Below are positions 1 to 64,000 of a DNA stretch of 64,000 nt, in pieces. Every line of letters starts with the position of its first letter. Positions within the stretch are counted from its first letter, which is position 1. Origin of the DNA: Vibrio penaeicida. Lineage in GTDB: Bacteria; Pseudomonadota; Gammaproteobacteria; Enterobacterales; Vibrionaceae. Made by a program: the position numbers and the translations under genes. The notes beneath the pieces are model-generated. The model had not been told where the DNA came from. It ran no database searches and saw only the letters and a program-made list of their open reading frames with translations. The DNA is taken from assembly GCF_019977755.1 (NCBI RefSeq), contig NZ_AP025146.1:1-64000 (forward strand), in the 5' to 3' direction.

Positions 1-1293
1 ATGGTAGATTTAGATTTAATTGAACAAAACGCTGAAGCGAGAAAAACCAGGCAAGCAGGTCTTCAAGAGGATTTTAATTTCCAACAGAAGATGAGCGAAG
101 CATATCCTCAAGTAGAATTTCGTGAGTTCACTCGAAAAGACTTCTACGAAGCCGTTGGTAAAGCAAATACAGCAAGCCTAACTTCGAGCATTCCTCAAAT
201 TAAGCAAACTATGGTCGAAATGTACGGCGAAGAAGCTGCTGAAGATGCGACTGGCTACCAATATGACAAAAACGGCGCTTATCACTATACCCTTGAGCAA
301 ATCTATAAGGTTATCGAGACATGCCGCCGCATAGAAAAAGACGCAAAGCGTAAAAGCAAAGGCAAGATCGTCAAGAAATTCCGCCGCCATCGCGCGCACA
401 TTTTATCTGTCATCAACCAGAAAGGTGGCTCTGCTAAAACATCGACATCGGTCCACATCGCCGTTGCTGCTGCGATAAAGGATTTTGCTGAGTGTCGTGT
501 ATTGCTGGTGGACTTTGACCCTCAATCGGGTGTCCACAAGTACCTTGATGGTCGATACATCAATGATCAGTCTGATAAAACGTTGTTCCGCTACCTTATG
601 GGCGGCTATGACGAGTTCTTCGACCCAGATGATATTGAGTCGCGTAAAGCATTTGTTTTAAACGAAATTGTGCGTGATTCACTTATTCCTAACCTCAAGT
701 ACACCCTTTCACTTTCGTCAGATAACGAGTTTGAAGGTTTCTTAACTGATCTAGAGAAACAAGATGAAGGGAAATACAGTGGTAAGAGTGTAGTGAAACT
801 GGTCAAAGAGTTGTTCTTTGATCTTATGTCCGAGGAATTCGACCTGATTGTTTGCGATGGTGCGCCTCACAACAACACCTTCATTAAATCGCTCGTCTAT
901 GCTTCTGAACATATTGTGATTCCAGCCCCAACAAAAGCGATGGATGCTGACTCTACAATTCAGTTCGGGCGTGAAGTATTTAAGCACTTTAAGGAATTTA
1001 AAGAGCTACATGGACACCCGGGCCTACCTTACCTCGATGTGTTACCGCAAATGTACAAGACAAGTGACGCCTCGAATAATGTATTGCACGACTACAACAG
1101 TGTATTCGGAATCCATGTGTTCCCTCATCAAATGCACCGCCGCGAGTGCTACGAAAAGATCAGCGAGCAAAGCCAGACGTTATACAGCTATCTACCAAAA
1201 GATTGCGACGATGCCATGACCAAAGCATTAGACGATTGGAACTCATTTAATCAGCATCTATACAAAATCTACAGTAAAGAGGCAGTGGTGTAA
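1..1293 (+). CDS. parA: ParA plasmid partition ATPase (type Ia)
   Basis: P-loop ATPase that with ParB segregates the plasmid on the nucleoid. The 430 aa have a long N-terminal extension of about 130 residues, as in P1/F (type Ia) ParA proteins, then a deviant Walker A near residue 141 (KGGSAKTST, alanine where many ParAs have glycine; F and P1 proteins also deviate here). A Walker A' region (LLVDFDPQSG) and the switch aspartate (IVCDGAPHNN) follow. parB begins 2 bases after the stop, so the pair is an operon. The window begins exactly at this ATG; an upstream start cannot be excluded. Family assignment is firm. Confidence 0.93.
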   Translation: MVDLDLIEQNAEARKTRQAGLQEDFNFQQKMSEAYPQVEFREFTRKDFYEAVGKANTASLTSSIPQIKQTMVEMYGEEAAEDATGYQYDKNGAYHYTLEQIYKVIETCRRIEKDAKRKSKGKIVKKFRRHRAHILSVINQKGGSAKTSTSVHIAVAAAIKDFAECRVLLVDFDPQSGVHKYLDGRYINDQSDKTLFRYLMGGYDEFFDPDDIESRKAFVLNEIVRDSLIPNLKYTLSLSSDNEFEGFLTDLEKQDEGKYSGKSVVKLVKELFFDLMSEEFDLIVCDGAPHNNTFIKSLVYASEHIVIPAPTKAMDADSTIQFGREVFKHFKEFKELHGHPGLPYLDVLPQMYKTSDASNNVLHDYNSVFGIHVFPHQMHRRECYEKISEQSQTLYSYLPKDCDDAMTKALDDWNSFNQHLYKIYSKEAVV

Positions 1294-1295
1294 TT

Positions 1296-2534
1296 ATGTC
1301 TTCGACAATGCAAGTAAATGCGGCTCACTACCGCCAGTACCTTCAAGCTGCAACACAAGAAGAAATCGAAAAGATTATTGGTTTTTTGCCTTCTCAGAAG
1401 TTACAAAAAGACCTCAAGCGTAGCTTTATTGGTCTAAATCAGGGCAACCGAGTTAAGCAAACAGACGCGACTAAGATTGAAAGTCAGCTCAAAAACTTTG
1501 AGGCCAACGAAGAGTTCTCATCATTACGTAAAGAGCTAGTTCAGCGCCGTTCTGAGCAGGTTTCCGGTGAACGAAAAGAAGTTCAAGAGGCAATTAAGCA
1601 AGGTGCGACTTCCGTAACCTATTCCCTAGCAAACCTTAATGGTGAGTCGGACGAATTTATCTTCAACCTTGAGGATATCCCAAGAGATGAAGCCTTAAAC
1701 ATCATTAAGATTTCACCTTTAAACGCCCGTACTGATGAAATATTGCCAGCTCATGTTGTCACCGACATTATGGAAACGCTGCCCAATGGACAAAAAGAGG
1801 CTGCTTTTGGCTATCGCGTAGGCGATACAATTTACCTATTTGATGGCTTACGCCGCTTCTCTGCTTATAACTATATAGAAACTGACCGTCCGTTCCGTAT
1901 CTACGTGACAGACAAAGAGTTTAGTATTTTCCACTATCAATCGTATGACTTGATGGATCTGGCCAAGCTTGGTCGTACCCCTTTGCAAAGCCTCAAGCAT
2001 TGGTTAAAACTCGCAGAAGAAGCCGGCCTTAGACTAGGAAAGAAATTCACAAAAGATGAACAAACACCCAAGGAAGAGGTAGAAGCATTCTTTAAGTCTG
2101 TAGGGGTTTCGTATAACACCTATAGGGTGTATTCCAAATTCGAATCACTCCACCCTGCTCTTGTTGGACGAGCACCAGATGAGCATAGATTAAGTAAGAC
2201 TGATCTAACGGCTCTTGTACGTCAGCAAAGTGAGATTGAAAAATTAGGCAAAAAGATTGAAGAGGTCGTTGCGAATTTCTCATGTGACGAAAATACAAAC
2301 AACAAAGACTTTGTAAATGGTTTTAAGGCGTACGTTACGGAAAACGTTTTAAACGCAGAGGCAGAGCCCCTCACTACTTCACGTATTCTGTTTAATCAGA
2401 GCAGTAAGACAGTCAAACTCACTGAGAAAGCCCATAGCAAGCATAGTGATTTAACTCTTACCGCTAAACGGTTAAGCAAAAAGAACAAAGCCGATCTTGA
2501 AGCTCTTATTCTAAAGTTTGTAAGCGAGCTATAA
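1296..2534 (+). CDS. parB: ParB partition protein
   Basis: Centromere-binding partner of ParA. The 412-aa protein has a basic N-terminus, a ParB-type nuclease-fold segment around residues 145-205 (NARTDEILPAHVVTDIM, then GQKEAAFGYRVGD and FDGLRRFSAY), a central HTH region near residues 245-285 and a basic C-terminus likely used for dimerisation. It lies directly behind parA and ends in a strong terminator. No parS-like palindrome was seen next to the operon; the 55-bp repeats near 12.1 kb are the best candidate centromere. Confidence 0.9.
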   Translation: MSSTMQVNAAHYRQYLQAATQEEIEKIIGFLPSQKLQKDLKRSFIGLNQGNRVKQTDATKIESQLKNFEANEEFSSLRKELVQRRSEQVSGERKEVQEAIKQGATSVTYSLANLNGESDEFIFNLEDIPRDEALNIIKISPLNARTDEILPAHVVTDIMETLPNGQKEAAFGYRVGDTIYLFDGLRRFSAYNYIETDRPFRIYVTDKEFSIFHYQSYDLMDLAKLGRTPLQSLKHWLKLAEEAGLRLGKKFTKDEQTPKEEVEAFFKSVGVSYNTYRVYSKFESLHPALVGRAPDEHRLSKTDLTALVRQQSEIEKLGKKIEEVVANFSCDENTNNKDFVNGFKAYVTENVLNAEAEPLTTSRILFNQSSKTVKLTEKAHSKHSDLTLTAKRLSKKNKADLEALILKFVSEL

Positions 2535-2537
2535 ACA

Positions 2538-2570
2538 AAAACAGCTCTAGCGAATTGCTAGAGCTGTTTT
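2538..2570 (+). terminator. Rho-independent terminator after parAB
   Basis: A 14-bp perfect stem, AAAACAGCTCTAGC with GCTAGAGCTGTTTT and a 5-base loop, starts 3 bases after the parB stop. The stem carries A and T runs on its two sides, so it can act in both directions and also insulate parB from the minus-strand genes to its right. Confidence 0.9.
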
Positions 2571-2629
2571 CTATGCTGATTACTCATTACTGCTCTTTAC
2601 CAGTAACGGTTCGCAGTACCTCAGAGAAA

Positions 2630-2989
2630 TCATAATGCAATTGATATTGTCAATTGTGTTTGGGTCAACGTTATAACGAAGTTTTTCCAATTATCTTGCT
2701 TTAGGACATCAAGTAAAATCGACACGTCTAGGTACTCGCCAATGTCGTCCCCCCCTGCTAAGTCTCTAGCGTTCTCATACCAATCCCCATATACAGCTTC
2801 ATCTTGATCGGGGTCGCACCCCTCCGCAAATTGAACACAATTTTTAAATGTGTTGTCTTTGTTACTTCCGACCGTAGCTGCGATATAAATTCCATTATCT
2901 TTCGCTAGGAAAAATGTCTCTAGGTTGTTGTCATTGCAAAAGTTGGATAATTCTTGAACCTGCGTTCTTGTGAAGATTAATTTGGACAT
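2630..2989 (-). CDS. Hypothetical 119-aa acidic protein
   Basis: Not recognised. The protein is small, acidic and soluble (DPDQDEAVYGDWYENARDL in the middle), with no signal peptide or membrane segment. It lies downstream of the dnaN-like gene on the same strand, 111 bases away. A small dyad, ACTCG with CGAGT, lies just before its start near 3013-3028, so it may have its own control. The reading frame is clean from an ATG. Confidence 0.6.
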   Translation of the reverse strand: MSKLIFTRTQVQELSNFCNDNNLETFFLAKDNGIYIAATVGSNKDNTFKNCVQFAEGCDPDQDEAVYGDWYENARDLAGGDDIGEYLDVSILLDVLKQDNWKNFVITLTQTQLTISIAL

Positions 2990-3100
2990 ATCTTTTCCCT
3001 ATATTTCTGTTACTCGCACAATCGAGTAGGAATGTCGGTTGAATGGTGAGGGTTAGCCTTTATTCAATGCCCTACCCTATTGAGTAAGGCATTTGACCGA

Positions 3101-4225
3101 TTAAAGCTTGTACTGCAAAAAACAAGATTTGGTGTTGTATTCTGAGTCCTTTGGAGCGACAAATGCCCAACTTTCCTTGTTAACGCCAACCACTAGGGTT
3201 TCACCGTCTAGTTGAGTAGTAACGTCACGAATCATCTTGAGCTGTAGATTAAACTGACTGGTTTCACCAGTGATTAGGTCAGCATCTAGGACTTCTTTTG
3301 AGCCTGACTTTGGATCTTGTAACGTCAGCTCGTTGGCTTTGAACTCCATAACTAATCCAACTTTGTCTTGCTCTTTCACACCTGCTGCAAATCTACGAAT
3401 TGCGCTTCGAAACTCAGTGCTGTTTACTTCACAAGCAATCACTTGTTCTGATTGGGTTTTGGTTTGTAAGTCGGGGTACATTTGGCAACATACAGAGGAA
3501 GTTAGAATCCCAACTTGAGGTACTATCAAACGAACTTGGGAACTGTTGAACATTAATTCAACTTCCAGATCGGAGTAGGCTGAGAAGTTACTGAGCAAGT
3601 CAATTACTCGCTTTGGCATCAGTAAATCAGGGGTATCTGACGTTACAATGTCACATGGGAATTTCGCCTCACAACATTTCAGACCGTCAGCCGAGAAAAT
3701 AGAAACGAAGTCCTTTTCTATCTTCATTAGCGTTGATCCCAAAAACATCCGGTCACTAGGGAGTTTATTTAGGTTCTGAGTCGCTGCCCACGCCACAGAA
3801 GTCAATGCATCTTTCAAAATGGACAGCTTGACCTTAATGTGGCTATGCCCCTCTCTGAATGCTTGTGTTACTGGAAAGCCCTCAATGGGCATAACTTCAA
3901 TTGTATGGCGAGATCGACCTGACTTAAAAATCAGTTTGGTTTGTTCTTCGTTCAAAGAAATGTTGATGTTTTTTTCAGCATCGTAGGTTTTCACCAAATC
4001 AAAGATTCGCTTTGCATCTACGACAAAGGGCTGAAAATCTTCGATGGACTCGGCAACACAAAAAAGGTTGGCTTCTAGCCCGTTGTGAACGGCACTGACT
4101 TTAATGGTATTGCCTTGCGCTTCAACCTTTAAGCACTCAGAGAAAGCCTTATCACTTTTTCCAGTACAGTTTGTTGGTGTGGCAAGAGCAGCAATAAGGT
4201 TAACTTTCTTGATAATGATCTTCAT
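3101..4225 (-). CDS. dnaN: DNA polymerase III beta sliding clamp homologue
   Basis: Processivity clamp that encircles DNA and tethers polymerases. Length (374 aa) matches chromosomal DnaN (about 366). Family features include the N-terminal strand MKIIIKKVNLIAAL, the conserved opening of the third domain (EVNSTEFRSAIRRFA near residue 265) and a C-terminal region ending CFLQYKL. It lies 77 bases after the ThiF/E1 gene in the same direction with its own TTGTCGG element. A clamp gene on a plasmid is unusual. It may serve plasmid replication, or be a target or partner of the ubiquitin-like module. Assignment to the fold is good; function on the plasmid is inferred. Confidence 0.85.
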   Translation of the reverse strand: MKIIIKKVNLIAALATPTNCTGKSDKAFSECLKVEAQGNTIKVSAVHNGLEANLFCVAESIEDFQPFVVDAKRIFDLVKTYDAEKNINISLNEEQTKLIFKSGRSRHTIEVMPIEGFPVTQAFREGHSHIKVKLSILKDALTSVAWAATQNLNKLPSDRMFLGSTLMKIEKDFVSIFSADGLKCCEAKFPCDIVTSDTPDLLMPKRVIDLLSNFSAYSDLEVELMFNSSQVRLIVPQVGILTSSVCCQMYPDLQTKTQSEQVIACEVNSTEFRSAIRRFAAGVKEQDKVGLVMEFKANELTLQDPKSGSKEVLDADLITGETSQFNLQLKMIRDVTTQLDGETLVVGVNKESWAFVAPKDSEYNTKSCFLQYKL

Positions 4226-4275
4226 TGGTTTTCTCCATGACTCGTTTCATTATTAATTTAAGAGTGATTGGCAAG

Positions 4276-4282
4276 CCGACAA
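4276..4282 (-). promoter_or_regulatory. TTGTCGG element before the clamp gene
   Basis: First T is 57 bases before the dnaN ATG. AT-rich TTAAATTAATAAT, a possible -10 region, follows about 15-25 bases downstream. Confidence 0.6.
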
Positions 4283-4302
4283 GGGCGCACTTCAATAGGC
4301 TG

Positions 4303-5097
4303 CTAGGCAGCCTTTGAGTACCCGAAATACGATGCCCAAATGTCTGGGTTTATTGGCATGACTGTGGTTTCAAAATTCTTACTGAAATCGAAGTAGACAG
4401 CGTGATAGTCGAGACTGCCTTTCGTGACAAACTGGTTCAGCATTTTGGCTGCGATATTGGCACACATGGCATTCACCAGTACGCCTTGCGAATTAAAGCT
4501 TTCGGCTGCGCTACACGAACGTTTTGGGTTATCAACCACATCACGAATTTCAGGGTTGAGGTCAACGACATTTGGGACTGCATCCCTAACTTGTGTTGAA
4601 AATACATGACCAAAAAACACGTTTCCTGTATCACGTTCATTACCAAGGTCGAGCCACAAAGCTTTACTCGTAGTTCGCAGTTTTTTTGCTTCGTCACTGA
4701 TTTGTGCTCGAAGCTTGGCTGAATCAACACACGTAACAAGAATGTCGTAATCATCAGTCATCAACTTTGCAATTTCACTTGCTGTTAAATGACGTTCGAT
4801 TGAGTCCCATTGGGTCTTTCTACCAAAAAGGTTAAAGCGGTTCACAACAAGACTAGCTTTGTTATAGCCAACGTCTGCTGCCCAAAAATTTTGACGTAGG
4901 GTATTCGTCTCACTCACTGTACTTCCATCGGCTACCAAAAGTTCGATACCGAAGTCATGCCCCATTTCTGTCAGATAGGTGTGAAGTCGATAAATTGAAT
5001 TGGTAAATGCTGCCCCATTGCCCCCTGCTCCTACTTGCAAAATACGGATGGGACGTTTCTGGTATTCCAGTGGACATACTAAAGTGTTCGTATTCAT
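4303..5097 (-). CDS. PRTRC-system ThiF family E1-like adenylating enzyme
   Basis: Predicted to adenylate the C-terminal glycine of the ubiquitin-like protein C and pass it on, as E1/ThiF/MoeB enzymes do. The 264-aa protein has the nucleotide-binding loop VGAGGNG (residues 22-28), an acidic residue at D57, the N65/R68/Q69 signature with K80 (NTLRQNF...GYNKA), and D125. C195 (in KRSCSAAES) is a candidate thioester cysteine. Its ATG overlaps the stop of the E2-like gene (TAATG), so the two are translationally coupled. PRTRC loci normally carry this gene next to proteins B and A. Confidence 0.88.
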   Translation of the reverse strand: MNTNTLVCPLEYQKRPIRILQVGAGGNGAAFTNSIYRLHTYLTEMGHDFGIELLVADGSTVSETNTLRQNFWAADVGYNKASLVVNRFNLFGRKTQWDSIERHLTASEIAKLMTDDYDILVTCVDSAKLRAQISDEAKKLRTTSKALWLDLGNERDTGNVFFGHVFSTQVRDAVPNVVDLNPEIRDVVDNPKRSCSAAESFNSQGVLVNAMCANIAAKMLNQFVTKGSLDYHAVYFDFSKNFETTVMPINPDIWASYFGYSKAA

Positions 5098-5840
5098 TAA
5101 AGGTTCTCCAATACAAATTTGACTGTATAGTTAAGCGGTTTCAATTGGGCATGATCGAAGCTGTCATTGTGCTTTGAGTTGATCAGGTAACGGTTGAGTT
5201 CAAAGCTTGAAATGTCATTCAATGGTTTATTGATATGTGTTCCGTTAGACACAGAAGAAAAGGCAATATCAATCAGTTCATCAACGAGTTGATTGCTATC
5301 CATACTAGGGTGTTTATTTGTGCCGAAGCATAAGTCATTACCCATATATAGGTTTGGTATAGGCGATATGAATAGCTCAGTGGTTTCTGTTGGGCGTTCA
5401 CTGCTCTTAATGGCATAGCAACGCAATTTTCCATCGCTATAAAACATCACATGAGCTGGCATTGGTACACTATGACTGTTGTTTTTCTTCGAGTTATCTA
5501 GAAATGTCATGGTGTAGTGCTTTGCTGGGGTATAAAACAATATCTCACTAGAACTTCGGTAAAGAATGCGACCATCAATGATCTTCCTTGATGATGAGCG
5601 TTCAGTACGGTTTAAATGGCTTGATAAGTGGTTAATCACGGAGGGTAGGCTGACATTCTTTGGACTGCCTAGTTCACCCTCTCTGACGGTGTGTTCGGTC
5701 ATAAAGACTTGAGAGCCTTGATTGGTTTTAACGTCATGCAGAAGCAACGCAGAGACTGTTTCCACTTTCTCGAAAATGGTCAAATCTATATGAGCGTCAT
5801 GTAAAGAGGTATGTGGTTCTAAAAATTCCAAGTTGGTCAT
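5097..5840 (-). CDS. Second PRTRC protein B-like, E2-fold paralogue
   Basis: A paralogue of the protein B gene at 9198-9929. Both share a spine of MP-x-H, then about 30-35 variable residues, then SP-x2-N-x-Y and a cysteine before glycine (here LCFGT, C171; NMCIGS in the other). In Pfam this family is a prokaryotic E2 (Prok-E2 D type), and the cysteine would carry the modifier. The chosen start is the ATG 58 bases after a TTGTCGG element; a TTG six bases upstream is less likely. It overlaps the E1 gene by one base, which suggests this copy works directly with the E1. Confidence 0.75.
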   Translation of the reverse strand: MTNLEFLEPHTSLHDAHIDLTIFEKVETVSALLLHDVKTNQGSQVFMTEHTVREGELGSPKNVSLPSVINHLSSHLNRTERSSSRKIIDGRILYRSSSEILFYTPAKHYTMTFLDNSKKNNSHSVPMPAHVMFYSDGKLRCYAIKSSERPTETTELFISPIPNLYMGNDLCFGTNKHPSMDSNQLVDELIDIAFSSVSNGTHINKPLNDISSFELNRYLINSKHNDSFDHAQLKPLNYTVKFVLENL

Positions 5841-5891
5841 CTTCAAGCCCTCGTTGTGTTCGATATTGTTACTTTACTTCGAACCTACCAA

Positions 5892-5898
5892 CCGACAA
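5892..5898 (-). promoter_or_regulatory. TTGTCGG element before second E2-like gene
   Basis: Lies 58 bases before the ATG at 5840. It sits in the gap just after the stop of the 67-aa gene, so E2-E1 can be expressed apart from the genes upstream. Confidence 0.55.
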
Positions 5899-6102
5899 TT
5901 AAGCAGGTGGCAACACCATTGGGTCTATCTGTATCGGTGTGCTTCTTAGCCTCGCATTAAAACGGAGCTTCTTAGTTTCATAATTTTTCACTGGAATTGC
6001 AGATAGTTCTGAACGTGAATCCTTACTCAATTTTGTGTTTATGGCTTTGTACTCGGTTTCAAATATCTCAGAGAGTTGAGCGTCTGTTGTAGGTGTGTTC
6101 AT
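5899..6102 (-). CDS. Hypothetical 67-aa protein in PRTRC block
   Basis: Not recognised. It is a polar, helical N-terminal half followed by a basic stretch and a proline-rich C-terminal end (MVLPPA). Its ATG follows the stop of the F-like gene by two bases, so it is the second gene of that operon. Its position between F-like and B-like genes recalls the small linker genes of PRTRC loci. Confidence 0.6.
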   Translation of the reverse strand: MNTPTTDAQLSEIFETEYKAINTKLSKDSRSELSAIPVKNYETKKLRFNARLRSTPIQIDPMVLPPA

Positions 6103-6104
6103 GC

Positions 6105-7064
6105 CTATTCCTCAGAAAGTTTGTTGAAAAATTGAATGAGATTTTCGAGTTGAGCGATGCGTTCAATAAACGCCTCTAAATAACCTTTGATGTTGCTTGA
6201 AGGGGAAGGAATTAGCCCAATGGCAACTGGCAAAGGGTCGTTGTTGTAGTCCTCCCAACGATCTTGAATCGTTTCATTTTCAATCTCTCTTTCGCTGAGA
6301 AGTACAGTGATTAATGTGGTAGGGCTTCGGGTGTAGTCAATTTCTAGTTGAGTGACATTGGCATCTTTCATTTTGTGGGTTGACGCTTCAATTCTGGTCA
6401 AAATTGAATCTAGTTCTTCCAGAGCTGATTCATCTAAGTTGTCCACATTATTCTGCCAACTTGAACGCAAGTCTTTGTCGAATAACCCTTTAAGAAACGG
6501 GCGGTATTCCTCTATAAATCCAATGAATTGATCATAAAATTCATCTTCAATATCATCTTGGTACTCAGACAAGACATCGATAAACTCATTAGAGGATATT
6601 GGATTTGATTGATTGGTTGCCTTTTTAATTAAGTCTTCATCTCTGAATACTTCGGTGATTGAATTAGTGATAAATCCGTACATTGAATCCAGAAGTCTTG
6701 CCATAGCAATCCCCCAAATCTGATGCCACTCTTTGGGTAATTGGCTTACTTGAAAATTGACGTAATTTGGAATAGTTGAATACATACGTAAATGAGGTAC
6801 TAAGTCAGAGCACTCATCCGTGAGTTTCAATTGTTGCCCCAATCCTAACGACAACGAAAATTCGTCATCAAGAATCTTCTGAGGGCTGCTGTCAATTGCG
6901 AGTACACCATCTACTACCCCAAGGTGGTTTCGTAGCGCATTGTCACAGCTTTTAAGATAATTGAACTTGGTTGAGCCTTCTTGAATTGAATCTTCACTAC
7001 AAGAATTTTTTACTACTTGGTGGGACTCGTTTAATACGCTTTTGGGAATGCTAACCTTGAACAT
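6105..7064 (-). CDS. Predicted PRTRC protein F-like
   Basis: An acidic 319-aa protein, largely helical, without signal or membrane segments. A stretch around residues 115-150 (MARLLDSMYGFITNSI) resembles in spacing and character the RLLSAISYSAMTID stretch of the F gene at 9920-10963, and it likewise precedes an E2-like gene. This suggests a duplicated F-B unit. The similarity is weak by eye and rests partly on gene order. The ATG is 57 bases after a TTGTCGG element, with a good AGGAGAGGG ribosome site. Confidence 0.5.
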   Translation of the reverse strand: MFKVSIPKSVLNESHQVVKNSCSEDSIQEGSTKFNYLKSCDNALRNHLGVVDGVLAIDSSPQKILDDEFSLSLGLGQQLKLTDECSDLVPHLRMYSTIPNYVNFQVSQLPKEWHQIWGIAMARLLDSMYGFITNSITEVFRDEDLIKKATNQSNPISSNEFIDVLSEYQDDIEDEFYDQFIGFIEEYRPFLKGLFDKDLRSSWQNNVDNLDESALEELDSILTRIEASTHKMKDANVTQLEIDYTRSPTTLITVLLSEREIENETIQDRWEDYNNDPLPVAIGLIPSPSSNIKGYLEAFIERIAQLENLIQFFNKLSEE

Positions 7065-7114
7065 AAGTACCCTCTCCTATTCGTTTCATCTAAATATTCC
7101 CACTTGATAGATGC

Positions 7115-7121
7115 CCGACAA
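7115..7121 (-). promoter_or_regulatory. TTGTCGG element before F-like gene
   Basis: 57 bases before the ATG at 7064. It is followed by TCAAGTGGGAA and then ATATTTAGATGAAACGA, sharing the first part with the copy at 42800 and the second with the copy at 4276. Confidence 0.6.
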
Positions 7122-7132
7122 TTGTTGAAACC

Positions 7133-7144
7133 TTTTCGCTTATT
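7133..7144 (+). promoter_or_regulatory. TTTTCGCTTATT element before 7175 gene
   Basis: Begins 42 bases before the ATG at 7175 and points rightward, back to back with the TTGTCGG element that serves the leftward gene. The two elements thus share one divergent intergenic region. Confidence 0.6.
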
Positions 7145-7174
7145 CAAAGGAATGAATGAAATGGAGTAAGGACA

Positions 7175-7609
7175 ATGATGAAACTGATAGAGACACTTGT
7201 ATGTTCAAAACAAAGGGATTTTGTGTTGAAACTTGCTACTGAAGTTAACATGACCCTTGCAAGCAGCTATGGTGCGAAAGAGTGCTACACTCTGCCCGAA
7301 ATTTCAGCGGCATTAACAGAGCATGGACTTCCTGTAAAAAGAAACGCACTAAACCGCATCAAAACCGACCCGATCATTGCTCACGTAATGTTTATGAATT
7401 GGAAACGATTTCTTGAGGTTTATTCAGAGAGTGGCTATCAACTAAACGATTACCTAAATCTGCGTTCCGCCTTAGCTAAGTCGTTGTTCAAAGGAACAGA
7501 GTTCAAGCAGAAATCAGATGCCGTATTAGTTAGCCCAACCGGATTAAGATTGGTCTATCAAACTAAATTATTTACTATTGAAGAAAATGGACAAGATAGA
7601 GATTTTTGA
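7175..7609 (+). CDS. Hypothetical 144-aa protein, HTH-like segment
   Basis: Function not recognised. Residues about 42-65 (TLPEISAALTEHGLPVKRNA) look like a helix-turn-helix, and the protein is basic there, so DNA binding is possible. It is one of only two plus-strand genes within the PRTRC block. A GGAGTAAGGACA ribosome site precedes the ATG. It overlaps the next small gene by 23 bases. Confidence 0.55.
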   Translation: MMKLIETLVCSKQRDFVLKLATEVNMTLASSYGAKECYTLPEISAALTEHGLPVKRNALNRIKTDPIIAHVMFMNWKRFLEVYSESGYQLNDYLNLRSALAKSLFKGTEFKQKSDAVLVSPTGLRLVYQTKLFTIEENGQDRDF

Positions 7610-7787
7610 ATGGTCTAGTGAGGGAGGTTCTTACAACCGCCACATCAAAGAAGACAACTTAGCATCATTCACAGAGAAGCTAGAGATAAATGGGTTTGAA
7701 TTAAAGATTCAAGCCATTTCAGGTTGGCGGCTTTACCAACGCTCTAATCATAGGATCATTGTCTCAATGACCTCTAGCGACTCTTAG
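7587..7787 (+). CDS. Hypothetical 66-aa protein
   Basis: Not recognised. The ATG at 7587 is preferred to the TTG nine bases upstream. Its start lies inside the end of the previous gene, which suggests coupling, and its end overlaps the end of the convergent gene by 14 bases. Charged N-terminus (KIEIFEWSSEGG), no membrane segment. Confidence 0.45.
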   Translation: MDKIEIFEWSSEGGSYNRHIKEDNLASFTEKLEINGFELKIQAISGWRLYQRSNHRIIVSMTSSDS

Positions 7788-8550
7788 ATTGCACTAAAGG
7801 GGAAGCACTTATGAAATCAATAACATTCCTATGAGTAACTCCCCTCCCCTGGTTAATGTTCTCAATTCTGTCAGCATTAGCAAAGACGTTATCTTTTACT
7901 CTTGAATAGAAAGATTCCAAATCTCTTAAAATCTCTTGGTCTAAGCTGAGTTGAAATGTGTCCGTCAGCTCTATGAGCTGTTCAAAGACAGACTTTTCAT
8001 GTTTAAAATCGAATGTATCTATACAGGCGAAAAATTGGGATTTTGAAATCTCTCGGTAGTTTGAGTGATTTCGAGTTGCGATACATGGGAAAAGTTTGCA
8101 AGCCATTCTACTTTGGCTGATATAGCACAGCATGGCCATGACTTCATAATACTTGAACTTATCGCACATAGTCATTTTGTGGTTTGGTAGCGGAGGAATA
8201 AGGCCATAACGGTTCGCCTGTAAGTACGCGCATAACGAAATCATCCTTTGTTCAATGGCATGATGTTCAAAGCGTTGTTTCCAGAACCTAGCATCAATGG
8301 TGTCTTTGTGCAGGCTACAATTTCTAGCAGGCACTGAGAAATAACGTTCACTGTTGATCTCAACAAGACAACCAAATCCATTGTTCACGGGCAGGACAAT
8401 GGGAGTATCAATGAGTTTGTTTCTTCTACGAATGACTGAATAACAGTCCTCTATTATCAAGCGGCCAACCAAGCGATATGGGTTTGAAGTAAGAACATAC
8501 CAGTCGATGTAATCGACATTTTTTAAGTTGACCTGTTTTGGATTAACCAT
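7774..8550 (-). CDS. Hypothetical 258-aa protein
   Basis: Not recognised. It is a soluble protein with a basic N-terminal third, several cysteines (MACKLFPCIATRN near residue 155) and an acidic helical C-terminal third. It lies downstream of the protein A-position gene but has its own TTTTCGCTTATT element 43 bases upstream, so it probably belongs to a different regulon from the F-B-A operon. No catalytic motif could be assigned. Confidence 0.6.
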   Translation of the reverse strand: MVNPKQVNLKNVDYIDWYVLTSNPYRLVGRLIIEDCYSVIRRRNKLIDTPIVLPVNNGFGCLVEINSERYFSVPARNCSLHKDTIDARFWKQRFEHHAIEQRMISLCAYLQANRYGLIPPLPNHKMTMCDKFKYYEVMAMLCYISQSRMACKLFPCIATRNHSNYREISKSQFFACIDTFDFKHEKSVFEQLIELTDTFQLSLDQEILRDLESFYSRVKDNVFANADRIENINQGRGVTHRNVIDFISASPLVQSKSR

Positions 8551-8581
8551 ATTGCATCACCTATTCACCAAGCTATACCTA

Positions 8582-8593
8582 AATAAGCGAAAA
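8582..8593 (-). promoter_or_regulatory. TTTTCGCTTATT element before 8550 gene
   Basis: 43 bases before the ATG. The sequence GTGAATAGGTGA about 25 bases further on is a degraded reverse copy, giving an imperfect dyad like the one at 13997-14038. Confidence 0.55.
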
Positions 8594-8616
8594 GTGATAA
8601 TCATTTTTGGGCTGTT

Positions 8617-9201
8617 CTAGGCTGAAATGGGCAGGTGGATAGGTGACAGAAGCTCTCCCTTGCTCGTTGCTCGCTCTATTAGCTTTGCAGCTACAGTCAA
8701 TCCAATAGCACTATTTTCTGGTTTTAACACGCTTGGCGTTAGATTGATTGATTCAAAGTCACAAGCCTCAATACGATCGTTGTATAGGGTCACGTATCGT
8801 GTATTTCGAGTTTGATAGGACGTACTGTGCAGTGATGGTCTGAGCAGCATTAAATCAGAAGAAAAATCCGACTGGCAGATCACGTAAACAGTTTTTGAAG
8901 TGACATTGCGAATATTCTCCATATTACATCGTTTTACCGCAAAGTTGTTTTGACCTAACTTGAAGCGATTTATGATTGCTATGTCACTATTTAAGCCCGC
9001 CTCAAAGTCAAAATAGTAACCTTGCGCTGAATGGCTCTCGCCAACAATCGTCTCCGTACTTGGTGAATCAAGTAAGAATAGGTCGAACCTATACTTAGTC
9101 ATACTATCTAGATACTTAAACACGGCATTGAAATTCTGCATTGCAAGGGATTTGAAAGTCGCGGAACCATGTAGAACAATCGAAAATGCTGTCATCGTCA
9201 T
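8617..9201 (-). CDS. PRTRC protein A-position protein (194 aa)
   Basis: Occupies the place of PRTRC protein A, last in the F-B-A string, with its ATG overlapping the protein B stop (ATGA). Canonical protein A is linked to JAB-type peptidases, but I see no HxH-x7-S-x2-D metal motif; the only near match is ESHSAQGYY. So it may be a divergent or inactive A, or another protein. Mixed alpha/beta composition, no membrane segment. Position is good evidence of functional linkage; biochemical role is unknown. Confidence 0.5.
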   Translation of the reverse strand: MTMTAFSIVLHGSATFKSLAMQNFNAVFKYLDSMTKYRFDLFLLDSPSTETIVGESHSAQGYYFDFEAGLNSDIAIINRFKLGQNNFAVKRCNMENIRNVTSKTVYVICQSDFSSDLMLLRPSLHSTSYQTRNTRYVTLYNDRIEACDFESINLTPSVLKPENSAIGLTVAAKLIERATSKGELLSPIHLPISA

Positions 9202-9929
9202 TCACCTTGATTTTCTAACCATTGACCAAAAGTAGAACCCGTTTCTTTAAGCCAGTTCATAGGAAAGTGAGTTTTATGATTAAGACCAAGCAGCATCTGT
9301 TGAATATTATCTTCTGACTTCTCTTTCACGATTACGTCATGCTTTAGGTTCGAACCAACCGAAGAAAAGAACGATTCAACCCAGTGCTCAATATTTTCCA
9401 CTTCGAGGTTATGTTTTATCTTTACGCTGCCAATGCACATATTTCCGTTGGCCTTGTAGGTATTAAACGTAGGCGAATGGTATAGCTTTGTATTTGAATC
9501 AATCTGACCTCTATTGGTTTGTTTTATTGCGAACCCTCCAATAGAGAATTTACCACTCTGGTTTTTTACATAGATGATATGCGGTGGCATAGGTAACATA
9601 AACTGGCGATACCCCAGTGAAACTGAATGATCCAAAATTCGAAATAACTGTGGCTTTTGCGGCACATAGAAAATGAGCATGTTTGATACAGAAACAAGAA
9701 TGTTTTCAGGGAGGATTTGAATTTTGGCGTTCGGAATACATGCTCTTAATTGATCCAAGTGGCTTTCTCGCATCACTTCTCCTGACTGCAACTCCCCTAG
9801 CTGATTAATTTCATGTGCTGTGACAATGTTCTTCGGGCTATGATTTGGCGATTCATGTACAACGTAAGCTAATTTTGGTTGAAAATGAATGCCTGCCGAT
9901 TCAGCCTTTTTTTGAGTGTTTATTTGCAT
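9198..9929 (-). CDS. PRTRC system protein B (E2-fold)
   Basis: Predicted E2-like carrier for the ubiquitin-like protein C. The 243-aa protein carries MPMPPHIIYV near residue 115, the strand FSIGGFAI, then TKLYHSPTFNTYKANG and the candidate catalytic cysteine C165 in MCIGS. The layout LYHSP...N.Y..G..C.G is typical of PRTRC protein B. It starts 10 bases inside the end of gene F and overlaps the next gene by 4 bases, so F, B and the A-position gene are a tight operon. Confidence 0.85.
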   Translation of the reverse strand: MQINTQKKAESAGIHFQPKLAYVVHESPNHSPKNIVTAHEINQLGELQSGEVMRESHLDQLRACIPNAKIQILPENILVSVSNMLIFYVPQKPQLFRILDHSVSLGYRQFMLPMPPHIIYVKNQSGKFSIGGFAIKQTNRGQIDSNTKLYHSPTFNTYKANGNMCIGSVKIKHNLEVENIEHWVESFFSSVGSNLKHDVIVKEKSEDNIQQMLLGLNHKTHFPMNWLKETGSTFGQWLENQGE

Positions 9930-10963
9930 TGTGGAAGTCCTTTTGATTTCGCATAACGGTTATAAGCATCAATGACTTTCGCCACCTGACAACACTCCGA
10001 AATTGTTATCGTCAGATACCTTTCCAAATCAGCTCTATCTTTCAAAGCAATTGTTTGCGCGACTTCTTCTGCGTTCATTGAAGCTTGGCTTGTGAGTTGC
10101 TCATATAGAAAATTTTCAATTTCAGAATCAGTGGTAACGATTGTATGTAAGTGTAATGGCGCAAACTCAGTATCTTGGTGAAAGAACTCATTGATCTTCT
10201 GTAGTTCTGAATGCAATTTCTTTTGCGCAGCTTCAACGTCATCCAGCGCTTCGATTAGTGCAACAAACTCTGGGTCATTTAGATCTTGATACTCTGCTTC
10301 TAAAGAGTCTTTCTTATAGATAAGGTGAGTCCCGTTTTCACCAAAGGCAGAATCATACTGCTCTGCCAAATCGACCATTCCAAGGATTGTGTCGGGATCT
10401 AGTCCGTATTCCTCATTCAATGCGTAGCAAAGACTATCGGGCAAGTCCTCTTTTGTCAGAGGTTTTCCATCGTCTCGTTGAACGTTGGCTTCAAATATAT
10501 ATGGGAGGGACTCCTTTTCTTGAACATAGAAATAATCTAGAGCAGTGTCTATCGTCATAGCGGAGTAACTAATGGCGGATAGAAGTCTATATGTTAGGTA
10601 TCCATAGCTAGACTGGTTAGGATCAAGCTTAAATTTAATGGTACTGAAATCAAACTCAGCGTTGAGAGTGAACGCTCCACGATTTTCGAACTCGTCAGAT
10701 AGCCCATCTACTGTTAATGTCATCGAGCTTATCAAGTCATGAGCATAAGAGCATTCAACCCCCTCAGAACAACGATCTAAAATGTCATCTATCATATTTG
10801 AAAGCAGTAAATCTGGTTGCTTTTCATCGTTGTCAGCACCGAGCAAACAAATTAATACAGCTTCAAATTCATTGATTCTAGCGGCTTCTTTACTCAGGTA
10901 TGACTGTATGTTCAATTGTGTAGCATGAGAGCTTTGAGCTGTAATAGAGGGTGTTAAAAACAT
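9920..10963 (-). CDS. PRTRC system protein F
   Basis: A 347-aa acidic helical protein in the F position, between C and B. Its role in the pathway is not known. The ATG at 10963 is chosen over an upstream TTG at 11002, because the TTG would overlap a 59-aa gene that ends at 10971. TAGG lies just upstream. Two long predicted helices (residues about 250-290, VEAAQKKLHSELQKINEFF) could be a coiled coil. Identity rests on gene order plus general character. Confidence 0.65.
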   Translation of the reverse strand: MFLTPSITAQSSHATQLNIQSYLSKEAARINEFEAVLICLLGADNDEKQPDLLLSNMIDDILDRCSEGVECSYAHDLISSMTLTVDGLSDEFENRGAFTLNAEFDFSTIKFKLDPNQSSYGYLTYRLLSAISYSAMTIDTALDYFYVQEKESLPYIFEANVQRDDGKPLTKEDLPDSLCYALNEEYGLDPDTILGMVDLAEQYDSAFGENGTHLIYKKDSLEAEYQDLNDPEFVALIEALDDVEAAQKKLHSELQKINEFFHQDTEFAPLHLHTIVTTDSEIENFLYEQLTSQASMNAEEVAQTIALKDRADLERYLTITISECCQVAKVIDAYNRYAKSKGLPQCK

Positions 10964-10970
10964 AGTAAAC

Positions 10971-11150
10971 CTATATGCAGGGAGGCAGTAAATTCTGGTC
11001 AAAGTTATGTGGTGTTACTGACGTATCTTTACTGTTTTGATCACTAGCCACTTTAAGACTTGAGGCAACGGAAGAATTTTCTTCCATTGCCATTTCACCT
11101 TTGTCTCGTTGACTCGAAAGCAATTCAGCTACTCGATTCTCAAGGTTCAT
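10971..11150 (-). CDS. Small 59-aa protein between PRTRC C and F
   Basis: Short open frame beginning MNLENRVAELLSSQRDKGEM and ending LPPCI. It fills the gap between the C and F genes, with AAGGG eight bases before its ATG. The gene spacing (4 bases after C, 7 before F) supports a real gene. The N-terminal 20 residues look like an amphipathic helix; the rest is polar and probably disordered. Other PRTRC loci also have a small gene here, to my recollection. Confidence 0.6.
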   Translation of the reverse strand: MNLENRVAELLSSQRDKGEMAMEENSSVASSLKVASDQNSKDTSVTPHNFDQNLLPPCI

Positions 11151-11154
11151 TTGT

Positions 11155-11373
11155 TTACCCTTTAGTGCCTAATGACTTTTTGATAACACAAAATTCCAGT
11201 TTTCCATCAATGTCATTGCCTACACCAAGCTCACAAAAATGTAGCTCTGGGTACTGCTTACCATAACTTTCTGTCAATGCTTCTTTTGCATTTGTAATCT
11301 CTGGGAAAAGGTCTTGTAAAACCATTCCACCATATCGGAATTGGCGAATTACTTTTTCTACAATGGCTGTCAT
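11155..11373 (-). CDS. PRTRC system protein C, ubiquitin-like modifier
   Basis: A 72-aa protein matching PRTRC protein C, a beta-grasp ubiquitin-like family (Prok_Ub). The pattern is strand-turn-strand at the N-terminus (EKVIRQFRYGGMVLQDLFPE), a helix (KEALTESYGKQYPEL), later strands (GKLEFCVIKKSLG) and a C-terminal tail ending GTKG. An exposed terminal glycine is what an E1 would adenylate. It is 14 bases downstream of gene E in the same operon. Confidence 0.88.
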   Translation of the reverse strand: MTAIVEKVIRQFRYGGMVLQDLFPEITNAKEALTESYGKQYPELHFCELGVGNDIDGKLEFCVIKKSLGTKG

Positions 11374-11387
11374 AACATTCTCCTTTT

Positions 11388-11933
11388 TTAAAACATTTGA
11401 ACTTGTTGCGGTTCAGAATCAGCGTCTGGTTTTTCTGGGCTAGGTGACGATTCGGCTTTGGAAACTTCATTTGCAGTGTCTTTTTTGCCTACATTGCTAT
11501 TTTCTTTACCGACCTCAGAAGTCGCCTTGTCATCGCTCTTTGTTGTAGCTTGTTCTAGCATAGGAGTCTTATCAGCCGTCTTTGGTTTATCATTGGCTTT
11601 TCCACTGCTTCTCTTTTGGGTTTTTTTAGGTTTGGCGGTCAGCCCCTTAATAACTTCATCCAAGTTACTGCAAGCGGTCATTCGGGTGGTGGTTAAATCA
11701 GGTAGGTTCTGAGAAAGTGCTTCATCTATCTCTTGTGGTGTACCTGTTAAACGGATTGGCGAGTTCAAAGCATGAGTAATCTCTTTCACTTGGTCGGTCT
11801 GCTTATCACATGCCATAGGCACAGGCATAATGAATAGAGAGAATTGATTAGCAGCAGGGTCAATACATTTGATGTTCAGTTCCATGCCTTTTGATTGCTG
11901 AATAAACTCAGCGAACGTTGTCATAAAGTTCAT
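11388..11933 (-). CDS. PRTRC system protein E
   Basis: First gene of the E-C-59aa-F-B-A operon. The 181-aa protein has a folded N-terminal half (MTTFAEFIQQSKGMELNIK; SPIRLTGTPQEIDEALSQNL) as in PRTRC protein E, then a lysine/serine/alanine-rich disordered tail of about 80 residues. The start at 11933 is chosen because it follows GAGGAAAACAAA and lies 56 bases after a TTGTCGG element; an in-frame start 24 codons upstream would place that element inside the gene. Confidence 0.8.
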   Translation of the reverse strand: MNFMTTFAEFIQQSKGMELNIKCIDPAANQFSLFIMPVPMACDKQTDQVKEITHALNSPIRLTGTPQEIDEALSQNLPDLTTTRMTACSNLDEVIKGLTAKPKKTQKRSSGKANDKPKTADKTPMLEQATTKSDDKATSEVGKENSNVGKKDTANEVSKAESSPSPEKPDADSEPQQVQMF

Positions 11934-11982
11934 TTTGTTTTCCTCTTTGATTGGCATTTTTATAATCACATGCAACAAAGAG

Positions 11983-11989
11983 CCGACAA
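11983..11989 (-). promoter_or_regulatory. Promoter-like TTGTCGG element of the PRTRC E operon
   Basis: TTGTCG as -35, then 16-18 bases to GATTATAAA, a good -10. This is the copy that looks most like a sigma-70 promoter. ATG is 56 bases downstream of the first T. Confidence 0.65.
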
Positions 11990-12015
11990 GTAAACCCGAG
12001 AACATTCAAATTAAA

Positions 12016-12257
12016 TTTTCCAAAAGATACCGGTATCAGAGGTTGGGGGATGGGCGGAATCGCTGCCGTTTTTTCCAAAAGATACCGGTATCAGATATTG
12101 GGGAATGGGTGGAGTCGCTGCCGTTTTTCCAAAAGATACCGGTATCAGATATTGGGGAATGGGTGGAGTCGCTGCCGTTTTTTCCAAAAGATACCGGTAT
12201 CAGAGATTGGGGAATGGGTGGAATCACTGCCGTTTTTTCCAAAAGATACCGGTATCA
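12016..12257. repeat. Five tandem 55-bp repeats with 12-bp palindrome
   Basis: Copies of TTTTCCAAAAGATACCGGTATCAG start (at CCAAAAG) at 12020, 12075, 12129, 12184 and 12239, so spacing is 54-55 bp. Each holds the perfect palindrome GATACCGGTATC; the stretch between (GGGGAATGGGTGGAGTCGCTGCCG) is also conserved, and the last copy is partial. The array lies in the gap before the PRTRC E operon. Its form, short tandem units each with one inverted repeat, matches the F plasmid centromere sopC, so it is a candidate ParB site or an operator array. It is not a CRISPR, as there are no unique spacers. Confidence 0.9.
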
Positions 12258-12307
12258 GGCTTATAAGTCGTAAGCATTGCATGGTAGTAAAATGTGACCC
12301 AAAAAAT

Positions 12308-12823
12308 TCAGTCGAAAAACGAAAGCTGATTAGGGCAAGGAATATCCCTATGTTGGACGTTAGATTTTTTTAGGTTACTGATAATTGCTTCTCGAATTAA
12401 CTCAGGAGGCACATTGAAAATCTTTACTGTTTTGCCACCACGTTTTGCAACTAACTCTACAGAGCTGTATCCAACGTTTGTCACAACAGCACTTGTATAG
12501 TGCTGACTTTCACCAGAACGGGGTATTATGATTTTTGGAATTTTCATACCAAGGTGAATTGCTAACTCAACTAGAATCATATGTGACTTATCCATCGCCA
12601 TTCTATTCACACAAATTCTTTCAAATGAGTACAAGAAAGATATTAGTGATTCAACCGAGACGTCCTGCTTAGGAGCTATATGACTCAAGTAGAATCCCTC
12701 TTTTTGGGATTGGTATTCAAAACAACTTGCCTCGATTGCTATCGGTCTTAATTGATAGAAGATAGGTGGGGGAGGGCAGGTTGATACTTTAAATTCCAAA
12801 TCTTGTCTTGATACTTTAATCAT
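12308..12823 (-). CDS. Hypothetical 171-aa protein
   Basis: Not recognised. It starts inside the end of the gene at 12820-13233 (ATGA overlap), so the two form an operon that ends just before the 55-bp repeats. A proline run (CPPPPIF) lies near residue 18, and the C-terminal third looks like a small alpha/beta domain (VELVAKRGGKTVKIFNVPPE). Confidence 0.6.
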   Translation of the reverse strand: MIKVSRQDLEFKVSTCPPPPIFYQLRPIAIEASCFEYQSQKEGFYLSHIAPKQDVSVESLISFLYSFERICVNRMAMDKSHMILVELAIHLGMKIPKIIIPRSGESQHYTSAVVTNVGYSSVELVAKRGGKTVKIFNVPPELIREAIISNLKKSNVQHRDIPCPNQLSFFD

Positions 12824-13233
12824 CTGCGTTCCTCCCTTTCATTCAAATAAACGGCCAAATCAAGCTTGCTACGGATCTCCGTTAACCGTTTGGAATCGCC
12901 TTTTACATTGCATGCATTTTTGGCTGTAGAGATTATTAAAGCGTGACTGGTTTTAATGCTTTTGTTGTGAGTCGAACGGTTAACCAACGCATGAAGGTAG
13001 TAAGGGTCGTTTAATGAAGGGTGCAAGGCCAAAGTGTATGTTTGAGGTTTGTATCTCAATAACCTTGATACTGCTTTATGAAGCTCTGGGTATGACGACA
13101 GTTCATTATTTGCAGCAAGTATGATTCTTACGCTCTTTGACGTTTTCAATCTCTTTAGCGTAGATATTGTTGCTTGCATGTCAAAGTCTAACATTAGGTA
13201 TAGAGCAATGACTGGCACCAAAATTTTTTCCAT
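12820..13233 (-). CDS. Hypothetical 137-aa protein
   Basis: Not recognised. A hydrophobic N-terminus (ILVPVIALYLMLDF) is more likely a buried strand than a signal peptide, since charged residues follow at once. The rest is basic. It is the first gene of a two-gene operon preceded by a TTGTCGG element at 60 bases. Confidence 0.55.
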   Translation of the reverse strand: MEKILVPVIALYLMLDFDMQATISTLKRLKTSKSVRIILAANNELSSYPELHKAVSRLLRYKPQTYTLALHPSLNDPYYLHALVNRSTHNKSIKTSHALIISTAKNACNVKGDSKRLTEIRSKLDLAVYLNEREERR

Positions 13234-13286
13234 TTTCTAACCTGTTGAACGGTGTGAGAGACCTAAAAGTAACTGTGCCTACCAAG

Positions 13287-13293
13287 CCGACAA
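13287..13293 (-). promoter_or_regulatory. TTGTCGG element before 13233 gene
   Basis: 60 bases before the ATG; GTTACTTTTAGG follows at the distance expected of a -10 region. The stretch CGGTTGGTAGG at 5892 and CGGCTTGGTAGG here are nearly the same. Confidence 0.55.
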
Positions 13294-13325
13294 GCACAGC
13301 AAGTAACTCCAACGAAAGTAATGGG

Positions 13326-13646
13326 CTATTTTTCGCAATCAATACAGCGTAACTTTTCAGGAAACTTCTCTAGGCGATTTAGGTTCAGCTCTTCACCACA
13401 TTCAAGGCAACAATCATCAAAATCAGGGTTGCTTGAAAGGAAAACCTTTACTCTTTCGCATTGGATTAGCGAGGCGTTTTTTTGGTTGATCAATGCTTGG
13501 ATTCGGTCGCGTTCCTCATTAACTTGTGAACGGTCGAGCTGGTCAGTGCAGTCATTAATATCCAAGCTCTTATATTTTTCTTCTAATGACTTTAATGACT
13601 CTTTCTTTTCAGAGATGGCCACTTCAATTCTGGCAAGATGCTTCAT
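13326..13646 (-). CDS. DksA/TraR-type zinc-finger protein
   Basis: 106 aa with an N-terminal coiled coil (residues about 8-60, EKKESLKSLEEKYKSL) and a C-terminal four-cysteine finger: CLECGEELN, then RLEKFPEKLRCIDCEK. This C-x2-C ... RL-x2-P-x3-RC-x2-C layout is that of DksA/TraR proteins, which bind the RNA polymerase secondary channel and alter transcription. Plasmid TraR is similarly short. AAGGAGT precedes the ATG by six bases. It may tune plasmid or host promoters. Confidence 0.75.
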   Translation of the reverse strand: MKHLARIEVAISEKKESLKSLEEKYKSLDINDCTDQLDRSQVNEERDRIQALINQKNASLIQCERVKVFLSSNPDFDDCCLECGEELNLNRLEKFPEKLRCIDCEK

Positions 13647-13655
13647 AGTGACTCC

Positions 13656-13994
13656 TTATTTACTTTGCTGACGGACGCGCTCAACGGACTTCTGAATACA
13701 GTCCAACTTATTGCTGGTACTTAGTTGTGTCTGGTTAAGTAAATCCAGCCAATTGTTGATTAGAGTCGTGAAGTTCGAATTGAGGTTTACATAACCGTCA
13801 GAACCAATATTGAGTAGATTTTCAGAAAAATATGGAACACTGTTGTCTATGCATGTGTCTAAATCTGTGATTTCTTGAATAAGCTCTTTCGAATCAGGAA
13901 TGTCTAGTTGAGTCGGTGTTTCCGAAGATGCCGCACCCATTGAACACAGTCCAAGAAGGATGGGAACTAGTGTAGAGGTAATTGTAGAACGCAT
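13656..13994 (-). CDS. Small secreted protein (112 aa)
   Basis: The start at 13994 gives a clear signal peptide (MRSTITSTLVPILLGLCSMG then AASSE), with likely cleavage after AAS. An earlier in-frame start would run through the inverted-repeat operator and is rejected. The mature part is about 90 residues with two cysteines (DTCIDN; DCIQK), so one disulphide is possible. No family recognised. It sits between the DksA-like gene and a 506-aa gene on the same strand. Confidence 0.65.
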   Translation of the reverse strand: MRSTITSTLVPILLGLCSMGAASSETPTQLDIPDSKELIQEITDLDTCIDNSVPYFSENLLNIGSDGYVNLNSNFTTLINNWLDLLNQTQLSTSNKLDCIQKSVERVRQQSK

Positions 13995-13996
13995 AA

Positions 13997-14038
13997 TTTC
14001 GCCTATTAGTAGTGAAGTATCACAACTAATAAGCGAAA
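13997..14038 (-). promoter_or_regulatory. Inverted-repeat operator TTTCGCTTATTAGT
   Basis: The clearest dyad form of the recurring element: on the minus strand TTTCGCTTATTAGT, 14 bases, then ACTAATAGGCGAAA, one mismatch from a perfect inverted repeat. It abuts the ATG at 13994. The promoter-proximal arm lies 44 bases before the start codon. Confidence 0.75.
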
Positions 14039-14050
14039 CCATATTAAGCG

Positions 14051-15571
14051 TTAGGTAATGCTCTGAGTTACTTGAATTGACTTAGTGTTATGTTTTCTAC
14101 CAAGGCGAAATGTGTCTAGAACACTTCGATATTCATCACCAAAGACTACGGATTCTGACGACAGTTTTTTCTGGAACCAATCAAATGCACCTAGTAGGCT
14201 TTTTATCTGGCTGAACTCCGCACCAAACTTAATCATGAGTCTATCCAAAGCTCGTGCAAACTGTCTGCCTTTACCTATGTCTTGATAGGTAAGTGCCGCT
14301 GCAAGCGTGGCAAGTTTCTCGTATTCATCAAATGAACCATCGCCCTCGACATCGGACATCAATAAATATTCAATTAGGCAATGATCATCAACGCTGTATT
14401 CGAAGTCGAAATCCGAGAAATAACTGCCTGCCCAACTCAAAACCAACTCTTCACTAAACTTAGAAAAGAGTAGGGGAGTGCGGCATTGTTCTTTCTCAGC
14501 TAAATGGCCTTGGTGTGAAATGCTCTGTAAGTGCTCCCAGATTAGCATCCAATCACTATCAGACGCATTATTGACCCTGCTCTTTAATTGTTTCTCAAAA
14601 TCTGAGTCTTTGATTGCTGATTGTAACCCTCTCAGTTTTTGAAACTGACTTATGCATTCAGCGTTCGGGTATTCGTCATCGATGGGAATAACTTCTATGT
14701 TGCAGCCCTTGATTAAGAGGGGGTACTCACTACAAATATTGAAATAGAGAGTTGGTGATACCAACGGTTTGAATTGATGTGCAATATCTATTGAAATTGA
14801 GGCATCTAGGTACCTCATCAAATATCCACCTTGCAATGATACATTTAGTTCAGAGCAAGTAAGGAGTGATTGCACCTGATCCAACAACTCTTGTTTCGAG
14901 TCGACATTTGGTGCAATTACAACTTTTGAGTTCGAGTTAAGTAACTTGCCATCTGATGTGATTTGAAGGTCTAGCGGATTGTGTTTGAAAACCTCCGGTG
15001 ACTGAATGGCTTCCATGATTGGCAACGCATAGGTACAAACAAGTGTTTTGATTTCTTCAGTACTCGATTGAAAATCAATGTCTAACTGAGCCTGAGCGTA
15101 GCTATCCATGGTTAAAACCAAATACTTGCCATCAACTTTTACTGTTTCCCAATTCAGTGGAAATATCCCTTTACTTCTCAGCTTCTGCAAAAAGCCGTCA
15201 CTGATTGGCTGGTTATCGACTATGGAGTTGAAAAATAGCCCAGCTTCATCAATAAACATAGGAGCCCTTCGGGTATCCGGGGTATCAAGCTTGAGTTTGT
15301 TTAATACTTCAATGGAATCGGCTTCACTTAGATGAAACTGATCTTGTAAACAAGAGATGACTTGAGATTTTTCTTCTGGGTTTAACCCACTTGAACATAC
15401 ATGGTCATGGCTTAATTTTTTTGCTTCCTTGAAATCTCTATAGCCAAAGCCTTGTTCAAACATAAGATCTTGAGCGTGACTCAGTTTGAATTTAGTAGGT
15501 GAGATTTTCCGAACTAGCTTTAACCATTTTTTGATGTCATCAACTTGATTAGAGCTCAATTTGACTCGCAT
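14051..15571 (-). CDS. Hypothetical 506-aa protein
   Basis: Not recognised as a whole. The start at 15571 has GGAG eight bases upstream; an ATG at 15628 is possible but lacks a ribosome site. The N-terminal ~40 residues (VRKISPTKFKLSHAQDLM, then FEQGFGYRDFKEAKKL) resemble a short helical motif found at the N-terminus of some plasmid and glyoxalase-superfamily proteins. The middle is rich in beta strands and the C-terminal 130 residues are helical and acidic. No signal peptide. Confidence 0.6.
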   Translation of the reverse strand: MRVKLSSNQVDDIKKWLKLVRKISPTKFKLSHAQDLMFEQGFGYRDFKEAKKLSHDHVCSSGLNPEEKSQVISCLQDQFHLSEADSIEVLNKLKLDTPDTRRAPMFIDEAGLFFNSIVDNQPISDGFLQKLRSKGIFPLNWETVKVDGKYLVLTMDSYAQAQLDIDFQSSTEEIKTLVCTYALPIMEAIQSPEVFKHNPLDLQITSDGKLLNSNSKVVIAPNVDSKQELLDQVQSLLTCSELNVSLQGGYLMRYLDASISIDIAHQFKPLVSPTLYFNICSEYPLLIKGCNIEVIPIDDEYPNAECISQFQKLRGLQSAIKDSDFEKQLKSRVNNASDSDWMLIWEHLQSISHQGHLAEKEQCRTPLLFSKFSEELVLSWAGSYFSDFDFEYSVDDHCLIEYLLMSDVEGDGSFDEYEKLATLAAALTYQDIGKGRQFARALDRLMIKFGAEFSQIKSLLGAFDWFQKKLSSESVVFGDEYRSVLDTFRLGRKHNTKSIQVTQSIT

Positions 15572-15802
15572 ATAGATTTCTCCAATACATTGGCATATCT
15601 GAGGGGCTAGCTGCTCGATGCCAATCATATTGAACAATCGATTTTAGAATAGTACCTGCTGTCATTGACTTTGCTTACTAGCAGCGAGCTTGCAGAGAGC
15701 TTCAGTAAATCCTAGCAATAAATCATTAAAACTCAACTCCAACAGGCATTTAGTCACTTCAACTAAAGTGCCACCTCTCTAATTGAACTTATGGGGGGGT
15801 GG

Positions 15803-15828
15803 AAAAAAAAGGGGAGTGCTTTACTCCC
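15803..15828 (-). terminator. Terminator facing left
   Basis: Read on the minus strand: GGGAGT, 5-base loop, ACTCCCC and eight Ts. No leftward gene lies to its right, so it may stop antisense transcription or guard the leftward gene at 15571. Confidence 0.65.
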
Positions 15829-15833
15829 TTGAG

Positions 15834-15847
15834 GTGACTTAGGTCAC
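15834..15847. promoter_or_regulatory. GTGAC-N4-GTCAC dyad, CRP-like half sites
   Basis: GTGACTTAGGTCAC has 5-bp arms like CRP half sites, but the spacing is two short of the CRP consensus. It lies 64 bases before the operon's first ATG. Confidence 0.35.
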
Positions 15848-15911
15848 ATAACCCCCTCCATATAGCTCCCCTAATTGGCGATAGTCGATAACAGGAACAG
15901 GGAGTGCGCAA

Positions 15912-16502
15912 ATGATTCACCGACTTAATACATTGGACTATCTGAAGCAAACAAAGAATCAGCCTGAATCGGCGGTTTCTTACTTACCAATGACCTTGGT
16001 TAAGAAAGCTTTGTCATTGTCATCGACTGAGATGAAAAATGCTGAATTGAATGGCGACATATCAATTCGCCTGATGGAAGCTGACACGCAAAGCATGGCC
16101 ATGGTTAACGTAGTCGACGCAATCGCACTATACGATCGTAAAATTAATCGTATCGCGACAATCAAATCTGTGTTGCTTGAATGTTGGAACGAAAAGCAGA
16201 TTTATAGCCACAGCGAATTTTTTGGAAAGCTGGGTTTTGACCATAGAAATCCAACGGACCGTAAAGCGATTAATGAAGCTCTCAGAGCAATAGATACCCA
16301 GTGCTGCAAGTGCGGAGTCCTTCTGTCATCCCTTCTATATCTCGTACACGGTGAATTACCTCCACAACATTATTTTCAACGTGCAATTGAACTGAAAATC
16401 GCAGATGAAAAAGCTTTATCAACAACCGAACAAAAGCGGGTGTTTTGGGACGATCAATTGCTAACTGGCTGGAGCCTCAACATAAAAGAGGCCGTAGCAT
16501 GA
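15912..16502 (+). CDS. Hypothetical 196-aa protein, first gene of transporter operon
   Basis: Not recognised. Soluble, with a C-x2-C pair (DTQCCKCGV near residue 137) and the segment LVHGELPPQHYFQRA. Its stop overlaps the ATG of the ABC ATPase gene (ATGA), so it is translationally coupled to the transporter. It might be an accessory or regulatory component. No signal peptide or membrane segment is visible. Confidence 0.65.
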   Translation: MIHRLNTLDYLKQTKNQPESAVSYLPMTLVKKALSLSSTEMKNAELNGDISIRLMEADTQSMAMVNVVDAIALYDRKINRIATIKSVLLECWNEKQIYSHSEFFGKLGFDHRNPTDRKAINEALRAIDTQCCKCGVLLSSLLYLVHGELPPQHYFQRAIELKIADEKALSTTEQKRVFWDDQLLTGWSLNIKEAVA

Positions 16503-17395
16503 GCCTTCAACCATACCTACTTACAGTTGATAACCTCCAAAAGAGCTACGGTGATAAGACCGTTCTTAAGAACGTAAACCTCGCGATCAGAAAACAAGAA
16601 TTTGTCAGTCTTGTTGGACCGTCTGGCTGCGGAAAAAGCAGTTTATTACGAATCATTCTAGGTCAAGAACAAGCTTGTTCAGGTGATGTCATTATTAAAG
16701 GACGTCACATCTCTGAGCCTTCACCGAGTAGGGGAGTTGTTTACCAAAAGTATTCACTGTTTCCGCATCTTTCAGTGTTAGATAACGTACTTTTAGGCGT
16801 CAAGCATCTTGGTATCAATGGCAATCCTGCACCTCAGGCTGAATTGGTTGACTATGCCATGTACTACTTAGAAAGAGTCCTATTGCAAGATGCTGCGCAT
16901 AAATTACCTCATGAACTCTCAGGTGGAATGCAACAAAGAGCTGCAATTGCTCAGGCTCTAATCGCTAGTCCAGAAATACTGTTAATGGACGAACCATTCG
17001 CCGCACTAGATCAAGTGTCTAGAGAGCTTCTGCAAACGTTTCTAATGCAGTTACATGAAGAGTTACGGATGACCGTAATTTTCATCACTCATAGCCTAGA
17101 AGAAGCAGCTTATCTCGGAACACGATTACTGGCACTCAGCCAATATTACGACGGATACCCATCAGCTAAAGGTCACGGAGCCACCATTGTTGAAGATGTG
17201 TGCCTTGATGATTTGGCACGTTCAACTGACATCAAACACAAGCCTGAATTTTTGGAACTAGTTGCTCGAATTAGACGTTCAGCGTTTGACCCAGACGTTA
17301 TCCAATCTGTGGACGATTTTAACCTTACACACCCTGACTCGTTTTGTGTGAAAAGCGCCAAATCATTCCACTCACCAAATAAAAAGGAATTATAG
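16499..17395 (+). CDS. ABC transporter ATP-binding protein (nitrate/taurine/urea type)
   Basis: 298-aa cytoplasmic ATPase. Walker A GPSGCGKSS (residues about 42-50), Q-loop VVYQKYSLFP, signature LSGGMQQR, Walker B ILLMDEP, D-loop LDQ and H-loop THS are all intact. It resembles TauB/SsuB/NrtD-type ATPases, extended at the C-terminus by about 60 residues. The start at 16499 overlaps the preceding stop; an in-frame start 18 codons upstream would lie within the previous gene. It pairs with the permease at 24465 although seven genes lie between. Confidence 0.92.
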   Translation: MSLQPYLLTVDNLQKSYGDKTVLKNVNLAIRKQEFVSLVGPSGCGKSSLLRIILGQEQACSGDVIIKGRHISEPSPSRGVVYQKYSLFPHLSVLDNVLLGVKHLGINGNPAPQAELVDYAMYYLERVLLQDAAHKLPHELSGGMQQRAAIAQALIASPEILLMDEPFAALDQVSRELLQTFLMQLHEELRMTVIFITHSLEEAAYLGTRLLALSQYYDGYPSAKGHGATIVEDVCLDDLARSTDIKHKPEFLELVARIRRSAFDPDVIQSVDDFNLTHPDSFCVKSAKSFHSPNKKEL

Positions 17396-17397
17396 GA

Positions 17398-19062
17398 ATG
17401 CTCAAGTTATCTCTTTTAACTCTAGCACTTGCTAGTGCGACAGCTCACTCGGTTGAACGTCTTCCAGTCACTGCAATTGAAGATACAGTGATTGCAACAA
17501 CCAACTCAGTTAAAGATAGCCACAAATACTCAATGCCAATCATTAGCTGGGGCGCTGACGTAGCTACCATTTACGCAAATGGCGCAAAAGTGACTACGGA
17601 TGGCTCGCTCATTGCGCCAACGGGGTTCTATCTAGAACTAGAACGTCAGGACCGATTTCAAGACCAAATCAAAGACTATATGAAAGGGAAAACCCCATTT
17701 CTGCGTGGAACCATGTCGATGATTAACCTTGCCGCGGCATCAGTTAAGGGAAATGACGATTTAACTCCTGTTGTCATTTCACAACTTAGTTGGTCTGAAG
17801 GTGGTGACGCCCTTGTAGTGAAGGATGGCCTAAAACCTAAAGAATTGTGTGATAAGACAATCGCCATCAATGCATTCGGGCCACATCTTAACTATGCAAA
17901 CCGAATCCTTAAAGATGCTGGCTGTGAAGTGGATAAAGTAGACTTCTTCTACACGCGAGACTTAACGGGTACAGAGCAGACACCTGCAGAAGCCTTATTT
18001 GACGATTCAGTAGATGCAGCGTTTGTGATTACTCCAGATGCACTTGCTCTAACAAGCGGAGGTAATGTTGGTACTGGTGCTGAAGGTTCAGTCAAAGGGG
18101 CAAGCATAGTAATGAGCACTGAAAGTGCCTCAAAAGTCATTACTGATGTTATTGCGGTGCGCAAAGACTTTTACCAAAACAACAAGTCAAAAGTAGACTC
18201 GTTAGCCATGGCGCTTTTGAAAGCTCAAGAATCGCTTCCTACAGCATTGGCCCACAAAATGTTAAAGGAAGATGCAGCTGAATTGTTGTTTGATAGCAAG
18301 CTGGCAGTTGACGAAATTGAACCAATGGTCAGCGATGCTTACATTGCAAACTTCCAGGATAATAAGGCATTTTTCACTGGTGATTCAGCTCGAAATTTTG
18401 AAGTGATCAATAAAGAAACGGTTTCTGGCCTGCTTGCAATGGGAGCAATAAAGAGCGCCGGTACTGTTCTCAAAGCCGATATTGATTATCGACTTCACTC
18501 GAATGGTTACGCTGAAAAGGTTAATCAACCAAAATTTGATACTAAAACCCTCAGTGCAGTAGTCGATAAAAAGCAAAAACTCAACACACTGGATGATGAC
18601 ACGCTCTACAGCTTTGATGTGTTCTTCCGTCCAAACCAGCGCGGTTTTGATTCATCACTATATCAAAGTGAATTTGACAAAGTGATCGAGCTTTCAGCGA
18701 TTTACTCAGGCGCCGTCATCATCGTAGAAGGTCATTCAGACCCAATGGGCTACCTAAGAAAAGTGAAACAAGGTGAAAGCAACCTAGTATTAAGCCGAAT
18801 GAAACAAGGGCTAAAAAACCTAAGCCTGAGCCGAGCAACTGAAGTACGCCAGTCATTGATCGAGTTTGGCCAAGAAAACAACCTTTTCCTAGACCCTTCA
18901 CAATTCTCTGTCGTTGGACACGGGATCAGTCAACCAAAAACCGGCCTGTGTGGTGCACAGCCATGTGCTCCGAAAAATGAGGAACAATGGCTATCCAACA
19001 TGCGAGTGAGCTTTCGTCTACTAAACGTAGAAACGGAAGAAACAGCATTTAATCCACTATAA
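17398..19062 (+). CDS. Periplasmic substrate-binding/OmpA fusion protein
   Basis: 554 aa. A signal peptide (MLKLSLLTLALASATAHS) is followed by a periplasmic binding-protein fold (residues about 40-320, with WGADVATIYANGAKV and DAAFVITPDALAL) and then an OmpA-type peptidoglycan-binding domain (about 400-545: SFDVFFRPNQ, IIVEGHSDP, LSLSRATEVRQSL, FSVVGHGISQPK). It would sense or hold a ligand while anchored to the cell wall. It starts 2 bases after the ATPase stop. A second protein of the same architecture lies at 19877. Confidence 0.85.
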   Translation: MLKLSLLTLALASATAHSVERLPVTAIEDTVIATTNSVKDSHKYSMPIISWGADVATIYANGAKVTTDGSLIAPTGFYLELERQDRFQDQIKDYMKGKTPFLRGTMSMINLAAASVKGNDDLTPVVISQLSWSEGGDALVVKDGLKPKELCDKTIAINAFGPHLNYANRILKDAGCEVDKVDFFYTRDLTGTEQTPAEALFDDSVDAAFVITPDALALTSGGNVGTGAEGSVKGASIVMSTESASKVITDVIAVRKDFYQNNKSKVDSLAMALLKAQESLPTALAHKMLKEDAAELLFDSKLAVDEIEPMVSDAYIANFQDNKAFFTGDSARNFEVINKETVSGLLAMGAIKSAGTVLKADIDYRLHSNGYAEKVNQPKFDTKTLSAVVDKKQKLNTLDDDTLYSFDVFFRPNQRGFDSSLYQSEFDKVIELSAIYSGAVIIVEGHSDPMGYLRKVKQGESNLVLSRMKQGLKNLSLSRATEVRQSLIEFGQENNLFLDPSQFSVVGHGISQPKTGLCGAQPCAPKNEEQWLSNMRVSFRLLNVETEETAFNPL

Positions 19063-19074
19063 GAGGGGCTCAAT

Positions 19075-19872
19075 ATGAAACGTTCAATGATATGCGTATC
19101 TCTTGTCCTTGCTCTAATGGGCTGTAAAGACGGTAGCAATTCACCCTCAAACCCAAAAGTATTGGTTAAAGCAGAGAATGAGCAGAAAGCGGCAACATCC
19201 ACTCAAATCGGATACGGTTCTGTCGGTGCTGCAAACAATTGGCCACAACTGGAACAACCTAGCGCAATGGTCAGCAATAACCTGCTGGCAAAAAATTATT
19301 ACATCGTTCTAGACGGAAGTGGTTCGATGGATAGAACAAGCTGTGGTAACGGAAATAGCCGTATTGACGTCGCTAAAGATGCACTCACTCAATTTGTATC
19401 CTCTCTGTCCGATGACACTCAGATTGGTTTGTATGTATTCGATGAGCATGGGTCAAACGAGCGAGCAGCGTTAGACTCAGGAGCAGCGCACAAACATAAG
19501 GTCATCGACTTTATTTCAAAAGTACAACCTAACCATGGCACGCCATTGGGCAGCAGTATCTCTCAAGCGTTGCGTTCACTGAATGACCAGGCTGCAATGC
19601 AACTTTCCTACGGTGATTACAATCTCGTCATTGTGACAGATGGTGTGGCAGGCGATACGCCATTGATGAACAGTATGGTCGACAAAATCATCGTAGAAAC
19701 GCCAATTAACATCCATACCATTGGTTTTTGTATCGATGATGATCACGCTCTAAATCGTAAGGGGTACGTTAACTACCAATCTGCTCAAAATGCAGAACAG
19801 CTGCTTACTGGACTAGGCACTGTCACTGCAGAAGCTGAAAGCTTCGACGTAGATACTGAGTTCAAGGAGTAG
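19075..19872 (+). CDS. VWA-domain lipoprotein
   Basis: 265 aa with a lipoprotein signal (MKRSMICVSLVLALMGCKDG; cysteine 17 as the lipid site) and a von Willebrand type A domain from about residue 75: the metal site DGSGSMD, later GTPLGSSI and VIVTDGVAGD. Cysteines (TSCGN; FCIDD) may pair. The residue after the lipid cysteine is K, so outer-membrane sorting is expected. VWA proteins often team with TelA and OmpA-like proteins in envelope-stress loci. Confidence 0.87.
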   Translation: MKRSMICVSLVLALMGCKDGSNSPSNPKVLVKAENEQKAATSTQIGYGSVGAANNWPQLEQPSAMVSNNLLAKNYYIVLDGSGSMDRTSCGNGNSRIDVAKDALTQFVSSLSDDTQIGLYVFDEHGSNERAALDSGAAHKHKVIDFISKVQPNHGTPLGSSISQALRSLNDQAAMQLSYGDYNLVIVTDGVAGDTPLMNSMVDKIIVETPINIHTIGFCIDDDHALNRKGYVNYQSAQNAEQLLTGLGTVTAEAESFDVDTEFKE

Positions 19873-19876
19873 GGCG

Positions 19877-21400
19877 ATGAGATTAGCGGTCACTGGAGTC
19901 GCTCTAGCGGCGATCACAATCGGAATGCTTAGCATCAATTTCTTTCTTGAAGAGAAGGAAGTGGAGCGTGACATTAATCTAAGCGACAGTTCCTCGTTCG
20001 AACGAAGTTTCACAATGGCAATGGATGACTGGATTGGTTACTCAGTCCTTTGCTCTAGCACGTTGAAGAGAAGACTTGCAGAAAAGAAAATTCATTGGGA
20101 GTGTGACAATGACAAAGCAGACCTCGGTGACCGATTTGAACGTCTAAAGAAAGGTGACGTCGACTTTGCTGTAACGACAATCGACGCATATCTATCTGTT
20201 GCGCAGGATTATGATTTTCCAGGTGTTGCTATTGCAGTCATTGACCAGTCAAAAGGGGGTGACGCCATCGTTGCTTGGAATGATGAAGTTAAGACAGTCA
20301 ACGATCTTGATAAGCCAAACATAAAAGTAGCTTACATTCCCGATACTCCTTCACATCATCTGATGCGAGCAATTCGTTCTCATTTTGCTTTAAGTTCAAA
20401 AGGGAACGATGTCGAAAAGAAAGATTCAGAAGGTGTCCTCAAATCGCTCAAGAACAAGGACGTTCACTCCGCCGTATTGTGGGAGCCTGATTTAACAAAG
20501 GCACTTGCGATCAATGGCGTTGACAAAGTGATTTCAACGGCAGATATGCAAGGCGTCATTGTTGACATTTTGTTGGTCAATAAAAACGTATTGCAGGAAG
20601 ACTTCTCTTACGTGAAGACCGTTGTAAATGAGTATTTCGAAACCATAAGCATTGAGCGAGTAGCGCCGAGTGCATTACTCAATGATGTAGTAAAAGCAAC
20701 CGGCTTCGAAAAATCCGATGTTAGCAAGATGATGTCGGGCGTAGAGTTCTCTGACTTCAATGACAATGCCATTCACTGGTATCCAGTTCATAAAGTTACT
20801 GGCCAGTCGTACATTAACGACAGCCTTTATGACGTAATTAAACGAACCAAGGATTTGCTCGAAAAGACAGGGGTTAAGGTTTCTATTCCCGATAATAACC
20901 CTCACAGATTGATATCGAGCAAAGTGGTAAGTGAAATTCTGAAAGACCGAGTAGCCGCGGGTACATTTGTTGAACCAGAGCCACAGCCAGTCACATTTGA
21001 AGCACTCACTGACAAAGAGTGGTCCAACCTAAAGCTTGTCGGCAAGTTGAAAACACCTGTCATTCAGTTTTCTAACGGTCGTAGCGAGCTATCACTAACA
21101 GCAAAACAAACGCTAGACATCGCGGTAGAAGATTTAAAGCATTACCCAACTTATCGTTTACTAGTAAAAGGACACACCTCCACCAGCGGAAATAAGGATG
21201 CCAATTTAGAGCTTTCTGAAAACAGAGCAAAATTCGTAGAGCGATACTTCACTTTGGCTCACGGCATTGACCCAAATCGTGTCAAAGCAATTGGCGTCGG
21301 TGGCAAAGAACCATTAGTTCGCCAGACCGGAGAATCATACAGGGCGTATAAATATCGCTTACCTCGTGTCGAGCTCATTCTTCTAAGTGAAGGGTTTTAG
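19877..21400 (+). CDS. Second binding-protein/OmpA fusion
   Basis: 507 aa. The N-terminal hydrophobic segment (VTGVALAAITIGMLSINFFL) is probably an uncleaved anchor, as no clear cleavage site follows. A binding-protein domain (about 45-270: MDDWIGYSVL, DFAVTTIDAYL, HSAVLWEPDLTKAL) resembles taurine/nitrate/urea-type receptors, and an OmpA domain ends the protein (about 390-505: VIQFSNGRSELS, LLVKGHTSTSGN, NRVKAIGVGGKEP). It differs from the 17398 protein in being membrane-anchored. Confidence 0.85.
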   Translation: MRLAVTGVALAAITIGMLSINFFLEEKEVERDINLSDSSSFERSFTMAMDDWIGYSVLCSSTLKRRLAEKKIHWECDNDKADLGDRFERLKKGDVDFAVTTIDAYLSVAQDYDFPGVAIAVIDQSKGGDAIVAWNDEVKTVNDLDKPNIKVAYIPDTPSHHLMRAIRSHFALSSKGNDVEKKDSEGVLKSLKNKDVHSAVLWEPDLTKALAINGVDKVISTADMQGVIVDILLVNKNVLQEDFSYVKTVVNEYFETISIERVAPSALLNDVVKATGFEKSDVSKMMSGVEFSDFNDNAIHWYPVHKVTGQSYINDSLYDVIKRTKDLLEKTGVKVSIPDNNPHRLISSKVVSEILKDRVAAGTFVEPEPQPVTFEALTDKEWSNLKLVGKLKTPVIQFSNGRSELSLTAKQTLDIAVEDLKHYPTYRLLVKGHTSTSGNKDANLELSENRAKFVERYFTLAHGIDPNRVKAIGVGGKEPLVRQTGESYRAYKYRLPRVELILLSEGF

Positions 21401-21408
21401 GGGGCGTC

Positions 21409-22182
21409 ATGGATATTTGTAAGAAAGAAGTGGATACGCTTTACCGTTCCAAAGTCACTAATGACCTTGCATCTCATGTGCTTGTGATCACCACTCTAGC
21501 GAATGGGCTGGCTCTAATTCTGTTCGAATCAATGCGACTGTTCTTTGGTGTCACCGCGACACTACTTCTGATTGCATGCGGAGTGAATTACTTAGTTCGA
21601 TTCGCAACTAGAAGTAATGACATAAAACTTGAGATCGCTGATCAACTTCGAGCTGAAGCCGTCATAAAACGTGAGGCGCTTTCACTAGAAGTGAAGCGGG
21701 GCCTGAATGAGCTTGGTGAAACATTGGCAACAAATCAGCTCGACTTGCTACACGAGAAGTTTGAGTCATACCTAACAGTCCTAAATCTGCAGTTCGATGA
21801 CGGTGAGCTAACTCATCGACGCTACCTAACTGCAGCCGAACGTTTGTTCCTGGGTGCCGTGGATTCGTTGAAGCAATATCTACTGCTATCTCATGCAATT
21901 AAGGATATCGATACAGAACGTCTGAACAAGCAGATTCAGTCCGAAGAAGACCAACTCACGATTGTTCAGCTTAAAGAGCGCCTGACTCTTTATAGAGAAA
22001 CCACAGACCGCAAACAGCTGATTTTACAAAGTAACGAAGCTGTCATGACGGCCCTGAACAAAAGCACCACTGAGCTGGCCAAGATCACAACGAAGTCAGA
22101 ATCAAACCAAAGCATCGAAGACAGCTTGCAGGAAGTGAACATGCTGATCTCAAGAACACACCTATACAACCAAAAGGACTAA
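21409..22182 (+). CDS. Membrane protein with long coiled coil
   Basis: 257 aa. Two close hydrophobic segments (residues about 22-60, VLVITTLANGLALILF and FFGVTATLLLIACGV) are followed by about 190 residues of charged helix likely to form a cytoplasmic coiled coil (QLRAEAVIKREALSLEVKRG; EEDQLTIVQLKERLTLYRE). No family recognised. It lies 4 bases before the TelA gene and may anchor TelA to the membrane. Confidence 0.7.
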   Translation: MDICKKEVDTLYRSKVTNDLASHVLVITTLANGLALILFESMRLFFGVTATLLLIACGVNYLVRFATRSNDIKLEIADQLRAEAVIKREALSLEVKRGLNELGETLATNQLDLLHEKFESYLTVLNLQFDDGELTHRRYLTAAERLFLGAVDSLKQYLLLSHAIKDIDTERLNKQIQSEEDQLTIVQLKERLTLYRETTDRKQLILQSNEAVMTALNKSTTELAKITTKSESNQSIEDSLQEVNMLISRTHLYNQKD

Positions 22183-22186
22183 CCCG

Positions 22187-23338
22187 ATGAGTACCGATTC
22201 AACGTCTGTAACTATGGACATGCAAACACAAGAAACGCTGAACAACGTAGAACTGAAGCCTGAAGTTCAATTGAAAGCGAAAGAATTTGTTCAGAGCTTA
22301 ACTGCTATCAAGCCTCAAGACTTAGATAGCCAGTTAGATGCTAATACCCAGGCCAAAGCATTGGGCTCGCCGGTTGAGTCAAATCTGAACAAGATGTCTA
22401 AGCTCTTACAGCAACCAATGTCAGTGTTGATATCTGACGCGGAAAGCGGCGGCGATGTTGCGGTAGGCCTACTAGAGTTAGAGGCTGTAGCTCGTGATAT
22501 TGACCCTAATAATTTCAATTTTACCGAGCTTTCAGGCTTCCGCCAGTTCCTTTCATATCTGGGAGTCCCAACACCTCTACGAACTTGGATTTCTAAGTTT
22601 TCATCAGCTGAAAGCGTCATCAAGTCAATTGAGCAAGGTCTGTTAGACGGTAAGAACCAACTTGAACGTGACAACACGACATTACGTGAAGATCAAAAGA
22701 ACTACCGTCAACAAATGTTCCTGCTTGATGACCATATTGCCTTTGCAGGCGAAGTCGTAAAGTTGATCGGCGAGCAAGTTGAAAGTGAAGCTAATCCTGA
22801 AAAGAAACGCTTCTTACAAGAAGAAATCCTTTTCTCTCTCACGCAGCGTCATCAGGATTTACTAACAAGTAAAGCCATCTATACACAGGGCTTCGTTACG
22901 AGTCAATTTGTGATCCGCACAAATGAAGAATTGGTCCGTTCGGTTGATCGAGCTATCAAACATACGCTTACGGCGTTGGGAATCGCTTCTAGTCTGGCCA
23001 TTGCCTTGCAACGTCAGAAGAAGGTCATCGCAGCGATCGATTCAGCGAAGCAAGTCACCGAAGACATGATCACTCAAATTTCTGAGCAGTTGCTGACGCA
23101 GGGCGTAGCGGTACTAAACCAAAGCCAAGAGCCTTACATCCAGGTCGAAGTGATGAAGCGCGCATTCGATAACACAATTAACGCCATCGATGATGTTTCT
23201 AAGTTCCGAGTTGAAGCGCTTGGGAAAATGAAAACAGAAGTCGCCGCTCTTCAAGATATGACCAATCAAATGGATAAAGAAGTGCACCGCCTTGAAGAAG
23301 GCGAACAGCAACGCAGTCAGTTCCACGTTGAACTGTAA
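22187..23338 (+). CDS. TelA family (toxic anion resistance) protein
   Basis: 383-aa soluble helical protein matching TelA/KlaA: GVPTPLRTWISKFSSAESVI at about 125, the acidic QLERDN stretch, QEEILFSLTQRHQDLLTSKA, a hydrophobic helical region (TLTALGIASSLAIALQRQK) and the final coiled coil. TelA proteins are known from tellurite resistance and phage/colicin resistance plasmid loci; biochemistry is poorly known. No TerD-type genes are nearby, so an envelope partnership with the VWA/OmpA proteins is more likely than classical Ter function. A terminator follows. Confidence 0.88.
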   Translation: MSTDSTSVTMDMQTQETLNNVELKPEVQLKAKEFVQSLTAIKPQDLDSQLDANTQAKALGSPVESNLNKMSKLLQQPMSVLISDAESGGDVAVGLLELEAVARDIDPNNFNFTELSGFRQFLSYLGVPTPLRTWISKFSSAESVIKSIEQGLLDGKNQLERDNTTLREDQKNYRQQMFLLDDHIAFAGEVVKLIGEQVESEANPEKKRFLQEEILFSLTQRHQDLLTSKAIYTQGFVTSQFVIRTNEELVRSVDRAIKHTLTALGIASSLAIALQRQKKVIAAIDSAKQVTEDMITQISEQLLTQGVAVLNQSQEPYIQVEVMKRAFDNTINAIDDVSKFRVEALGKMKTEVAALQDMTNQMDKEVHRLEEGEQQRSQFHVEL

Positions 23339-23360
23339 CTAATCTAATTCCTTGCTATTT

Positions 23361-23393
23361 AGCAGCCAGTTAAGCTGTCGGCTGCCTTTTTTT
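23361..23393 (+). terminator. Intra-operon rho-independent terminator
   Basis: GCAGCC, 12-base loop, GGCTGC followed by seven Ts. It lies between telA and the binding-protein gene, 18 bases before the next ATG, so it probably lowers or separates expression of the downstream transport and membrane genes. Confidence 0.8.
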
Positions 23394-23410
23394 AAAATGG
23401 AAACGAAATC

Positions 23411-24451
23411 ATGAAAAAGGCCATTCTTTCAACTGCTCTTACATCAATACTTTTAAGTGCCGGTGCGCATGCTAAAGAGACATTCAATATCTGCTACTCG
23501 ACCTATGTCGGCTGGGAGCCGTACGCTTTAATGGAAAGTACAGGTGCATTAGAGCGTGCAGAACAGAAATACAACGTGGATATCAATATAGAGTTAGTCC
23601 CTGACTACATTGAATCAATCAACCTATATACGCTTGGTAACTACACAGCTTGTGCGATGACAACCCTTGATGCATTAACCATTCCTGCTGTGTCTGGCCT
23701 TGATAGCTCAGCCATTATTTTTGGCGATTATTCAAATGGCAACGATGGCATCGTTATTAAAGGTGGAAACTCCGTTTCAGACCTTGCTGGTCAAGATGTT
23801 CACCTTGTTGAGCTGAGTGTTTCACACTATCTACTTGCTCGTGCGCTCGAAAAGGCAGGTTTATCAGAACGTGATTTGAACATTGTAAATACGTCAGATG
23901 CCGATCTAGCTGCGCTTGTGTTGTCGAAGCCCGAGTTTGCAGCGGTCACATGGAACCCACCACTAATGACCGTGTTATCTGATCCAGACGCAAACCTTGT
24001 TTTCGATAGCTCTGACATTCCAGGCGAAATTATGGATGTACTTGTCGCTCGTACAGATGCACCAGATAACTTCAAAGCAGCGATTACAGAAGCTTGGTAT
24101 GAGGTTATGGGATTACTTAATGACCCACAAACTGCAGAACCACTTATCGCAGAGATGGCGGCCAATTCAGGTTCGACCATTAGTGAGTTTAAAGCCCAAT
24201 TGCGTACCACTCATATGTTCTACGATCCAGCAGAAGCGACAGCCGCGATGGAGTCTAAATCAGTCAAAGATGCTATGGATTTTGTTCGAACTTTTAGCTT
24301 CTCTAAAGGGCTTTTTGGTCAATATGCACCATCACCGGATGTCGTAGGTATTCAATTCCCGGATGGATCAGTTCTAGGCGACCCTACTAACGTCAAATTG
24401 CGATTTACTAGTCAGTACATGGCAGAAGTAGCAGCAATGGCAGCTAAATAG
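23411..24451 (+). CDS. ABC periplasmic binding protein (urea-carboxylase-region type)
   Basis: 346 aa. A signal peptide (MKKAILSTALTSILLSAGAHA) is followed by FNICYSTYVGWEPYALME, YIESINLYTLGNYTACAMT, LDALTIPAVSGLDS and DYSNGNDGIVIKGG. These segments match the NrtA/TauA-like binding proteins found beside urea carboxylase genes, annotated as putative urea ABC binding proteins. No urea carboxylase or urease gene is present, so the ligand is uncertain. It precedes its permease by 13 bases. Confidence 0.85.
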   Translation: MKKAILSTALTSILLSAGAHAKETFNICYSTYVGWEPYALMESTGALERAEQKYNVDINIELVPDYIESINLYTLGNYTACAMTTLDALTIPAVSGLDSSAIIFGDYSNGNDGIVIKGGNSVSDLAGQDVHLVELSVSHYLLARALEKAGLSERDLNIVNTSDADLAALVLSKPEFAAVTWNPPLMTVLSDPDANLVFDSSDIPGEIMDVLVARTDAPDNFKAAITEAWYEVMGLLNDPQTAEPLIAEMAANSGSTISEFKAQLRTTHMFYDPAEATAAMESKSVKDAMDFVRTFSFSKGLFGQYAPSPDVVGIQFPDGSVLGDPTNVKLRFTSQYMAEVAAMAAK

Positions 24452-24464
24452 GGGGTATGGTGCG

Positions 24465-25283
24465 ATGTTATTTGAGTTATACAAATCACCAAATAAAAAA
24501 GTAAAAGTCATTCTGGCTGTATTGCCATTCATCATTGCTTTGGTTGCGTATCAAATGGGCTCAGACTTCCGACTGTCTGAAAATCCAAGAGACAAAATTC
24601 TACCAAGCTTTGCACAAATGGCTGACACTTTTGCCAATTTAGCGCTTGTCCCGGATAAGCGTTCCGGTGAAATTGTATTGCTCTCAGACATTCGCGCCAG
24701 CTTAACTAGATTAGTATCAGGCTTTGGTATAGCAGCAGTCGTATCATTGGCTTTGGGAGTGTTCATTGGGAGTTATAAAGGCATTTATGCCCTTACAAAT
24801 CCTGCTCTAACCTTTCTTTCAATGATTCCACCTCTATCTCTATTGCCCGTACTTTTCATCGTTCTTGGAGTTGGTGAGACAGGTAAAATCGGTCTCATTG
24901 TTCTAGGCGTGACCCCGCTGATCACTCGAGACCTAATTCTATATATACGATCACTACCAGTTGAGCTTACTGTCAAAGCGCAAACTTTGGGACTGAACAG
25001 GTTTCAAATCGCGCTAAAGATCATGCTTCCTCTTACTTTGCCGAAGTTAATCGACTCAGTGCGCTTATCGCTTGGCGCTGGGTGGTTGTTCCTCATTGCT
25101 TCTGAAGCAATCGCCGCGCAAGCCGGTCTTGGTTACCGAATCTTCCTTCTAAGACGCTATCTAGCAATGGACGGAATTATTCCTTATGTCATTGTCATTA
25201 CCACAATCGGTATTGCCTTGGACTTATCACTTCGCTTGCTACTTACGAAATCTAGTCATTGGTATTCATCACAAAATGGATAA
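24465..25283 (+). CDS. ABC transporter permease
   Basis: 272-aa inner-membrane permease with about six hydrophobic segments. The cytoplasmic EAA-type loop reads TLGLNRFQIALKIMLPLTLP, and LGAGWLFLIASE follows, as in TauC/SsuC/NrtB permeases. It forms the importer with the ATPase at 16499 and the binding protein at 23411. Confidence 0.9.
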   Translation: MLFELYKSPNKKVKVILAVLPFIIALVAYQMGSDFRLSENPRDKILPSFAQMADTFANLALVPDKRSGEIVLLSDIRASLTRLVSGFGIAAVVSLALGVFIGSYKGIYALTNPALTFLSMIPPLSLLPVLFIVLGVGETGKIGLIVLGVTPLITRDLILYIRSLPVELTVKAQTLGLNRFQIALKIMLPLTLPKLIDSVRLSLGAGWLFLIASEAIAAQAGLGYRIFLLRRYLAMDGIIPYVIVITTIGIALDLSLRLLLTKSSHWYSSQNG

Positions 25284-25295
25284 TAGAGTATCAAC

Positions 25296-25688
25296 ATGAT
25301 TAATAACGATCCGCAATTACATAAAGCCCAAAGAGCCTATCAAACCACAGCAGACAGAAAGGCGCGCTACAAAGAAATGAGTGAATTATTAGGCTCAATG
25401 ACTGGGTTTTCACTATTGGCATTGTGCATTTGCGCTGTTGTGTGGTTTTCAGGTAATCACGAAATAGACAAAGACGAGTACTCAACACTCATAAAAAACT
25501 ACTCGTGTGAAACGGAGGAAATCTACAAGAAATTTTTCTTCGATGATGGGGTTATCACGTATGCCGAAATGGACCAAATACCAACTATAAAGCAAATGAA
25601 AGCCAAGAACTTCGTACTACAGAACGCTGAAGAGTGCAGTTTAGAACTGAATCACCTGCAATATATGGAGGCAACTAATGTGCGATAA
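25296..25688 (+). CDS. Tandem paralogue 1, single-pass membrane protein
   Basis: 130 aa. A polar 40-residue N-terminus precedes one membrane helix (GFSLLALCICAVVWF) and a 70-residue outer domain with two cysteines (NYSCETEE; AEECSLEL) and the core DGVITYAEMDQI. It belongs to a set of four tandem relatives sharing a helix, then Y-x(n)-C-x(n)-D-x-x-I-T/S-x-F/A-E and a final cysteine. Family not recognised. Ends inside the next gene. Confidence 0.65.
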   Translation: MINNDPQLHKAQRAYQTTADRKARYKEMSELLGSMTGFSLLALCICAVVWFSGNHEIDKDEYSTLIKNYSCETEEIYKKFFFDDGVITYAEMDQIPTIKQMKAKNFVLQNAEECSLELNHLQYMEATNVR

Positions 25689-26034
25689 ACCATGGAGCAT
25701 TGAAGAATATCACAGTAAAACTGCCTTAGACGAAAAGAAAATTCGTCGGTATCAAAAGGTGATTTATGGTTTGTATTTACCAGTCATTCTCGCAGCAATA
25801 ACTGTAATTTGTTCCATGAATTACCATCAAATTTCTGAGCTTACATTTGAGGAATACGAAGAGATCTACGATTCAGTAAAGCAACTTGATTGCTTTCCAG
25901 ATGATCTATTAGAAGCCATCGAAGATGGGAAAATAACGTATTTTGAGTCCATTTTTCTTAACAACCTAGAATCAATTGGGCACAAAAACAGGCTCCACAA
26001 TCTGATGATTGATGGTAGCCAATGTGTTGATTAA
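25678..26034 (+). CDS. Tandem paralogue 2, single-pass membrane protein
   Basis: 118 aa; starts 11 bases before the previous stop. Membrane helix at about 30-48 (VIYGLYLPVILAAITVI), then SELTFEEYEEIYDSVKQLDC, EDGKITYFESIFL and a C-terminal GSQCVD. The cysteines suggest a disulphide in the periplasm. ITYFE is shared nearly exactly with paralogue 3. Confidence 0.65.
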   Translation: MCDKPWSIEEYHSKTALDEKKIRRYQKVIYGLYLPVILAAITVICSMNYHQISELTFEEYEEIYDSVKQLDCFPDDLLEAIEDGKITYFESIFLNNLESIGHKNRLHNLMIDGSQCVD

Positions 26035-26069
26035 ATCACTCATACAATCAGCTCATAGGAGGAATCCCC

Positions 26070-26411
26070 GTGACGAACCAAGAGAGATTAGAAGTAGAAC
26101 GTCTTAACAGAATGGATAGAACGCTAGGGCTATGGAATGGAGTTTTTTGCATAACTTCAATCATTGGCGCCGCGGTGTTCATAACACATTTAATGGAGTT
26201 ATGGATGCCTATGGTTCTTGAGATTTCAGTACAAGATTACGGCCACGTTCAGGAATTAAACTCATGTTATTCGAGGCAGGCAATAACAAATGCCCTTAAA
26301 GACAACCGTATTACTTACTTCGAGTTTGTTGAACTCGGTTCAAAGGAATTGCACACGATAAAGTCAGAAATAATCGAAAAATCAATGCACTGTAAAGGTA
26401 AGCTGCAATGA
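26070..26411 (+). CDS. Tandem paralogue 3, single-pass membrane protein
   Basis: 113 aa from a GTG with a strong AGGAGGA site nine bases upstream. Helix GVFCITSIIGAAVFITHL, then VQDYGHVQELNSCY, KDNRITYFEFVEL and a final MHC. It ends in an ATGA overlap with the next gene. Confidence 0.65.
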   Translation: MTNQERLEVERLNRMDRTLGLWNGVFCITSIIGAAVFITHLMELWMPMVLEISVQDYGHVQELNSCYSRQAITNALKDNRITYFEFVELGSKELHTIKSEIIEKSMHCKGKLQ

Positions 26412-26746
26412 AGACTGAAATAGAATTTGCTCGCTCAAATGTACGTGATACATGGGCAATGCTGAGAATAACTATCCTCTTAACGGCTATTTTCTCGGTA
26501 AGCGGCATTGTCGGTTTCACACAAACTGAAATCAGTCTGCGAACATATCAATCAATCGCAAAAGCTGTGGAGCCGATACAGTGTCTCCCACAAAGCATCG
26601 AAGACACATTACAAGACTACCGCATTTCCCAGTTTGAATACTTCAGAATTAAGAAAGAGGTAGAGGACCTTCTAAAAGTCGGTCTCAATGCGAATAACAT
26701 TACCTCTAGTTGTCCGACCCCGTCACAAGTTAAGGAGGCACTTTGA
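26408..26746 (+). CDS. Tandem paralogue 4, single-pass membrane protein
   Basis: 112 aa. Helix LRITILLTAIFSVSGIVGF, then LRTYQSIAKAVEPIQC, QDYRISQFEYFRI and SSCPTPS. It is the most diverged of the four in its ITYFE core (ISQFE). Its stop overlaps the TTG start of the next gene. Confidence 0.65.
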   Translation: MKTEIEFARSNVRDTWAMLRITILLTAIFSVSGIVGFTQTEISLRTYQSIAKAVEPIQCLPQSIEDTLQDYRISQFEYFRIKKEVEDLLKVGLNANNITSSCPTPSQVKEAL

Positions 26747-27474
26747 CAAACCAAGCAAAAAGAGAGTTATTCACTAAACGAGAAGGTCTCAATTTAATTG
26801 AGAGCATAGGCGGATTATTTCCAAACTGGAACCTTTGCGATCAGATTAATCTATACCCACTGCTCACCAAATCGCAGCTCGTAAACTATACATCGGTAGT
26901 CAATAAACACGAGGCCATAAGCTTTCAACTGCCAGCTAGATTCATTTCAGAACAGGGAGTGGAACGAGATGTGTCATTACTTGTCCATTTCTACAAATTT
27001 GACATCAGTACATCACGCTATCTTGTTAACCTGAGTTACACGAACCCATTCAACAACACCGAAGTAAGCGTTAGTAAGTACCAATATGTATTACAGACTT
27101 TGCCTCAATTAATACCCGATATGCTTTCTGATCTAGAAGAAAAAATCGGTAAGAAGATTGAGCTCTCAACCATCAGCCGCGATATCAGAGCAGACCACTT
27201 AACAGCGTTACGGATTTATTCAAAACGGTTAATCATTTACCGTGTAGGGGATAAGAACCTAGACATCTTAGGCAATGTTAAAGCTAATTCAGCTCTCTCT
27301 CTTCATGAAATACTGGAAAAGGTAGAAGAGGTAAAATGCACTCTTGTTGAAAAATACAAAGGTGACAAGCTCCATAGCAAACATGCTATTGAGTACATCA
27401 CGAAAGAACTAACCCCATTCTTGGAAGAGATAGACCTTAACCAATTCAATTTCCCATTCATACCTCAAGACTAA
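26743..27474 (+). CDS. Hypothetical 243-aa protein ending the transporter operon
   Basis: Not recognised. A TTG start at 26743 is supported by AAGGAGG five bases upstream and by overlap with the previous stop. The protein is soluble, with a beta-rich first half (VSLLVHFYKFDISTSRYLV) and a helical C-terminal half. No signal peptide, so it is cytoplasmic, unlike the four membrane paralogues before it. Confidence 0.6.
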   Translation: MTNQAKRELFTKREGLNLIESIGGLFPNWNLCDQINLYPLLTKSQLVNYTSVVNKHEAISFQLPARFISEQGVERDVSLLVHFYKFDISTSRYLVNLSYTNPFNNTEVSVSKYQYVLQTLPQLIPDMLSDLEEKIGKKIELSTISRDIRADHLTALRIYSKRLIIYRVGDKNLDILGNVKANSALSLHEILEKVEEVKCTLVEKYKGDKLHSKHAIEYITKELTPFLEEIDLNQFNFPFIPQD

Positions 27475-27511
27475 TCTTTCTCCTTGAGTGTTACGTGGTA
27501 ACGCAGGGTGG

Positions 27512-28051
27512 TTATCTCAGTAACATGATCTCGTCTAAAGCTTGCTCAAATTCTTTAGCTTGCGTTACAGATTTAATAAATAACGGTAAGAAAGTAAATG
27601 AAGGCTGATAGTTCATGCCATTTTCCTTTATGACAAGATTAGAGGCCCGCATTTGATTATAGGTTTTCAGCATTGCTGTGACCGTTCTAGTCGTGATGCC
27701 AAATTTTGAAGCAATACTCTTTCGAGCCAATTTACCACGAAGCTGAATTTCACACTCCAAGAAGCTCAAAATCGGGGATTGATGCTCATGCAACAATTCG
27801 ATATTGGCAATGAATCGCTCAGCGTCCTGAACACTTAGGTTTTTATTGAGGGGTGCCAAATCATTAAGTAGCCAGGTATGGGTCTTGCGACAATAATTAA
27901 TCGTAGAAGGGTAGAGCTTATTGAAAGCACCAATTTCTTTCCCTGCCGTTTTCTTGGTTACTCCAAACACTTTGACGATATCAAAAGCGTTTATTCTTCC
28001 TTTCACAACCAGTCTAGATTCGATGTAAGTGTTCAAGCCTAGCAACTTCAT
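27512..28051 (-). CDS. Putative two-HTH transcriptional regulator
   Basis: 179 aa. A first winged-helix segment (KGRINAFDIVKVFGVTKKTA, residues about 17-46) resembles the N-terminal HTH of WYL-type regulators such as CapW/BrxR, but no WYL domain follows. A second HTH (KLARKSIASKFGITTRTVTA) lies at about 107-127. The start at 28051 is 43 bases after a TTTTCGCTTATTAG element; an upstream start would run through that element and a terminator. The dyad at its own promoter suggests autoregulation, and it is a candidate regulator of the plasmid-wide element. Confidence 0.65.
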   Translation of the reverse strand: MKLLGLNTYIESRLVVKGRINAFDIVKVFGVTKKTAGKEIGAFNKLYPSTINYCRKTHTWLLNDLAPLNKNLSVQDAERFIANIELLHEHQSPILSFLECEIQLRGKLARKSIASKFGITTRTVTAMLKTYNQMRASNLVIKENGMNYQPSFTFLPLFIKSVTQAKEFEQALDEIMLLR

Positions 28052-28056
28052 TCCAA

Positions 28057-28094
28057 TTTTCCCTATCAGTACGTTCAGTACTAATAAGCGAAAA
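28057..28094 (-). promoter_or_regulatory. Dyad operator before the regulator gene
   Basis: On the minus strand TTTTCGCTTATTAGTAC, 5 bases, then GTACTGATAGGGAAAA. The arms match at most positions, and GTAC and the outer TTTT/AAAA are exact. The dyad covers the region between the promoter-like element and the ribosome site. Confidence 0.7.
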
Positions 28095-28137
28095 CAGTTG
28101 TTGAGAAACACTAACGTTAAGTCATTGAATTTAATGC

Positions 28138-28176
28138 AAAAAAATATCGCACCCATTTTACTGAATGCGATATCCC
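28138..28176 (-). terminator. Terminator after the rctB-like gene
   Basis: On the minus strand ATATCGCA, 14-base loop, TGCGATAT followed by seven Ts. It lies 50 bases past the initiator stop codon and separates it from the regulator gene. Confidence 0.85.
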
Positions 28177-28224
28177 AAAATTTTCGTTATGAAATCTTAG
28201 TTAGATTGGAGTCTTCTTATGTTC

Positions 28225-30225
28225 TTAAAGTGGTTCTTCATCGTACAAACTAGGGTCTTTATCCAAAAGATCTGAATAGACCTGCGCCGCAACGTATTCA
28301 AGATTACCTTCGCACCACTTCTTAATGTTATTTAAGCGATACGATTTAACGGAGTCGAGCAATTCTTGTACGGTCAGGTTCATATTAAAGTTGATCGCAA
28401 TGTACTCCTTCAATTGAAAGAACAGCTGTTCATCAACAACGAGGGAACCATAGCTAACCATCTTGAGCTCTTTTTGAAGTTTCAGCAAAGTAGCCATTGC
28501 TATATCTTCTTCAACATCGATGTACATAGACATGATATGGCTTATCTTCTCTAAGTGGTCAGTAGAATCATAAGCGCTAAGCAAGTACTCTCCGCCACCT
28601 ATGGTGAACTTTTTATAAAGAGCAGAGCGTCTGGTCGATGCAATGATAAAGTCGCGTTTTAGATCATTGGTGAAGACCTTGATTTTGCTATTTTGAATCG
28701 TAGATTTTACGGTTTCCTGATTACCATAGATTGGGTTAGGTAAAGTAGGGGCATTTAAGTCACCTTTACTCTCATCATATTTGGCCCCGGTCAGCTGAAT
28801 CATCTCTTCAGGATCAACAACAACATATACCAATTTCTCACCATCTGGATTTGTTCCAAATCTTAGGTGATAGCCACATAAGTTATATTGAAAGCTAGAA
28901 TCATTAACTAAATTTGAATGTTCATCAAACTTATAAAGCCTATCTAGATCTTTAAGCAGCTCTCTTTGCAATTGAGCAGCTGAACCCATGTAAAACATCT
29001 TCTCTTTAACTGTTTCAAGCAGAAGTGAGTCCTTTTCAACTCTCTCTCGGCGTAGGGTTAAGTAAAATAGGAAGGTCAACGGATTGCCAATAGCAATTTT
29101 AGATGGAATACCAAACAGTAGTTTTAAATCGGAAAGCTCAGTGATGATTGTTTGGTGTAACGTAATAATAAACAGTGAAGGTTTAGTTGTTAGGTTACCA
29201 TTATTATCATACTTTGGAGCAATAGAGGCATTTGTCTCTAGACCAACAATGTATTGAAAGTCTTTAGTTTTAAAAGCCTTAGATCTGTTATCAAGTGTTT
29301 GGCCTAAAAGATCTGACCAATTATAAATCGTTTCACGAAGCTCCAAGATGCTACGGTAGATAGAACTTCTCATCGGCCCACTGTCAGTGACACCAAGAAT
29401 GTTCATTAAATGCACCATCTTAATCGGGACAGAGATCTCCTGAAAAGCTTTCTCATACCTTTTGGTTCTTAACATTTTTGCATTAAAAGCAATAGCTAGA
29501 TTAAGAATTGCATTGAGTACCTGAAACGCAAATTGAGTAGTAATTTGGGTATGAGCTCGCGCATCGATTTCATACTTGGCAGTTACGTTGTTACCAGATC
29601 TATGAGTAAAGACTCTCTTATCAGATCGTTTTCCGACAGCTGTTTTTGGAGCAAGGGCTAAAAACTCAACTGGTATTACTTTATCGTGGTAGTACCAGCC
29701 TGTTGGCATCATATGTTGTTGAACTTCGACATCTTCATGACTAAGTTTGTGTTTTGATAGAAGAGAAGTGACACTTTCACGTGAGCTTTTATCATTAGAA
29801 TTTTTGCTTGTATCTAGCTTTAGAGAAGATGCTGAAATTGCCAAGAGTTCTGGAGTACTAAACTCATACACAGTGATACTATGTTCATTGGTGCCATTAT
29901 AAGAACATGGAATACTTTTCAATATGCCTTTGTTCAGAAAGTCAGCAACGTAAGCTCTCAAAGAGGCTGGTGGCGTTTTATAAAGCTTGGTTATTTCATC
30001 AAAAAGAACAGTGTTAGCAACAGACTTATTGATGTGCTTAGCTGATGCTGACAATAAATAGTGAAGAACTATCTTAGCTTTTGGGGCAAGTTTAAGTTTA
30101 GCTTCGTACTGGTCAATGACGGTTAAGAGATCTACCTCATGACCTAAGTAGTGGATGAAAGACTTCTTTCGTTTAACGGATTGTATTTCATTTAGATCAA
30201 TTAGATCCACTAACTCAATTGTCAT
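28225..30225 (-). CDS. RctB-family replication initiator
   Basis: About 666 aa, close to RctB (658 aa), initiator of Vibrio chromosome 2. Segments I recognise from RctB include DSGPMRSSIYRSI (RctB DSGPARDSIRDSI), NLCGYHLRFG (NLWGYHLTIK) and APTLPNPIYGN (APTLPNPLRNE), in the same order. RctB has several winged-helix domains that bind GATC-containing iterons and longer regulatory repeats, and both repeat kinds lie directly upstream here. The start is uncertain: ATG at 30225, or a GTG at 30267 whose context (ATGATCGGTG) overlaps a half iteron. Confidence 0.87.
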   Translation of the reverse strand: MTIELVDLIDLNEIQSVKRKKSFIHYLGHEVDLLTVIDQYEAKLKLAPKAKIVLHYLLSASAKHINKSVANTVLFDEITKLYKTPPASLRAYVADFLNKGILKSIPCSYNGTNEHSITVYEFSTPELLAISASSLKLDTSKNSNDKSSRESVTSLLSKHKLSHEDVEVQQHMMPTGWYYHDKVIPVEFLALAPKTAVGKRSDKRVFTHRSGNNVTAKYEIDARAHTQITTQFAFQVLNAILNLAIAFNAKMLRTKRYEKAFQEISVPIKMVHLMNILGVTDSGPMRSSIYRSILELRETIYNWSDLLGQTLDNRSKAFKTKDFQYIVGLETNASIAPKYDNNGNLTTKPSLFIITLHQTIITELSDLKLLFGIPSKIAIGNPLTFLFYLTLRRERVEKDSLLLETVKEKMFYMGSAAQLQRELLKDLDRLYKFDEHSNLVNDSSFQYNLCGYHLRFGTNPDGEKLVYVVVDPEEMIQLTGAKYDESKGDLNAPTLPNPIYGNQETVKSTIQNSKIKVFTNDLKRDFIIASTRRSALYKKFTIGGGEYLLSAYDSTDHLEKISHIMSMYIDVEEDIAMATLLKLQKELKMVSYGSLVVDEQLFFQLKEYIAINFNMNLTVQELLDSVKSYRLNNIKKWCEGNLEYVAAQVYSDLLDKDPSLYDEEPL

Positions 30226-30558
30226 CAGTCCATCACTGTTAGGTTCGTATGTTATGAATACTATCACCGATCATAAAATTTTCAACTTCCAGTTGGTGAG
30301 CTTGAAGAACGGATCGTCTAATAATCTTTAAACTATGTTTTATTTTTGTTTTTTAGATGATTAGAGATGATATTCATTGATATACGGTCATGGGATTGAG
30401 AAGTTAAGGATTGAAGTCTGTATGATCTTACACTTCAAAGCAGCCATGGATTATCTCCTGTAAGTCATTGCTTTCTATTGGTTAAGCATAATGCTGATAT
30501 GATCGTACGGTCTCGGGATTGATGGATAGCTGCAATGTATAGTTTTAGTCACGTTTTA

Positions 30559-30657
30559 ATGATCTTACGAGTGGTTAGATACGATCTTACGGGACACCTC
30601 AGAAGATCTTACGCTTGGGTATATTTGATCTTACGATTGCGTGCTTATGATCTTACG
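30559..30657 (+). repeat. Five phased iterons ATGATCTTACG
   Basis: Copies start at 30559, 30581, 30603, 30625 and 30647, exactly 22 bp apart (two helical turns), with core GATCTTACG in all. Looser copies lie at 30422, 30499 and 30714. Each contains a Dam GATC site, as in RctB iterons. Likely the initiator array. Confidence 0.88.
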
Positions 30658-30812
30658 GTTGTTTTCAACAGGTTATACGCAAAATCATAGGTTAGGCACA
30701 GGTTGTTCAATTAATGATCTTACAATTCAATCAAGGTTGCCAATTTAAAAGTTCAAATAAAACAGTCACTTAAATTGACTTTCATCGTTGATCATTCACT
30801 TGTTTTAAAAAA

Positions 30813-30828
30813 TGTGATTTAGATCACC
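30813..30828. promoter_or_regulatory. CRP-like site TGTGATTTAGATCACC
   Basis: Near-consensus CRP site (TGTGA-N6-TCAC) inside the origin, between the phased iterons and the 46-bp repeats. It also holds a GATC. Might link replication to carbon status. Confidence 0.5.
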
Positions 30829-31063
30829 TATGAGGCTTATTCAGAGTGTCTAAGTTTCTTTGTATAAATGCCACTTGGAGGTGTTTAGTGCAATGGGCAT
30901 CTATCTTTTAGTTTCATCGCTGATTAAACCGTGATTTGAGTCGAGTTTTTCTAGCGTATCTAAATCACTGTGTTTGCTACGTTTTTATTTGTGCTGTCTA
31001 GCCCTTATTCTATGGGTGTTTGTTCCGTAAATTTAGGTAGGTCAGTCTAGCGTATGCCGCTTC

Positions 31064-31228
31064 TTAGTTGATAGCTGACAATTCATACAAGACATCCTTA
31101 CCAGCTATAGTTTCTTGGTCAAAATGAACCGAAGGATCATATCTCATTCCATGCCTGTCAGTTCCGTTAATAGTAAAGACCTGAACTAGCGTATGAAATT
31201 TAAACAGAATTTTTGCATTTACGCTCAT
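31064..31228 (-). CDS. Doubtful 54-aa ORF inside the origin
   Basis: Begins MSVNAKILFKFHTLVQV with AGAAG seven bases upstream and spans one 46-bp repeat. No family recognised. Vibrio ori2 has the rctA transcript at a similar place, which acts as DNA rather than protein; this frame may likewise be non-coding. Confidence 0.25.
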   Translation of the reverse strand: MSVNAKILFKFHTLVQVFTINGTDRHGMRYDPSVHFDQETIAGKDVLYELSAIN

Positions 31229-31397
31229 GTTTATCTTCTTTCGATTGGCAATAAGTATCAATTACCTCCACTTTGCTCAAATTTGAAGCATCCCTAGCCA
31301 ATTTCTTCATGCCTGTTGTTTCCGTAACCTTAGAAATTGCTTTCTAGCGTATTGTAGAGTTGTACTGGCCTGCCGGGACGTTCTGAAGAGGTTACCC

Positions 31398-31900
31398 GTT
31401 AAATCAACCGTAAGATCAAAACAAATGGGCTGTTAAGGTTCCATGCCTGTGACTCCAGTAATTTTGATTTCTTGTTTATAGCGATAGCTTTTTAACCAAA
31501 TATTCATCGCTGATTCGTCCGTAAATTTGGCCGTTAATTCCTAGCATAAGAATGAATATCTAATTGGTGAGCAATTTCAATGCGTCAGATCATCCGTAAG
31601 ATCATATCTTGTGATGAAATTTTCATGCCTGTAAGTTCCGTTACTGAGCTTTGAGTTTTATAGCGTATGAAATTTAGTCAACAGATCCGGTTCCATGTCA
31701 TATATTGCTCTTATGGAAAGAGAATTTGAGCAAATTTAGACTGTAAGCATGTAAGAAAATGGCCACTGGCGCGATATTGCTCATCATGACTCCATTAACC
31801 GTAAGATCTTATCCTTTATTTGTTCGCTAGGTATTCGTATCGATCTTACGGTTGGGTGCATGTTTGTGTCTTTATCAATCGATCATCCAACCGTAAGATC
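31398..31900. repeat. Dispersed iterons among the long repeats
   Basis: Single GATCTTACGG cores: reverse at 31398-31407, 31594-31603, 31799-31808 and 31891-31900, forward at 31841-31850. All but one are opposite in direction to the phased array, which would suit handcuffing or a second initiator-binding cluster. Confidence 0.75.
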
Positions 31901-32074
31901 GTTAGTTTTTGGTGCTAATCTCATCGCTGTTTGTTCTGTATATTTCAAATGAATATTCTAGCGATACAGTAAGGTACTGATATTATTGAGTTTACGTTTT
32001 TGTTCTAGGGTTGGAGGTCATGCCTGTAAAGACCGTTAGTTTTGAGAGTTTTCAATAGCGTATAACCGCTATGA

Positions 32075-33739
32075 CTAGCCAAGCATTGATGAGAAAAGCA
32101 TGCCTTGTTGCGGGATATTCTTAGCTCGGTAGTTGAGAATCCTCAATGCCTCAAAGCGTAATTCCTTACTGTGCATGGAAGCAACGTTCACGAAAGGTAA
32201 AAATCGCTCCCAACGTTTCACCTTTAGTGCTTCGAGTATTGCTGTAGCTACAGCTTTATCACTTACGAATATTGCCAATTTTTCCAATTGCGTCCCATTG
32301 AGCTGACTCATAGCTGCATCGACTACATGCTCGCCTAAAATCACGCTTAACTTAAAAGCAAACTCCTCGGGTTTTTTGCCCATATCTTGGTAGAAATCAC
32401 GGGTTACTAACCCTGCTCGTTGTGGGTGGTGTAACTCCGAATGCAAGTTATGGTTTTGAAATGTGGAACTTGATAGCACCTTGGCGCGCTTATCTGCTTC
32501 TTTAATGTGTGGTTTAAGTCTCTCTGCAGCCCGACCCTTTTTACCATCTTTAGTCTGGTAGTATCCGAATACAGACACTGTTCTTCCTGCGTCTAGTGAA
32601 CATTTCACATTATAGATTTGAGAGAGCATCAGTCTGGGCTTTAACTTAGAACTCGCACTAAACTCCGACATTCCCAAAAAATGAACCGCTTTGAAAGCTG
32701 GACGCTGTTTGCCGTTAAGACTCACTTTGAGACGAAATAAAGACTCGATTTTGTCTAGTGATAGCCTCAGATCTGCATTTTTGTTTTGGAGGCAGGGAAC
32801 ACCAAGAACGATGTTCTTGTGGCAGTTGAGCAGCTCCACAAGTTCTTTGATGATTTCAAATGGGTAAGTTTTGTGGATTGGCAATATCAATTTACAACGG
32901 CTCAAAAGAAAGAGAATGCTTTGTCGGTTTTGCCTTATCAGTTTAATTGCATGACTGGGATTGAATGGACTGTCTGGGATCACTAAGGTGATATTCTTTG
33001 CTGTTTTTTGAGTCACATTACGGATGATTTTTTCGTACTCTTCAAACACAAATCCAGTATCGACATCTTGCCCAACTGCGAGCTTTGAAACTATGCCATT
33101 GTCGATGAATACCGGTACCGATTCAGCGTACTTCAATATCGCATGCAACAGGTCGAGATTCTTTTTGGTGTTGACATAATGCAATGAGACTCCTACGGGA
33201 TTCGCATGTTGACAGTATGCTAGCTCTTCAACATTTGACACCCCACTTCGATAAATTCGGTAAGGGTAGGGGGTGGAGTGCATACTCACCAGAACGCGCT
33301 TTAAGGCCTCGGTTAAGGAACTATCTTCGCGCTCGCTAAAGACGTAATATTTTCGAAACTTGCTCAAGTAAGCTTTAAATCGGCCTTTTGGAAAGCATGC
33401 TTCAAGTATATTGAGCTGCTTTTTAGCTAGAAAAATGTAGATGTCTCTATCGGTGTCTATCAGCTTTTCAAGGTCATTGGCGATCGCAGTTTTATGCGCC
33501 TTTAGGTATTTTCGAATGGCTGCTTTGTCGTCTGGTATCTCGCTGAAATCTGACGGCATAATGTTCAGGGAGTTACGAAGAAGCCCGTACTTACCAGACA
33601 ACACCAATACTTGCGCCTTGGCCTTGTTAGTCGATATCTCATCGAAAACGGTTCTGTGAGTAGGGCTACCCTCATCAAAACCACCAATCAGTAGGATTGG
33701 TGGCTTTGGCGCGTAATCAGTGGGGGTCAATGAAAGCAT
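32075..33739 (-). CDS. TGT/DpdA-like transglycosylase with DUF6884-like N-terminus
   Basis: About 554 aa. The N-terminal ~130 residues (ILLIGGFDEGSPTH; VLVLSGKYGLL; DIYIFLAKKQ) resemble the DUF6884-type module seen with DpdA. The centre resembles tRNA-guanine transglycosylase barrels: VPVFIDNGIVSKL, ITLVIPDSPFNPS, NIVLGVPCLQ, AVHFLGMSEFS and CSLDAGRTVSVFG. DpdA enzymes put 7-deazaguanines into DNA. No preQ0 synthesis genes are in the window. The start at 33739 fits a TTGTCGG element 59 bases away; starts at 33745, 33772 and 33802 are possible. Confidence 0.55.
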   Translation of the reverse strand: MLSLTPTDYAPKPPILLIGGFDEGSPTHRTVFDEISTNKAKAQVLVLSGKYGLLRNSLNIMPSDFSEIPDDKAAIRKYLKAHKTAIANDLEKLIDTDRDIYIFLAKKQLNILEACFPKGRFKAYLSKFRKYYVFSEREDSSLTEALKRVLVSMHSTPYPYRIYRSGVSNVEELAYCQHANPVGVSLHYVNTKKNLDLLHAILKYAESVPVFIDNGIVSKLAVGQDVDTGFVFEEYEKIIRNVTQKTAKNITLVIPDSPFNPSHAIKLIRQNRQSILFLLSRCKLILPIHKTYPFEIIKELVELLNCHKNIVLGVPCLQNKNADLRLSLDKIESLFRLKVSLNGKQRPAFKAVHFLGMSEFSASSKLKPRLMLSQIYNVKCSLDAGRTVSVFGYYQTKDGKKGRAAERLKPHIKEADKRAKVLSSSTFQNHNLHSELHHPQRAGLVTRDFYQDMGKKPEEFAFKLSVILGEHVVDAAMSQLNGTQLEKLAIFVSDKAVATAILEALKVKRWERFLPFVNVASMHSKELRFEALRILNYRAKNIPQQGMLFSSMLG

Positions 33740-33791
33740 AATCATTACAAGCGTGTTGTTGAATACACTCATTTCAAAACATAAAGTCTTC

Positions 33792-33798
33792 CCGACAA
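33792..33798 (-). promoter_or_regulatory. TTGTCGG element before the TGT-like gene
   Basis: 59 bases before the ATG at 33739; ACTTTATGTTTTG follows. If the gene really began at 33802 this element would be inside it. Confidence 0.45.
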
Positions 33799-33826
33799 GC
33801 ACATTGCTGATAGCTAATCTCTCGAA

Positions 33827-34510
33827 TCAGAGATACTTCATTATTGGTAAAAGGGACACGAGCAATGAACCCAGAAAGATTGGAAAATGCAATACAACTG
33901 GTTCGTACTTCATCATGCGGCGGAAAAGACAAAATAGACTGATTGAAAACATGGCGATAAATCCAAGTTTTTCAATCACGCTATGCACGATGAAGTTAGA
34001 CAATTGCTTATCAAATAGCGCTAATTGGATATCTGCTACCGGCTTAAAAGAAGGGTTAATTGTCCGGTCGCTATCTTGGATGATACTCAACTCCCATGCC
34101 TTTATTTCCTCTTGGATTATTGGTAAGTCATCAAGTCTTTTTTGCATAAGCGACAGTTCGTAATAAGGGTACTTTAAGTCTGAATTTACTTTCCCCTTTG
34201 AATACCCATAGAGCTCAAGGGCATCTGATTTGGGTGTTAATGTGGCGAGTAGGTCATATGAGTTTTCGTTGCGATTTCGTACTTCAACTGAAATCCACGC
34301 TGTTGAGGTATGGCTTTTAATTTTTGAAACGGACTCGGCTATCTCATAGTCGTCTGAAATGAGCATAAAACATCGAGAAGAAAGCAACACGAGCACCGAA
34401 GCGGCTATTAAGGCCCAGCTCAGTTTCTGCCTGAATCTGAATCCAATCATTCTAAGTAACACAGCTTTGAATCGGCGAGTCATGTTGTGAGGTGATCTGA
34501 TAGTTCTCAT
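33827..34510 (-). CDS. Membrane protein with a large periplasmic loop
   Basis: 227 aa with one helix near the N-terminus (WALIAASVLVLLSSRCFML), about 110 polar residues, and one or two helices at the C-terminus (LGFIAMFSISLFCLF; FPIFLGSLLVSLL). This layout recalls Wzz-like or sensor proteins, but no motif fixes it. The start is 44 bases after a TTTCGCTTATTAG element. Confidence 0.6.
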   Translation of the reverse strand: MRTIRSPHNMTRRFKAVLLRMIGFRFRQKLSWALIAASVLVLLSSRCFMLISDDYEIAESVSKIKSHTSTAWISVEVRNRNENSYDLLATLTPKSDALELYGYSKGKVNSDLKYPYYELSLMQKRLDDLPIIQEEIKAWELSIIQDSDRTINPSFKPVADIQLALFDKQLSNFIVHSVIEKLGFIAMFSISLFCLFRRMMKYEPVVLHFPIFLGSLLVSLLPIMKYL

Positions 34511-34543
34511 CGTGGTTTGGTTCCTTGAGGGTGAATTACACCT

Positions 34544-34554
34544 AATAAGCGAAA
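34544..34554 (-). promoter_or_regulatory. TTTCGCTTATTAG element before 34510 gene
   Basis: 44 bases before the ATG; TGTAATTC follows. It lies back to back with the rightward copy at 34575. Confidence 0.6.
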
Positions 34555-34574
34555 CACTCCCATCGCTGATTATG

Positions 34575-34586
34575 TTTTCGCTATTA
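34575..34586 (+). promoter_or_regulatory. TTTTCGCTATTA element before 34617 gene
   Basis: 42 bases before the ATG, one T shorter than the usual core. Together with 34544 it forms a divergent pair in a 106-base gap. Confidence 0.55.
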
Positions 34587-34616
34587 CTTCTGAATACGAC
34601 TTAAACTGAGGTTTCT

Positions 34617-35006
34617 ATGAAGCAAAGGAATAGTGAATATGATGGTGGTGAAATGAACTTGACAGAAATGACCGACAAGCAGCTTCAAGGATTAAACATT
34701 TCACCAGAGATGATTGAAGACAGGCGTAGAATAGAACTCAAATCACTTTGGTTGGTTACACTATTGAAAGCGAGCTGGTGGGTAAAGAATACGATAGTCT
34801 TCCAAGTTGCATGGATGCTAATAGTCAGCCTCGTTCCACTACCAATCGAAGTTACGTTTATTTTTGTACCATATCTAATGAGCTTAGCGACTATAAATCT
34901 ATTGATGTTAGTCGTATGGAAATGGCCGGACCGGACTGAAATTGAAAGTCTCATTAGGTGCGATATTCAAGAAGAACTGCATAAAAGGCAGTCATTTGAA
35001 GCATAA
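34617..35006 (+). CDS. Hypothetical 129-aa membrane protein
   Basis: An N-terminal charged region (residues 1-55) is followed by two membrane helices (VFQVAWMLIVSLVPL; VTFIFVPYLMSLATINLLML) and a short charged tail. Not recognised. The ATG at 34617 fits the upstream element; a second ATG 11 codons later is possible. Confidence 0.55.
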   Translation: MKQRNSEYDGGEMNLTEMTDKQLQGLNISPEMIEDRRRIELKSLWLVTLLKASWWVKNTIVFQVAWMLIVSLVPLPIEVTFIFVPYLMSLATINLLMLVVWKWPDRTEIESLIRCDIQEELHKRQSFEA

Positions 35007-35116
35007 GGAATCAAAAATGCGGCTTAACACAAAAGTAAACCATTCACCGTATTGAAATGAGACAACTCCTCATGCAAACTTTCTGGTTCATAAGGATATG
35101 AAGGATTTTGTATATT

Positions 35117-37330
35117 ATGGACTTCTACGACCCATATTCCCCAAAACTAGAAACTGATCTATCACACAGTAAAAATAATCGCATTGAGCAAAATACGAAG
35201 TTACCAGTCGTGCGTAGAAAAGTCGCGGGCTTTGATATGTGGTTACCCGTAGGAGTTACTTTCAATAAAAGTTTGAATCTATTCACAGCTCGTAGAATTA
35301 TTCGTGGGGAAGTGCTAATTAATAAGTCTTTTGTCACGCCTAAATCAGATACAAAGCGAACTAAGGCCGATTACGCTACTGCTGCTGTTCAAGCTATTAA
35401 GACGATGTATAAATCCCACCAAGAGAGGCCAGTTGCAACTGAATCTCCAAAGGGTTTAAAGAGAGGTCGGAAGGCAAAGCAAAATTCAATTAATGTCAGT
35501 ATTGTAAGCCTAAAACCCAAAAAGAAAACGGTTTGCCCTGCGCTTATTTTTAAAATCCGAGTTACTTTGAATGGCATCAGAAAAGATATTTCTCGATCCA
35601 TAAATCTACGTGACTTTGACCTAGAAACGGTTCTTGGTAAGTACGCGGCGATGAATGAACTTGTTCCAACCTGGCTTGCCGAAAAACGAAAGCCAAGAAG
35701 TAACGAACTGAATAACCTCACGCCCCGAACTCCCAATGATGACCAAAGAGCTTTGGCACTTAAAGACATCAGAACCGCACTGAAATTTCTAAAAGATAAT
35801 TACGCCGAGAAAAAACGATTCGTACAGGTTGAAGTCAGTGACGAACAAAGTCTGATTTTAGGCAACTCTAACATCGTTGTTCAGCAATCGTCTTTTTCAG
35901 GGGAAAACGATATATACACTGATGTTGTAGAGCTACTGCGTATTTATGCAGAAAAGAACTTTCAAAATATCGATCATGATGTTTACAGCTGCACTAAGAA
36001 GATTCAACCCACTACGGGTGTTCCAGGTTTAATGGTATCCATCGACAAGCGCCGACAGGCGATTGTTGTTCAAGCAATACTAGGAAAAAAAGAGTCAGGG
36101 AGCTATCTAGTCAAAGAATATTCAGTGAAAGCGCATGGTGTTAAAGGGGCTTTCACCAAAGCGATTGATACCCACTTTGAAGCTTTCAACTTAGAGACGC
36201 ATAATTCTGTCAAAAATCGCTTGTACTCAACATTTATTGGGCATCTTGTTCAAGTAGTACCGAAAAGTCTACTTCAACAAATTTCCCAAGAAATCCCATC
36301 AATCGTGGCTACGGTCGTAAAAGGATCTGTAGAGCTTTCTGATACCATCAATAATGTTGAACTGCACCGCCAAAAGGTCCTCAATACACCGGACGAACGA
36401 ACCGGCACTATTGGTATGAAGCTTCGGGTGTCTAGAACTAGAGCTCGATTACATGGATTGATAGGCTTTGACGAAAAGACAGGGCCGATATACCGACGAT
36501 ACGCATTGGACACACATGGTATAAAAAAGGCGTTCTATCTGGCCAAAGAAACGCATATAGAGAGCTTTGATTTACCAAAACTTTCAAAAGATGAGTTAGA
36601 TGATGCTTACCGTCATTTCTTCAAATCAGTAACGACTAATGTCTCCAGCGACCTTCATTTCAAGTTCAATAAAGGCTACTTAAACGAAGCTCCTCAGGCT
36701 ATCAAAGAGGAAGAAAAACCCGAGTTGACACGTTCAGAGCGTCGTAAGCTCGGCATAACTCAGCTAAAGCAGCTTAATAAGAGATTAACCCTGCTTAAAG
36801 AGTCAAAAGATTACCTTACTGATGATTATTCGGACTTCGGCTTTGAGTCGCCGTTAGAGTTTAATTTCCTAGCTAATTGCACTGGCTGTGGTGAAAAGCC
36901 GGTTGAATCAAGAATCGAAGATCAACATACCGTTAGTTGTAATACTTGCTTTACCAAGAAAGTCACTTCGGACTCGAACTTTAAAGCTCGTTCTGCTTGG
37001 GCATTGCTCAATTGGCAGGATGTGAGTGTTAAGAGAATCCCGCATTTTTATCTAAACAAACGCTCTTTAGCCGCAAACAAAGCTTACCTTGAACGTGTTC
37101 TTTCATTTATTAAGGTCGAACTTGAAATCGCGTCAATAAGAACGCAAATTCACCGCTTGGCAATAAAGCATAACGTGAAAGAAATGAAAATGAAGAAGCC
37201 GGGTCAAGGCTTCCAAACAAGACTGGCAGCATACCTAGAGTGGGCAAAACTTGCCGAACTAATTATCAAACGAGACTTATCAACCTCCTCGGTCTACGGT
37301 GAACAATACGCTACATCAATCAATATTTGA
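35117..37330 (+). CDS. Large protein with AP2-like repeats and Lar-like zinc ribbon
   Basis: 737 aa, basic, not recognised as a whole. At least two internal units (residues about 300-365 and 430-495) share three beta strands and a helix: GVPGLMVSIDKRRQAIVVQA ... KAHGVKGAFTKAIDTH and IGMKLRVSRTRARLHG ... DTHGIKKAFYLAKETH. This form is that of AP2-type DNA-binding domains; two weaker units lie near 40-100 and 135-190. Near 587-635 a C-x2-C/C-x2-C finger (CTGCGEKP; CNTCFTKK; ARSAWALLNW) resembles the Lar restriction-alleviation zinc ribbon. Likely a multi-domain DNA-binding protein. Confidence 0.6.
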   Translation: MDFYDPYSPKLETDLSHSKNNRIEQNTKLPVVRRKVAGFDMWLPVGVTFNKSLNLFTARRIIRGEVLINKSFVTPKSDTKRTKADYATAAVQAIKTMYKSHQERPVATESPKGLKRGRKAKQNSINVSIVSLKPKKKTVCPALIFKIRVTLNGIRKDISRSINLRDFDLETVLGKYAAMNELVPTWLAEKRKPRSNELNNLTPRTPNDDQRALALKDIRTALKFLKDNYAEKKRFVQVEVSDEQSLILGNSNIVVQQSSFSGENDIYTDVVELLRIYAEKNFQNIDHDVYSCTKKIQPTTGVPGLMVSIDKRRQAIVVQAILGKKESGSYLVKEYSVKAHGVKGAFTKAIDTHFEAFNLETHNSVKNRLYSTFIGHLVQVVPKSLLQQISQEIPSIVATVVKGSVELSDTINNVELHRQKVLNTPDERTGTIGMKLRVSRTRARLHGLIGFDEKTGPIYRRYALDTHGIKKAFYLAKETHIESFDLPKLSKDELDDAYRHFFKSVTTNVSSDLHFKFNKGYLNEAPQAIKEEEKPELTRSERRKLGITQLKQLNKRLTLLKESKDYLTDDYSDFGFESPLEFNFLANCTGCGEKPVESRIEDQHTVSCNTCFTKKVTSDSNFKARSAWALLNWQDVSVKRIPHFYLNKRSLAANKAYLERVLSFIKVELEIASIRTQIHRLAIKHNVKEMKMKKPGQGFQTRLAAYLEWAKLAELIIKRDLSTSSVYGEQYATSINI

Positions 37331-37369
37331 CGGCGTTTACTCAGCCCTCACGAAAAGGAAAATCTCGCC

Positions 37370-37717
37370 ATGAAAGGACGTTGCCCAAATTGCAATACTG
37401 AGTCTGAGTCGATTCCTCTGAGTAAAAAGTGTTCTCAATGTGGGGGTTTCTCAAACGATTGGTTTGTTTATGATTGGGTAGGTTACAGCAGATACAAGAG
37501 ACTAATGATTTGGGGTAATTGGGTTGTTTTGGCATTGTGCTCTGCTAATTTTTTGACAATTGTTCTAGGCTCTGCCGATCCAATTCAGTGGCTATTTTGT
37601 TTGCTCATTATTCCATCAACAGTGAGTTTAATTAATTCCTATCAGGCAATCGCTAACCCTGAACACTATGATGGGCATCGTTTAAAGGATTTAAGCTCAT
37701 GGTTTCCTTATTTGTAA
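37370..37717 (+). CDS. Zinc-ribbon membrane protein (115 aa)
   Basis: Starts with a four-cysteine zinc ribbon (CPNCNTES; CSQCGGFS) and then has two membrane helices (WVVLALCSANFLTIVL; IQWLFCLLIIPSTVSLI). Function unknown. It is the last gene before the attC-like site and may be the first of the cassette-like genes. Confidence 0.6.
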   Translation: MKGRCPNCNTESESIPLSKKCSQCGGFSNDWFVYDWVGYSRYKRLMIWGNWVVLALCSANFLTIVLGSADPIQWLFCLLIIPSTVSLINSYQAIANPEHYDGHRLKDLSSWFPYL

Positions 37718-37720
37718 AGG

Positions 37721-37845
37721 GCTAACAAACAATTTATGAATGATTACGAAGATTTGGCAATTTGGGTTCAAGCTGGCTTTCATGATTATAGTGTTCCAAT
37801 TGAGTATAGCGGCTGAGTAATTCACAACTTATTTGGGCGTTATGC
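37721..37845 (+). other. attC-like recombination site
   Basis: GCTAACAAACAATTTATGAAT at one end pairs imperfectly with ATTCACAACTTATTTGGGCGTTATGC at the other, which ends in the GTTRRRY-type core GTTATGC. Length (125 bp) fits Vibrio attC sites. Between the arms is a 26-codon frame (MNDYEDLAIWVQ), so the site may be a fusion after deletion. Confidence 0.5.
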
Positions 37846-37866
37846 GACTCACAGAAGGAATTTCAA

Positions 37867-38244
37867 GTGGAAGAATTAATTGATGAATTAGTTGCTGGTG
37901 GCTACGAAGTATCCGGCAGCAATTCAAGCATTAGAGTGAAAATGGGGGGATTAACGGGTAAGGCGATTATTCGGAAAAGTGCCTATTCAAACACTTTTGT
38001 TTTGTCGAGTCATACTTGGACTCAGCTTATCGCTTTGACAATTGCGCTTTCTTCAATTCTATCGTCGATTTATAGCCAATGGGGGCAGGCAGAGTTAAGT
38101 AGTGCAATGTGGTTTAGTTTTTCGGTTGGCATTCCCGTGGTGATAATGGGTTTTGTATCCGCAATTATTGCTGAAATTCATTTGCTGCCTGTTCGAAAGA
38201 TCGTAAGAATAGCCAATTCCAAGTTATCACCACCAGCTGCATAA
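37867..38244 (+). CDS. Hypothetical 125-aa membrane protein (cassette-like)
   Basis: From a GTG with AGAAGGA upstream. A soluble 45-residue start is followed by two membrane helices (LIALTIALSSILSSI; FSVGIPVVIMGFVSAII). No family recognised. It starts 22 bases after the attC-like core, as cassette genes do, and ends in CATAACAAACATTTC, a possible next site remnant. Confidence 0.5.
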   Translation: MEELIDELVAGGYEVSGSNSSIRVKMGGLTGKAIIRKSAYSNTFVLSSHTWTQLIALTIALSSILSSIYSQWGQAELSSAMWFSFSVGIPVVIMGFVSAIIAEIHLLPVRKIVRIANSKLSPPAA

Positions 38245-38302
38245 CAAACATTTCAAGTATATTCGCAACGATCGGCGCTATGTATTACTCAAGGTATTTT
38301 GA

Positions 38303-39142
38303 ATGAGTGAATCCAAAACCATAAGAAAACTCAAAAATGAGCTAATTAAAACAATGCCTTACTTTCCAAATACGAAAGAAGTGAAGGAAGAGCTAGAAGC
38401 TCAAAGTTGGAGCTCGGTATTGTTTCATTACTTGAATTGGTCGGCTCGTCTGATACCTACTAGAAAACGAAAAGTAGCTATAAAACCTTATCTAACTATG
38501 GACTCAAGGTGGTCGGAATGTGAAGCCGATGTACTTCGTATCTTAACGAAAGCGTCTTTGGGGCATGATCTGACAGATCATTTGTCTAATAGTGTGCTGT
38601 CAAAAGGGTATACATCGAAAGAAAATATTCAACGCCATAATGACTCATGGCTGGATAAAGACCAAATACTAAATACAAAAGGTTTTTATCATCTGCACTT
38701 GAAATCAGGAAAGTCGAACAAGGGTAATATAGTACTATTTGTACAAGTTACTCGTAATGAACTAACGGCTGTAGCATTATTTGATCACTCTGTATTTGAC
38801 TCTGGTTCTCCAGTGTTGTCACCCGAGAGAGAAAGAATGACGCGTATATATGATGACATCATTTCTGAAGATTTGGCTCCCGGTTCTGTGTATATGTCAC
38901 ATCCGATAACAACCTCTGGGCATCCGATATTTTTGCACTCTATGGCACAGCAGTACATACATGTGATTAATCAAGTTGATAGCAGATTGAACGACTCAGC
39001 ATTTCATAGTGAGTTGTATGAGGGTAATGAACATCCAATACCAAAAAAGCCAAAGTTTTGCTGGCACATTGAAGGGCTAGATCTTGGGGTCTATGAATCG
39101 AAAACTCATCATTTTTTCATTTACAGATATGGTCACATTTAA
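38303..39142 (+). CDS. Hypothetical 279-aa protein (cassette-like)
   Basis: Not recognised. Soluble, mixed composition, with a basic N-terminal half (ARLIPTRKRKVAIKPY) and conserved-looking strands (GNIVLFVQVTRNELTAVALF). It lies between two attC-like remnants with no promoter of its own. Confidence 0.55.
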   Translation: MSESKTIRKLKNELIKTMPYFPNTKEVKEELEAQSWSSVLFHYLNWSARLIPTRKRKVAIKPYLTMDSRWSECEADVLRILTKASLGHDLTDHLSNSVLSKGYTSKENIQRHNDSWLDKDQILNTKGFYHLHLKSGKSNKGNIVLFVQVTRNELTAVALFDHSVFDSGSPVLSPERERMTRIYDDIISEDLAPGSVYMSHPITTSGHPIFLHSMAQQYIHVINQVDSRLNDSAFHSELYEGNEHPIPKKPKFCWHIEGLDLGVYESKTHHFFIYRYGHI

Positions 39143-39143
39143 T

Positions 39144-39250
39144 TCTAACAATCGATTTAGACAGATCGCCACCTTTTGTATTCTGAGCTCTAATCAAGTT
39201 TTGGCCTGTTAGGTGGGTGCTCTATTCATAACTTACTATGGGCGTTAAGA
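39144..39250 (+). other. attC-like site, second copy
   Basis: Begins TCTAACAATCGATTTAG just past the previous stop codon and ends TATGGGCGTTAAGA, with the core GGGCGTTA. Length 107 bp. Internal pairing is weak, so it may be decayed. Confidence 0.45.
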
Positions 39251-39330
39251 GCATTTCTGTTATTTTTGAAGTATCTCGAAGTGAATAGGTGCCTAGTTGT
39301 GTATTCTTCTCCATGTTTTGGAGGAAGAAC

Positions 39331-39678
39331 ATGAGCTATGAAAGGAAGTTAGAGCGTGCATTTAGCGAGCTAGAAACTGCTCGGATCTGGAAGTGCAATT
39401 ACAACCCAATGTTGCACCAATGGCTTAGGAAAGCCGGTTTCAAGTTGAGGCCACCATTCTATGTCCCGTTCTGGCGTAATTTATGGGTTCGTTTCGTTGA
39501 GAGCTTCATATTCTTTTTTACGCTAATGTCTTTGCTTGGATCTTCGCGAGCTGAAGCCTCCGAATTTCATCCACTTTATGAATCGTTGGTGGCAAGCTCA
39601 TTTTACACAGTGATCATGTGTTTGTATTACCTTTGGACGTCCAAGCGGTGCGATTTGAGTGATTGGGATAGGCTTTAG
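39331..39678 (+). CDS. DUF6404-like small membrane protein
   Basis: 115 aa. The ATG at 39331 has GGAGG seven bases upstream. A helical start, then HQWLRKAGFKLRPPFYVPFW and a membrane segment (ESFIFFFTLMSLLG), then a second (SSFYTVIMCLYYLW). The RKAGFKLRPP motif before the membrane segments resembles DUF6404 proteins, which I recall as common in Vibrio cassettes. Confidence 0.5.
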   Translation: MSYERKLERAFSELETARIWKCNYNPMLHQWLRKAGFKLRPPFYVPFWRNLWVRFVESFIFFFTLMSLLGSSRAEASEFHPLYESLVASSFYTVIMCLYYLWTSKRCDLSDWDRL

Positions 39679-39764
39679 TGATTGCGACCAAGTTTTAAGT
39701 TTGTGTGGTGGTTTTACTCACAGCAAATTGAGCGATAAGTGTTTCAACAAGCGTAGGTATAATC

Positions 39765-40535
39765 ATGGAAGAATCTACAATCAAGAACATTGATCAAATG
39801 ATCGAGAGTATCGACAAGTACAAGCTTCCAATATTTGATGAACACTTTGCTCGTAGGAGCAAAGAAAACGAAGTAAACCTCGTTAACCCCGACGGTCTGC
39901 TCCGTCATTTAGCAACCCTAGTTGTATATAGTCAGCAAGCTAGGTCAAAAAGTGTTGGACAGATAATACATAGTGGTGCACTCGATAAGGCGTTCCTCAA
40001 ATTTAAGGTAACAGAGGTCTCAAAATTAAACCCTTGTGATGTGGTAGATGCTCATTGGCAAAACATAAAAGGTATTCGTCAGCAGACAAAAGTCTTTCAC
40101 ATCGTCATGCTTGCCAGAAAAATTTCAAAGATAAGTGAACTGCTAGTGAGCTCTTCTATCCCAAAAAGCATTATGACCGATTCTGACTTAGAAGCCTTTT
40201 GGGTAGGTTTTCAAAACCTTAAAAAAGAGTTTGAAAATAATAGTGTTCCCTTTTTTAGAGGAACAACATCACTATTACATTTACTGACTTCATTGGGCTA
40301 TGACTGTATAAAGCCGGATTCTGCAGTGATTAAGGCTGCTCGAATCTTGGAGTTTCTAAAAACAGAAAAGCCCCCTACTGATAAGGAATTGATTGGTGTG
40401 GTGAAAACGATACAGTCATACTCTATTTTAACCCAAAGAATCAAACCTCCTGTGCTTGACCTGTATTTGCTTGTACTCGGTAAGCAAACTGAAGCCTCTG
40501 AATTTGTCTCAAGTTCATACTATAAATCCACATAG
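39765..40535 (+). CDS. Possible HhH-GPD-type DNA glycosylase-like protein
   Basis: 256-aa helical protein. LVVYSQQARSKSVGQII, later LNPCDVVDAHWQNIKGIRQQ and SLGYDCIKPDSAVIKAARIL recall base-excision glycosylases of the helix-hairpin-helix superfamily, where a terminal aspartate in a similar place (here KPD) is catalytic. No iron-sulphur cysteines. The match is by pattern only. Confidence 0.4.
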   Translation: MEESTIKNIDQMIESIDKYKLPIFDEHFARRSKENEVNLVNPDGLLRHLATLVVYSQQARSKSVGQIIHSGALDKAFLKFKVTEVSKLNPCDVVDAHWQNIKGIRQQTKVFHIVMLARKISKISELLVSSSIPKSIMTDSDLEAFWVGFQNLKKEFENNSVPFFRGTTSLLHLLTSLGYDCIKPDSAVIKAARILEFLKTEKPPTDKELIGVVKTIQSYSILTQRIKPPVLDLYLLVLGKQTEASEFVSSSYYKST

Positions 40536-40626
40536 CAACCTGACTTCAAGATGGTTTAACTGAATGGTAGCGTTGCTCATTTCTTAACGCGGCGCGATAC
40601 GCTATTACACATAATAAGGAAATTAT

Positions 40627-40989
40627 ATGCCAAGAGGCTACACAAGCATTTCATTAATTGGTGGCAGTTTAGATGGAGAAGTCATTGAAAATATGTCATT
40701 GCGAGGACTGCCAACGACTCTTAGTTTTCAGCGTGAATCACATTTTGTGGAAAATGGTGATGGTAGCGTGTCAGTGGTTGAGGGCGAACTATCCAACCAT
40801 TGGATTTCCTATGTGTGTGAAGTCTATGAAAAGGAACCGAATGAAAAGCATAAAAGTGGGATGAAGTACTCTTATAAAGAGGCTGTGTCCATTGAAAGGT
40901 GTAAAGCTAATACGAAGCAAGGCAAACGTTGCCTAAAGCCTGCTAGACTCGGCTCTGACTATTGTAGCGTGGTTCATGAACCAGATTAA
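40627..40989 (+). CDS. Hypothetical protein with C-terminal cysteine motif
   Basis: 120 aa. The C-terminal 30 residues read RCKANTKQGKRCLKPARLGSD then YCSVVH, the pattern of small plasmid/cassette zinc motifs annotated as DUF5763-like (RC-x-A-x-T-x2-G-x2-C). The N-terminal part is a beta-rich domain beginning ISLIGGSLDGEVI. No promoter element upstream. Confidence 0.5.
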   Translation: MPRGYTSISLIGGSLDGEVIENMSLRGLPTTLSFQRESHFVENGDGSVSVVEGELSNHWISYVCEVYEKEPNEKHKSGMKYSYKEAVSIERCKANTKQGKRCLKPARLGSDYCSVVHEPD

Positions 40990-40999
40990 TTCGCGTATG

Positions 41000-41044
41000 A
41001 CTAACAATTTTTGAACCTCACTCACACCTTAATTGCCCGTTACA
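41000..41044 (+). other. Shortened attC-like remnant
   Basis: ACTAACAATTTTTGAACC ... TTAATTGCCCGTTACA keeps both end cores but only about 45 bp, too short for a full site. Probably a deletion derivative. Confidence 0.3.
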
Positions 41045-41059
41045 AGAAAGGAGCATGCC

Positions 41060-41689
41060 ATCGACATTTTACTCGCAAGATCAGCTGAATATGAGAAGTA
41101 CGTTGATTATGTTCTAAGACAACCGCTCTACGATGGGTCTGATAGGGTTAGAGTAAGCAAGATAATGTGCAGCGTATCCTTGGAGCATGCTGAAAGTTTA
41201 AAGATTCTACTCGCTACACGAAATTTTACTTCTGCTCTAGGGCTCTTGAGGCTTCAGTTCGAGAGTCTAGTGCGTGGAATGTGGGTGTTGTATGCTGCTA
41301 GTGACATAGCAGTAAGCAAACTTACTGCAGAGTTAAATACAGAAAGTCAAAGACGGGCTAACAACTTGCCGATGTTGAGCGAAATGATTAGCCAGTTACA
41401 GAAGAAAGCTCCCAAAAATGCAATAGATCCCATTCTTGAGTTCAAAGAATACTCCTGGAAACCGCTTAGTTCCTACGTTCATGGAGGTCTACATGCCGTT
41501 AATAGGCATAGCAAAGGATATCCAGTTGCTATGCTAGAACAGGTTTTGAAAGCTTCTAATGGGGTAAACGGCTTGGTTGCTGTGTTTGGTTCTATTCTCA
41601 CAGGGCAAACGACTTTAACTCGAGACGTTTATAAATCGTTTGATAAATATGCAGATTGCTTTCAGATGAAGGGGCCAATGGCTTTATAG
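41060..41689 (+). CDS. DUF6988-like protein (about 209 aa), start unclear
   Basis: LLARSAEYEKYVDYVLRQP, SVSLEHAESLKILLA, ALGLLRLQFESLVRGMWVLY and YVHGGLHAVNRH fit the DUF6988/DUF5677 type of helical proteins. No ATG or GTG lies in frame near the beginning. AAAGGAG at 41047 precedes an ATG at 41055 that is in the wrong frame; in frame are ATC (41060) and ATT (41066). Either a rare start is used or one base has been gained or lost in the first codons. Confidence 0.55.
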   Translation: MDILLARSAEYEKYVDYVLRQPLYDGSDRVRVSKIMCSVSLEHAESLKILLATRNFTSALGLLRLQFESLVRGMWVLYAASDIAVSKLTAELNTESQRRANNLPMLSEMISQLQKKAPKNAIDPILEFKEYSWKPLSSYVHGGLHAVNRHSKGYPVAMLEQVLKASNGVNGLVAVFGSILTGQTTLTRDVYKSFDKYADCFQMKGPMAL

Positions 41690-41761
41690 CTTAAATGTCC
41701 CTTTCAGCTGGCGGTATAACCTGAATACTCAACAGCATAATTCTATCGATTTCTTAAAGAT

Positions 41762-41787
41762 AAAGGGTAGCTCCATTGGCCACCCTT
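41762..41787. terminator. Convergent terminator
   Basis: AAAGGGT and ACCCTT arms with GGCCA/CTCC between lie between the converging genes ending at 41689 and 41797. T runs are short (CCTTCCTTCTTATTT), so strength is doubtful. Confidence 0.5.
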
Positions 41788-41796
41788 CCTTCTTAT

Positions 41797-42747
41797 TTAG
41801 TTTGATACTCGCACCGTTCTTGGCGATATCCGTTGGTTTCTTGTGTGCATTTTGACCAGAATCCAACGACTACCAATAGGTTTGTCTTTGTGTTCACCAC
41901 GGTAATATTTTGGATCGCTTAATTGCCTTAGAAAAGGCGCGACCACACAAGCCTTTTGTTGTTTGGATACACCCTCAATCGAAATCTTCTTGGGCGCATA
42001 ATGGGTAAAATTCTTGCTTTTGGGTAGGTGGATCAGTTTGAGGCTATCAGGGAAGCCATACGAAAAATCGTCAGGCATTGCTTGTTCATAAATAGCTAAG
42101 GCAACAACGAGTTTTAGATACGTGAATTGCTGCACTCGTTCGAATTGAGTTAGATCGGCCGTCATTCCATTTGAATTTATATAGAAGGCTTTATCAAATT
42201 CATCAGCAGTCTTGGACTGGAGTAATAACGGTATGTTTTCAAACTCTAAACTCACACACAGTTCGGTCCCATCTTCTGCCCTAAACATGACCTTAATCAT
42301 TTCTTCCCCTGCGTGGCGGAGTCCTTGTGCTTCGGCGCACAGTTCATCGTAGTAATCGCGGTCACCTACTGTGACCAAAAAGCCCTGTAATGAGGAGCTT
42401 TGGCCATCAACCTTTATGCCTTTAGGAAGTGCTACGGAAAAAGTGTTGTGCTCAAATGTCAAATGGCGGCGAGGATCGAGTTTTTTATAGTCGTATTGAA
42501 GTTTCAAAAGGTAATCGAAGTCGGCCTTCGAATTAATGAATAATGTCGGACAGCCGTTGCTGTGCAGTCGGCGAAAACAGAGCAAGCTAAGTAACCCATA
42601 GGTATCTTGTACAGCCGATAGGGTTTCAATCGTATCTTCAATCAATTGAGATTTAGTCTGAAACCCTAAATCTTTAAGCATGCGTTTGTCTTTTTTGCCC
42701 ACTGGGGTAAACAGAGAGTCGTAAATCGAATGAAAGAGGTGATACAT
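41797..42747 (-). CDS. Hypothetical 316-aa protein
   Basis: Not recognised. Soluble, with a helical N-terminal domain (MLKDLGFQTKSQLIEDTIET) and a mixed central domain. The basic C-terminus (GSRWILVKMHTRNQRISPRT) resembles a nucleic-acid-binding tail. Its TTGTCGG element is of the same kind as that before the PRTRC genes, so it is a backbone gene rather than a cassette gene. Confidence 0.6.
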   Translation of the reverse strand: MYHLFHSIYDSLFTPVGKKDKRMLKDLGFQTKSQLIEDTIETLSAVQDTYGLLSLLCFRRLHSNGCPTLFINSKADFDYLLKLQYDYKKLDPRRHLTFEHNTFSVALPKGIKVDGQSSSLQGFLVTVGDRDYYDELCAEAQGLRHAGEEMIKVMFRAEDGTELCVSLEFENIPLLLQSKTADEFDKAFYINSNGMTADLTQFERVQQFTYLKLVVALAIYEQAMPDDFSYGFPDSLKLIHLPKSKNFTHYAPKKISIEGVSKQQKACVVAPFLRQLSDPKYYRGEHKDKPIGSRWILVKMHTRNQRISPRTVRVSN

Positions 42748-42799
42748 GGCTAGTTCCTTTGTGGTTCAACTATTGAACACTTTCCCACTTGAAGACCAG

Positions 42800-42806
42800 C
42801 CGACAA
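42800..42806 (-). promoter_or_regulatory. TTGTCGG element before 42747 gene
   Basis: 59 bases before the ATG. Followed by CTGGTCTTCAAGTGGGAAAG; the part TCAAGTGGGAA is shared with the copy at 7115. Confidence 0.6.
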
Positions 42807-42864
42807 GTGGTTGAAATTCGATGTGTACAAGACAAGAGCGAATTTCAACCTGATTGCCGAGTTG

Positions 42865-43242
42865 TTAGAATGGAATAATGCTTTGCAAGGCAAAGAGCAC
42901 TACATCGTTTTTGCACTGCTTAATCTTGGTGGGTTCGATGACTCTTCTTTGGTCAATATTTACCAAAACAATGTAATCGGCATGCTTTTCAATCGATTCA
43001 AAGTATTCCCCAAACTCTCGGTCTAATGCCTCCAAGAAACCGGTTGGAAACTGCTTTCGCTCATACTGGTAACGTACAAACTTCTGCCTGCCTTGGCCTT
43101 TCACGTTGCCGCAGACAATATCGGAAAAACTTGTTGCGTCATCAACGACTAGTGGTTGAGGTTGCGTAATCACTTTTGCAATCGAGGTAGTGGAGCAGAA
43201 TAAGGCTGTAGCAGCCAATAAAATGGTAGGGAAATTTTTCAT
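42865..43242 (-). CDS. Small secreted protein (125 aa)
   Basis: The start at 43242 gives a signal peptide (MKNFPTILLAATALFCSTTS then IAK) and lies 44 bases after an AAAAGCGAAAA element. The mature 100-residue part has two cysteines (DIVCGN; IKQCKN). No family recognised. Earlier in-frame starts lack ribosome sites and would run through the element. Confidence 0.65.
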   Translation of the reverse strand: MKNFPTILLAATALFCSTTSIAKVITQPQPLVVDDATSFSDIVCGNVKGQGRQKFVRYQYERKQFPTGFLEALDREFGEYFESIEKHADYIVLVNIDQRRVIEPTKIKQCKNDVVLFALQSIIPF

Positions 43243-43275
43243 GAGGATCTCCATAGCGAACAGTTTGTGTAGACC

Positions 43276-43286
43276 AAAAGCGAAAA
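43276..43286 (-). promoter_or_regulatory. TTTTCGCTTTT element before 43242 gene
   Basis: 44 bases before the ATG. It lies in the 3' part of the spacer after the HAD gene stop. Confidence 0.5.
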
Positions 43287-43292
43287 GGGAAT

Positions 43293-43865
43293 TTATCGGG
43301 CGCGATGGTACCAACGGCTAAGTTGAGAAACTTCCCTCGAAGTTATTGCACTAGAGCGATCGGTAAAAATGACAGGTACTCCTCCAAAAAACTCGGTTCG
43401 GTCATCGTCCAGGCATACGAAATGCTCAATAGAATGACTTTCCACAAACGACAAAACTTCTTGTTCGCGAGTTCCAAGAATAGGAGTGAACCCAACAACA
43501 GAAGCCCAGACCTTTTTACCCAAACACCGGGCGAGAAACTCTTTTTCACAAGTGGTTCTCCATGTGCTTGAAATAACGATTTGAACCCCTTTGTGTTCCT
43601 CTAGGAACGCTTCAAGTATGGGTAGGTGGCTAAGTGACTCATCGAAGTTCTTATGGCAGACGCCATCTATATCGAGAAACAAAGTCGGGCTGCTTTTAGT
43701 CAGGGTGGGGAGCGCCAACTTGTATGCTGGCGTCTCTTTTTTGACAGGCAATACAGGATTCATGACTGCAGGGTTGTCACTAAGAGGCTGATTGTTGAAT
43801 GGCAGGACAAACTTATTTAGCAACCATAGCGTAATGGCGACAATGCAAAATAAAACAATAAACAT
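43293..43865 (-). CDS. Membrane-anchored HAD phosphatase (SAK-type)
   Basis: 190 aa. One N-terminal membrane helix (FIVLFCIVAITLWLLNKFV), a short linker, then a HAD domain: LFLDIDGVCH (nucleophile D and acid D), VVISSTWR type (VQIVISSTWR), GTREQEVLSFVESH and FVCLDDDRTEFF. The whole pattern is that of HAD domains linked to Swiss Army Knife RNA repair proteins. An ATG at 43865 with AGGTGA upstream is preferred to the GTG at 43874. It would act at the membrane; the side is not clear. Confidence 0.72.
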   Translation of the reverse strand: MFIVLFCIVAITLWLLNKFVLPFNNQPLSDNPAVMNPVLPVKKETPAYKLALPTLTKSSPTLFLDIDGVCHKNFDESLSHLPILEAFLEEHKGVQIVISSTWRTTCEKEFLARCLGKKVWASVVGFTPILGTREQEVLSFVESHSIEHFVCLDDDRTEFFGGVPVIFTDRSSAITSREVSQLSRWYHRAR

Positions 43866-43905
43866 AGATTTCACCTGATTAATTAGGGTTGGATTTTTAC
43901 AAACG

Positions 43906-44376
43906 TCAGATCAGCTGGTGGTAACTATCAGTTGCAGGTGATGGTTGGGCGGCTTCGCTTTGAGTGCCAGGAGCATTTTTCCTTTTGCTTTCGACTTGAA
44001 CTTGAAAATTGGCGGCCCACTTATTGCCATTACATTTGACCGACTTAAAGAGCTTCTCGAAATAATAAGGGTGCTCAAGAACATCATGAGTTTCCATGAT
44101 GGCCAACATCACGGTCGTGATATCGCCGTATTCAGCGTCATCGCCGATTAAGTCAGATTCCCAAAAATCAACGGACTCCTTAACGCCGCATTTCCCTGAA
44201 TTGAGAGCTTCGAGGATCTTTTCACCAACAACGACAAAATCAGGACTGACACGGAGCAAGTCATACTTGAGGGCTTTGACTTTCAGCTCTTCGAGTGAAG
44301 GTGTGGCATCAGAAGCCAGTGAAGAAGCAGATAAAGTGAGAAAAAGCGCAATGAAAGGTATCGATAAGTTAGTCAT
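43906..44376 (-). CDS. Secreted protein (156 aa)
   Basis: Signal peptide MTNLSIPFIALFLTLSASSL then ASDATP. The mature part is acidic with two cysteines (SGKCGVKES; SVKCNGNKW) and a low-complexity tail rich in P, S and A. No family recognised. One of three secreted or anchored proteins in a row on this strand. Confidence 0.6.
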   Translation of the reverse strand: MTNLSIPFIALFLTLSASSLASDATPSLEELKVKALKYDLLRVSPDFVVVGEKILEALNSGKCGVKESVDFWESDLIGDDAEYGDITTVMLAIMETHDVLEHPYYFEKLFKSVKCNGNKWAANFQVQVESKRKNAPGTQSEAAQPSPATDSYHQLI

Positions 44377-44386
44377 AACCGCTCCT

Positions 44387-44692
44387 TTACAGCAAAGCTA
44401 AATCGGAAAATCGAGTCGACGTCACTTCGATCACTTTCTTTATTTCGCATGGATGGATTGAAGGTTCTTCTTCGGGGAAGTCTGGGTCGCCAAGGGTTAC
44501 ATTGAGAAGAGCATGCCTTTCACTCAGAGCGCTTGTTAGTAGCTTACGTTTGTCTCTTAAAATGACGAGGTAGCTTTTGTAGGTGACGTTCTTGAGTTGA
44601 ACTCCGCAATCAGTACAGAAATTGGCATCGCCTGAGTGCTGGTGAATGCCGATTCGGCAGGTAATGTTGGCAGTAATACTGTTGAGTTTCAT
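44387..44692 (-). CDS. Small protein with cysteine pairs (101 aa)
   Basis: The ATG at 44692 fits an element 42 bases upstream and gives MKLNSITANITCRIGIHQHS then GDANFCTDCGVQLKN, a possible zinc knuckle (C-x2-C). The rest is basic then acidic. Not recognised. It ends 10 bases before the next gene, so the two are probably co-transcribed. Confidence 0.55.
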   Translation of the reverse strand: MKLNSITANITCRIGIHQHSGDANFCTDCGVQLKNVTYKSYLVILRDKRKLLTSALSERHALLNVTLGDPDFPEEEPSIHPCEIKKVIEVTSTRFSDLALL

Positions 44693-44722
44693 GGTAACAA
44701 CCTCTTTTAGAGTGAGTACCAC

Positions 44723-44734
44723 AAAAAGCGAAAA
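44723..44734 (-). promoter_or_regulatory. TTTTCGCTTTTTG element before 44692 gene
   Basis: 42 bases before the ATG; the preceding bases (CTG) match the regulator-gene copy at 28094 as well. Confidence 0.55.
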
Positions 44735-44790
44735 CAGTTCTGGTTAAATATTGGGGAATGGAGCCCCACCGGAGTGGGGCCATCAGTGGA

Positions 44791-46419
44791 TCAGATTTTA
44801 AACTGACGAACCAGTTTGTTTAGAGAAAGGCTCTGGGTTTCCATTTGCTGAAACCTGTCAGCGGCTTGAGATACAACTTGAACAATGGCGTTACTCGCAT
44901 CGGCAATTGCTTGAACGTTTTGAGTGATCTCGTTACTCACTGTGGACTGCTCGGTTGCGGCATTGGCAATGATGTCTGTCTTTTCAGACATATCTTGGAT
45001 AGCCGTTTCGATGGAGCTTAAACTATCGTTAGCTTGCGCGGCGCTGCCTATTGTGTGGTTAGAACTCGCAATGGATTGTTCCATGACATCTACGGCTTGC
45101 TTTGCACCGTTTTGCAGTCGTTCAATCATAGAGTGAATTTCACCGGTACTTTCCTGGGTTCTGCTGGCTAATGAACGTACCTCATCTGCGACAACAGCAA
45201 AGCCTCTGCCTTGCTCACCGGCTCGGGCTGCTTCGATGGCAGCATTGAGCGCCAATAAGTTTGTCTGCTCGGCAATACCACGGATTACTTCAAGTACAGA
45301 GCTTATCTTATCAACGTCGTTATTCAGCTGGTTGATCACATCCCCTGCAGTTTCCACGTCGTTAACTAAATTAGTGATCTCATTGATCGTATTTTTGATC
45401 GTGTGAGAAGTCGCTTCAACTTGATCATTGGCTTGATGGGCAGAGCTGGCCGTAATGTTGGCATTTTCGCAAACAGAGTGAGAAGCATGCTGCATTTCAG
45501 CGACCGCGGCGGCAACCGCTTGGCTATCCGCTTGCTGAATGGAAGTGGACGTTGAGATCTGAGCGGTGATTTTTTTGAGCTCATGCAATTCATCGTGAAT
45601 CGACTGGCTAGTTTCAGTAACTTTGGCCACGGTGTTTTGAATTGTATGGACGAACGTATTAAAGGCAACAGAAATATCACCAAGTTCATCGTTTGAGTTT
45701 GATACAAGTCGTTGTGACAAATCACCATCACCACTGGCGATGTTTTGCAGGGCTACTTTCAATGCTGAAATTGGTTGAATGACTGTTTTGTTGTAAAGCA
45801 TGAGGATCACTAATGTCAGTACGACAATGAGCGCGATGCTAAACTCTAGCGCACGTTCGCCGAACAAACGAGCGTCGGTGATTTCCATTTCCAGTTGAGA
45901 AATCTTCAGCTCGATTGCATCCCCAACCACATTCAGATCATCTCTGGCAATCGAAAACAGACGGAATGCCTCTAAGCGATTTTCATAAAAGGCATCAGCC
46001 CAATTAACTTCGTCAGATTGTTTGATCATTTCATAGTTGGACAACCATTGGTTGGTGGATTGAACCATGGTGTCGACATCATTCATGAAGTTAGTCGGCA
46101 TAAATTCGGCTATGGCCGCGGCACTTTGTAGTCGCGGCGCCGCTCTAAATGCGTTGTCGTCATATTCAAATTTGTGCACTTCAAATTCTTGGCGAGAATC
46201 TGCGATTGTCATGCCCGACACCGCGTAACTGGCCTGGTACAAATCTCGGTACGCATCGTTCAAATTGACAGAGGCTTGGTTCGCGCTGCTCAGCTGCTGA
46301 GTCAGATCGTTTTGGAGCCAAGCGTATTTAATGTTGATTCCTGAACTGAACAGAAAAAGGGCGATGATTAAGAAGAGGGGGAGGCGTAGTTTGTTTTTGA
46401 TGGTGATGTTCTTCATCAT
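44791..46419 (-). CDS. Methyl-accepting chemotaxis protein
   Basis: 542 aa. Membrane helix 1 near the start ([18 protein letters not shown]), a helical four-bundle-like periplasmic sensor of about 160 residues, helix 2 ([17 protein letters not shown]), HAMP ([20 protein letters not shown]), and a signalling domain whose tip reads [20 protein letters not shown] then [17 protein letters not shown]. All parts are present. The ATG at 46419 has AAGGA six bases upstream. Plasmid-borne receptors probably plug into host chemotaxis arrays. Confidence 0.93.
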
Positions 46420-46605
46420 GGAAAGTCCTTGTTTCATATGCAGTTATGATACGATGTTTCATTAACATATGAGCAGGTTTGACTATACGTATGCGATCCA
46501 AGTCTCGCTTTTATGACGAATTATTTCACCTCAAAAAATAAATGCTTTCGAGCCCAATTGCGCGGGCAATTAGTCGATGGAATTAATGGCGAAATTGTCT
46601 TCATT

Positions 46606-46620
46606 TTTTCGCTTATTAGT
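46606..46620 (+). promoter_or_regulatory. Orphan TTTTCGCTTATTAGT element
   Basis: Perfect copy of the consensus, pointing right, but no long frame starts at the expected 42-44 bases. Confidence 0.5.
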
Positions 46621-46724
46621 GTGGTTTTCAGTAGAACCAAAGGATATTGAGTGCCGGTTTGGAAGATCACATAGAGCATGGGTTTTGTCGGATTTCGTAG
46701 GTTATTGGTCAAATCGAGCAAAAC

Positions 46725-46993
46725 TGCATACATACCTACAAGGGTATGAGCAGTAATACGGGCGCTCCGCATCAACCTCCTGCAGAATCCCCGAGGAACG
46801 AGGGATACCCAACCTTAGGCGTGCGCTGCGGCCTGTTTTTTTCGGTTTTTTTTTATTTTTTTTGTTATTTGTCGCGGTGGTCTTCAGTGTGAACGTGAAA
46901 CTTAAAGCGGGCGCGGATAGGGTATTAAAGCGTGTGACTATGGTATGTTTTTCGGTGTCTAGATTACCAGATAGAAATGTAGGTATGTATGCA
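46725..46993. repeat. 16-bp perfect inverted repeats, 237 bp apart
   Basis: TGCATACATACCTACA at 46725-46740 and its exact reverse complement at 46978-46993. Outside each arm, CAAAA is also kept after two mismatches (CAAAACT / CAAAAGT), so the symmetry spans about 22 bp. The enclosed piece has a different base make-up from its surroundings. Confidence 0.75.
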
Positions 46994-47010
46994 CTTTTGG
47001 TGATTTAGGG

Positions 47011-47021
47011 TTTCGCTAATA
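47011..47021 (+). promoter_or_regulatory. TTTCGCTAATA element before 47061 gene
   Basis: 50 bases before the ATG, a little further than the usual 42-44, and with a changed second half. Confidence 0.4.
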
Positions 47022-47060
47022 GGTATAACTACATTGGATATACGAAATAGGCAATTCACT

Positions 47061-47297
47061 ATGAATGAAAGTAGGATCATCAGTTCAGTAATTTTCACCG
47101 CGACGCGAGCAGTAGCCGAAGGCGTGCAACCACCCATTCAAATTAAAATGAGTGCAACGAATATGACCGAGTTCGAGCGTGAGAAGAAGACCTTTGATGA
47201 TGATGTGCTAGTCAACCTTGCTTTAGAACAGGTGGAAGTATCTGTGGATGAGAGCTGTCCTGACAATGAAATCTATGCTTGTGTTCCGATGCATTAA
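47061..47297 (+). CDS. Hypothetical 78-aa acidic protein
   Basis: Starts MNESRIISSVIFTATRAVAE. Acidic, soluble, with two cysteines in the C-terminal part (DESCPD; YACVPMH). Not recognised. An in-frame TTG nine codons upstream is less likely. Confidence 0.5.
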   Translation: MNESRIISSVIFTATRAVAEGVQPPIQIKMSATNMTEFEREKKTFDDDVLVNLALEQVEVSVDESCPDNEIYACVPMH

Positions 47298-47439
47298 TTG
47301 GACATTACTTATGGTTATGAGTGGACAGTATGAAAGCAAGTTTGCCAAATTTTTCTTTGCTGACATTAAGAGAGCCTAATCTAAAAGCGGAGGCAATTGC
47401 CCCCGCTTATCTATATAGATTCAATGCCCTAGCTAGAAT

Positions 47440-48150
47440 TTACAGTTTCGCCGCTAAATCTTTATCGACGGATAAGGTTTGTTGGCTAACAGCTTGGTAC
47501 AGGTAAGGCTTCCATGTCGGTATATCTTCCCAAGCATCGATCTCTAAGTGAATGGTTGCTTCACGTTGAGGGCCAAATAGCATGTATACAGGAACAATAT
47601 TACCTTGTTGAACGCTATCCCAAACTAAGCCATCGACATCAGGGTAAGTCTCATATATTTGCTTCGCTAACGTCCTGGCATTATCCATACATCTCATTTG
47701 GGACTTATTGAACAAATCATCAAAAGTCATATCCCAAAACGATTCTAGACCACCTTTAAGATATGCAGAACGACAATCAGCCAGAGTCAAAGATTCCTCA
47801 AAAGAAATCGTAGCCACAGCTAAGTCATCGAACTCCTTCGCCGACAATGTTTTGTTAGCTCTAGTCGCTTGAGGTCTTAACACCGTTTCAAAATAAGCCG
47901 TTTCTTTCGTGGGTGCAATGTACAAAGCCGGCACAGCTTTTCCATTTGAGCGAAACGGAGAGAATCGGCCCTCAACGGTAGCGCCATTCTTAAAAGTCGC
48001 CCTAGTATCCGAGATGAAATCCACGTTAAGAAATGGGTTTGGATCAATTGCGGTATAATTGCGGTTACCTCTATCGTCAAACGACTTTCTTAATGCACGA
48101 TAGAAATGACGCCCTGGCTCAATTGTTAATAAGGGCGGAGTATTATTCAT
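47440..48150 (-). CDS. RES-domain toxin
   Basis: 236 aa. RES-family features: FYRALRKSFDD, GRFSPF, ALYIAPTKETAYFETVLR, LADCRSAYLKGG and DGLVWDSVQQGN with MLFGP near the end. RES toxins of RES-Xre pairs degrade NAD+. The family is normally about 150-180 aa, so this one has extra N- and C-terminal pieces. The ATG at 48150 overlaps the antitoxin stop by 8 bases, giving coupled translation. Confidence 0.85.
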   Translation of the reverse strand: MNNTPPLLTIEPGRHFYRALRKSFDDRGNRNYTAIDPNPFLNVDFISDTRATFKNGATVEGRFSPFRSNGKAVPALYIAPTKETAYFETVLRPQATRANKTLSAKEFDDLAVATISFEESLTLADCRSAYLKGGLESFWDMTFDDLFNKSQMRCMDNARTLAKQIYETYPDVDGLVWDSVQQGNIVPVYMLFGPQREATIHLEIDAWEDIPTWKPYLYQAVSQQTLSVDKDLAAKL

Positions 48151-48994
48151 TGTCTTGCCCTTCAGCAACAAAGTCCAAACTAGCTAACGTACTCTCAGAC
48201 TTGAACAGACCTGCCAAGTAAAGTAGGTCACCTTCTAATTTTGGTTGACTTAATGCTTGAGCTGGCGTGCACTCCAAATCCTCATCAAAGGTTGTCAGCC
48301 ATTTATATACGCCCCAATCATTTAGACCATCGAGCATGCGGCAAAGCTTTTCTACAGGTGGGTACACACCCAAATTAATCGGGTCGAACTGGAAAACCGG
48401 TATTTGGATATTACGAGAATTGCCAAAGTAAAAGCCAATTATCTTGTGCTCTTTTTTAAGCTTTCCAACCAACCTTGATGGGTTAGCTGCACCTAATTCA
48501 CCAAACATTGTTGCAGCTTGCTTTGCTTGAATGAGAGGGTAATCTTTTGCTCTTGCCTCAATCTCGTTCAAGTCTTTCGCAATAAGATACTGTGTCTCAT
48601 CAATATTAGAATGAGGCTTAATCGCTTCTTTAAAATCATCAAAGCTACTCTCAGCGTCTTTTTGAAGCAGGTTTAACATACGATCAAGTGAGCCGTGGTC
48701 TATGTACTGCTGCATTACACGCATAGCACCACTCATCATTTCGACATCGTTTCTACCCAGTCGTAATCTTTGATGGATTGCTTCAGAACCACCAATATAG
48801 GTGCGACCTTCCACTTTACTCATGGTTTTGCCGTCTATGATTACTGTTTTACCTTGTTCCACAAGCTTACGAGCTTCGGATTTGGATTTAGCGAGCACAG
48901 TGCCTTGAGTGTTTTCACTCTCAGATGCTTCTTCATCGAATGCCATTAGCTGACACTGAAGAATGTACTGCTCTGCTTCTTTTGAAATATGCAT
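48143..48994 (-). CDS. Xre/MbcA-ParS-type antitoxin (fusion)
   Basis: 283 aa, longer than usual Xre antitoxins (about 150). The C-terminal segment NDWGVYKWLTTFDEDLECTP then AQALSQPKLEGDLLYLAGLF matches the toxin-binding MbcA/ParS/Xre domain (DUF2384 type). The first ~200 residues are helical, with SKSEARKLVEQGKTVIIDGK, and are not the standard HTH. AGGAAG lies seven bases before the ATG at 48994. The gene order antitoxin-toxin is usual for this family. Confidence 0.72.
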   Translation of the reverse strand: MHISKEAEQYILQCQLMAFDEEASESENTQGTVLAKSKSEARKLVEQGKTVIIDGKTMSKVEGRTYIGGSEAIHQRLRLGRNDVEMMSGAMRVMQQYIDHGSLDRMLNLLQKDAESSFDDFKEAIKPHSNIDETQYLIAKDLNEIEARAKDYPLIQAKQAATMFGELGAANPSRLVGKLKKEHKIIGFYFGNSRNIQIPVFQFDPINLGVYPPVEKLCRMLDGLNDWGVYKWLTTFDEDLECTPAQALSQPKLEGDLLYLAGLFKSESTLASLDFVAEGQDNE

Positions 48995-49085
48995 GATCAC
49001 TTCCTACTTGCTGTATTAATGTAAATTCTAGCACACATATAACATAAATACAGACCTTGATTGTTTATCCACCAATTTCCATCTT

Positions 49086-50312
49086 TTAATGTAGAAAGGC
49101 AGGGTTGATAAACAGGTCGCCAGAATGATTACTGAACCGCTTAAAGGAGCCTTTTACATATTCAACAATTTTTTCGATTGCTAACCAGTTCCGTCCAGTT
49201 GATTCGCATGCTTGAGCGACAGCACCACTTCCATAATATGGGTCGATGACTAACCCCCCTACAGGACATAAAAACTGAACTAAGGTTTCACACAACTTAT
49301 ACGGCAGTACGGCAGGGTGACGGGGAAGCCCCATTTCGTCACAATATTTGTGTACCTTACGATTTTCAGCGCACGTATTCGCAAAATAGAAAGCGTTAGT
49401 CATTATCTTGCCTTTACTCAGATCTGTTCTGGAATAATCGCCAATCCGTTTATTGTGTTTTCCACTCGCGCTCTTCGCTGCGCGTTTCGTACCGCCCATT
49501 TGAACAAACTTTTTATGACTTTCTGTATGGCTGAGTCTGACTCGGCGATTATCACTCATAAGATGGTCAGCATCGTTGGTAAAGTGCAAAATCGTTTCGT
49601 ATGAGTTTTTCAGCATCACAGGTCTTTTACTTGTCCAAGCAATTGGCCCTGGTGCTTTATTACTTATCCAGCTGTACTTATCCACCAGCTCTAATCCTAC
49701 ATCCGTCATCGCCAACGTAAGGCGCTCTACATGCGTAGTTCGAGCTGGACGATTGGGTTTAAAGCTATCAATCCCAATAACCAATGCAATACTGGCGCCT
49801 CTTGCTAATTTCGGCAGCAGTAAGCTGATTGTCTCCATGATAAAATCGACCCATCGCTGTTCATCGGTTGGACCACCGTAATCTAGCGAGCTCTGTAGAC
49901 AATAGGGCGGTGATGTCAGACAAAGTTGAATTTCCCCGTCCAAATACTCGTTGTTTAGTACTGTTTTATTATCAGCACAAATAAGAAGCCCAAGCTCCGT
50001 TGATAAAGCGATAACCGCTTTGCTTTTTTCAACTGTGTGTAGCTCTGATTTGGCCTCTTCATCGAGTTTCCACACTCCCTTTCCGCAGTTTACGAGAAGT
50101 TTTTTATGCTTTAGCGATTGTTGAATCCATCTGATTTTACGTTTGAAAACATTACACTTTTGACTGCCAACCATCTCGTTGAATTTTGCAATGTCGACAC
50201 CAAGACTTTTTTCAACGTACTGATACAGTTCGTTTTGCTTTAATTGGCCACCGCTATCTAGATAGGCTTGTTGAACAGTTTCGAACAATTCAAGCTGCTG
50301 TAATTTCTGCAT
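49086..50312 (-). CDS. DNA methyltransferase, beta class (likely N4-cytosine or N6-adenine)
   Basis: 408 aa. The catalytic motif IV LTSPPYC (residues about 134-138) comes before motif I DPYYGSGAVAQACE (about 365-378), the beta-class order; SPPY is common in N4-cytosine enzymes. A winged-helix-like N-terminal segment of about 100 residues precedes. No restriction endonuclease gene lies adjacent, though a PD-(D/E)XK nuclease lies 4.5 kb away. A TTGTCGG element 62 bases upstream lies inside the end of the preceding gene. Confidence 0.87.
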   Translation of the reverse strand: MQKLQQLELFETVQQAYLDSGGQLKQNELYQYVEKSLGVDIAKFNEMVGSQKCNVFKRKIRWIQQSLKHKKLLVNCGKGVWKLDEEAKSELHTVEKSKAVIALSTELGLLICADNKTVLNNEYLDGEIQLCLTSPPYCLQSSLDYGGPTDEQRWVDFIMETISLLLPKLARGASIALVIGIDSFKPNRPARTTHVERLTLAMTDVGLELVDKYSWISNKAPGPIAWTSKRPVMLKNSYETILHFTNDADHLMSDNRRVRLSHTESHKKFVQMGGTKRAAKSASGKHNKRIGDYSRTDLSKGKIMTNAFYFANTCAENRKVHKYCDEMGLPRHPAVLPYKLCETLVQFLCPVGGLVIDPYYGSGAVAQACESTGRNWLAIEKIVEYVKGSFKRFSNHSGDLFINPAFLH

Positions 50313-50359
50313 GTTGGGGTTTTACCTTTACAATAAATGAACTTTAAAGGTACAAGTGA

Positions 50360-52132
50360 CTACACATCCGACAATTGCTTGAGTATTAACCCAACCAACT
50401 CCTTAACTTTGACTCTGAAGTGCTTATGAACGGTAATCCCGCAATACCCACTAGCCTCAATAATCACTCCTGTCTTTGAACAACAAACCACGGTAAAGCC
50501 TTTTGAGAGCGGGTTGCCTTTCTCGGTAAACGTAAAGGCAAAGCACTCACCATTGATTAATGCATTTACCACCCGATCATTAACCAAATCATGACGCTGT
50601 ACGTTTGAGACTTTCATCAATTCATTGAGATTCGTGAGGATATGGAGCTCCCAGCCGAAACTTTTGAATGTGTTCTGTTTGACATTAGCTATTTGTCTTT
50701 TAGAGATTTGAGGGTTGAACAATGTACTCGAGTTAAACTCCACACTAGGAAACTTTTCTAATAGATAGGGATGTAAGGTGTAAATCAATTTGGAGGTGTG
50801 TGACATAACCAGCTCACAAATCTCATTCACAATTTTCTCTTTAAGTATGTGATGTTCAATATCGGTAATCTCACATATTAGCTTTAAACAATCTCTGCAT
50901 ACTCGCGCGCGGAGGGCAGTTTGAGGTAAAAGCATTTCAATAATTGCCTTCAATACTGGGCCTAAAAGAACGGCTAGGTTCGCAAATTTCTCGCTTCCTA
51001 TCGATAGCGCGAGAGGTAGGGCTTTGACATTTGCTAGCTCTTCAAACCAGACCTCATGATTTTTTGGAAATGCCTGCCTGATAGCTTGGATCTCATTAAT
51101 ACCCAAATATCGATCTTCCAAATCAGTGTTCATACCGGCTTTTAAAAACTGAATCTCGCTGGTGGATGGATTATCAATGATGGCATTGGCAAAATCTGAA
51201 GAGTTGTTCAGCAGCATTAAGTCGGCTAATGAATGTTCACTTTCGTGTAATTGAAGTAAGGACGAGTAGCTTTGCATCAATTCAGGTAAGTCGGTTAGGT
51301 CGGTTCTGTTTGATACGATTCTTAACGCAGTCTTTAATTGAGTAGGTGGAATAACTAGGGCGCTTTTAGCGCATTCCTCAATTAAGGTTATACACTCAAA
51401 TATACTCAATTCGGGGCTGTTAAAGAGTAGCAACCATAACCGCATTTGTTCTTGAGCATTGGGTAATGGGTGCTCAAAAAGGGTTAGCGCAAGTTTCACA
51501 TTAAGTGCTCTAGACTGAGTCAATCCAAATCGGATATCTCGCTTCATTTTTATCTCAAAGTCATTGTACTTTGATGAAGCATCTATCCTTGTGAGCGCCT
51601 CTATCCTGAAGCAGAGGTTATCACTTAAATTGAGGTGGTTATGCAAAGCCAAGGCATCCTGCAATGTCATTGAATCTTGACAACATTTCTCTAGCAGGCG
51701 TTCACTCGTATTGGCATGCTTTAGCAAATAGTAACGGCATTTGTTTAGGCCAATTTTATCTGCAACGACTTCTAACGACTCACTCGGTACGCTTTGGTTT
51801 TTAAGCAGTTGATTTAAGCTCATCGGATGGGTTAATGAGTTGGCCAACATACCCAAAACGGAAGGGTTCGTTCTTTCATCTTTGATCAGCTTATTAAGAA
51901 AAGTCGATTCGAGTCTGTCCTTTATTTCGGTGGAATTGTTGATGAGTACCAGTTCATTTACATAACTCAGTACACATGTGGGAACATCGTCACCTCGCGT
52001 GACCGCGAGTAACCAATCATTGCTACTAGCGGCAATCGATCTCAATACCTTTTCATAAGGTACTTCCTGAATCATTTCTTCAATTAATTTTTCTGTTTGA
52101 TCTGGGTAATCATGGATTGAACGTTTGATCAT
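50360..52132 (-). CDS. Large helical repeat-like protein (590 aa)
   Basis: Not recognised. The first ~400 residues are leucine-rich helices of HEAT/ARM-like character (SVLGMLANSLTHPMSLNQLL). The last ~120 residues form a separate alpha/beta domain (GFTVVCCSKTGVIIEASGYC; VHKHFRVKVKELV). No signal peptide or membrane helix. It lies upstream of the methyltransferase on the same strand and may be co-transcribed. Confidence 0.6.
   Translation of the reverse strand: MIKRSIHDYPDQTEKLIEEMIQEVPYEKVLRSIAASSNDWLLAVTRGDDVPTCVLSYVNELVLINNSTEIKDRLESTFLNKLIKDERTNPSVLGMLANSLTHPMSLNQLLKNQSVPSESLEVVADKIGLNKCRYYLLKHANTSERLLEKCCQDSMTLQDALALHNHLNLSDNLCFRIEALTRIDASSKYNDFEIKMKRDIRFGLTQSRALNVKLALTLFEHPLPNAQEQMRLWLLLFNSPELSIFECITLIEECAKSALVIPPTQLKTALRIVSNRTDLTDLPELMQSYSSLLQLHESEHSLADLMLLNNSSDFANAIIDNPSTSEIQFLKAGMNTDLEDRYLGINEIQAIRQAFPKNHEVWFEELANVKALPLALSIGSEKFANLAVLLGPVLKAIIEMLLPQTALRARVCRDCLKLICEITDIEHHILKEKIVNEICELVMSHTSKLIYTLHPYLLEKFPSVEFNSSTLFNPQISKRQIANVKQNTFKSFGWELHILTNLNELMKVSNVQRHDLVNDRVVNALINGECFAFTFTEKGNPLSKGFTVVCCSKTGVIIEASGYCGITVHKHFRVKVKELVGLILKQLSDV
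50368..50374 (-). promoter_or_regulatory. TTGTCGG element before the methyltransferase gene
   Basis: 62 bases before the ATG, followed by TTGTACCTTTAAAG with a good -10 candidate. It overlaps the last codons of the 590-aa gene. Confidence 0.5.
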
Positions 52133-52157
52133 GGTAGGTCCTCTTTTACTCCCTACT

Positions 52158-52175
52158 AGCGAAAAGCTTTTCGCT
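52158..52175. promoter_or_regulatory. Palindromic divergent element AGCGAAAAGCTTTTCGCT
   Basis: A perfect 18-bp palindrome made of two TTTTCGCT elements back to back. The rightward arm starts 42 bases before the protease ATG; the leftward arm is 33 bases from the ATG at 52132. Confidence 0.65.
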
Positions 52176-52209
52176 TGTATTGGTGCACCTAAGTAATAAG
52201 GAAACCAAT

Positions 52210-53637
52210 ATGAAATCGCTTAAACCCCTAATCACCATCGCTTGCATAGGTCTGGTGCCGATGATTTGTAGTGCTGCTGAGTATTCAGACCCAAAACCAT
52301 TAGTTTCAAATGGGGCCGATACCCCTGCATCTGAATACAACGACTACTTGATACACTTCATCGCAAACGACACGAAATATTGTACTGGTCAATTTATTAG
52401 CCCTAAATTCATTCTCACAAACGCGCATTGTGTGGATATTCCTGATCCGTTTGGCGAGCCTAAACTTAGCATGGACATTACCGTTTTCGGCGGCATGAAT
52501 AAATTCGACTATTCTCGTGTCGTTGCTCAAGGCACTGTGCCTGTCCACCGTCTAGTCCACCGCAATATGAATGTAATTGATGAGTATCTGGACTATTTTA
52601 ACCCTATTGTTAATGCCTTCATTAGCCGATGGACTAACGAGCTCTATGGCGAACAATTCAATGGAAAGATGATTTTCGAAGGTCTTGCACCATCCCTATA
52701 TGAAGGGGCTTCTGATTTAGCTCTCATTGAAATGAACACAGAAGTGCCGCTTACTTCTATTGCGTTACCACAACGCTCCTTAAAGCTAGAAGAGGGTATG
52801 AGTTTCGATGATTTCAAGCAGAGCAGCATGTTTGCCAATAAGTCTTGGATCATGCGTGGGTTTGGGTCATCGGGGTATGATGATGTTCCAGACCCTACTG
52901 TTCTACAGCAATTCAAACCAAATTTTGTGATTGATCCACATTTAGTAGAATGCACTTTTTATACTGAAGGTGACATCGGTTCGCGAATGTGCGACGGGGA
53001 TATTCCCATGGTGAACGAAGGCTTTGGTGTTCGAATCACACCAAGAATAGAAGCCCTTTCATTGAACAATAAGGCTCCTGAAGTAGCTGCTCAACCAGGG
53101 GATTCAGGCAGTGGTGTTTATGAGTCTGGTACAGACAACTTATACTCTATAGCGACTCATCTATATGAGTCGATATCAGAAGATGGCCGCCTTCTTTGGG
53201 CAAATGGAATGGTGACCCTAGATCATGTCCTTTTTGAAATTGCGCGAGTCATCGATGACATTGTTGCTCCTACCGACGTCTACCTAGATTCGACGTCAGA
53301 CACCTCAGTGACTTTTGCCATTCAAAACCACACGCTTGAACGAGTGACATTCGATGAAATGGTTGGGAACCTTGACCTGCTGACTGACTGCGGTTCTGCA
53401 GTTGAAGCAACAGAGTCTTGTCTGATTACAATCGACTTTTCCGATGAGATTGCTCATTCGCCTGGAGGGTTTACGCACACCATCAATTTCTCAAACACCT
53501 CATCAACCAAAATTCATGTCGGGCCACCAGCCGATGCAAAGTATTCTAGTGAAATATCAGGCGGTAGTACTGGGCCAATCGCGCTTTTAATGACTTTGCT
53601 TCTTGGCTTGCGTCGTAAGTCTTTATGGGGTCGTTAA
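52210..53637 (+). CDS. Secreted trypsin-like serine protease with GlyGly-CTERM
   Basis: 475 aa. Signal peptide MKSLKPLITIACIGLVPMIC then SAAEYS. The triad is visible: H73 in TNAHC, D169 in SDLALIE and S299 in GDSGSG. The C-terminus has the GlyGly-CTERM form (GGSTGPIALLMTLLLGLRRK), as in Vibrio Ves proteases that leave through type II secretion and are processed by rhombosortase. Both would have to come from the host. Start chosen by TAAGGAAACC and the upstream element. Confidence 0.88.
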   Translation: MKSLKPLITIACIGLVPMICSAAEYSDPKPLVSNGADTPASEYNDYLIHFIANDTKYCTGQFISPKFILTNAHCVDIPDPFGEPKLSMDITVFGGMNKFDYSRVVAQGTVPVHRLVHRNMNVIDEYLDYFNPIVNAFISRWTNELYGEQFNGKMIFEGLAPSLYEGASDLALIEMNTEVPLTSIALPQRSLKLEEGMSFDDFKQSSMFANKSWIMRGFGSSGYDDVPDPTVLQQFKPNFVIDPHLVECTFYTEGDIGSRMCDGDIPMVNEGFGVRITPRIEALSLNNKAPEVAAQPGDSGSGVYESGTDNLYSIATHLYESISEDGRLLWANGMVTLDHVLFEIARVIDDIVAPTDVYLDSTSDTSVTFAIQNHTLERVTFDEMVGNLDLLTDCGSAVEATESCLITIDFSDEIAHSPGGFTHTINFSNTSSTKIHVGPPADAKYSSEISGGSTGPIALLMTLLLGLRRKSLWGR

Positions 53638-53638
53638 A

Positions 53639-54019
53639 ATGAAGCAGCTATCGAAAATGGAAGTCGTAATATACTGGTTACTGTTGGTGGCCTACGTATT
53701 ACTGTTAAATGGGGTGGTAATTTTGGCTGAAACTCGTGCTGGTCAAATGCTCGAAGGAGCGTTGACTATCTTGATATTTCTGTCAGCGTTCTTTTCTGTC
53801 TGCCAAATTATTGGTGAGCATTCTTCTAGCTATCACTTCTTTAGACCGCGACAGGTTCCGGTCTCCATTGATCTAGTGCTCTTGCTAATTACGGGCTTTG
53901 TCGGTTGGCAATTGGACAATTTAATTGTGGTGTTTTCTTGCTTGATATCGGTTTTAACATTGAAAAAAATCGAAACGATCAGACAAACACTCCATCCAAA
54001 CAATGACGACTCTGTATAA
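53639..54019 (+). CDS. Hypothetical membrane protein (126 aa)
   Basis: Three to four membrane helices (VVIYWLLLVAYVLLLNGVVI; ALTILIFLSAFFSVCQII; VLLLITGFVGWQL) with a short charged tail. Its ATG is one base after the protease stop, so it is co-translated with it. Not recognised. Confidence 0.65.
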   Translation: MKQLSKMEVVIYWLLLVAYVLLLNGVVILAETRAGQMLEGALTILIFLSAFFSVCQIIGEHSSSYHFFRPRQVPVSIDLVLLLITGFVGWQLDNLIVVFSCLISVLTLKKIETIRQTLHPNNDDSV

Positions 54020-54036
54020 CCAATTACCGCATAATT

Positions 54037-54058
54037 AAGGGGGTTATACCCCCTTTTT
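54037..54058 (+). terminator. Terminator after protease operon
   Basis: AAGGGGGT, 3-base loop, ACCCCCTT and a run of five Ts. It ends the two-gene operon. Confidence 0.85.
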
Positions 54059-54101
54059 CAATTTGGCAATGATTCCCACACCCCGTTTTCCTCAAAAAGT
54101 A

Positions 54102-54113
54102 TTTTCGCTTATA
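54102..54113 (+). promoter_or_regulatory. TTTTCGCTTATA element before 54144 gene
   Basis: 42 bases before the chosen ATG; it is the main argument for that start. Confidence 0.55.
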
Positions 54114-54143
54114 TCAGTACCTACCACATACACAGGTATTAAT

Positions 54144-54695
54144 ATGAACTCTCTAGATCTACTAATGAGCGAGTTGGAAACCACATCCGAACGATCACTG
54201 AAATTGGGGTATTTCCACCCTGCATCAACCGAGTACATTGTAAAGTCTGCGGATCTTTCTTCAAATCCTAAGCTGTATCTCAAGTACATCGCGGCGATTG
54301 AGCAAGTGATCAAGATGCCTACTATTGGAATGCAAATGCTCATCAAAGCATACGTGAACTCTTCATCACCTCGAAACATTTCCATCCGTAACTACAACTC
54401 TGATATCAATGACTGCCCAATTTTGGATCGCTGCCCTGTATTCCACCTGAATTACGCATTGAAAGAGTTGCCAGGGCAAATGACTGCACCAAAAGAGCTT
54501 GTGGTTCTTACTCAGCACTTGGCATCGGAAAGGGGCCGTAAACTCTACTTTGAACGACTCAGGTTTCAAAACATTGATGAACGCAAGCCATTAACGGTCG
54601 AAGATCTTCGTTCATGGGTATTATTAAACCTCACCAATTATTCCGTGTACGAGTTTGCGCATGGCCAAAACGAACTCATGTTGTGTGTGGGGTAA
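54144..54695 (+). CDS. Hypothetical 183-aa protein
   Basis: Not recognised. Soluble, with a mostly helical N-terminal half (DLLMSELETTSERSLKLGYF) and a central CPILDRCPVFH cysteine pair. It has a strong element-based start at 54144; an earlier ATG at 54063 would sit before that element. Confidence 0.55.
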   Translation: MNSLDLLMSELETTSERSLKLGYFHPASTEYIVKSADLSSNPKLYLKYIAAIEQVIKMPTIGMQMLIKAYVNSSSPRNISIRNYNSDINDCPILDRCPVFHLNYALKELPGQMTAPKELVVLTQHLASERGRKLYFERLRFQNIDERKPLTVEDLRSWVLLNLTNYSVYEFAHGQNELMLCVG

Positions 54696-54718
54696 TCAGT
54701 GATGTACCTTTTACCCAC

Positions 54719-54725
54719 TTGTCGG
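54719..54725 (+). promoter_or_regulatory. TTGTCGG element before the nuclease gene
   Basis: The only rightward copy. The gene start is 90 bases away rather than 56-62; an ATG at the usual distance (54775) opens only a three-codon frame, so spacing may have changed. Confidence 0.4.
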
Positions 54726-54808
54726 CGCTTAATTGGCACTCACAATGGAAGTAAGGCATTTGCCCAATTCCAATATGTTGTATTGACCGCAGCGAAGGAG
54801 ATCATGTT

Positions 54809-55678
54809 GTGAGAGACAAACAAATCGCAATGAGTGAGAGTGAACTTGCTGAAATTGGTGGACGTTTTTTTGAATACTTAGGTTACAACCTTTACCCCGA
54901 AGTTGTTATTCCCAATTTTAATGGCCGTCCCGATTATATCGGCGTAAAAGGAAGCTTGGTGGCAGCATTCGAGTACAAAAAGTCATTGGGCTTCAATGTA
55001 CTTGAGCAGCTCACTCGATGGCATAGTGAGTATGTACAGGCGCTAAACAGTGAGTATATGGATGAGTCGAAAAAAGGAATTCCACATTTGCTTATTGCAG
55101 TCACTCAAAAGCCGAATAGCCATAGTTCTCGTAGCCGACTTAAACAAGAAATCATCGATCAATATCGGTTAGGACATTTCGAGATATCTAAGCTCGCCAG
55201 TGCGTATTGCCATCGTAGAGACAGAGAAAACATACCTGATGGTCAAGTGTACTCATACTACGAATCGTCTTATAAACTTCACCAAGGCGGTTTCGAGTAT
55301 GAGCTTCGCGAAATCACCGCGCCGCGGATCCAAACGGGCTCGAGAAGAACAGCACACAGAATTGCATTGCACCTCAATCCAGACATGAAAATTGGACAAG
55401 CTGGTACCAGTGGTGCTCAAGGTGGGTATATGACGCCTTTTCGCCGCACTATGTTAAAGGTTAAGAATGTTCTTGAACGGGGAGGAGACTGGCTTATGAC
55501 GGATATTCTAGAAGTGGTGAACAATGAGCTTGGTGGACACCACTACTGCAGCGACACATCAGCACGAAGCGGTATTTCAAAGTTGATTGAAGAACTGGAA
55601 ATTGGGACAAAAGTAAACGAGTATCCACCCAAATATCGCCTATTTAGTAGAACTTTAACTCCAAGGAAAGATACATGA
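54809..55678 (+). CDS. PD-(D/E)XK nuclease-like protein
   Basis: 289 aa from a GTG with GAAGGAG upstream (or an ATG seven codons later). The N-terminal domain reads ELAEIGGRFFEYLGYNL, then GRPDYIGVKG and AAFEYKKSLGF, giving the D-x(n)-E-x-K active-site spacing; NVLEQLTRW follows. The C-terminal third (MTDILEVVNNEL; SGISKLIEELEIG) looks like a winged helix. Possibly a restriction or defence nuclease. Its stop overlaps the ATG of a 22-codon frame. Confidence 0.65.
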   Translation: MRDKQIAMSESELAEIGGRFFEYLGYNLYPEVVIPNFNGRPDYIGVKGSLVAAFEYKKSLGFNVLEQLTRWHSEYVQALNSEYMDESKKGIPHLLIAVTQKPNSHSSRSRLKQEIIDQYRLGHFEISKLASAYCHRRDRENIPDGQVYSYYESSYKLHQGGFEYELREITAPRIQTGSRRTAHRIALHLNPDMKIGQAGTSGAQGGYMTPFRRTMLKVKNVLERGGDWLMTDILEVVNNELGGHHYCSDTSARSGISKLIEELEIGTKVNEYPPKYRLFSRTLTPRKDT

Positions 55679-55743
55679 CTGTATTAACCATTGGCAACGT
55701 AGTTATAAGAAATGTTCAACATTATTGGGAAGTGGCAACATAG
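55675..55743 (+). CDS. Short 22-aa frame after the nuclease gene
   Basis: MTVLTIGNVVIRNVQHYWEV in an ATGA overlap with the nuclease. It looks like the first strand of a KilA-N/antirepressor-type domain cut short by a stop codon, so it may be a remnant. Evidence is thin. Confidence 0.25.
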   Translation: MTVLTIGNVVIRNVQHYWEVAT

Positions 55744-55756
55744 CACTTTGATTTGT

Positions 55757-55805
55757 TACTGCGAGCTCCATTGCTTAATTGATGAACCAAAAATAGCTCG
55801 CAGTA
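55757..55805. repeat. 11-bp perfect inverted repeat near the Tn10 insertion
   Basis: TACTGCGAGCT at 55757-55767 and AGCTCGCAGTA at 55795-55805, 27-base loop. A second hairpin GTACCG/CGGTAC follows at once, 20 bases before the Tn10 target. Function unknown; it lacks a T run. Confidence 0.6.
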
Positions 55806-55824
55806 CCGTAACCTAGCGGTACCA

Positions 55825-55833
55825 TGCTCAGCA
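55825..55833 (+). repeat. Tn10 target-site copy TGCTCAGCA
   Basis: Nine bases directly before the IS10 outside end. It fits the known Tn10 hotspot NGCTNAGCN exactly. The matching copy should follow the far end of Tn10 beyond the window. Confidence 0.85.
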
Positions 55834-55879
55834 CTGATGAATCCCCTAATGATTTTGGTAAAAATCATTAAGTTAAGGT

Positions 55880-55948
55880 GGATACACATCTTGTCATATG
55901 ATCAAATGGTTTCGCGAAAAATCAATAATCAGACAACAAGATGTGCGA
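55880..55948 (-). ncRNA. RNA-OUT, antisense RNA of IS10
   Basis: The minus strand starts TCGCACATCTTGTTG and folds with the distal GACAAGATGTG into the stable stem-loop of RNA-OUT. It covers the transposase ribosome site and start (ATG at 55941) and blocks transposase translation. About 69 nt; ends estimated from the known RNA. Confidence 0.85.
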
Positions 55949-57149
55949 ACTCGATATTTTACACGACTCTCTTTACCAATTCTGCCCCGAATTACACTTA
56001 AAACGACTCAACAGCTTAACGTTGGCTTGCCACGCATTACTTGACTGTAAAACTCTCACTCTTACCGAACTTGGCCGTAACCTGCCAACCAAAGCGAGAA
56101 CAAAACATAACATCAAACGAATCGACCGATTGTTAGGTAATCGTCACCTCCACAAAGAGAGACTCGCTGTATACCGTTGGCATGCTAGCTTTATCTGTTC
56201 GGGCAATACGATGCCCATTGTACTTGTTGACTGGTCTGATATTCGTGAGCAAAAACGGCTTATGGTATTGCGAGCTTCAGTCGCACTACACGGTCGTTCT
56301 GTTACTCTTTATGAGAAAGCGTTCCCGCTTTCAGAGCAATGTTCAAAGAAAGCTCATGACCAATTTCTAGCCGACCTTGCGAGCATTCTACCGAGTAACA
56401 CCACACCGCTCATTGTCAGTGATGCTGGCTTTAAAGTGCCATGGTATAAATCCGTTGAGAAGCTGGGTTGGTACTGGTTAAGTCGAGTAAGAGGAAAAGT
56501 ACAATATGCAGACCTAGGAGCGGAAAACTGGAAACCTATCAGCAACTTACATGATATGTCATCTAGTCACTCAAAGACTTTAGGCTATAAGAGGCTGACT
56601 AAAAGCAATCCAATCTCATGCCAAATTCTATTGTATAAATCTCGCTCTAAAGGCCGAAAAAATCAGCGCTCGACACGGACTCATTGTCACCACCCGTCAC
56701 CTAAAATCTACTCAGCGTCGGCAAAGGAGCCATGGATTCTAGCAACTAACTTACCTGTTGAAATTCGAACACCCAAACAACTTGTTAATATCTATTCGAA
56801 GCGAATGCAGATTGAAGAAACCTTCCGAGACTTGAAAAGTCCTGCCTACGGACTAGGCCTACGCCATAGCCGAACGAGCAGCTCAGAGCGTTTTGATATC
56901 ATGCTGCTAATCGCCCTGATGCTTCAACTAACATGTTGGCTTGCGGGCGTTCATGCTCAGAAACAAGGTTGGGACAAGCACTTCCAGGCTAACACAGTCA
57001 GAAATCGAAACGTACTCTCAACAGTTCGCTTAGGCATGGAAGTTTTGCGGCATTCTGGCTACACAATAACAAGGGAAGACTTACTCGTGGCTGCAACCCT
57101 ACTAGCTCAAAATTTATTCACACATGGTTACGCTTTGGGGAAATTATGA
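55941..57149 (+). CDS. tnpA: IS10 transposase
   Basis: 402-aa cut-and-paste transposase of the IS4 family, full length (MCELDILHDSLYQF to HGYALGKL). The DDE triad is visible in IVLVDWSD, IVSDAGFK and the YREK-type signature region MQIEETFRDLKS. Translation is held down by RNA-OUT, and a Dam site lies near the promoter, as usual for IS10. Confidence 0.97.
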   Translation: MCELDILHDSLYQFCPELHLKRLNSLTLACHALLDCKTLTLTELGRNLPTKARTKHNIKRIDRLLGNRHLHKERLAVYRWHASFICSGNTMPIVLVDWSDIREQKRLMVLRASVALHGRSVTLYEKAFPLSEQCSKKAHDQFLADLASILPSNTTPLIVSDAGFKVPWYKSVEKLGWYWLSRVRGKVQYADLGAENWKPISNLHDMSSSHSKTLGYKRLTKSNPISCQILLYKSRSKGRKNQRSTRTHCHHPSPKIYSASAKEPWILATNLPVEIRTPKQLVNIYSKRMQIEETFRDLKSPAYGLGLRHSRTSSSERFDIMLLIALMLQLTCWLAGVHAQKQGWDKHFQANTVRNRNVLSTVRLGMEVLRHSGYTITREDLLVAATLLAQNLFTHGYALGKL

Positions 57150-57158
57150 GGGGATCTC

Positions 57159-57575
57159 TCAGTGCATTGCCTCCAATTCCCATAATTTATTACGCCGATA
57201 ATAACTTGGTGTAACCTTAAAAATGTACTTAAATCGACGTGTAAAAGATTGTTGGGAATCAAATTGATATTTTAATGCGATCTCAAGGATAGTTTTTTTC
57301 GTCAACCTCAACTCAACAGCCGCTTTCGTCAAACGACGAGCACGAATATAGCTAGCCAGTGTGACCCCTGTTACTTTTTTGAACAGCCGCTGAAAATACC
57401 ACTTGGTATAACCCGCTTTATTCGCCACATCATCAAGCAGTAAAGACTGATCTAAATTATGTTCAATCCATAATAGAACATCTTTGATAACCGTTGTATG
57501 AAACTGCTTATCATCATATCTTAATTGGATGTTATTAGCTTTATTTTGATAGCGAGAATGCTGTTCAATATACAT
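57159..57575 (-). CDS. tetD: TetD, AraC-family regulator of Tn10
   Basis: 138 aa, an AraC/XylS DNA-binding domain with two HTHs (LLLDDVANKAGYTKWYFQRL; ILEIALKYQFDSQQSFTRRF). Related to SoxS/MarA/Rob and known to switch on some of their targets. Divergent from tetC; its 3' end overlaps the IS10 inside end. Confidence 0.95.
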   Translation of the reverse strand: MYIEQHSRYQNKANNIQLRYDDKQFHTTVIKDVLLWIEHNLDQSLLLDDVANKAGYTKWYFQRLFKKVTGVTLASYIRARRLTKAAVELRLTKKTILEIALKYQFDSQQSFTRRFKYIFKVTPSYYRRNKLWELEAMH

Positions 57576-57662
57576 AAAATAACCTAAATGTTCTTAAGAT
57601 TGTCACGACCACATCATCATGATACCATAAACATACTGACGGTATGTTATTTTAAATCTATC

Positions 57663-58256
57663 ATGGAAAATAAAAATCATCAACAAGAAAATTTTAAGAG
57701 TACCTATCAATCACTGGTTAACTCAGCACGAATATTGTTTGTTGAAAAAGGCTATCAAGCTGTTTCAATAGATGAGATCTCGGGAAAAGCGTTGGTGACC
57801 AAAGGTGCCTTTTATCATCACTTTAAAAATAAAAAACAATTACTCAGTGCCTGTTATAAGCAGCAATTAATTATGATTGATGCCTACATCACAACAAAAA
57901 CTGATTTAACAAATGGTTGGTCTGCCTTAGAAAGTATATTTGAACATTATCTTGATTATATTATTGATAATAATAAAAACCTTATCCCTATCCAAGAAGT
58001 GATGCCTATCATTGGTTGGAATGAACTTGAAAAAATTAGCCTTGAATACATTACTGGTAAGGTAAACGCCATTGTCAGCAAATTGATCCAAGAGAACCAA
58101 CTTAAAGCTTATGATGATGATGTGCTTAAAAACTTACTCAATGGCTGGTTTATGCATATCGCAATACATGCGAAAAACCTAAAAGAGCTTGCCGATAAAA
58201 AAGGCCAATTTATTGCTATTTACCGCGGCTTTTTATTGAGCTTGAAAGATAAATAA
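57663..58256 (+). CDS. tetC: TetC, TetR-family regulator of Tn10
   Basis: 197 aa beginning MENKNHQQENFKSTYQSL. N-terminal HTH (IDEISGKALVTKGAFYHHFK). Known to repress tetD and itself. The ATG at 57663 is the established start; in-frame codons upstream belong to the tetC/tetD promoter region. Confidence 0.95.
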   Translation: MENKNHQQENFKSTYQSLVNSARILFVEKGYQAVSIDEISGKALVTKGAFYHHFKNKKQLLSACYKQQLIMIDAYITTKTDLTNGWSALESIFEHYLDYIIDNNKNLIPIQEVMPIIGWNELEKISLEYITGKVNAIVSKLIQENQLKAYDDDVLKNLLNGWFMHIAIHAKNLKELADKKGQFIAIYRGFLLSLKDK

Positions 58257-58300
58257 AATAGATAGGTTTTATTTGAAGCTAAATCTTCTTTATCGTAAAA

Positions 58301-58335
58301 AATGCCCTCTTGGGTTATCAAGAGGGTCATTATAT
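58301..58335. terminator. Terminator between tetC and tetA
   Basis: CCCTCTTG, 6-base loop, CAAGAGGG with A-rich and T-rich sides, between the convergent genes. Can work both ways. Confidence 0.8.
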
Positions 58336-58368
58336 TTCGCGGAATAACATCATTTGGTGACGAAATAA

Positions 58369-59574
58369 CTAAGCACTTGTCTCCTGTTTACTCCCCTGAG
58401 CTTGAGGGGTTAACATGAAGGTCATCGATAGCAGGATAATAATACAGTAAAACGCTAAACCAATAATCCAAATCCAGCCATCCCAAATTGGTAGTGAATG
58501 ATTATAAATAACAGCAAACAGTAATGGGCCAATAACACCGGTTGCATTGTTAAGGCTCACCAATAATCCCTGTAAAGCACCTTGCTGATGACTCTTTGTT
58601 TGGATAGACATCACTCCCTGTAATGCAGGTAAAGCGATCCCACCACCAGCCAATAAAATTAAAACAGGGAAAACTAACCAACCTTCAGATATAAACGCTA
58701 AAAAGGCAAATGCACTACTATCTGCAATAAATCCGAGCAGTACTGCCGTTTTTTCGCCCCATTTAGTGGCTATTCTTCCTGCCACAAAGGCTTGGAATAC
58801 TGAGTGTAAAAGACCAAGACCCGCTAATGAAAAGCCAACCATCATGCTATTCCATCCAAAACGATTTTCGGTAAATAGCACCCACACCGTTGCGGGAATT
58901 TGGCCTATCAATTGCGCTGAAAAATAAATAATCAACAAAATGGGCATCGTTTTAAATAAAGTGATGTATACCGAATTCGATTGCGTCTCAACCCCTACTT
59001 CGGTATCTGTATTATCACGTGTATTTTTGGTTTCACGGAACCAAAACATAACCACAAGGAAAGTGACAATATTTAGCAACGCAGCGATAAAAAAGGGACT
59101 ATGCGGTGAAATCTCTCCTGCAAAACCACCAATAATAGGCCCCGCTATTAAACCAAGCCCAAAACTTGCCCCTAACCAACCGAACCACTTCACGCGTTGA
59201 GAAGCTGAGGTGGTATCGGCAATGACCGATGCCGCGACAGCCCCAGTAGCTCCTGTGATCCCTGAAAGCAAACGGCCTAAATACAGCATCCAAAGCGCAC
59301 TTGAAAAAGCCAGCAATAAGTAATCCAGCGATGCGCCTATTAATGACAACAACAGCACTGGGCGCCGACCAAATCGGTCAGACATTTTTCCAAGCCAAGG
59401 AGCAAAGATAACCTGCATTAACGCATAAAGTGCAAGCAATACGCCAAAGTGGTTAGCGATATCTTCCGAAGCAATAAATTCACGTAATAACGTTGGCAAG
59501 ACTGGCATGATAAGGCCAATCCCCATGGCATCGAGTAACGTAATTACCAATGCGATCTTTGTCGAACTATTCAT
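58369..59574 (-). CDS. tetA(B): TetA(B) tetracycline efflux pump
   Basis: 401-aa twelve-helix MFS antiporter that exports tetracycline-metal complexes for protons, class B, giving tetracycline and minocycline resistance. The MFS loop 2-3 motif GKMSDRFGRRPVLL is intact, as are the start MNSSTKIALVITLLDAMGIG and the end SKQETSA. Controlled by TetR at two operators. The start at 59574 is the known one. Confidence 0.98.
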   Translation of the reverse strand: MNSSTKIALVITLLDAMGIGLIMPVLPTLLREFIASEDIANHFGVLLALYALMQVIFAPWLGKMSDRFGRRPVLLLSLIGASLDYLLLAFSSALWMLYLGRLLSGITGATGAVAASVIADTTSASQRVKWFGWLGASFGLGLIAGPIIGGFAGEISPHSPFFIAALLNIVTFLVVMFWFRETKNTRDNTDTEVGVETQSNSVYITLFKTMPILLIIYFSAQLIGQIPATVWVLFTENRFGWNSMMVGFSLAGLGLLHSVFQAFVAGRIATKWGEKTAVLLGFIADSSAFAFLAFISEGWLVFPVLILLAGGGIALPALQGVMSIQTKSHQQGALQGLLVSLNNATGVIGPLLFAVIYNHSLPIWDGWIWIIGLAFYCIIILLSMTFMLTPQAQGSKQETSA

Positions 59575-59582
59575 TTCACTTT

Positions 59583-59601
59583 TCTCTATCACTGATAGGG
59601 A
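59583..59601. promoter_or_regulatory. tetO2: tet operator O2
   Basis: TCTCTATCACTGATAGGGA, exact reverse complement of the class B operator TCCCTATCAGTGATAGAGA, next to the tetA start. Confidence 0.95.
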
Positions 59602-59612
59602 GTGGTAAAATA

Positions 59613-59631
59613 ACTCTATCAATGATAGAGT
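59613..59631. promoter_or_regulatory. tetO1: tet operator O1
   Basis: ACTCTATCAATGATAGAGT, reverse complement of ACTCTATCATTGATAGAGT, next to the tetR start; controls both genes. Confidence 0.95.
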
Positions 59632-59646
59632 GTCAACAAAAATTAG

Positions 59647-60943
<1,297 letters not shown>

Positions 60944-60950
60944 CGCAAGT

Positions 60951-61650
<700 letters not shown>

Positions 61651-62093
61651 ATTTTTCTCCGTTATTAATCAACAAACAGAGTAATCCACCCGAAAATTAA
61701 CACTTCGATAAGCAACGAAATATAGAAAGGTCATGCTGCTGTTTTATGTTGTATATCACACTTCTTTAAATTGCTCGGCCTGCGCTTATCATGTTCTCCT
61801 TCTCTTATAATTTTGTTTATTATTTATACTTTTTTATTTTTTGCTATCACCGAAAATAGTGCGGATCCCGCATGGTATTTAGGTTTACCCATCATTAAAT
61901 ACCATTGTTGTTATTTTAATCTTTTTAATATTTCATGATTAAGATCACACTAAAATTATGACCCTATTAACTAAAAGTTATGGATACCCTAATAAAACTC
62001 ATTGTTAAAGATTAGTTAACCAAAGTAACTTCATTTTTCACTATTGTTAAATTGTTATAGTGAAAATTCTGGTAAACTAATAGAGGTAAAAAA
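61651..62093. promoter_or_regulatory. Divergent promoter region before gltS
   Basis: 443 bases, very AT-rich, without a gene. Contains TGATTAAGATCACAC (FNR/CRP-like half sites) near 61937. AGAGGTAAAAAA precedes the gltS start. Confidence 0.5.
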
Positions 62094-63299
62094 ATGATCC
62101 TAGATGCCAGTTATACATTATTAGTCGCATGTATCGCGCTACTCATAGGAATGTTTGTCGTAAAATTTACCCCGTTCCTACAAAAAAACCACATACCAGA
62201 AGCCGTCGTTGGTGGCTTTATTGTTGCAATTGTTCTGTTAATTATTGATAAAACATCAGGTTATTCGTTTACTTTTGATGCTTCATTGCAAAGTTTATTA
62301 ATGCTCACATTCTTTTCCTCTATCGGGCTAAGTTCTGACTTTTCTCGACTGATTAAAGGAGGAAAGCCGTTAGTTCTATTAACTATTGCAGTAACGATCC
62401 TAATCGCCATTCAAAATACTGTCGGCATGAGTATGGCTGTCATGATGAATGAAAGTCCATTTATTGGCTTAATTGCAGGTTCAATTACTCTAACAGGTGG
62501 TCATGGTAATGCCGGAGCATGGGGCCCTATTCTCGCTGATAAATATGGTGTAACAGGCGCCGTTGAATTAGCGATGGCTTGTGCAACACTTGGATTAGTG
62601 TTGGGTGGTTTAGTTGGCGGCCCTGTTGCCCGTCATCTTTTGAAAAAGGTCTCTATTCCTAAAACAACCGAGCAAGAGCGCGACACTATCGTTGAAGCTT
62701 TTGAGCAACCAAGCGTCAAAAGAAAAATCAATGCAAATAACGTTATTGAAACCATTTCAATGCTGATTATCTGTATTGTTGTTGGTGGCTATATCAGTGC
62801 ATTGTTTAAAGATACTTTTCTGCAACTGCCTACTTTTGTCTGGTGTTTATTTGTCGGTATTATTATCCGTAATACACTGACTCATGTATTTAAACACGAA
62901 GTGTTTGAGCCGACCGTCGATGTATTAGGTAGCGTTGCTTTATCGCTTTTCTTGGCAATGGCGTTAATGTCATTAAAATTTGGTCAATTGGCAAGCATGG
63001 CAGGGCCAGTATTAATTATCATTGCTGTACAAACTGTTGTCATGGTGCTATTTGCCTGCTTTATCACCTTCAAAATGATGGGCAAAGATTATGATGCTGT
63101 CGTGATCAGCGCGGGTCACTGTGGCTTTGGTATGGGAGCAACACCAACAGCAATTGCGAATATGCAAACAGTCACAAAAGCATTTGGACCATCACATAAA
63201 GCTTTCCTTGTCGTTCCTATGGTCGGTGCCTTTATTGTTGATATTTCAAACAGTATCTTAATTAAAATATTTATTGAAATTGGTACATACTTTACCTAA
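62094..63299 (+). CDS. gltS: Sodium/glutamate symporter GltS of Tn10
   Basis: 401-aa membrane protein with about ten helices. GltS motifs: GSITLTGGHGNAGAWGPILA and its second-half partner VISAGHCGFGMGATPTAIAN, both pore-loop repeats. Known on Tn10 as jemA. Imports glutamate with sodium; full length. Confidence 0.92.
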   Translation: MILDASYTLLVACIALLIGMFVVKFTPFLQKNHIPEAVVGGFIVAIVLLIIDKTSGYSFTFDASLQSLLMLTFFSSIGLSSDFSRLIKGGKPLVLLTIAVTILIAIQNTVGMSMAVMMNESPFIGLIAGSITLTGGHGNAGAWGPILADKYGVTGAVELAMACATLGLVLGGLVGGPVARHLLKKVSIPKTTEQERDTIVEAFEQPSVKRKINANNVIETISMLIICIVVGGYISALFKDTFLQLPTFVWCLFVGIIIRNTLTHVFKHEVFEPTVDVLGSVALSLFLAMALMSLKFGQLASMAGPVLIIIAVQTVVMVLFACFITFKMMGKDYDAVVISAGHCGFGMGATPTAIANMQTVTKAFGPSHKAFLVVPMVGAFIVDISNSILIKIFIEIGTYFT

Positions 63300-63529
63300 T
63301 AGCTACACACTACTCGGCGTACTTCTCCTAACAATTTATTATAGGGCAGTATGCCGAGCCGCTTTCTTACCCCGTATATTCCCCTAGTCAATCTATTTAG
63401 CTTGCACGTTTACGAATTAATTCTCGTGACAACTAAACCAAAATTTGAATTATGACGAGTATATCTGATTATTTATACTTTATTCGTTAGAATAGTCCGT
63501 AGAAATAAATAATCAGTAGGCTACATGGA

Positions 63530-63655
63530 ATGAAATTAAGACATCTCGATATCTTTTATGCTGTAATGACTTGTGGTTCCTTAACGCGTGCGGCTGAAGT
63601 TTTACATATTTCTCAACCCGCGGCGAGTAAAGCACTCAAACATGCTGAGCACTGA
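63530..63655 (+). pseudogene. LysR-family regulator fragment cut by IS10
   Basis: 41 codons, MKLRHLDIFYAVMTCGSLTR through ISQPAASKALKHAEH, the LysR N-terminal HTH, then IS10 sequence supplies a stop. The junction TGCTGAGCA (63643-63651) fits the IS10 hotspot, so IS10 inserted into this gene in the ancestor of Tn10. Confidence 0.9.
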
Positions 63656-64000
63656 GAGATCCCCTCATAATTTCCCCAAAACGTAACCATGTGTGAATAG
63701 ATTTTGAGTAAGCAGGGTTGCAGCCACGAGTGAGTCTTCCCTTGTTATTGTGTAGCCAGAATGCCGCAAAACTTCCATGCCTAAGCGAACTGTTGAGAGT
63801 ACGTTTCGATTTCTGACTGTGTTAGCCTGGAAGTGCTTGTCCCAACCTTGTTTCTGAGCATGAACGCCCGCAAGCCAACATGTTAGTTGAAGCATCAGGG
63901 CGATTAGCAGCATGATATCAAAACGCTCTGAGCTGCTCGTTCGGCTATGGCGTAGGCCTAGTCCGTAGGCAGGACTTTTCAAGTCTCGGAAGGTTTCTTC
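63652..64000 (-). mobile_element. IS10: Second IS10 copy, partial in window
   Basis: Inside end CTGAGAGATCCCC at 63652, inverted relative to the first copy. About 980 further bases should lie beyond the window. Confidence 0.95.
63665..64000 (-). CDS. tnpA: IS10 transposase, C-terminal part (runs off window)
   Basis: C-terminal 111 residues. Differs from the first copy at three sites near the end (DSLVAATLLTQ versus DLLVAATLLAQ, and HGYV versus HGYA), as expected of the poorly active IS10-Left. Confidence 0.93.
   Translation of the reverse strand, partial: EETFRDLKSPAYGLGLRHSRTSSSERFDIMLLIALMLQLTCWLAGVHAQKQGWDKHFQANTVRNRNVLSTVRLGMEVLRHSGYTITREDSLVAATLLTQNLFTHGYVLGKL

Follow-up and report, generated by a model that had tools for sequence, protein, structure and literature searches.

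The minus strand of a Vibrio penaeicida plasmid encodes, at positions 4303-11933 of the window (the whole 64,000-nucleotide stretch analysed), a 72-aa ubiquitin-like protein (C), two diverged E2 family D proteins (B1 and B2) and a single complete ThiF/E1. With moderate confidence, this module is read as a plasmid-borne, PRTRC-derived ubiquitin-like conjugation core in which one C and one complete ThiF serve two E2s. Judged by its gene and protein sequences, the two-E2 module is a variant of the known PRTRC-type core, and the doubling itself is shared with other Vibrio and Deinococcus plasmids.

Organization of the locus

Gene content, key residues, paralogy and conservation were determined directly. 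Along the minus strand, the module begins with the PRTRC E-like protein E (11388-12005; the annotated V. rotiferianus start corresponds to 11933) and C (11155-11373). Arm 1 follows with the F-position protein F1 (9920-11002; the annotated V. rotiferianus start corresponds to 10963), B1 (9198-9929), X (8617-9201), a candidate degenerate ThiF (pseudo-E1), and Y (7774-8550), which closes the arm, is kept in V. alfacsensis and matches PADLOC PDC-S50 weakly (18 bits). Arm 2 comprises the F-position protein F2 (6105-7064), a conserved 67-aa protein with the C-terminus LPPA (5899-6102), B2 (5097-5846) and ThiF (4303-5097), all on the minus strand. A gene for a DUF6559 protein (7175-7609, plus strand; PF20196 29.7 bits, cut-off 27) lies between the arms and is found at the corresponding site in both V. 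alfacsensis and V. rotiferianus. Because this opposite-strand gene separates the two arms, arm 2 may be transcribed as a unit of its own. A possible further doubling is also seen in this layout, with X as a ThiF-position gene and with F-position genes in both arms.

F1 is assigned by position, its C-F-B order matching an annotated PRTRC locus, and F2 by its position and its V. alfacsensis relative. Neither matches any PRTRC F model, and the scores of their profile matches to 13 F-position proteins are reached by 7 of 100 (F1) and 12 of 100 (F2) shuffles. Homology between F2 and F1 is weak, its score being reached by 2 of 100 shuffles. The small protein between F2 and B2 shows no convincing profile match to C and is not classed as ubiquitin-like.

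The module is named a PRTRC-derived core because the PRTRC ParB (TIGR03734) was not found on the plasmid contig; its sole match in the genome, on contig C1, reaches 127 bits (cut-off 278.6). A protein at 1296-2534 has a weak match of 17.7 bits to a different ParB model. B, C and E score under their NCBIfam cut-offs, with E at 36.2 bits against TIGR03741 (cut-off 37.95) and 20.1 bits against Pfam PRTRC_E (cut-off 26). PRTRC A (TIGR03735, a JAB protein) has no match in the genome, and the control genomes gave none either; annotated A is also missing at several single-B loci. No dedicated JAB deconjugase was detected, Prok-JAB matches in the genome being confined to contig C1 and below cut-off.

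Candidate conjugation components

The initial annotation had described a ubiquitin-like protein of 72 aa ending in GTKG, and C is such a protein, with the C-terminus SLGTKG and a single terminal glycine. It matches TIGR03738 with E=2.4e-8 and 34 bits (curated cut-off 45.95), and its relatives in V. alfacsensis and V. rotiferianus carry the PRTRC C annotation. The profile searches that the annotation proposed place the E2 family D and ThiF proteins over their cut-offs, with Prok_Ub at 24.5 bits, slightly below its cut-off of 25. ThiF scores 179.7 bits against TIGR03736 (cut-off 144.75), which identifies it as a PRTRC ThiF, and 44.9 bits against PF00899; the PADLOC E1-E2 models give it at most 19.7 bits. 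The nucleotide-binding and N/R/Q residues and the candidate cysteine attributed to this E1 are all present (GAGGNG, D57, N65, R68/Q69, K80 and C195), and its adenylation residues and C195 are invariant across 13 aligned ThiFs.

Both B proteins exceed the Prok-E2_D cut-off (PF14460, 25 bits), B1 with 72.0 and B2 with 78.8 bits, and reach 87.0 and 88.4 bits, respectively, against TIGR03737, both under the equivalog cut-off of 131.45. The tentative assignment of an E2 fold to B2 is based on the Pfam match and a weak structural match. Their proposed paralogy is confirmed by 26% identity over 219 aa (E=8e-12), and the predicted cysteines, C165 in B1 and C171 in B2 (numbered from the ATG at 5840), are each followed by x-Gly. 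As a check on cysteine conservation, 55 B proteins were compared (57 rows minus two identical ones), and all 55 have the E2 cysteine. The overlap of the second E2 with the E1 gene was likewise found, the B2 stop and the ThiF start sharing one base in TAATG.

Conservation and distribution

The doubled E2 arm, which had been regarded as undescribed, is indeed rare but is not unique to the window, since it was found in other Vibrio and Deinococcus plasmids. Five further Vibrio plasmid records carry the two-arm doubling, and three of these are diverged, with 41-70% identity in X, B1, B2 and ThiF. Plasmid pSEA2 of V. alfacsensis keeps the two-arm order, with 39-58% identity to the window in seven protein pairs (X, F1, F2, Y, the small protein, B1 and B2) and 70% in ThiF. 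X is 41% identical in this comparison, and the identical residues number 173/345 in F1, 155/318 in F2, 100/258 in Y and 27/65 in the small protein. When the window is compared with V. rotiferianus pAM7, pN/pS, calculated from few differences, is low for B1 (0.13), B2 (0.10), ThiF (0.07) and X (0.15).

In the tree of B proteins, B1 and B2 each group with their own V. alfacsensis orthologue (support 100/99 and 100/100), so the doubling is older than the split from V. alfacsensis. Several E2s are also encoded on each of four Deinococcus plasmids, and six of these E2s, from three plasmids, form a clade of their own (97/94). E2 doubling is thus rare and, on this phylogeny, probably convergent between Vibrio and Deinococcus plasmids.

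Proposed mechanism and alternatives

No PRTRC_C match other than C was found in the genome, and ThiF, one of four PF00899 matches there, is the only one on its replicon; therefore, both E2s probably share C and ThiF. One ubiquitin-like protein, one E1 and two E2s would be the likeliest scheme, with the chemical steps, the sharing of the E1 and the division of targets drawn from knowledge of the family. ThiF would adenylate the C-terminal glycine of C and then hold C on Cys195, from which C would move as a thioester either to Cys171 of B2, the predicted translationally coupled partner of ThiF, or to Cys165 of B1. F1 and F2, with their neighbours, may direct the two charged E2s towards different targets. 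No biochemical study of this module is known to us.

A tentative alternative, to which we give a minority weight, makes X a degenerate ThiF that would form the inactive half of a heterodimeric E1 with the complete ThiF and dock or license B1, so that the whole F-B-E1 unit would be doubled. The pairing of SAE1 with SAE2 is an example of a heterodimeric E1 with an inactive half, and such a role for X is compatible with one E1 serving two E2s. X lies directly behind B1, in the ThiF position, and its local profile alignment to 17 ThiFs scores 21.6 over 117 collinear columns, a value that none of 150 column shuffles reaches (maximum 19.9; 0 of 100 in an earlier run), while ten other protein groups from these loci score at most 16.9. 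The E1 catalytic motifs are missing from X of both the window and V. alfacsensis (GxGGxG, N/R/Q, Lys and the SCS/Cys positions), and X nevertheless keeps the low pN/pS and the identity to its V. alfacsensis counterpart given above. D. proteolyticus, moreover, has the entire F-B-ThiF unit in tandem duplicate. The AF2 model of X, at a low-confidence pLDDT of 32.5, begins beta-alpha-beta and has a late helix, as a ThiF would, but no ThiF-like fold is among the 50 Foldseek matches listed for it. Other searches also argue against this origin: X scores about 1 bit with a ThiF HMM, at ranks 170-210 among 7885 ORFs (V. alfacsensis and window X), with a broader ThiF HMM performing more poorly; comparison with the two closest ThiFs yields a score that 1 of 150 shuffles reaches, over only 18 columns at a different place in the sequence; single-sequence BLASTP gives E=0.021; and X of the window has no match in Pfam, NCBIfam, PADLOC or PHROGs. 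On this weak similarity, X may be a degenerate E1 that has no catalytic motifs.

The arm of B1 has no recognisable E1, and B1 itself lacks a downstream Thr-His motif that B2 has at an offset of two residues and whose His is found in that column in 38 of the 55 B proteins. Given this missing motif B1 might be inactive, and eukaryotes have non-catalytic and adaptor E2 variants. It is doubtful, however, that the role of B1 is that of a non-catalytic E2 or an E3-like adaptor, regulating B2 instead of carrying C to targets of its own: Cys165 is intact within an intact Asn-x8-Cys-x-Gly setting, both are also kept in V. alfacsensis, and absence of the His does not predict inactivity because some single-B loci with a complete ThiF (V. 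coralliilyticus, A. salmonicida and V. campbellii) are also without it. It is very improbable that the second arm has no role of its own and reflects either a chance duplication of recent date or a remnant in decay. The stripping of all ThiF motifs from X, if X is a ThiF, would fit such decay, but B1 and B2 have diverged to just 26% identity and both arms stay open reading frames in two plasmid lineages with low pN/pS. Also unlikely is a two-branch pathway with an asymmetric E1, in which F-B-ThiF is doubled, X is a pseudo-E1 paired with ThiF and the E2s carry the same ubiquitin-like protein to different targets.

In eukaryotic ubiquitin systems, it is a hallmark that one ubiquitin and E1 branch into several E2s. 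If the preferred scheme of one E1 and two E2s is true, its branching, which probably arose separately in Vibrio and Deinococcus plasmids, would offer a minimal bacterial system for the origin of E2 specificity and of inactive E1 partners. If the E1 is also asymmetric, both the active/inactive pairing of E1s and E2 branching would have arisen independently in bacteria. Among the titles and abstract openings listed by the literature searches, outside subscription papers and preprints, none points to a functional study of PRTRC-type modules, and the doubled module offers a handle on them.

Comparison with known systems

Operon type 6d of Iyer et al. (2006, PMC1779556), which we read as one type with PRTRC, is among the closest systems described. 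The window shares with it a ubiquitin-like C with a C-terminal glycine, an E2-like B with its conserved cysteine, a ThiF E1, an F-position protein and an E-like protein, as well as the gene order E-C-F-B-...-ThiF. It differs in having two B and probably two F-position genes, in having X behind B1 where A or ThiF would be, and in that neither ParB on its plasmid nor the JAB protein A was detected. The Deinococcus plasmids (pDEIPR02 of D. proteolyticus, with its tandem locus, and those of D. gobiensis, D. grandis and D. wulumuqiensis, with several B genes) likewise have more than one E2-D gene and one or two ThiFs, whereas six of their B proteins, from three of the plasmids, belong to the separate clade and both ThiFs of D. 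proteolyticus are complete and 50% identical to each other.

In eukaryotic autophagy (PMC12355090), the single E1 ATG7 feeds two E2s, ATG3 and ATG10; by analogy, the window may also have one E1 leading to two E2s, with one ubiquitin-like protein in place of the two of the ATG7 system. Bacterial conjugation via a single C-terminal glycine has been shown for Cap2-cGAS in the CBASS Cap2/Cap3 system (PMC10097602). This system resembles the module in its E1/E2-type conjugation and single C-terminal glycine, but Cap2 fuses E1 and E2 and the conjugated protein is cGAS itself.

Organization and setting of the locus

The module lies on the minus strand and, in order of transcription, begins with the PRTRC E-like gene E (11388-12005) and the ubiquitin-like gene C (11155-11373). 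A first arm follows, consisting of F1 (9920-11002), the E2 family D gene B1 (9198-9929), X (8617-9201) and Y (7774-8550). Past a DUF6559 gene on the opposite (plus) strand (7175-7609), a second minus-strand group begins with F2 (6105-7064) and continues through a gene for a 67-aa protein (5899-6102), the second E2 family D gene B2 (5097-5846) and the E1 gene ThiF (4303-5097). The module with two E2-like genes described in the initial annotation is confirmed by profile search, in which both B proteins score above the Pfam Prok-E2_D cut-off of 25 bits (B2 78.8, B1 72.0). The reported overlap of B2 with the E1 gene is real (TAATG), and all residues previously named are exact: C165 in B1, C171 in B2 (counted from the ATG at 5840), C195 in ThiF and the GTKG end of C. 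The 67-aa protein is shared by two plasmid types (27 of 65 residues identical), with a common tail ending LPPA.

The genome comprises 6.78 Mb in three contigs, and the window belongs to the contig designated C3. This third replicon encodes an RctB-like initiator (PF11826; 28225-30267), of the kind responsible for replicating Vibrio chromosome 2. The module neighbors genes for ParA, a DnaN-like clamp and a protein with a weak ParB match, a context that hints at possible conjugation targets in plasmid maintenance. The DnaN-like sliding clamp gene (3101-4225) adjoins ThiF, and DnaN-like genes are annotated close to several other PRTRC-type loci too.

Just upstream of E is a tandem array of 55-bp units in 4.4 copies (12016-12258), which contains all five occurrences of the perfect palindrome GATACCGGTATC (mean 0.00 in 100 shuffles). 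The Vibrio rotiferianus plasmid pAM7 has an array at the same place with 13.5 copies (locus L013, 6181-6915, coordinates within the locus as for all L numbers), and V. alfacsensis has a different array of 102-bp units upstream of E (L006, 5452-5747). The 12016-12258 array could be an operator or a partition site.

Family membership

The ThiF of the window scores above the NCBI cut-off for PRTRC ThiF, B1 and B2 both fall below the NCBI equivalog cut-off, and C and E match their own PRTRC families, each below cut-off. Profile search of the plasmid returns no PRTRC ParB, and a search for the JAB protein A, run without a positive control, returns no match; several single-B relatives likewise have no annotated protein A. 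Since neither component was found, we class the module, as judged by its sequence, as a PRTRC-derived Ub/E2/E1 core and not as a full PRTRC system.

Occurrence of doubled E2 genes

The closest plasmids belong to Vibrio penaeicida and V. rotiferianus (98% over 8.3 kb). The V. alfacsensis plasmid pSEA2 has the same two-arm order, and its B1, X, B2 and ThiF are matched alike in two further records. Of 227 same-genus genomes, 7 encode Prok-E2_D, and two copies are present only in the window's own. The domain turns up in 2 of the 100 relatives searched and in 2 of 369 genomes from the class, counts that all include the window's own genome. Among 42 ThiF loci from genome contigs, a set with some short loci and some distant ThiFs, 29 have one B gene, 13 have none and none has two. 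A tblastn search with the window ThiF matches 374 plasmid records at 382 places, and one with the second B of Deinococcus proteolyticus matches 331 records at 343 places, with at most 60 for each query among the matches listed.

Five records, with D. gobiensis left out, were searched whole, having been picked as already known or suspected to carry multiple B genes. D. proteolyticus has two B and two ThiF genes as F-B-ThiF units in tandem, D. grandis has three B genes in ~11 kb (L077; AP021851.1, 184.3-195.3 kb) with a single ThiF in the record, and D. wulumuqiensis has four B and two ThiF genes scattered over the plasmid. The annotation of D. gobiensis P2 places two B genes and one ThiF within ~9 kb. 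In D. proteolyticus pDEIPR02 (L023, 5851-11096) the whole F-B-ThiF unit is duplicated behind one C, and the Thr-His motif survives in the second B alone. V. coralliilyticus (L007, 8665-9966) and Aliivibrio salmonicida (L008, 8641-9999) encode, in the interval separating B from ThiF, a protein of ~440 aa that beats 100 of 100 shuffles against F-position proteins, over 37 columns only; F alone may be doubled there.

In literature on PRTRC, the ParB-related/ThiF-related cassette, bacterial ubiquitin-like operons and Prok-E2, with subscription papers and preprints outside this scope, titles, abstract openings and passages mention no locus of this kind with a doubled E2. Passages of two PRTRC papers go no further than naming the cassette on plasmids (PMC7466150, PMC8562488), and PRTRC is often named in Rhizobium tropici transcriptome papers.

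History and selection

A tree was built from 55 B proteins, with D. gobiensis left out. Each arm's B groups with its V. alfacsensis counterpart (100/99 for B1, 100/100 for B2), and six Bs drawn from D. proteolyticus, D. grandis and D. wulumuqiensis fall in a separate group (97/94). The two arms have no supported grouping with each other and are placed with two Pseudomonas Bs at 55/82; branches are long, and where the arms sit relative to other Bs is unsure. We read these pairings as placing the B doubling before the two Vibrio plasmid types diverged, and the Deinococcus doubling probably has a separate origin.

Gene by gene, pN/pS between the window and pAM7 comes to 0.04 (F1), 0.05 (C), 0.07 (ThiF), 0.09 (F2), 0.10 (B2), 0.13 (B1) and 0.15 (X and Y alike), values that rest on at most 33 differences per gene. 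The 67-aa protein has 0.29, from one change of each kind, and E has one nonsynonymous and no synonymous difference and hence no ratio. Neither arm looks remnant-like by this comparison.

Asymmetry of the arms and the nature of X

Operon type 6d (Iyer et al., 2006; PMC1779556) is described as combining an E1 and an E2 with a Ub-like protein, a JAB protein and an alpha-helical protein, and its E2 is said to conserve absolutely a Cys and a downstream His. In contrast, B1 and its orthologue have no downstream Thr-His, and in B2 it is displaced two residues further on; the column is His in 38 of the 55 B proteins compared. The missing Thr-His is an asymmetry of the arms and not proof that B1 is inactive, because some single-B loci of Vibrio and Aliivibrio also have none.

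The ThiF position holds a complete ThiF behind B2 and X behind B1. On visual inspection and in a multiple alignment, X tracks ThiF, starting at the first strand and running on to the conserved NRF-[NK]-L stretch and a late helix, with all catalytic motifs lost. Profile-profile comparison of X with 17 ThiFs scores 21.6, which none of 150 column shuffles reaches (highest 19.9; mean 13.4, sd 2.3). Scores are 15.0 for the reversed profile and 12.7-16.9 for ten further protein groups from these loci. With the two closest ThiFs only, the same score falls on 18 columns at a different place and 1 of 150 shuffles is as high. The ThiF HMM gives X ~1 bit or less, a broader HMM does worse, and among 7885 ORFs X ranks 170 (V. 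alfacsensis), 209-210 (window) and 331 (V. rotiferianus). BLASTP gives E=0.021, and structure prediction was unsuccessful. Searches recover X from 5 of 72,556 plasmid records and, among 227 same-genus genomes, from the window's own alone; a search of 5.8 billion proteins yields one cluster, or two with a profile. We consider X a tentative candidate for a degenerate ThiF, at somewhat short of even chances, and its pairing with ThiF less probable still.

Proposed mechanism and known systems

The genome has a single PRTRC_C match, C itself, and of its four PF00899 matches only ThiF lies on C3. In the simplest reading, two E2s are served by one E1 and a single Ub-like protein. The initial interpretation is upheld in part, and all of the chemistry set out here is a prediction. 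ThiF would activate the terminal Gly of C, and the C thioester would then pass to B2, putatively coupled in translation to ThiF through the TAATG overlap, or to B1, each E2 presumably working with its own neighbors. ATG7, described as serving both ATG3 and ATG10 (PMC12355090), offers a precedent for one E1 supplying two E2s. SAE1/SAE2, an inactive/active E1 pair in the same source, would be the precedent for pairing X with ThiF, and Cap2, for which conjugation via a single C-terminal Gly is described (PMC10097602), is the bacterial precedent for the chemistry proposed for C.
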